Positions 1 through 16,559 of a stretch of DNA of 16,559 nt are shown piece by piece; positions within the stretch are counted from its first letter, which is position 1; each line of letters starts with the position of its first letter. The stretch covers positions 1 through 16,559 of the forward strand of contig DAOVJB010000008.1 in the NCBI GenBank assembly GCA_030673425.1, given 5' to 3'. The position numbers and the translations under genes are program-made. This stretch comes from Elusimicrobiota bacterium. GTDB taxonomy: Bacteria; CAYTYR01; UBA6262; DAOVJB01. Below the pieces are notes generated by a model. That model searched no databases and was not told the origin of the DNA. It saw only the letters and a program-made list of their open reading frames with translations.

Positions 1-1
1 A

Positions 2-982
2 GTAATATCCAGTCAATATCTTGATTCAGCCATTGATGTGCTTGCCGATGTTATTATGAATGCCAGCTTCCCGTTAGAGGAATTAGAAAAAGAACGTTTA
101 GTAATCTTAGAAGAGATAAAAAGACGCTACGATAATCCTCAGGCTCACCTCTGGGATATATTCAATAAAAACATCTATAAAACCCATCCTTACAGTCGTA
201 CTGTTCTCGGACCTGCTGGTATAGTAGAGAAAATGACCCGGGAAACGCTCATGGAACACTACCACAAATTCTACATTCCTAACAACATGTCGCTAATAAT
301 AGCAGGGGATTTTGACAGAGAAAAAATCATTTCCAAAACTAAAGATATTTTCAAAAGTTTCAAACAAAAAAAATTAAAAGATAAAATTTCTAAGTCCGTC
401 AAGCAAGATTCTATAAACATTGAAGAAAAGAAAAAAACAGAACATGCATATCTTCTGTTAGGTACATTAGGACCAAAAGTAGATAATAAAGATCAATATG
501 CCATGGATATCTTAAGCTATGTCCTGGGAGGAGGCAGAAGCTCCCGTATATACAGAAAACTGATTGAGGAAGAAAAATTAGCCTATAGTATCGGCGTCTC
601 TTTTTTAACCCTTAGAGAAGAGGGACCATTTTATATCAACGCTGTCTGTGAACCCGCAAAAATTCCTTTAGTCAAACAAACCATATTGGATGAGCTTATT
701 AAAATAAAGCAGGAAAAAATATCCCGGGAAGAACTAAACAGGGCCAAGACCATGTTAAAAAGTGGATATTTACTAAGTAACCAGACTTATGCTGGTCAGG
801 CTTTTACTTTAGGATATTACGAAACCATTTATAAATATGAATTTACTCAATCGTATATAAACAAAATTGAAGAAGTTAGTATTAATGACATATCACATGT
901 AGCTGAGCAATACATTAACTTAGATAAAACAACGTTTGTGGTTATAACCCCTCGATCAGGAGAAAAAATACCAGATGAATAA
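2..982 (+). CDS. M16 family zinc peptidase, C-terminal part (5' end outside window)
   Basis: Partial gene. The reading frame is open back to base 2, so the protein starts upstream and the GTG at 38 is not a credible start. M16 proteins are processing-protease-like zinc peptidases with two homologous halves. The window holds the end of the N-terminal half: the stretch around 110-118 encodes ILEEI, whose second Glu (codon 113-115) aligns with the third zinc ligand of the family. The HxxEH zinc motif should lie about 75 residues earlier, outside the window, so activity cannot be judged directly. The C-terminal half carries the usual LGGGRSSRIY and LAYSIG motifs (about 521-595). The stop overlaps the next gene, also M16, by 8 bp, so the two are translationally coupled. 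I infer that this is the catalytic partner of a two-subunit peptidase, because the downstream paralogue has lost its zinc ligands. Confidence 0.9.
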   Translation, partial: VISSQYLDSAIDVLADVIMNASFPLEELEKERLVILEEIKRRYDNPQAHLWDIFNKNIYKTHPYSRTVLGPAGIVEKMTRETLMEHYHKFYIPNNMSLIIAGDFDREKIISKTKDIFKSFKQKKLKDKISKSVKQDSINIEEKKKTEHAYLLLGTLGPKVDNKDQYAMDILSYVLGGGRSSRIYRKLIEEEKLAYSIGVSFLTLREEGPFYINAVCEPAKIPLVKQTILDELIKIKQEKISREELNRAKTMLKSGYLLSNQTYAGQAFTLGYYETIYKYEFTQSYINKIEEVSINDISHVAEQYINLDKTTFVVITPRSGEKIPDE

Positions 983-2318
983 ACGAAAATTATTCTTTAT
1001 TTTTATCTTTTTATTTATTATCACTCAGATATCAGCACTTAATTGTTTTGCTTCCGATATAAAAAAAATAATACTTAATAACGGATTGACCTTGATATAT
1101 AAAGAGAATAAATCTAACGAAATCATAGCAATGGATTTATTCATTAAAAGCGGAAGCTGGGATGAGAATGATAAGAATGCAGGAATTACTAACTTCATTC
1201 AAAGAGTCCTATTAAAAGGTACAGCAACAAAAACAAGCAAAGAACTTGCTTTAGAAATAGAATCAATAGGGGGAATAATCAATGCTGATACAGCTGATGA
1301 TTATGCCCAAATTTATGTTATCATCACAAAAAAACATTTTACAAAAGGCCTGGAAATTTTATTTGATGTCGTAAATAATCCTTCTTTTGAAAGTGTTGAA
1401 ATTGAAAAAGAGAGAAATATGATCCTGGCGCAGATTAAATCTAAAGAAGATAGTATATTTGAAACTACTTACGATTTATTTAATGAAGCCCTTTACGGAA
1501 AATACCCTTATCATAAGACTGTATCAGGTACTAAAGAGACTGTTCTGTCTATAAACCGCAAAGATCTAATAAATTTCCATAAAAAATTCTACAAACCCCC
1601 TAATATGGTTCTGGTGGTGGTAGGGAACATAGCTCAAGAGAAAGTGGAAAGAGAACTGGAGAAAATACTTAATACTGAGGAATGTCCTGATGGTGTTTGT
1701 CCTTTACCAGCCGAAGAAGATACTGAATCCCCTGATGAACTAATCCCTCAAAGAAAAGCCCCCTATAAAAAAACATACAAAGGTAAATTCAGGCAGGCAT
1801 ATCTTATGTTGGGATATATCTTACCTGAAGGGGCTTCTTTAGATTACCCGGTATTAAAGGTGATTAACGCGCTTTTAGGCGGGGGAATGAGTTCCAGGCT
1901 CTTTGTAAACCTGCGAGATAAAGAAGCATTAGCATACGAGATAGGAAGTTTTTATCCTACAAGAAGGTTTAAAAGCAAATTTGTCATGTATTTAGGCTTA
2001 GATAAAAAAAATATAACCAAGGCCCGCAATAAACTTCTCGAGCAGATAGAAAAACTAAAACAGAAGAAGGTAACAGATAAGGAACTCCGGGAGATAAAAA
2101 ATTATCTCAAAGGAACTTTTATTCTTGACCACCAGACTAATAAAAGACAGGCATGGTATTTAGGATGGTACGAGACAATCGGTAAAGGTTACCTTTATGA
2201 TAATCTATACTTAAAAGATTTAGAAAGAGTAACACCTGAAGATATTATAAAAACAAGCAAAAAATACCTTAAAGATAATAACTGGGTAGCTATAGAAATC
2301 ATACCAGAGGATAAATGA
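975..2318 (+). CDS. M16 family protein, apparently inactive (non-catalytic subunit), secreted
   Basis: This 447-residue protein has a signal peptide (basic MNKRK, hydrophobic residues 6-22, likely cleavage after CFA at about residue 26). Two M16 halves follow, at about 30-230 and 265-447. The zinc motif HxxEH is replaced by NFIQR at residues 73-77. The downstream Glu ligand is replaced by Gln153 in ILAQI, where the upstream paralogue has ILEEI. All zinc-binding positions therefore look lost. The C-terminal motif LGGGMSSRLF (301-310) with ALAYEIG (318-324) is kept. By analogy with mitochondrial processing peptidase alpha/beta and bacterial M16 pairs, it probably forms a heterodimer with the upstream gene product. 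An acidic linker between the halves contains CPDGVC (237-242). It overlaps the upstream stop by 8 bp and the downstream start by 4 bp. Family assignment is firm; the pairing is inferred. Confidence 0.93.
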   Translation: MNKRKLFFIFIFLFIITQISALNCFASDIKKIILNNGLTLIYKENKSNEIIAMDLFIKSGSWDENDKNAGITNFIQRVLLKGTATKTSKELALEIESIGGIINADTADDYAQIYVIITKKHFTKGLEILFDVVNNPSFESVEIEKERNMILAQIKSKEDSIFETTYDLFNEALYGKYPYHKTVSGTKETVLSINRKDLINFHKKFYKPPNMVLVVVGNIAQEKVERELEKILNTEECPDGVCPLPAEEDTESPDELIPQRKAPYKKTYKGKFRQAYLMLGYILPEGASLDYPVLKVINALLGGGMSSRLFVNLRDKEALAYEIGSFYPTRRFKSKFVMYLGLDKKNITKARNKLLEQIEKLKQKKVTDKELREIKNYLKGTFILDHQTNKRQAWYLGWYETIGKGYLYDNLYLKDLERVTPEDIIKTSKKYLKDNNWVAIEIIPEDK

Positions 2319-3313
2319 AGCGTTTAAGAAAAAACAATATAAATAAAACGCTTGTTTTCATAAATATAATAATTCTGTCATTATTTTCCTATATATGCGT
2401 GAAAGCTGAAGAAATTTCTATCGTTGCTGTTGGTGATATAATGCTTTCACGATTTATCGGAAAGGATTTAGCTAACAAAGGATACAATCACGCTTATGAG
2501 AAAATACAGGGTATTCTTTCATCAGGCGATGTCACATTCGGTAATTTAGAATGCCCAATATCTGAAAGAGGAAAATCCACACACAGGGGATACTTATTCC
2601 GCGGGAATCCTGATGTTGTAAAAGGATTGGTTTGGGCTGGTTTTGATGTATTATCACTGGCTAATAACCACGCTATGGATTATGGAACTATTGCACTTTT
2701 AGATACTATTAAAATATTAAAAGCTAATAAAATCCATACCATCGGAGCAGGGAGAAACTTAAAAGAGGCAAGAAGACCGATAATCTTCAGGAAAAAAGAT
2801 CTAAGAGTAGGGTTCCTCGCTTATTGTTTTGTCTATATGGAGCATTTCTGTGCTGATGAGAAAAGATCGGGCATTGTTCCGGGACGGATGAGTTTAATAA
2901 CCGAAGATATAAAAAAATTAAAAGAAACAGCTAACATAGTAATAGTATCGTTCCACTGGGGAAAGGAATATTCCATAAGACCATCAGATTTCCAGGTAAA
3001 AATAGCTCACCAGACTATTGATGCCGGCGCGGATTTAATAATAGGGCACCATCCCCATGTATTGCAGGCTATGGAATTTTATAAAGATAAACCTATTTTT
3101 TACAGTTTAGGTAACTTTATATTTGACCAGGCTTTTGGCGATACGCCTAAAAGTGCAATCTTAAAATGTATATTTACTCTTGACGGATTAAAAAATATTA
3201 ATATAATACCTGTTATACGTACGTATGATACATATTATCCTCAGGTTGCCCAAGGAGAAGACAGAGAAGAAATCATATCTCAAATATTAGGTCTTACAGA
3301 ACCTCAGGAATAA
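2315..3313 (+). CDS. CapA family protein (poly-gamma-glutamate capsule biosynthesis / metallophosphatase fold)
   Basis: This 332-residue protein has an N-terminal hydrophobic segment (about 13-29, after basic MKRLRKNN) that is a signal peptide or membrane anchor, so the domain is likely extracytoplasmic. The CapA-type metallophosphoesterase-like domain fills the rest: VGDIMLSR (39-46), GNLECPIS (76-83), LANNHAMDYG (115-124), FHWGKE (213-218), GHHPHVLQ (244-251) and YSLGNFIFDQ (263-272). These Asp/Asn/His clusters are the family's metal-binding positions. CapA/PgsA proteins act in poly-gamma-glutamate synthesis in Bacillus, but many homologues occur without capB/capC, as here, and their substrate is unknown. 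The ATG overlaps the stop of the M16 gene (ATGA), indicating an operon. The family is certain; a capsule role is not supported by the context. Confidence 0.92.
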   Translation: MKRLRKNNINKTLVFINIIILSLFSYICVKAEEISIVAVGDIMLSRFIGKDLANKGYNHAYEKIQGILSSGDVTFGNLECPISERGKSTHRGYLFRGNPDVVKGLVWAGFDVLSLANNHAMDYGTIALLDTIKILKANKIHTIGAGRNLKEARRPIIFRKKDLRVGFLAYCFVYMEHFCADEKRSGIVPGRMSLITEDIKKLKETANIVIVSFHWGKEYSIRPSDFQVKIAHQTIDAGADLIIGHHPHVLQAMEFYKDKPIFYSLGNFIFDQAFGDTPKSAILKCIFTLDGLKNINIIPVIRTYDTYYPQVAQGEDREEIISQILGLTEPQE

Positions 3314-3330
3314 GAATTCAAGGATTAATA

Positions 3331-3714
3331 ATGTTTAAGAAAAACGATCTGGATTTTGAAATCTCTTTTTACGAAAACCTTATAAAAGAAAAACCCGATT
3401 TTGTGGAGGCTCTTATTCCTCTGGGGAATGCCTATACAAAAAAGGGCGATTACAAAAAGGGACTTGAAATTGATAAGAGACTAATTGAACTAAGACCGGA
3501 TGATCCCATTGTTTTTTACAATTTAGCCTGTACTTATTCATTGCTTAACATGAGAGATTCATCATTTAAATCATTAGAAAAAGCTATCTCACTGGGATAT
3601 GATGATTTTGAGTATATGAATCAAGACCAGGACTTAAACAATATAAAAACAGATAAAAGGTTCAACGAACTCATCTCCAAACACAGCAAAACACCTCAAA
3701 TTAACAAGGAGTAA
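3331..3714 (+). CDS. Small tetratricopeptide repeat (TPR) protein
   Basis: This 127-residue protein has no signal peptide. Two TPR units are visible, at about 24-57 (ALIPLGNAYTKKGDYKKGLE, then a proline turn at RPDDP) and 58-90 (VFYNLACTYSLLNMRDSSFK). The C-terminal DLNNIKTDKRFNELI is the tail often seen after the last TPR in short bacterial TPR proteins. TPRs bind partner proteins; no partner can be named from the sequence. It lies 17 bp after the CapA gene and 2 bp before the HD-domain gene. AAGGATT upstream of the ATG is a reasonable ribosome binding site. Confidence 0.85.
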   Translation: MFKKNDLDFEISFYENLIKEKPDFVEALIPLGNAYTKKGDYKKGLEIDKRLIELRPDDPIVFYNLACTYSLLNMRDSSFKSLEKAISLGYDDFEYMNQDQDLNNIKTDKRFNELISKHSKTPQINKE

Positions 3715-3716
3715 CT

Positions 3717-4262
3717 ATGAAAAGAGAGGAAGCATTTACATTAATAGAATCTAAAATAAAAAATAAAAATCTTATAAAACATATGATAGCAACAGAGGCC
3801 TGTATGAAGGCTCTGGCTAAATACCTGGACGAAGATGAGAAGCTCTGGGGTTTAGCCGGGTTGCTTCACGACCTTGACTATGAAGAAACAATAGATGACT
3901 TCTCTCAGCATGGTATAGTAACTGGGAAAATACTTACAGATATGGACGTTAACACTCAGGCCATCTACGCTATCAAAGCCCATACAGGTCAGTCGCCTGC
4001 CAAGAGCGCTATGGCCAAGGCTCTTTATGCTGTTGACCCATTAACCGGTTTAATCGTAGCAAGCGCTCTGATGCATCCGTCCAAGACTCTTGCCGAAGTA
4101 AATACTAATTTCATTTTGAACCGTTTCAATGACAATTCGTTTGCCAAAGGTGCAAACCGCAAGCAAATTAAAAGCTGTGCTAATCTTGGAATAACGTTAC
4201 AGGTATTTATAAGAGTCTGCCTCCAAGCAATGCAATCCGTTTCGGACGAGTTAGAGCTTTAA
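3717..4262 (+). CDS. HD domain-containing protein (putative metal-dependent phosphohydrolase)
   Basis: This 181-residue protein contains an HDIG-type HD domain. Candidate metal ligands are His22 (KHMIATEA), the His51-Asp52 pair in GLLHDLDYEE, His65 (FSQHGIVTG), His89 (IKAHTG) and Asp107 (AVDPLTG). Family members hydrolyse phosphate ester or anhydride bonds, often in nucleotides; the substrate here cannot be told. Small stand-alone HD proteins of this length are common and mostly uncharacterised. An AAGGAG ribosome binding site lies in the last codons of the TPR gene, and only 2 bp separate the two genes, so they are probably co-translated. No GYP motif is present, so it should not be read as a c-di-GMP phosphodiesterase. 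Confidence 0.85.
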   Translation: MKREEAFTLIESKIKNKNLIKHMIATEACMKALAKYLDEDEKLWGLAGLLHDLDYEETIDDFSQHGIVTGKILTDMDVNTQAIYAIKAHTGQSPAKSAMAKALYAVDPLTGLIVASALMHPSKTLAEVNTNFILNRFNDNSFAKGANRKQIKSCANLGITLQVFIRVCLQAMQSVSDELEL

Positions 4263-4283
4263 GAAAAACTACAGGGTGAAAAA

Positions 4284-4955
4284 TTGATTCCTCTTAAAAC
4301 TACCGTCCCCGTAAGGAAATTCCCTTCTATAACTATTATTCTTATTCTGGTAAATATTATAGTCTTTTTATATGAAGTTTCCATAGGAAACCAGATAAAT
4401 AATCTACTGCAAACCGCTGCCGTTATCCCTGCACGATATTTCAGTCAGCAAACTGTTCCCTCTATATATTTCTACCCGCTTTTTTCTTCTATGTTTCTTC
4501 ATGGTTCATGGATGCATCTAATAAGTAATATATGGTTTCTATGGATTTTCGGCGGTGGTATCGAAGACAGAATGGGGCATATTAACTTTTTAATTTTTTA
4601 TCTTTTATGTGGAATTATTGCTAACATAGTTCACATATTTATTAATTCCAATTCCTTAATTCCTGTCATTGGAGCAAGCGGAGCCATCGCAGGAGTTTTA
4701 GGTGCCTATATGTTTTTGTTTCCTTCATCCAGAGTTATCACTCTTGTGCCGATTTTTTTCTTTCTTTCCATCGTAAGAATTCCTGCTTTCTTTTTTCTGG
4801 GATACTGGTTTTTCCTGCAATTTCTTAATGGGTTGGCGACAATAGGGCAGACCCGTCATATAGGTGGTATAGCATGGTGGGTACACATCGGGGGCTTTAT
4901 ATCAGGTATCGTGTTATTACTGGCATTTGTAAAAAGGAAGAATAGTTATAGATAA
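4284..4955 (+). CDS. Rhomboid family intramembrane serine protease
   Basis: This 223-residue integral membrane protein shows about six hydrophobic segments. The catalytic Ser132 lies in GASGAIAGVLG (130-140) and the catalytic His201 in the last helix (WWVHIGGFISG). The FLHGSWMHLISNIWFLWIFG segment (71-90) and the following GGGIEDRMG are the typical L1-loop/TM2 family motifs. Rhomboids cut transmembrane helices of substrate proteins in the cytoplasmic membrane. The start is a TTG at 4284 preceded by AGGGTGAAAAA; the N-terminal MIPLKTTVPVRKFP agrees with close family members, which often begin MIPLRD. It is last in its operon, with a terminator 20 bp after the stop. Confidence 0.93.
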   Translation: MIPLKTTVPVRKFPSITIILILVNIIVFLYEVSIGNQINNLLQTAAVIPARYFSQQTVPSIYFYPLFSSMFLHGSWMHLISNIWFLWIFGGGIEDRMGHINFLIFYLLCGIIANIVHIFINSNSLIPVIGASGAIAGVLGAYMFLFPSSRVITLVPIFFFLSIVRIPAFFFLGYWFFLQFLNGLATIGQTRHIGGIAWWVHIGGFISGIVLLLAFVKRKNSYR

Positions 4956-4974
4956 TAATCTCAAAAATTTAAGC

Positions 4975-4998
4975 GTCATCTAAAAAGATGACTTTTTT
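4975..4998 (+). terminator. Rho-independent terminator after rhomboid gene
   Basis: A perfect 6-bp stem, GTCATC (4975-4980) with GATGAC (4987-4992), encloses the loop TAAAAA and is followed by six Ts (4993-4998). It sits 20 bp after the rhomboid stop and before a new promoter. Confidence 0.85.
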
Positions 4999-5001
4999 AT
5001 T

Positions 5002-5029
5002 TTGATTTTTTAAGATTATATGCTAAAAT
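5002..5029 (+). promoter_or_regulatory. Probable sigma70 promoter with extended -10 for the Clp1-like gene
   Basis: A -35-like TTGATT (5002-5007) and an extended -10, TG-C-TAAAAT (5021-5029), are separated by 16 bp. It lies just after the preceding terminator and about 75 bp before the next start codon. Confidence 0.6.
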
Positions 5030-5046
5030 ATATATTTAATAAAGTA

Positions 5047-5069
5047 ATGTTATTTAGATTGAATAACAT
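5047..5069 (+). repeat. 8-bp perfect inverted repeat in the leader of the Clp1-like gene
   Basis: ATGTTATT (5047-5054) and its exact reverse complement AATAACAT (5062-5069) flank a 7-nt spacer. It lies just downstream of the predicted transcription start. It could fold as a leader hairpin or be an operator for a dimeric regulator. There is no T-run after it, so it is not a terminator. Confidence 0.6.
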
Positions 5070-5104
5070 GTTTCACATATCAAAAAGCGATTAAGGATTA
5101 ATAG

Positions 5105-6004
5105 ATGGATATTTTAGCTATGAAAAATATTCCACAAGAGGAGCTAGTTAAACCTGAAAATAAAACTATTATGGTTCTAGGCGGTGCTGATACAGGAAAG
5201 ACATCTCTTATCGAAGGATTAATTAATTTATTAATACCTCAAAACAAAGTGGGGATTGTGGATTGCGACATAGGACAATCGCATCTTGGTCCACCGACTA
5301 CCATATCATGGGGATTGTTGGAAAACGAGTTCACCGGCTGGGAAGATATAGTAATAAGGGATTTTTATTTCACCGGTTATTTATCGCCGGCAGATAATTT
5401 ATTATCTGCACTAACCGGATTAAAACTGATTCATGACAAGGCACAAAAGTTTGCCGATAAAATAATCGTAGATACAACGGGTTTTATCGAAAGACAGTCC
5501 GGTACAATACTCAAGGAAAGCCAGATAGAACTTATAAAACCTCATATCATTTTAGCACTTCAAAAGGAAAAGGAACTAGAATCCATACTGGATACGTTCA
5601 AAAACGCTAAAGATTTGATTATCTATAGAATTGATGTGTCCGAGGTAGGAAAATATAAAAACCCTGATGAACGGGTTGATTACCGACATAAAAAATTCAC
5701 CCAGTATTTCCACGTTCTCAACCGACTGGAACTAAACCTAAAGCAAATAGGCGTTAGGAATATCGGTGCTAACTGTCTGAGTATAAACTCAAATCATAAG
5801 ACAGGTGATACGCAACCATTAAAACAAAAGCAGGAACTGACCAATTGTCTGATATCACTAAGAGATGGAAACAACGAAGACATTGCCCTGGGAATCATAG
5901 ATAGTATTGATATAAACAATCATAAGATAGTGGTTCTTTCACCGCTTAGTGATGAAAATAGAGTAAAAGCAATAGTTATAGGAAATATAAACGTAACACT
6001 ATAA
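5105..6004 (+). CDS. Clp1/Grc3-like polynucleotide 5'-kinase (P-loop NTPase)
   Basis: This 299-residue protein has the Clp1/Nol9/Grc3 kinase signature: a P-loop, GGADTGKTS (26-34), then VDCDIGQSHLGPP (52-64). In that second motif the DxDxGQ residues (Asp53, Asp55, Gln58) are characteristic of RNA 5'-hydroxyl kinases of this family. A third motif, IIVDTTGFI, follows about 65 residues later. Family members phosphorylate the 5'-OH of RNA (or DNA) in tRNA splicing and mRNA/rRNA maturation in eukaryotes and archaea. Bacterial members exist but their role is mostly unknown. The C-terminal third (about 200-299) has no motif I can name. It is the first gene after a promoter, with AAGGATTA before the ATG, and is followed 35 bp later by an HD-GYP gene. 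The kinase fold is firm; an RNA substrate is inferred from the family. Confidence 0.85.
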   Translation: MDILAMKNIPQEELVKPENKTIMVLGGADTGKTSLIEGLINLLIPQNKVGIVDCDIGQSHLGPPTTISWGLLENEFTGWEDIVIRDFYFTGYLSPADNLLSALTGLKLIHDKAQKFADKIIVDTTGFIERQSGTILKESQIELIKPHIILALQKEKELESILDTFKNAKDLIIYRIDVSEVGKYKNPDERVDYRHKKFTQYFHVLNRLELNLKQIGVRNIGANCLSINSNHKTGDTQPLKQKQELTNCLISLRDGNNEDIALGIIDSIDINNHKIVVLSPLSDENRVKAIVIGNINVTL

Positions 6005-6039
6005 TTCCGACTCAAGAAAATTTTCAAAAAGAGGCCATA

Positions 6040-7059
6040 ATGAAAAAAAGAGGTCCCGGTTTTAATTTAGACAAACTCTGTGAATTTGGAATGTTGCTTA
6101 ACCGCCTGGAGAAAAATGACGATGCACTTAATCTAATAGTCAGTTATGTCAGCAAAATTTCCGGGGTAAAGAAGGTAGCCCTGACATTATTCGATACCGA
6201 AAGCGATAACTTAGAACTTAAATCATCACAGGGATACATTAAAGATGAGATTGAGTTATTCCCTACAGAAAAAGAGATAATTAAAAAAATAGCCCGCGAT
6301 GGAAATTTCATTATTAACGACAACAAAGAAGGAGTTATATCTTTCCCTCTTTATGTGGCAAACGAGGCCATCGGGTTCCTGCATATAACAGCAGGAGGAC
6401 GTAAGAAAAAATTCAGTAAAAAAAAGCTCAAGTTGATTGCTCTGTTAGCCAGTCACATTGCTCCGTCTTTAGGAATGCTATTAACAAAAGAGAAGTCCCA
6501 GACCGCATATATAGAGATGATCGAAACACTGGCAAGGGCTATTGATGCCAAAGATCCTTATACGAAAGGGCACAGTGACAGGGTATCTCATTATGCTTCC
6601 GATATAGCAAGGGAATTAAACTTATCTGAAACCCGGGTTTCAGAAATAAGGCATATGGCTCTTTTACATGATATCGGTAAAATAGGGGTAAAAGAAGGTA
6701 TATTGAGTAAAGAGGGACGACTGAGTTTTGCGGAATTTGATGCTGTCAAAATGCATCCCTTAATCGGAGAAAGAATTATAAGTCCTGTCAAGCTTTTCAA
6801 AAATTCCGTTCCTATACTGCTCTACCACCATGAACATTTTGACGGTACGGGGTACCTTGAAGGTCTGAAAGGATCCGACATTCCCCTGGGTGCCCGAATC
6901 TTAACTGTTGCCGATGCTTACGATGCTATGATCTCCGAACGCCCGTACAGAAACGCTATTGATAAAGATATAGCTTTAGGAGAGTTGCAAAAAGAAGCAG
7001 GTCAACATTTTGACCCTGATGTGGTAAAAATCTTTATAAAAATTATGAACTCTAAATAA
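6040..7059 (+). CDS. GAF-HD-GYP protein, putative cyclic-di-GMP phosphodiesterase
   Basis: This 339-residue protein has an N-terminal GAF-like sensory domain (about 15-150) and a C-terminal HD-GYP domain (about 158-335). HD-GYP motifs are DAKDPYTKGHSDRV (169-182), LLHDIGKIGV (208-217, His210-Asp211), HHEHFDGTGY (263-272) and ADAYDAM (291-297). This metal-ligand set matches enzymes that hydrolyse c-di-GMP to pGpG or GMP. The third residue of the name-giving motif is Leu273 (GYL) rather than Pro. No phosphoacceptor receiver domain is present, so the GAF domain is the likely input. It is cytosolic, with no membrane segment. The ATG at 6040 is preceded by AGAGG. It is probably co-transcribed with the Clp1-like gene (35-bp gap) and perhaps with fmt. 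Activity is inferred from motifs. Confidence 0.93.
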   Translation: MKKRGPGFNLDKLCEFGMLLNRLEKNDDALNLIVSYVSKISGVKKVALTLFDTESDNLELKSSQGYIKDEIELFPTEKEIIKKIARDGNFIINDNKEGVISFPLYVANEAIGFLHITAGGRKKKFSKKKLKLIALLASHIAPSLGMLLTKEKSQTAYIEMIETLARAIDAKDPYTKGHSDRVSHYASDIARELNLSETRVSEIRHMALLHDIGKIGVKEGILSKEGRLSFAEFDAVKMHPLIGERIISPVKLFKNSVPILLYHHEHFDGTGYLEGLKGSDIPLGARILTVADAYDAMISERPYRNAIDKDIALGELQKEAGQHFDPDVVKIFIKIMNSK

Positions 7060-7096
7060 GTTACTGACCTCAACAAGAAGCCATCAGGAGGAATAT

Positions 7097-8059
7097 TTGC
7101 GTATTTTATTCATGGGGTCTCCAAAGGTAGCCGTCCCCTTTTTAGAAACGGTGAACAAAGATGAAGAGGTAGTAGGTGTAGTTACTCAAAAGGACAGTCC
7201 GGCAGGCCGGGGATATAAATTGACAGCACCTCCGGTAAAAGAAGCTGCTTTACGTTTAGGATTGACAGTTCATCAGCCGGAAAAAATAAAAAATAATACA
7301 GAATTTTCAGAATTAGTAAAAAGTCTTGAGCTTGACTTAATTGTTGTTACTGCCTTTGGAAAAATTCTACCTCTTGATATATTGCAATCCCCCAAGATGG
7401 GTTCCGTAAACATTCATTTTTCATTGCTGCCCAAGTATCGCGGAGCAGCACCAGTCCAGTGGGCCCTTATAAACGGAGAAAAACAAACAGGTATAACCAT
7501 TTTCTGGATGAACGAGAAAGTAGACGCAGGGGAGATAATAGTACAAGAAAAGATTGCGATTTCTTTAGAAGATACTTATATAACCTTATTAAACAAGTTA
7601 ATCTCCCCGGGTATATTAGTACTAAAGAACGCTTTAACATTAATAAAAGAAAATAAATCTCCAAGGATTGTACAAAATGATGATGATTCCACTTATGCCC
7701 CTCTTTTGAGAAAACAGGACGGGGAAATAAAATGGGATAAATCGTCTTTAGCAATATATAACCTTACAAGAGGTCTGGTCCAATGGCCGGGGGCATATAC
7801 CCGGTATAAGACAGAAACAGGCGAACACAAAACATTAAAGCTCTTAGAAACCAAGGCTTTAGACTCAACTTCTTCTTCCTGCTCGGGGAAACCGGGAGAG
7901 ATCGTAGATATTATAAAAAATGAAGGTTTTGTTGTCCGATGTGGTGAAGGATATCTGTTAGTTAAACACGTCCAGTCAGAAGGCGGTAAGGCGATGTCCT
8001 GTTATGACTTTTTACAAGGGCATAAGATTAAAATCGGCAGGGTTCTTGGAAGAGAATAA
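7097..8059 (+). CDS. fmt: Methionyl-tRNA formyltransferase
   Basis: Fmt transfers a formyl group from 10-formyltetrahydrofolate to initiator Met-tRNA in the cytosol. The 320-residue length is normal. The N-terminal MRILFMGSP starts the Rossmann-like fold, and the signature VNIHFSLLPKYRGAAPVQWA (104-123) carries Asn105 and His107. Asp143 in KVDAGE completes the catalytic set. The C-terminal OB-like domain follows (about 207-318). The start is TTG at 7097, chosen because AGGAGG (7086-7091) lies 5 bp upstream and the protein then begins exactly at the family N-terminus. The usual partner def (peptide deformylase) is not next to it in this window. The stop is followed by a fresh promoter 29 bp later. 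Confidence 0.97.
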   Translation: MRILFMGSPKVAVPFLETVNKDEEVVGVVTQKDSPAGRGYKLTAPPVKEAALRLGLTVHQPEKIKNNTEFSELVKSLELDLIVVTAFGKILPLDILQSPKMGSVNIHFSLLPKYRGAAPVQWALINGEKQTGITIFWMNEKVDAGEIIVQEKIAISLEDTYITLLNKLISPGILVLKNALTLIKENKSPRIVQNDDDSTYAPLLRKQDGEIKWDKSSLAIYNLTRGLVQWPGAYTRYKTETGEHKTLKLLETKALDSTSSSCSGKPGEIVDIIKNEGFVVRCGEGYLLVKHVQSEGGKAMSCYDFLQGHKIKIGRVLGRE

Positions 8060-8088
8060 TAACCTCAACAATTCCTCGGATTTTTTAG

Positions 8089-8117
8089 TTGACAATGAGC
8101 TGTAAAATAGCTATAAT
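8089..8117 (+). promoter_or_regulatory. Perfect-consensus sigma70 promoter of the PASTA-rpe-ribosomal operon
   Basis: Exact consensus boxes TTGACA (8089-8094) and TATAAT (8112-8117) have the optimal 17-bp spacer. The predicted transcription start is near 8124, giving a leader of about 32 nt before the ATG at 8156. It should drive strong constitutive expression of the operon down to the terminator at 13222-13251. Confidence 0.9.
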
Positions 8118-8155
8118 GAGGGATTACTTTTATATAAGTCTCAGGAATCAAATTT

Positions 8156-9124
8156 ATGCGAAAATCTATAAAAAACAACAGCCTCTTAAATAAAGTCTTA
8201 AAAACATCCATAACTTTTGTGGTCTTTTTAATCCTGTTCTATATATCCTTAAATTTTTTAATGGGCAAGATCATCCACAATGGAAAAGATGTCGTTGTGC
8301 CAAATTTAATTGGTTCAAACCTGGAAAACGCTTATAAAGCATTGATGGAACATGAACTATACCTGCAAAAAGAGGGTAAACAGTTTAACAGCAATATACC
8401 CAAAGGCAATATTATATCCCAGAAACCCCTGCCTGGCACAATGGTAAAACCGGGCAGGAGTATCAGAGTCATAATCAGCAGCGGGAGCGAAAAAATAGTG
8501 GTCCCTGACCTGGTGGGTAAACCGGAACGCAAAGCAGAGATCATACTAAGACAATCTGGATTGAGCTTGGGAGATAAAACTGAGAGTTATTCTGTTTCCT
8601 TAAAAAAGGGACTGGTAATTATGCATGACCCTGAAGCAGACACCCACGTGGAAAAAGGAACCCCGATAAGTCTGCTTATAAGTAAAGGTTTAACCAAACA
8701 CGGAGCCCTGATGCCTGATTTTATCGGTGAGAAAATTACCATGGCAGAAAGAATAGTAAGCGCAATGGGGTTGTCTATAGAGGATATTTCCACCGAGGTC
8801 AATGACGACTTAGAAGAAGGTACGATCATAGAACAATCGCGTGAGCCAAATACAATAGTTCATCTTAACAATACACTAAGTTTTGTAATTACCGTTCAAA
8901 GCAAGACCATAGCATCATACATAAAGGAAATTTATTTTGAGGTATCTCAGGGACTTTTAGATAAACACGTCCGAATCATAGTATCTGATAAAATAGGAGA
9001 TAGAGAAGTTTACAATAAAATGCAGGAACCCGGTTCTAAAATAGATATAGACGTTCCCGTTAAAGGAAAGGCAAAAGCTTACATATATATAAACGAGGTG
9101 CTTGTATCAGAAAGAGAGCTATAA
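8156..9124 (+). CDS. Membrane-anchored protein with three PASTA domains, no kinase domain
   Basis: This 322-residue protein has a short basic cytoplasmic N-terminus, one membrane helix (about 17-36), and an extracytoplasmic part of three PASTA domains at about 45-110, 112-178 and 183-247. Each opens with a V/M-P-[ND]-[LF] motif (VVVPNLIG, IVVPDLVG, ALMPDFIG), and PASTA1 and PASTA2 end in IISSG and LISKG. A C-terminal region of about 75 residues looks beta-rich and is not assigned. PASTA domains bind peptidoglycan fragments or act as spacers on Ser/Thr kinases (PrkC/PknB) and PBP2x-type enzymes; neither enzyme domain is present here. The locus just before rpe is where many Firmicutes encode prkC-rsgA-rpe, so this may be the sensory part of that module without its kinase. 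AGGAA lies about 10 bp before the ATG. Confidence 0.9.
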   Translation: MRKSIKNNSLLNKVLKTSITFVVFLILFYISLNFLMGKIIHNGKDVVVPNLIGSNLENAYKALMEHELYLQKEGKQFNSNIPKGNIISQKPLPGTMVKPGRSIRVIISSGSEKIVVPDLVGKPERKAEIILRQSGLSLGDKTESYSVSLKKGLVIMHDPEADTHVEKGTPISLLISKGLTKHGALMPDFIGEKITMAERIVSAMGLSIEDISTEVNDDLEEGTIIEQSREPNTIVHLNNTLSFVITVQSKTIASYIKEIYFEVSQGLLDKHVRIIVSDKIGDREVYNKMQEPGSKIDIDVPVKGKAKAYIYINEVLVSEREL

Positions 9125-9125
9125 A

Positions 9126-9779
9126 TTGATAAAAATTGCTCCATCCATTTTGACATCTGATTTCAGCAGATTATATGAGGAAGTAAAACAAGTCGAAGAT
9201 GCCGGAGCTGACTTACTTCATCTTGATATAATGGACGGACATTTTGTTCCAAACATCACGATGGGACCAGTGGTCCTCAGATCGCTTAAAAAGAGGGTTA
9301 AATTACCCTTTGATGTTCATCTGATGATTCAGGAGCCCTGGAACTTCATTAAAGCTTTCAGTGACGTCAGTGATATTTTAACTGTCCATGTGGAAGCATG
9401 CAATAATATACCAGGAATTCTAAAAAAGATAAAAACATTAAATATTAAAGCGGGACTGGCACTTAATCCTAATACTGATGTTTCTTCTGTTACGGATTAT
9501 CTGAAAGATATCGATATGGTAACTATTATGACTGTTAATCCAGGCTTCGGCGGGCAAAAGTTTATGACTAGTGTTTTACCTAAGATAAAAAAAATACGCA
9601 ATATAATCAGTAAAGGAGAATTAAATGTAGATGTTGAGGTAGACGGTGGAATAACGTCGAAAAATGTCGGACAGGTAGTAAAAAACGGAGCTAATGTAAT
9701 TGTGACCGGAGCAGCTATATTTAATAAGAAAACAACCGTAAAAGATGCATTAAAGATAATACGAAATAGCGCAAAATAA
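9126..9779 (+). CDS. rpe: Ribulose-phosphate 3-epimerase
   Basis: Rpe interconverts ribulose 5-phosphate and xylulose 5-phosphate in the pentose phosphate pathway. It is a TIM-barrel metalloenzyme. Motifs seen are IAPSILTSDF at the N-terminus, HLDIMDGHFVPNITMGP (His32, Asp34), DVHLMI (His65), MTVNPGFGGQKF and EVDGGI. I chose the TTG at 9126 as start, giving 217 residues beginning MIKIAPSIL exactly as in the family. AAAGAGAG lies 8 bp upstream. A frame extension to a TTG at 9102 adds eight residues unlike the family and overlaps the PASTA gene. It starts 1 bp after the PASTA stop, so the two are coupled. Confidence 0.96.
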   Translation: MIKIAPSILTSDFSRLYEEVKQVEDAGADLLHLDIMDGHFVPNITMGPVVLRSLKKRVKLPFDVHLMIQEPWNFIKAFSDVSDILTVHVEACNNIPGILKKIKTLNIKAGLALNPNTDVSSVTDYLKDIDMVTIMTVNPGFGGQKFMTSVLPKIKKIRNIISKGELNVDVEVDGGITSKNVGQVVKNGANVIVTGAAIFNKKTTVKDALKIIRNSAK

Positions 9780-9811
9780 ATCATAACACAGACTAATAGG
9801 AGGTGAATCTA

Positions 9812-10057
9812 GTGGCTGTAAGAATACGCTTAAAAAGAGTTGGAAAACCACACAAACCAGTTTATCGAATCGTGGCTGCTCATAAATCTCACACGAAAGG
9901 CGGCAGGGTAATCGAGGTACTGGGACAATATAATCCTGTTCCCAATCCGCCTTTAGTTAGTATTGATAAAGATAAAATACTTAATTGGCTTAAAAAAGGA
10001 GCGACACCTTCAAAGACGGTAGAGAAAATATTGAAAAAAGCTCAAATAAACATTTGA
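9812..10057 (+). CDS. rpsP: 30S ribosomal protein S16
   Basis: S16 is a small-subunit assembly protein. The product MAVRIRLKRVGKPHKPVYRI...GQYNPVP...WLKKGATPS is 81 residues, the usual length. The start is GTG at 9812, 5 bp after a full AGGAGGTGA ribosome binding site (9798-9806). An in-frame GTG at 9803 is part of that site and must not be taken as the start. First gene of the conserved rpsP-khpA-trmD-rplS-rnhB block. Confidence 0.97.
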   Translation: MAVRIRLKRVGKPHKPVYRIVAAHKSHTKGGRVIEVLGQYNPVPNPPLVSIDKDKILNWLKKGATPSKTVEKILKKAQINI

Positions 10058-10075
10058 TAATATACAGGGGGAATT

Positions 10076-10306
10076 GTGAAAGAATTAATCAATTATATTG
10101 CTCAGAATATAGTGGATAACCCTGAATCGGTCAATGTGTCCGAAGTTGAAGGGGAACGAACCACAATCTTAGAATTGAGAGTAGCTCCTGAAGACGTGGG
10201 AAAAGTTATAGGCAAACAGGGCAGGATCGTTAAGGCAATGCGTATTCTCCTGGGAGCAGCTGCTGCCAAATCACAGAAAAGGGCTGTGCTTGAAATAATA
10301 GAATAA
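10076..10306 (+). CDS. khpA: KH-domain RNA-binding protein KhpA
   Basis: This 76-residue protein is almost entirely one KH domain with the motif [20 protein letters not shown] (44-63). KhpA (formerly YlqC in Bacillus) forms a heterodimer with KhpB/Jag and binds RNA, affecting cell elongation and sRNA function in Gram-positive species. The GTG start at 10076 follows AGGGGG (10066-10071). Its place between rpsP and trmD is the standard one. The gene that usually follows, rimM, is absent; trmD begins 16 bp later. Confidence 0.94.
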
Positions 10307-10322
10307 AGAATGCTTGTTATTT

Positions 10323-11051
10323 ATGAAAATTGATATTTTAACTTTATTTCCTAATATGCTCGATGGACTATTATCAGAGAGCATATTAAAACATGCCAGA
10401 AAAAAAAAGCTCCTTACCATTAATGTCCATAATATACGCGATGAGGCATCTGATAGGCATAAAATGACTGATGACAGACCGTATGGTGGCGGACCGGGAA
10501 TGGTAATGAAAATAGAGCCTATTTATGCAACGCTTACAAAACTGGGTATTAAACTAAACAAGAGAGTTGCCAAGACAAGCTTATTGAATATTGATAGGAA
10601 GAAAACCCGCATTATCCTGATGAGTCCGCAGGGAGAAACTTTCACGCAGAAAAAAGCAGCTTTTCTGTCAAAACGAAAACACCTGATCTTTATATGCGGA
10701 CATTATGAAGGAGTAGATGAAAGGGTAAAAAAATACTTAACCACTGACACGATTTCTATCGGTGACTATGTATTAACAGGAGGAGAAATAGCAACAGCAG
10801 TGGTGATAGATGCCGTAGCTCGTATGATTAAAGGCGTAGTTGGAAAAGAAGAATCCCTATCTACAGAAAGTTTTCGCAATAATATCTTTGACTGGCCACA
10901 TTATACCAGGCCCCAGGATTTTAAGGGCTTGAAAGTTCCAAAGGTACTTTTATCCGGCAATCATGAGAAAATTGCCACGTGGAGGAAAGATCGGGCATTA
11001 AGAAACACCTTAAAAAGACGGCCGGATCTAGTAAATAGACACAAAAAATAA
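10323..11051 (+). CDS. trmD: tRNA (guanine-N1)-methyltransferase
   Basis: TrmD makes m1G37 in tRNAs, using S-adenosylmethionine bound in a trefoil-knot SPOUT fold, and works as a homodimer. Motifs are DRPYGGGPGMVMKIEP, LMSPQG, FICGHYEGVDERV, SIGDYVLTGGEIA (knot) and WPHYTRPQDFKGLKVPKVLLSGNH. I set the start at ATG 10323, giving MKIDILTLFPNML as in the family (242 residues). A TTG nine bases upstream would add MLF. Neither start has a clear ribosome binding site, so translation probably depends on coupling to khpA, whose stop lies 16 bp upstream. Confidence 0.97.
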   Translation: MKIDILTLFPNMLDGLLSESILKHARKKKLLTINVHNIRDEASDRHKMTDDRPYGGGPGMVMKIEPIYATLTKLGIKLNKRVAKTSLLNIDRKKTRIILMSPQGETFTQKKAAFLSKRKHLIFICGHYEGVDERVKKYLTTDTISIGDYVLTGGEIATAVVIDAVARMIKGVVGKEESLSTESFRNNIFDWPHYTRPQDFKGLKVPKVLLSGNHEKIATWRKDRALRNTLKRRPDLVNRHKK

Positions 11052-11089
11052 TTTAACTTAAACAGAATATAATACTAGGAGGATTTACA

Positions 11090-11458
11090 ATGTCAAACAT
11101 GGATAAAATAATTTCTAATCAAAAATTATTTCCTGGCAGAGAGATAATCGCAAAGCGTAAAGAATTATTCAGACCCGGGGATATGGTAAAGGTACATGCC
11201 AAAATCATAGAAGGGCAGAATGAAAGGATACAGGTTTTCGAAGGCATAGTCATAAGGAAAAGAGGCAGTGGTCTTGATTCTACCTTTACTGTACGCAAAA
11301 CCTCTTACGGTATAGGCATAGAACGAACATTTCCTTTAGGCTCCCCTCTTATCAACAAAATCGAAGTGATAAAAAAGGGAAAGGTAAGAAGAGCAAGACT
11401 CTATTACCTGCGTAAGAGAAAGGGCAAAGCTGCTCAAGTTAAGGAAAGAAAATCCTAA
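11090..11458 (+). CDS. rplS: 50S ribosomal protein L19
   Basis: L19 sits at the interface of the two ribosomal subunits. The 122-residue product has [32 protein letters not shown] and [21 protein letters not shown], followed by the basic tail [19 protein letters not shown]. Length and motifs are normal. AGGAGG (11077-11082) lies 7 bp before the ATG, and the second in-frame ATG at 11099 lacks a site. The gap after trmD is 38 bp, in keeping with a stronger, independently initiated ribosomal protein gene. Confidence 0.97.
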
Positions 11459-11474
11459 CTATTACAGGTACAAT

Positions 11475-12107
11475 ATGAACCGCCTTTTCACGTATGATAA
11501 GGATGTAAGGAATAGGGGATATAACCTTGTTGCCGGTGTTGATGAAGCAGGACGTGGTCCGCTTGCGGGTCCGGTAGTAGCAGCTGCCGTGATACTATCA
11601 TCAAACTGTTACATAAACGGCCTAAAAGACTCTAAAAAACTCTCACCTAAAAAAAGATACCAAATCTACAAAATCATACACCAGGAGGCTATCGACATAG
11701 CCATCGGGATAGTCGATGTTGAAACTATTGATAAAATAAATATCCTTCAGGCATCTCTATTAGCTATGAAAAGGGCTATCCGCAACCTAAAACAGACACC
11801 AGAATACCTACTGATAGATGGGCCATTCTCGCCTCTAGTCAATATACCCAGAACCACTATAATTAACGGAGAGGACCGGAGCGCCGTCATTGCCAGTGCA
11901 TCGATTGTGGCAAAAGTAATTCGAGACAACATAATGATAAGACTTCATGAGAAATACCCGTTGTACTGTTTCAACAAACATAAGGGATACGGCACGTCCT
12001 TACATATATCTATTCTAAATCAACATGGTCCGTGTAGAATCCACAGACAGACTTTTAACCGTGTAAAGAATTGTGATATATTAAACATAAAAGCAAAAAG
12101 GACATAG
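11475..12107 (+). CDS. rnhB: Ribonuclease HII
   Basis: RNase HII cuts RNA in RNA-DNA hybrids and removes single ribonucleotides from DNA. The 210-residue protein has VAGVDEAGRGPLAGPVVAAA (19-38; Asp23-Glu24), LKDSKKLSPKKR (50-61), LLIDGP (112-117; Asp115) and ASIVAKVIRD (142-151; Asp151), the expected acidic catalytic set. HKGYGTSLH and HRQTF mark the C-terminal region. It stands 16 bp after rplS as in many bacteria. The frequent next gene (a YraN-type endonuclease) is replaced here by a chemotaxis-type methyltransferase 3 bp downstream. Confidence 0.97.
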   Translation: MNRLFTYDKDVRNRGYNLVAGVDEAGRGPLAGPVVAAAVILSSNCYINGLKDSKKLSPKKRYQIYKIIHQEAIDIAIGIVDVETIDKINILQASLLAMKRAIRNLKQTPEYLLIDGPFSPLVNIPRTTIINGEDRSAVIASASIVAKVIRDNIMIRLHEKYPLYCFNKHKGYGTSLHISILNQHGPCRIHRQTFNRVKNCDILNIKAKRT

Positions 12108-12110
12108 AGT

Positions 12111-13202
12111 ATGCAACTTAGAAATATCATGTTAAACATAGTATCTGACTTGCTGGATCAGACTCTATTAAAAACATATGATATCTGTAAATGTGAGAAA
12201 TGCAGGACGGACATTATTGCCTATGTCCTGAGCCGCATACCAGCTAAATACGTAACTACAGATGTTGGAGCTATATCCACTCTGGTTGAACAGGAAAAGG
12301 TGGAGAATGAGGCTGAAATAATAAGGAAAATAATAGAAGCTATAAAAACAATAGGCAAATATCCTCAGCATGAATTTAAGAAGGGCTCTAAAGAGGATAA
12401 GGACAAAGCCTTTGAACTTCTCCTGGACAATATATACCAAACAAGAGGTATTGATTTCAGGAGATACTTAGCCAGGGTACTAAAGCGGAGAATATCTCGC
12501 AGGATGACAGTAAATAAAGTAAAAAGCTACTCTGATTATTTAAGAGTATTAACGTCTAATCCGAAAGAATACGATGAATTATTCAATGTACTAACAATTA
12601 ACGTTTCAGAATTCTTCAGGGATGCCAAGATATTCAACACAATCAGAAAAACACTATCTGAAGTAATAGAAGATAAAATCAAGAGAGGAAAATACTCAAT
12701 TAAAATCTGGAGTGCCGGATGTGCCAGCGGAGAGGAACCTTATTCTATCGCCATAGCTTTGCGCGAAATTATAGAAAAAGAAGGGGTTCCGTTTAATATT
12801 TCGATTATAGCTACAGATATAGATGACAAATGCCTTAAGGTTGCAAAAACAGCAGAGTATAAACAAATAAGTCTTAGGAATGTAAATAAATATTTATTGC
12901 AAAAATACTTTATGCCTACCCACGGGAAATACAGAGTAAAGGACGAGATAAAAAGACTGGTAACATTTTATCATCATAACCTGATTGCCGATACTCATTT
13001 TGAAAAGGTTGATATTGTCTTCTGCAGAAATGTATTTATATTTTTCAACCGCAGCCTGCAGGAACATCTGATAATGACTTTCTACAAAGCCCTTAAAAAA
13101 GACGGCTATCTTATACTGGGTGCAGTAGAAACATTCCTGGGAGAGGCAAAATTGGTCTTTAATGAAATAGATTTAAAGGCAAGAATATATCAGAAGATAT
13201 AA
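12111..13202 (+). CDS. ComFB domain fused to CheR-type protein-glutamate O-methyltransferase
   Basis: This 363-residue protein has two parts. Residues 1-95 resemble the late-competence ComFB family: cysteines 26, 28 and 31 in CKCEKCRTDIIAYVLSRIPA, then KYVTT, and a helix ending AIKTIGKYPQHE. Residues 105-363 are a CheR methyltransferase, with the helical N-domain at 105-165 (FRRYLARVLKRRISRRM), TINVSEFFRD (162-171), the SAM-binding IWSAGCASGEEPYS (199-212), ATDID, VDIVFCRNVFIFF and GYLILGAVETF. CheR methylates glutamates of chemoreceptors or other signalling proteins. No receptor, CheB or CheA gene is in view. ComFB proteins have been reported to bind cyclic dinucleotides in cyanobacteria, so a c-di-NMP-controlled methyltransferase is possible, but this is inference. 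AAAAGGAC lies 7 bp before the ATG. Last gene of its operon. Confidence 0.88.
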   Translation: MQLRNIMLNIVSDLLDQTLLKTYDICKCEKCRTDIIAYVLSRIPAKYVTTDVGAISTLVEQEKVENEAEIIRKIIEAIKTIGKYPQHEFKKGSKEDKDKAFELLLDNIYQTRGIDFRRYLARVLKRRISRRMTVNKVKSYSDYLRVLTSNPKEYDELFNVLTINVSEFFRDAKIFNTIRKTLSEVIEDKIKRGKYSIKIWSAGCASGEEPYSIAIALREIIEKEGVPFNISIIATDIDDKCLKVAKTAEYKQISLRNVNKYLLQKYFMPTHGKYRVKDEIKRLVTFYHHNLIADTHFEKVDIVFCRNVFIFFNRSLQEHLIMTFYKALKKDGYLILGAVETFLGEAKLVFNEIDLKARIYQKI

Positions 13203-13221
13203 TTTTAAAATAACCCTAAAA

Positions 13222-13251
13222 GACCACCAAAAAAAATTGGTGGTTTTTTTT
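13222..13251 (+). terminator. Rho-independent terminator after the ComFB-CheR gene
   Basis: A perfect 8-bp stem, ACCACCAA (13223-13230) with TTGGTGGT (13237-13244), has an A6 loop and is followed by a run of Ts to 13251. It closes the long PASTA-to-CheR operon. Confidence 0.93.
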
Positions 13252-13290
13252 ATTGCTTTTTTATTTTGAATATGGTAAAAGAAAAATTAA

Positions 13291-13305
13291 GTAAACATTG
13301 TAAAC
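13291..13305 (+). repeat. Cluster A: two GTAAAC boxes, 9-bp phase, at the pilD-parA operon promoter
   Basis: GTAAAC at 13291-13296 and again at 13300-13305, same orientation, 9 bp apart start to start. The hexamer and phase match the larger clusters in and after the RHH-protein gene of the same operon. The likely role is an operator for autorepression by the RHH protein. Confidence 0.6.
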
Positions 13306-13321
13306 ATATACCAGATATAGT
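13292..13321 (+). promoter_or_regulatory. Candidate promoter of pilD-lipoprotein-parA-RHH operon
   Basis: A TATAGT -10-like box (13316-13321) has an 18-bp spacer to TAAACA (13292-13297, four of six consensus bases), which lies inside the GTAAAC boxes. The predicted start near 13328 leaves a leader of about 30 nt before the GTG at 13358. The -35 match is weak. The case rests on position after a terminator and on the overlap with the repeats. Confidence 0.4.
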
Positions 13322-13357
13322 TGTTAGAGAGCGTAACACTACAAGAAAGGAGATACT

Positions 13358-14188
13358 GTGAATATACTCCATACATTGTATGCTATATTTGTTTTCTGCT
13401 TTGGCCTGGCTTTCGGAAGTTTAGCTAATGTTTGCATCTGGCGTATTCCCCGTGAAGAATCCATCATATCACCAGGTTCACATTGCCCTAAATGTAATAG
13501 TTCTATAAAATGGTACGATAACATTCCTCTTATAAGCTTCATCTTCCTGGGAGCAAAATGCAGATATTGTAAGAATACAATCTCCTGGCAATATCCTCTT
13601 GTGGAACTGGCAACCGGACTTATATTTGCCACTTTATTCTTAAGATTCGGCTTCAATATAACATTCTTCATTAATCTAATTCTTGTTTACTTCCTTATAA
13701 TAATCAGCGGTATAGATTTCAAAACACAGTTAATACCGGACGTCCTGAGCATTCCTCTTATGGGAATAGGTCTTATCACCAGCTTTATAAATCCTGTATT
13801 GAGAATCCCCAGTTATAAATTGCATGTTTTCATAGGCGTGCCCATACCTATACCGATTGTCCATTTTATGTCGGCTATACTGGGCATATTAGTAGGGGGA
13901 GGACTCCTTTATTTCATCGCCTGGGTCAGCAGGGGAGGAATGGGAGGCGGTGATATTAAGCTTGCAGCCGCGATAGGGGCCTTTTTTGGCTGGGAAAACA
14001 TTCTCTGGACATTAGGGGTAGCCTTTTTCATTGGAGGTATTTTAGCCCTGATTCTGTTGGTCTCAGGCCTAAAGAAAAGGAAGGATCCCATACCTTTTGG
14101 GCCTTGTATAGCTCTTAGAGCCTTAATAGTTATGTCGTTCCGTTCATTTTTATACAATCTCTTATTCTATAGTTCGATAATTTTCTGA
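13358..14188 (+). CDS. Prepilin peptidase (type IV leader peptidase, A24 family)
   Basis: This 276-residue polytopic membrane aspartic protease cleaves, and often N-methylates, type IV pilin-like or pseudopilin precursors. The cytoplasmic zinc-binding insert has two pairs of cysteines: CPKC (43-46) and CRYC (68-71). The Asp pairs in GIDFKTQLIPD (119-128) and GMGGGDIK (194-201, Asp199) are the catalytic motifs. GSLANVCIWRIPR (20-32) is the usual N-terminal signature and FGPCIALRALI the C-terminal one. The GTG start has GAAAGGAG (13345-13352) upstream. No pilin, pilB or pilC gene is in view. Unusually, it leads an operon with a lipoprotein, parA and an RHH-protein gene. Confidence 0.95.
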   Translation: MNILHTLYAIFVFCFGLAFGSLANVCIWRIPREESIISPGSHCPKCNSSIKWYDNIPLISFIFLGAKCRYCKNTISWQYPLVELATGLIFATLFLRFGFNITFFINLILVYFLIIISGIDFKTQLIPDVLSIPLMGIGLITSFINPVLRIPSYKLHVFIGVPIPIPIVHFMSAILGILVGGGLLYFIAWVSRGGMGGGDIKLAAAIGAFFGWENILWTLGVAFFIGGILALILLVSGLKKRKDPIPFGPCIALRALIVMSFRSFLYNLLFYSSIIF

Positions 14189-14189
14189 T

Positions 14190-14558
14190 ATGATGTTAAA
14201 AAAATACTCGATAAAATTAATTCTGATACTGTTAATCCTCGCCTCCTTAAGCGTGGGGTGTAATTTTGGAATCTGGGGGAAGAATAGGGGATCTATTTCA
14301 GGTAAAATCTTAGATTCGAGTAACTCGCCTATTACTGAAGCTAAAGTAACCACATTTCCAGCTACTATAATAATGACCACTAATAAAAACGGTTATTTTA
14401 ATATCGATAACGTCGAAAAGGGAGACTACACGGTCACTATAACAAAAGCAGGTTATACCACAAAAACTACTTCCTGCAGGCTTGACGGTGGAGCAAGCTT
14501 CAGCTGTTGGGGAAGCAGTAATAATACTTACGTAGAGATCCATCTTACTTTGAACTAA
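14190..14558 (+). CDS. Small lipoprotein with carboxypeptidase-regulatory-like (Ig-like) domain
   Basis: This 122-residue protein has a lipoprotein signal peptide: basic MMLKKYSIK, hydrophobic residues 10-20, then LSVGC with the lipidated Cys24. Ser at position -3 is less usual than Leu or Val. Residues about 33-100 form one carboxypeptidase-regulatory-like beta-sandwich: GSISGKILDSSNSPITEAKV, then GYFNIDNVEKGDYTVTITKAGY. These domains are common add-ons of surface proteins and carry no catalysis. Two further cysteines (CRLDGGASFSC) could form a disulfide. The first ATG comes 1 bp after the prepilin peptidase stop, with another ATG next to it and no clear ribosome binding site, so translation is probably coupled. 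Function unknown. Confidence 0.8.
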   Translation: MMLKKYSIKLILILLILASLSVGCNFGIWGKNRGSISGKILDSSNSPITEAKVTTFPATIIMTTNKNGYFNIDNVEKGDYTVTITKAGYTTKTTSCRLDGGASFSCWGSSNNTYVEIHLTLN

Positions 14559-14589
14559 AACAAAAAATAAACGGAAGGAGGTGAATTAT

Positions 14590-15348
14590 ATGCGAATTAT
14601 AGCCTTGATTAACCAAAAAGGTGGCTCTGGAAAGACAACCACGGCTGTTAATTTAGGAGCAAGCCTGGCTAAACTAAACAAACGAGTATTAATAATCGAT
14701 ATAGACCCCCAGGCACACGCTACGATACATTTAGGAGTTGACCTCCAGAAGCTTGAAAATTCTATCTACGAGGTACTAATTTCCGGAAAATCCCTAAAAG
14801 AAGTCATATCTAAGACAGAAATGGATAATTTAGAACTCGTTCCTTCTCATATCAATCTTTCAGGTGCTGAGATTGAACTGGTCAACATGATCGGGAGAGA
14901 AACCATTCTTAAGGATAATATCAATAAGTTAAAGGCAAAATATGACTATATTCTTATTGATTGTCCTCCTTCGTTAGGGCTATTGACCCTTAACGCTTTA
15001 ACGACTGCAAACGAGGTAATGATTCCCATCCAGACCGAATACTTGGCCCTGGAGGGTATGAGTAAGCTCGTAAGCACCATAGAGATTGTAAGAAAGAGGT
15101 TGAATAAGAACCTGGAGATCACGGGTATTATTCCTACGATGTACGATTCACGGACGAATTTGAGCCAGGAGGTCTTAGATAATATATCCGGATATTTTAA
15201 GAAGAAAGTCTTTAAGACCGTGATCAGGCAGAATATTCGTTTAGCTGAAGCACCGTCGTATGGGAAACCAATAGTTCTATATTCCGCTAGAGCCCATGGT
15301 AATGAGGATTACATGAAATTAGCAAAGGAGGTGATTCGTCGTGGTTAA
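14590..15348 (+). CDS. parA: ParA/Soj-family partitioning ATPase
   Basis: This 252-residue deviant-Walker ATPase forms ATP-dependent dimers on nonspecific DNA and moves a partner-bound cargo. Motifs are KGGSGKTT (10-17, with signature Lys10), LIIDIDPQAH (34-43) and ILIDCPPSLGLLTLNAL (121-137). LEGMSKLVSTI and IRLAEAPSYGKPIVLY are typical of Soj, the chromosomal ParA. It lacks the N-terminal HTH of type Ia plasmid ParA. The start is ATG 14590, 5 bp after AGGAGGTGA (14576-14584); the in-frame GTG at 14581 belongs to that site. It overlaps the RHH-protein gene by 8 bp. No ParB-type gene follows; the RHH protein takes its place. Cargo could be DNA, but ParA-like ATPases also place pili or chemoreceptor arrays. 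Confidence 0.94.
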   Translation: MRIIALINQKGGSGKTTTAVNLGASLAKLNKRVLIIDIDPQAHATIHLGVDLQKLENSIYEVLISGKSLKEVISKTEMDNLELVPSHINLSGAEIELVNMIGRETILKDNINKLKAKYDYILIDCPPSLGLLTLNALTTANEVMIPIQTEYLALEGMSKLVSTIEIVRKRLNKNLEITGIIPTMYDSRTNLSQEVLDNISGYFKKKVFKTVIRQNIRLAEAPSYGKPIVLYSARAHGNEDYMKLAKEVIRRG

Positions 15349-15664
15349 AAAGAAGGCACTCGGACAGGATCCATTTAAGAAAAAATTATTTCCATGGATA
15401 AAGAACACCGAGGAAGAGAAAGAGGAGAGAATCACCCAAGCACAAAACACCCGAACACAGACGATAGAGAAAGCTAGCAAACAACGTTTACTAAGTAAAC
15501 AAAGTTTACCAAGTAATTCTGAGACATTAAGGCAGACTTATCATCTTAATGTCGACAATGTAGAGAAAATCAAGCAGTATGCTTACATAGAGCGACTAAA
15601 GATTTCAGAAGTAGTGAATAGAGCCCTTGAAGATTTTTTCAAAAAGAATAGGATTACCTTGTAA
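15341..15664 (+). CDS. Ribbon-helix-helix (CopG/ParG-like) protein, likely ParA partner
   Basis: This 107-residue protein starts at a GTG preceded by a very strong AAAGGAGGTGA (15324-15334) inside the end of parA, which it overlaps by 8 bp. The C-terminus is an RHH DNA-binding domain: strand LRQTYHLN (63-70), helix at about 71-84, turn, and helix KISEVVNRALEDFFKKN (87-103). RHH dimers insert the paired strands into the major groove. Residues 1-60 are charged and low in hydrophobics, probably flexible. The tip MVKKKALGQDPFKKK recalls the basic ATPase-stimulating tails of ParG and of ParB proteins that partner ParA. Codons 46-60 overlap a set of phased GTTTAC/GTAAAC hexamers. I infer that it binds these repeats and regulates ParA; the domain call is firm, the function inferred. 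Confidence 0.87.
   Translation: MVKKKALGQDPFKKKLFPWIKNTEEEKEERITQAQNTRTQTIEKASKQRLLSKQSLPSNSETLRQTYHLNVDNVEKIKQYAYIERLKISEVVNRALEDFFKKNRITL
15477..15518 (+). repeat. Cluster B: five phased 9-bp units inside the RHH-protein gene
   Basis: Hexamers GCAAAC (15477), GTTTAC (15486), GTAAAC (15495), GTTTAC (15504) and GTAATT (15513) start exactly 9 bp apart. GTTTAC and GTAAAC are reverse complements, so exact units alternate in orientation. The period equals three codons, and the region encodes the disordered SKQRLLSKQSLPSNS, so the DNA sites may be embedded in tolerant coding sequence. Confidence 0.65.
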
Positions 15665-15729
15665 ACAAGGATTACATTGTATACACTGTTTTTGTAGTTT
15701 ACAGTATTTACTATGTAAACAAGGTAATT
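15652..15729 (+). repeat. Cluster C: nine phased 9-bp units, candidate centromere
   Basis: Hexamers begin every 9 bp without a slip: GATTAC 15652, GTAAAC 15661, GATTAC 15670, GTATAC 15679, GTTTTT 15688, GTTTAC 15697, ATTTAC 15706, GTAAAC 15715, GTAATT 15724. The loose consensus is GTWWAC followed by three variable bases. The array overlaps the stop codon of the RHH-protein gene (15662-15664) and ends at the AT-rich stretch TTTTATATAATA. Such tandem short sites are what RHH centromere-binding proteins and MetJ/Arc-type repressors use. This is the largest of the four clusters. Confidence 0.75.
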
Positions 15730-15771
15730 TTATATAATACCCAGAGACGACTATAGAGAAGAGAGAGAATA

Positions 15772-15804
15772 GTAACTTAAGTTTACTGAGTAAACAAGGT
15801 AAAC
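15772..15804 (+). repeat. Cluster D: four phased 9-bp units before the operon terminator
   Basis: GTAACT (15772), GTTTAC (15781), GTAAAC (15790) and GTAAAC (15799) begin 9 bp apart. The longer string GTAAACAAGG occurs here at 15790 and in cluster C at 15661 and 15715. This cluster is out of phase with cluster C (48 bp between nearest unit starts). Confidence 0.7.
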
Positions 15805-15817
15805 ATAATCAAAAATG

Positions 15818-15867
15818 CCCTTTTTAAGCTCCGTGGAGTAACCAGATGAGCTCAAAAGGGTTTTTTT
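15818..15867 (+). terminator. Long bipartite hairpin terminator of the parA operon
   Basis: CCCTTTT (15818-15824) pairs with AAAAGGG (15854-15860), and AGCTC (15827-15831) pairs with GAGCT (15848-15852), with small unpaired bases between the two stems. A seven-T run follows (15861-15867). The loop may also form CTCC-GT-GGAG locally. It is strong and larger than the other terminators in the window. Confidence 0.85.
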
Positions 15868-15988
15868 GTGTCTTTATCGTCGTTAAAACTCTATAAATGC
15901 GATTTTAACCACTTAAAACATATTTATATAGGTAATAATACCTCTAAAACTCCTCGAAAACCTCTAAATAAGCCAAAAAGTACCTGGT

Positions 15989-16041
15989 CCACAAAATAGG
16001 ACCCACTTGGATCAAGCAAGAAACCATAAAATAAGACCCTC
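15989..16041 (+). repeat. Imperfect 18-bp direct repeat
   Basis: CCACAAAATAGGACCCAC (15989-16006) and CCATAAAATAAGACCCTC (16024-16041) match at 15 of 18 positions, 35 bp apart start to start. The first copy overlaps the small stem GGTCC (15986-15990) with GGACC (15999-16003). The origin is unknown; a decayed mobile-element end is possible but not shown. Confidence 0.5.
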
Positions 16042-16096
16042 ATAGGACATAGAGTGCTAAAATGAAAAACTTGAAGTCAAGTCTTTATTTGAAAGC

Positions 16097-16123
16097 AAAA
16101 AGCTTATATTTTAAGGCTTTTTT
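16097..16123 (-). terminator. Weak A/T-flanked hairpin, possible bidirectional terminator
   Basis: AAAAAGC (16097-16103) pairs with GCTTTTT (16116-16122), with an inner TT/AA pairing. The A-run on one side and the T-run on the other would give a U-tail on either strand. It is about 180 bp beyond the end of the minus-strand gene at 16305 and could terminate it. Confidence 0.35.
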
Positions 16124-16154
16124 ATATAAACTTGATACTTTACTTTACTGTTCA

Positions 16155-16169
16155 AGAAGTGGCACTTCT
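16155..16169 (+). promoter_or_regulatory. 15-bp perfect dyad AGAAGTG-G-CACTTCT, possible operator
   Basis: Two exact 7-bp arms, AGAAGTG and CACTTCT, surround a single G. A one-base spacer cannot form a hairpin loop without breaking inner pairs, so a protein-binding site is more likely than an RNA structure. No gene start lies close by on either strand. Confidence 0.4.
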
Positions 16170-16304
16170 ATGGCCAAAGTTAACATAATATATATTATCG
16201 GACATTGATTATTAAGCTAAAAAAGAGCTGTTTATAGACGATAAATTTATAAGGTCTCTCCTTAAAATAAATTCCTCTATATGGATATTATTTTTAGTAA
16301 ATTT

Positions 16305-16505
16305 TTATCTCGGCAGGCTCAATTGAAAAACACTAAAAACAGTATTGACGATAAAGAACGTCAACAGAAATAGCAAAACATAATGGATTATCAAAAGTGG
16401 TTTCCTGTTTGATATGGTACTGGTCTTGTAAATTTTATATGATTTGATCCCATCAATCCCTATTAGGGCTCCCAAAAGAGCCAACACAATTATATATACC
16501 GACAT
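16305..16505 (-). CDS. Small two-helix membrane protein, unknown function
   Basis: Minus-strand frame of 66 residues from an ATG at 16505, or 70 from a GTG at 16517. I prefer the ATG (MSVYIIVLALLGAL) because AAGGGGTGA lies about 8 bp before it and the GTG falls inside that site, as happens at two other genes here. It has one hydrophobic helix near the N-terminus (about residues 2-16), a basic polar loop (KSYKIYKTSTISNRK), then a second helix (about 38-58). I recognise no family. The frame is also open upstream to the window edge, so a longer protein is possible. Another frame ends in a TGA within this overlap (…LSIKRKG), which might be the 3' end of an upstream minus-strand gene. Confidence 0.5.
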   Translation of the reverse strand: MSVYIIVLALLGALIGIDGIKSYKIYKTSTISNRKPLLIIHYVLLFLLTFFIVNTVFSVFQLSLPR

Positions 16506-16559
16506 CTCCCCATTCACCCCTTCCTTTTTATGCTTAAAATACTCAGAATCGGAAAAACC

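What the first reader, a model, noticed from the sequence alone, without database searches (positions are those of the whole stretch)
15477..15804. Phased 9-bp GTAAAC/GTTTAC arrays in and after a ParA-RHH pair: candidate unusual centromere
Eighteen hexamer units in three clusters (starts 15477-15513, 15652-15724, 15772-15799) keep an exact 9-bp start-to-start spacing within each cluster. Many are the same hexamer in either orientation, and the rest differ by one to three bases. They flank and overlap a gene for an RHH protein directly after parA. Known RHH partition systems (ParG, Omega, ParR types) use tandem short repeats as centromere and operator. A 9-bp period with mixed orientation, three dispersed clusters and a Soj-type ATPase is a combination I do not recognise. 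The arrays are seen directly; the segregation or positioning role is inference.
Basis: partly seen in the sequence, partly recalled or inferred. Interest (0 to 1): 0.85.

Follow-up and report, generated by a model that had tools for sequence, protein, structure and literature searches.

The report
Chromosomal ParA partner with repeat-array centromere
A bacterial chromosome carries, next to a pilus-processing gene, a plasmid-style DNA-positioning kit (a ParA motor, a small DNA-binding partner and evenly spaced binding-site arrays found nowhere else in that genome); the kind is known from plasmids, but its place on a chromosome beside a normal ParA/ParB system is unusual.

Summary
The arrays are real and far beyond chance. 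Eighteen GTWWAC-like hexamers lie in three clusters (A 15477-15518, B 15652-15729, C 15772-15804) with exact 9-bp spacing inside each cluster. A scan of the 1.32-Mb genome for four such units (up to 3 mismatches) hits only these clusters; the reversed control gives none. Best reading: a type Ib-like ParA-RHH-iteron partition module whose 107-aa partner autoregulates at the upstream pair and uses the arrays as centromere. It is a second ParA; canonical parA-parB with parS-like sites is on another contig. The "unrecognised combination" has precedents: pSM19035 (mixed-orientation heptads, three clusters), pMF1 (iterons up- and downstream), pCXC100, and pCF10, where I find a 9-bp phased array directly 3' of prgO. 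Less usual are the chromosomal contig, the operon with pilD, and one array inside the RHH reading frame. The pair is absent from the four same-class genomes held. Binding and segregation are inferred.

The parts
13218..13249 (+). terminator-like hairpin that separates the cheR-like gene from the operon
   Evidence: 13 pairs followed by T-run
13291..13305 (.). site D: two exact GTAAAC units 9 bp apart, candidate operator of the operon
   Evidence: only other GTAAAC/GTTTAC pair at this spacing in the genome; overlaps a promoter-like match 13292-13321
13358..14188 (+). prepilin peptidase (PilD-like), first gene of the operon
   Evidence: Pfam A24_N_bact 1.8e-34 and Peptidase_A24 1.5e-16
14190..14558 (+). 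small carboxypeptidase-regulatory-domain protein, lipoprotein-like N-terminus
   Evidence: Pfam CarboxypepD_reg 3e-14; Cys after signal-like stretch seen in translation
14590..15348 (+). parA, 252 aa, deviant Walker A KGGSGKTT, no N-terminal extension
   Evidence: Pfam AAA_31 4.9e-69; strong RBS upstream; second ParA of the genome
15341..15664 (+). rhh, 107 aa partner with RHH-like C-terminus, start overlaps the end of parA
   Evidence: weak profile matches to PrgO 0.009, Arc-like repressors 0.006, ParA-linked RHH family E 0.001
15477..15518 (.). cluster A: five 9-bp phased units inside the rhh reading frame, orientations alternate
   Evidence: synonymous recoding gives it in about 5 of 10,000 trials
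15652..15729 (.). cluster B: nine 9-bp phased units across the rhh stop codon, its two ends inverted copies of each other
   Evidence: inverted ends seen
15772..15804 (.). cluster C: four 9-bp phased units downstream of rhh
15815..15868 (+). hairpin followed by a T-run, likely terminator of the operon
   Evidence: sequence and fold

Best explanation
This is a chromosomally located type Ib-like ParABS module. The small RHH protein binds GTWWAC hexamers as dimers placed every 9 bp, in either orientation. At the two-unit site D it represses the pilD-lipoprotein-parA-rhh operon. At clusters A-C, with B as the main site, it builds nucleoprotein arrays whose basic N-terminal tails activate the nucleoid-bound ParA ATPase, so that this chromosomal region (or the replicon that once carried the module) is moved or spaced by a ParA diffusion ratchet. 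Shown: the arrays, their uniqueness in the genome, the gene order, an intact ParA. Inferred: that the RHH protein binds them, autoregulation, ATPase activation, and any segregation role.
For: Arrays occur only here in 1.32 Mb, and the one further GTAAAC pair lies in front of the same operon, over a promoter-like match. ParA size and lack of an N-terminal domain, and partner size, fit type Ib. The partner has weak but consistent RHH matches. Cluster A is kept beyond what codon choice would give. Known systems have the same layout: mixed orientation and three clusters, upstream and downstream iterons with autorepression, a 9-bp array 3' of prgO. Four or more contiguous repeats are needed to activate ParA in pSM19035 and orientation is free: clusters A and B reach that number, site D does not.
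Against: No binding data. RHH identity rests on weak scores, and the single-sequence model shows no strand. No orthologous pair exists to test conservation. The genome has a canonical ParAB, so a need for a second system is not evident. Other chromosomal ParA-RHH pairs show no arrays.
Confidence: 0.68

Rival explanations
1. Remnant of an integrated plasmid or mobile element: the module once served a plasmid, and is now only a decaying or incompatibility-causing relic in the chromosome.
For: Pair absent from all four same-class genomes; weak tree sister is a plasmid ParA; ParA not a copy of the resident one.
Against: Both reading frames intact and overlapping, arrays still largely exact, site D sits in front of pilD as if wired into the operon; no integrase or replication gene in the window, though the contig ends 750 bp downstream.
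Confidence: 0.15
2. Regulatory only: the RHH protein is a repressor of its operon and the arrays are an extended operator; ParA modulates it, and nothing is segregated.
For: Site D at the promoter; RHH proteins are commonly repressors; operon includes pilD.
Against: Most units lie inside and after rhh, far from the promoter, where an operator has little use; partition RHH proteins do both jobs.
Confidence: 0.1
3. RNA-level element: the inverted units form hairpins in the 3' part of the mRNA.
For: 15640-15740 folds better than shuffles, z -4.4.
Against: Directly repeated units in cluster C and at site D cannot pair with each other; the 9-bp step is kept in coding, untranslated and promoter DNA alike; mixed-orientation iterons give inverted repeats as a by-product.
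Confidence: 0.03
4. Assembly artefact: a plasmid fragment joined to a chromosomal contig in the metagenome assembly.
For: Incomplete draft, 199 contigs, 88% complete; contig ends about 750 bp after the array.
Against: The same rare GTAAAC pair lies before pilD, 1.3 kb upstream of parA, and the four genes are tightly packed, so a join would have to fall before site D; 13 kb of chromosomal-type genes precede it.
Confidence: 0.03
5. Chance or a protein-coding triplet-of-codons repeat.
For: Cluster A is in frame with a three-codon step.
Against: Clusters B and C are almost wholly non-coding; simulations, genome scan and recoding test all exclude it.
Confidence: 0.01

Closest known systems
pSM19035 delta-omega (type Ib ParABS)
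   Same: ParA plus small RHH partner; short phased repeats in both orientations, three clusters, also at promoters; detector recovers its 7-bp period
   Different: 7-bp WATCAC-type heptads without spacer; plasmid; delta and omega transcribed separately; ParA very distant
pCF10 PrgP-PrgO
   Same: ParA plus small partner, with a 9-bp phased array directly 3' of the partner gene
   Different: TATAT-type core; plasmid; PrgP far longer and very distant in the tree; centromere role of that array not checked in the literature
pCXC100 ParA-ParB (Leifsonia)
   Same: RHH partner and, from memory, 9-nt repeats (Huang et al. 2011; paper not held)
   Different: direct repeats only; plasmid
pMF1 parCAB (Myxococcus)
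   Same: type Ib; iterons upstream and downstream of the operon; partner autorepresses
   Different: 8-bp AGATGTCT-type units, also spread over the plasmid; extra ParC
Archaeal SegA-SegB
   Same: chromosomal ParA-like plus RHH protein
   Different: 13-bp TCTAGASTCTAGA sites scattered over the chromosome; motif not enriched in the window
ParA-RHH pair before pilB in the phylum of L090
   Same: chromosomal ParA-RHH pair beside type IV pilus genes; similar short basic N-terminus
   Different: no phased arrays; ParA in a separate clade

Membership tests
type Ib ParABS | ParA of 192-308 aa without N-terminal DNA-binding domain | tested here: met
   252 aa; AAA_31 match begins at residue 1; definition
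type Ib ParABS | partner of 46-131 aa directly after parA | tested here: met
   107 aa, overlapping start
type Ib ParABS | partner has an RHH fold | tested here: inconclusive
   weak profile matches; model unusable
type Ib ParABS | short iterons near the operon, upstream and/or downstream | tested here: met
   site D upstream, clusters B and C downstream, A inside
type Ib ParABS | partner binds iterons, represses operon, stimulates ParA | not testable with these tools
   needs biochemistry
type Ib ParABS | carried by a plasmid (usual, not strictly defining) | tested here: not met
   13 kb of chromosomal-type genes on the same contig
canonical chromosomal ParABS (Soj/Spo0J) | ParB of the Spo0J family as partner | tested here: not met
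   only ParB match of the genome is on C31
canonical chromosomal ParABS (Soj/Spo0J) | parS sites near the genes | tested here: not met
   parS-like sites on C31 and C27, none on C66
SegAB | 13-bp TCTAGASTCTAGA sites | tested here: not met
   one 3-mismatch hit at 11827, fewer than chance, none in the operon; window only

The most novel reading that the evidence does not exclude
A chromosomal ParA-RHH-iteron module that does not serve replicon inheritance but positions or regulates a type IV pilus locus: here in one operon with pilD, and in a different phylum a separate ParA-RHH pair kept directly before pilB.
Probability: 0.12. Interest if true: 0.75.

Novelty: new variant of a known kind. Interest (0 to 1): 0.45.

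Why it matters
RHH-based ParABS systems are known in bacteria mainly as plasmid stability devices. A bacterial chromosome that keeps one beside a canonical ParAB, with its own centromere-like arrays and inside a pilus-gene operon, would show either domestication of a plasmid segregation system or a new cargo for the ParA ratchet. Arrays within the coding sequence and after the RHH gene also widen the ways such centromeres can be built.

Tried and rejected
Chance and codon repetition: rejected. parS for the resident Spo0J: rejected. Recent duplication of the resident ParA: rejected by tree. Viral origin: the RHH scan of viral contigs found none, the ParA scan only two partial hits. Plasmid search with the RHH protein found nothing meaningful. 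The 9-bp signal beside the Lawsonia plasmid parA is an (AAT)n run. Single-sequence AlphaFold of the RHH protein was all-helix with pTM 0.32 and not usable, so no fold search was made. A 9-bp signal inside the Smac51 plasmid RHH gene is weak (11/18, 9/15) and not relied on. SegAB motif absent. PADLOC, TelA and TOM-type hits of the RHH protein look spurious.

Full report
Exact runs of three GTAAAC/GTTTAC units occur twice; no run of three arose in 200 Markov simulations of the window. In the 1.32-Mb draft genome the three-unit pattern occurs only here, and the four-unit pattern with up to three mismatches gives ten places, all in these three clusters, with none for the reversed control. The clusters are not in phase with each other. 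Cluster A lies in the linker region of the RHH reading frame; random synonymous recoding of that peptide gives such an array in about 5 of 10,000 trials.

Two exact GTAAAC units at 13291-13305 are, outside the clusters, the only GTAAAC/GTTTAC pair at this spacing in the genome. They follow a terminator-like hairpin (13218-13249) and overlap a promoter-like match at 13292-13321, just before a tight run of four genes: prepilin peptidase, a carboxypeptidase-regulatory-domain protein, parA and rhh. The promoter match is a consensus hit only, and such hits are no more frequent here than in shuffles. A hairpin with a T-run closes the unit after cluster C.

The ParA is 252 aa with an intact deviant Walker motif and no N-terminal extension. 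The genome has another, canonical parA-parB pair on contig C31 beside an rsmG-like gene, with parS-like sites on the same contig. In a tree of 44 ParAs the window ParA falls outside the well-supported clade of mostly ParB-partnered ParAs, while the C31 copy groups with its class relatives. Its weakly supported sister is a Prosthecochloris plasmid ParA. It is therefore not a recent copy of the resident gene.

The 107-aa partner starts 8 bp before the end of parA. Its C-terminus reads as strand-helix-helix by eye and gives weak matches to PrgO (E 0.009), to Arc-like repressors (E 0.006) and, by hhalign, to a family of RHH proteins that also follow ParA (E 0.001 but probability only 21.6%). A mixed profile that includes it finds ParG at E 0.011 and omega at E 0.38 among solved structures. 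The single-sequence model made no strand. RHH identity is likely, not proven. Its N-terminus, MVKKKALGQDPF, resembles that of the partner in G006 (MVKKKRTLGSNPL) and of a partner on a plasmid of Deltaproteobacteria bacterium Smac51 (MAAKSKKMGVDPF, read by eye from the DNA). In known type Ib systems the flexible N-terminal tail activates ParA; that the shared motif does so here is inference.

Comparison. Type Ib systems have ParAs of 192-308 aa, partners of 46-131 aa, iterons upstream and/or downstream, and autorepression. Omega of pSM19035 binds mixed-orientation heptads in three clusters, and full ParA activation needs four or more contiguous repeats, in any orientation. A phased-word detector recovers omega's 7-bp period, an 8-bp period beside a Bacteroides plasmid ParA-RHH pair, and a 9-bp array directly after prgO on pCF10. 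So the architecture is of a known kind. It differs in lying on a chromosomal contig, sharing an operon with pilD, using GTWWAC, and having one array inside the RHH gene.

Context in relatives. The four same-class genomes have no relative of the RHH protein. ParA matches were found in three of them; the two placed in the tree group with the resident C31 ParA. Their pilD sits in a pilC-pilin-pilD type cluster without parA where the flank is long enough to see it. In a different phylum a ParA-RHH pair precedes pilB in ten of the twelve loci recovered besides L090, with an invariant N-terminal RLGPQ motif but without phased arrays. A further chromosomal ParA-RHH pair in G006 also lacks arrays. Chromosomal ParA-RHH pairs are thus not unique to this genome, but phased arrays beside a chromosomal pair were seen only here.

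Mechanism. The most economical account is an autoregulated type Ib-like partition module with site D as operator and cluster B as main centromere. Whether it still moves anything is unknown; a remnant of an integrated plasmid is the main rival. The pilus link (pilD here, pilB elsewhere) is suggestive but rests on two unrelated neighbourhoods.

Noticed in passing
L090:6001-8722; L119-L127, L130, L139: A ParA-RHH pair directly upstream of a PilB-like ATPase is conserved across the phylum of an Omnitrophota-labelled MAG, with an invariant RLGPQ N-terminal motif in the RHH protein and no phased arrays. It may be a distinct type IV pilus-linked ParA system and deserves its own study.
   Followed up: partly
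L148:6740-7838: Another chromosomal ParA-RHH pair (partner begins MVKKKRTLGSNPL) in a 1.2-Mb genome of a different lineage, without phased arrays nearby.
   Followed up: partly
L113:1521-1600: pCF10 carries a 9-bp phased TATAT-core array of about nine units directly 3' of prgO, a candidate centromere.
   Followed up: partly
window 15652-15729: The two ends of cluster B are inverted copies (GATTACCTTGTAAAC / GTAAACAAGGTAATT), so the cluster is a quasi-palindrome; its RNA folds better than shuffles, z -4.4.
   Followed up: partly
window 12111-13202: CheR methyltransferase with an N-terminal ComFB domain, just upstream of the operon.
   Followed up: no
L101:1501-1515 (G000:C89:4760-4774): A palindrome GTATACTTAGTATAC, the only GTWWAC pair at 9 bp outside the window's operon, in an intergenic stretch.
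   Followed up: no
L107 and L131: 8-bp phased ATAGTA/GTAGTA arrays upstream of parA beside a Bacteroides plasmid ParA-RHH pair and in a phage-labelled faecal contig with a near-identical ParA.
   Followed up: no
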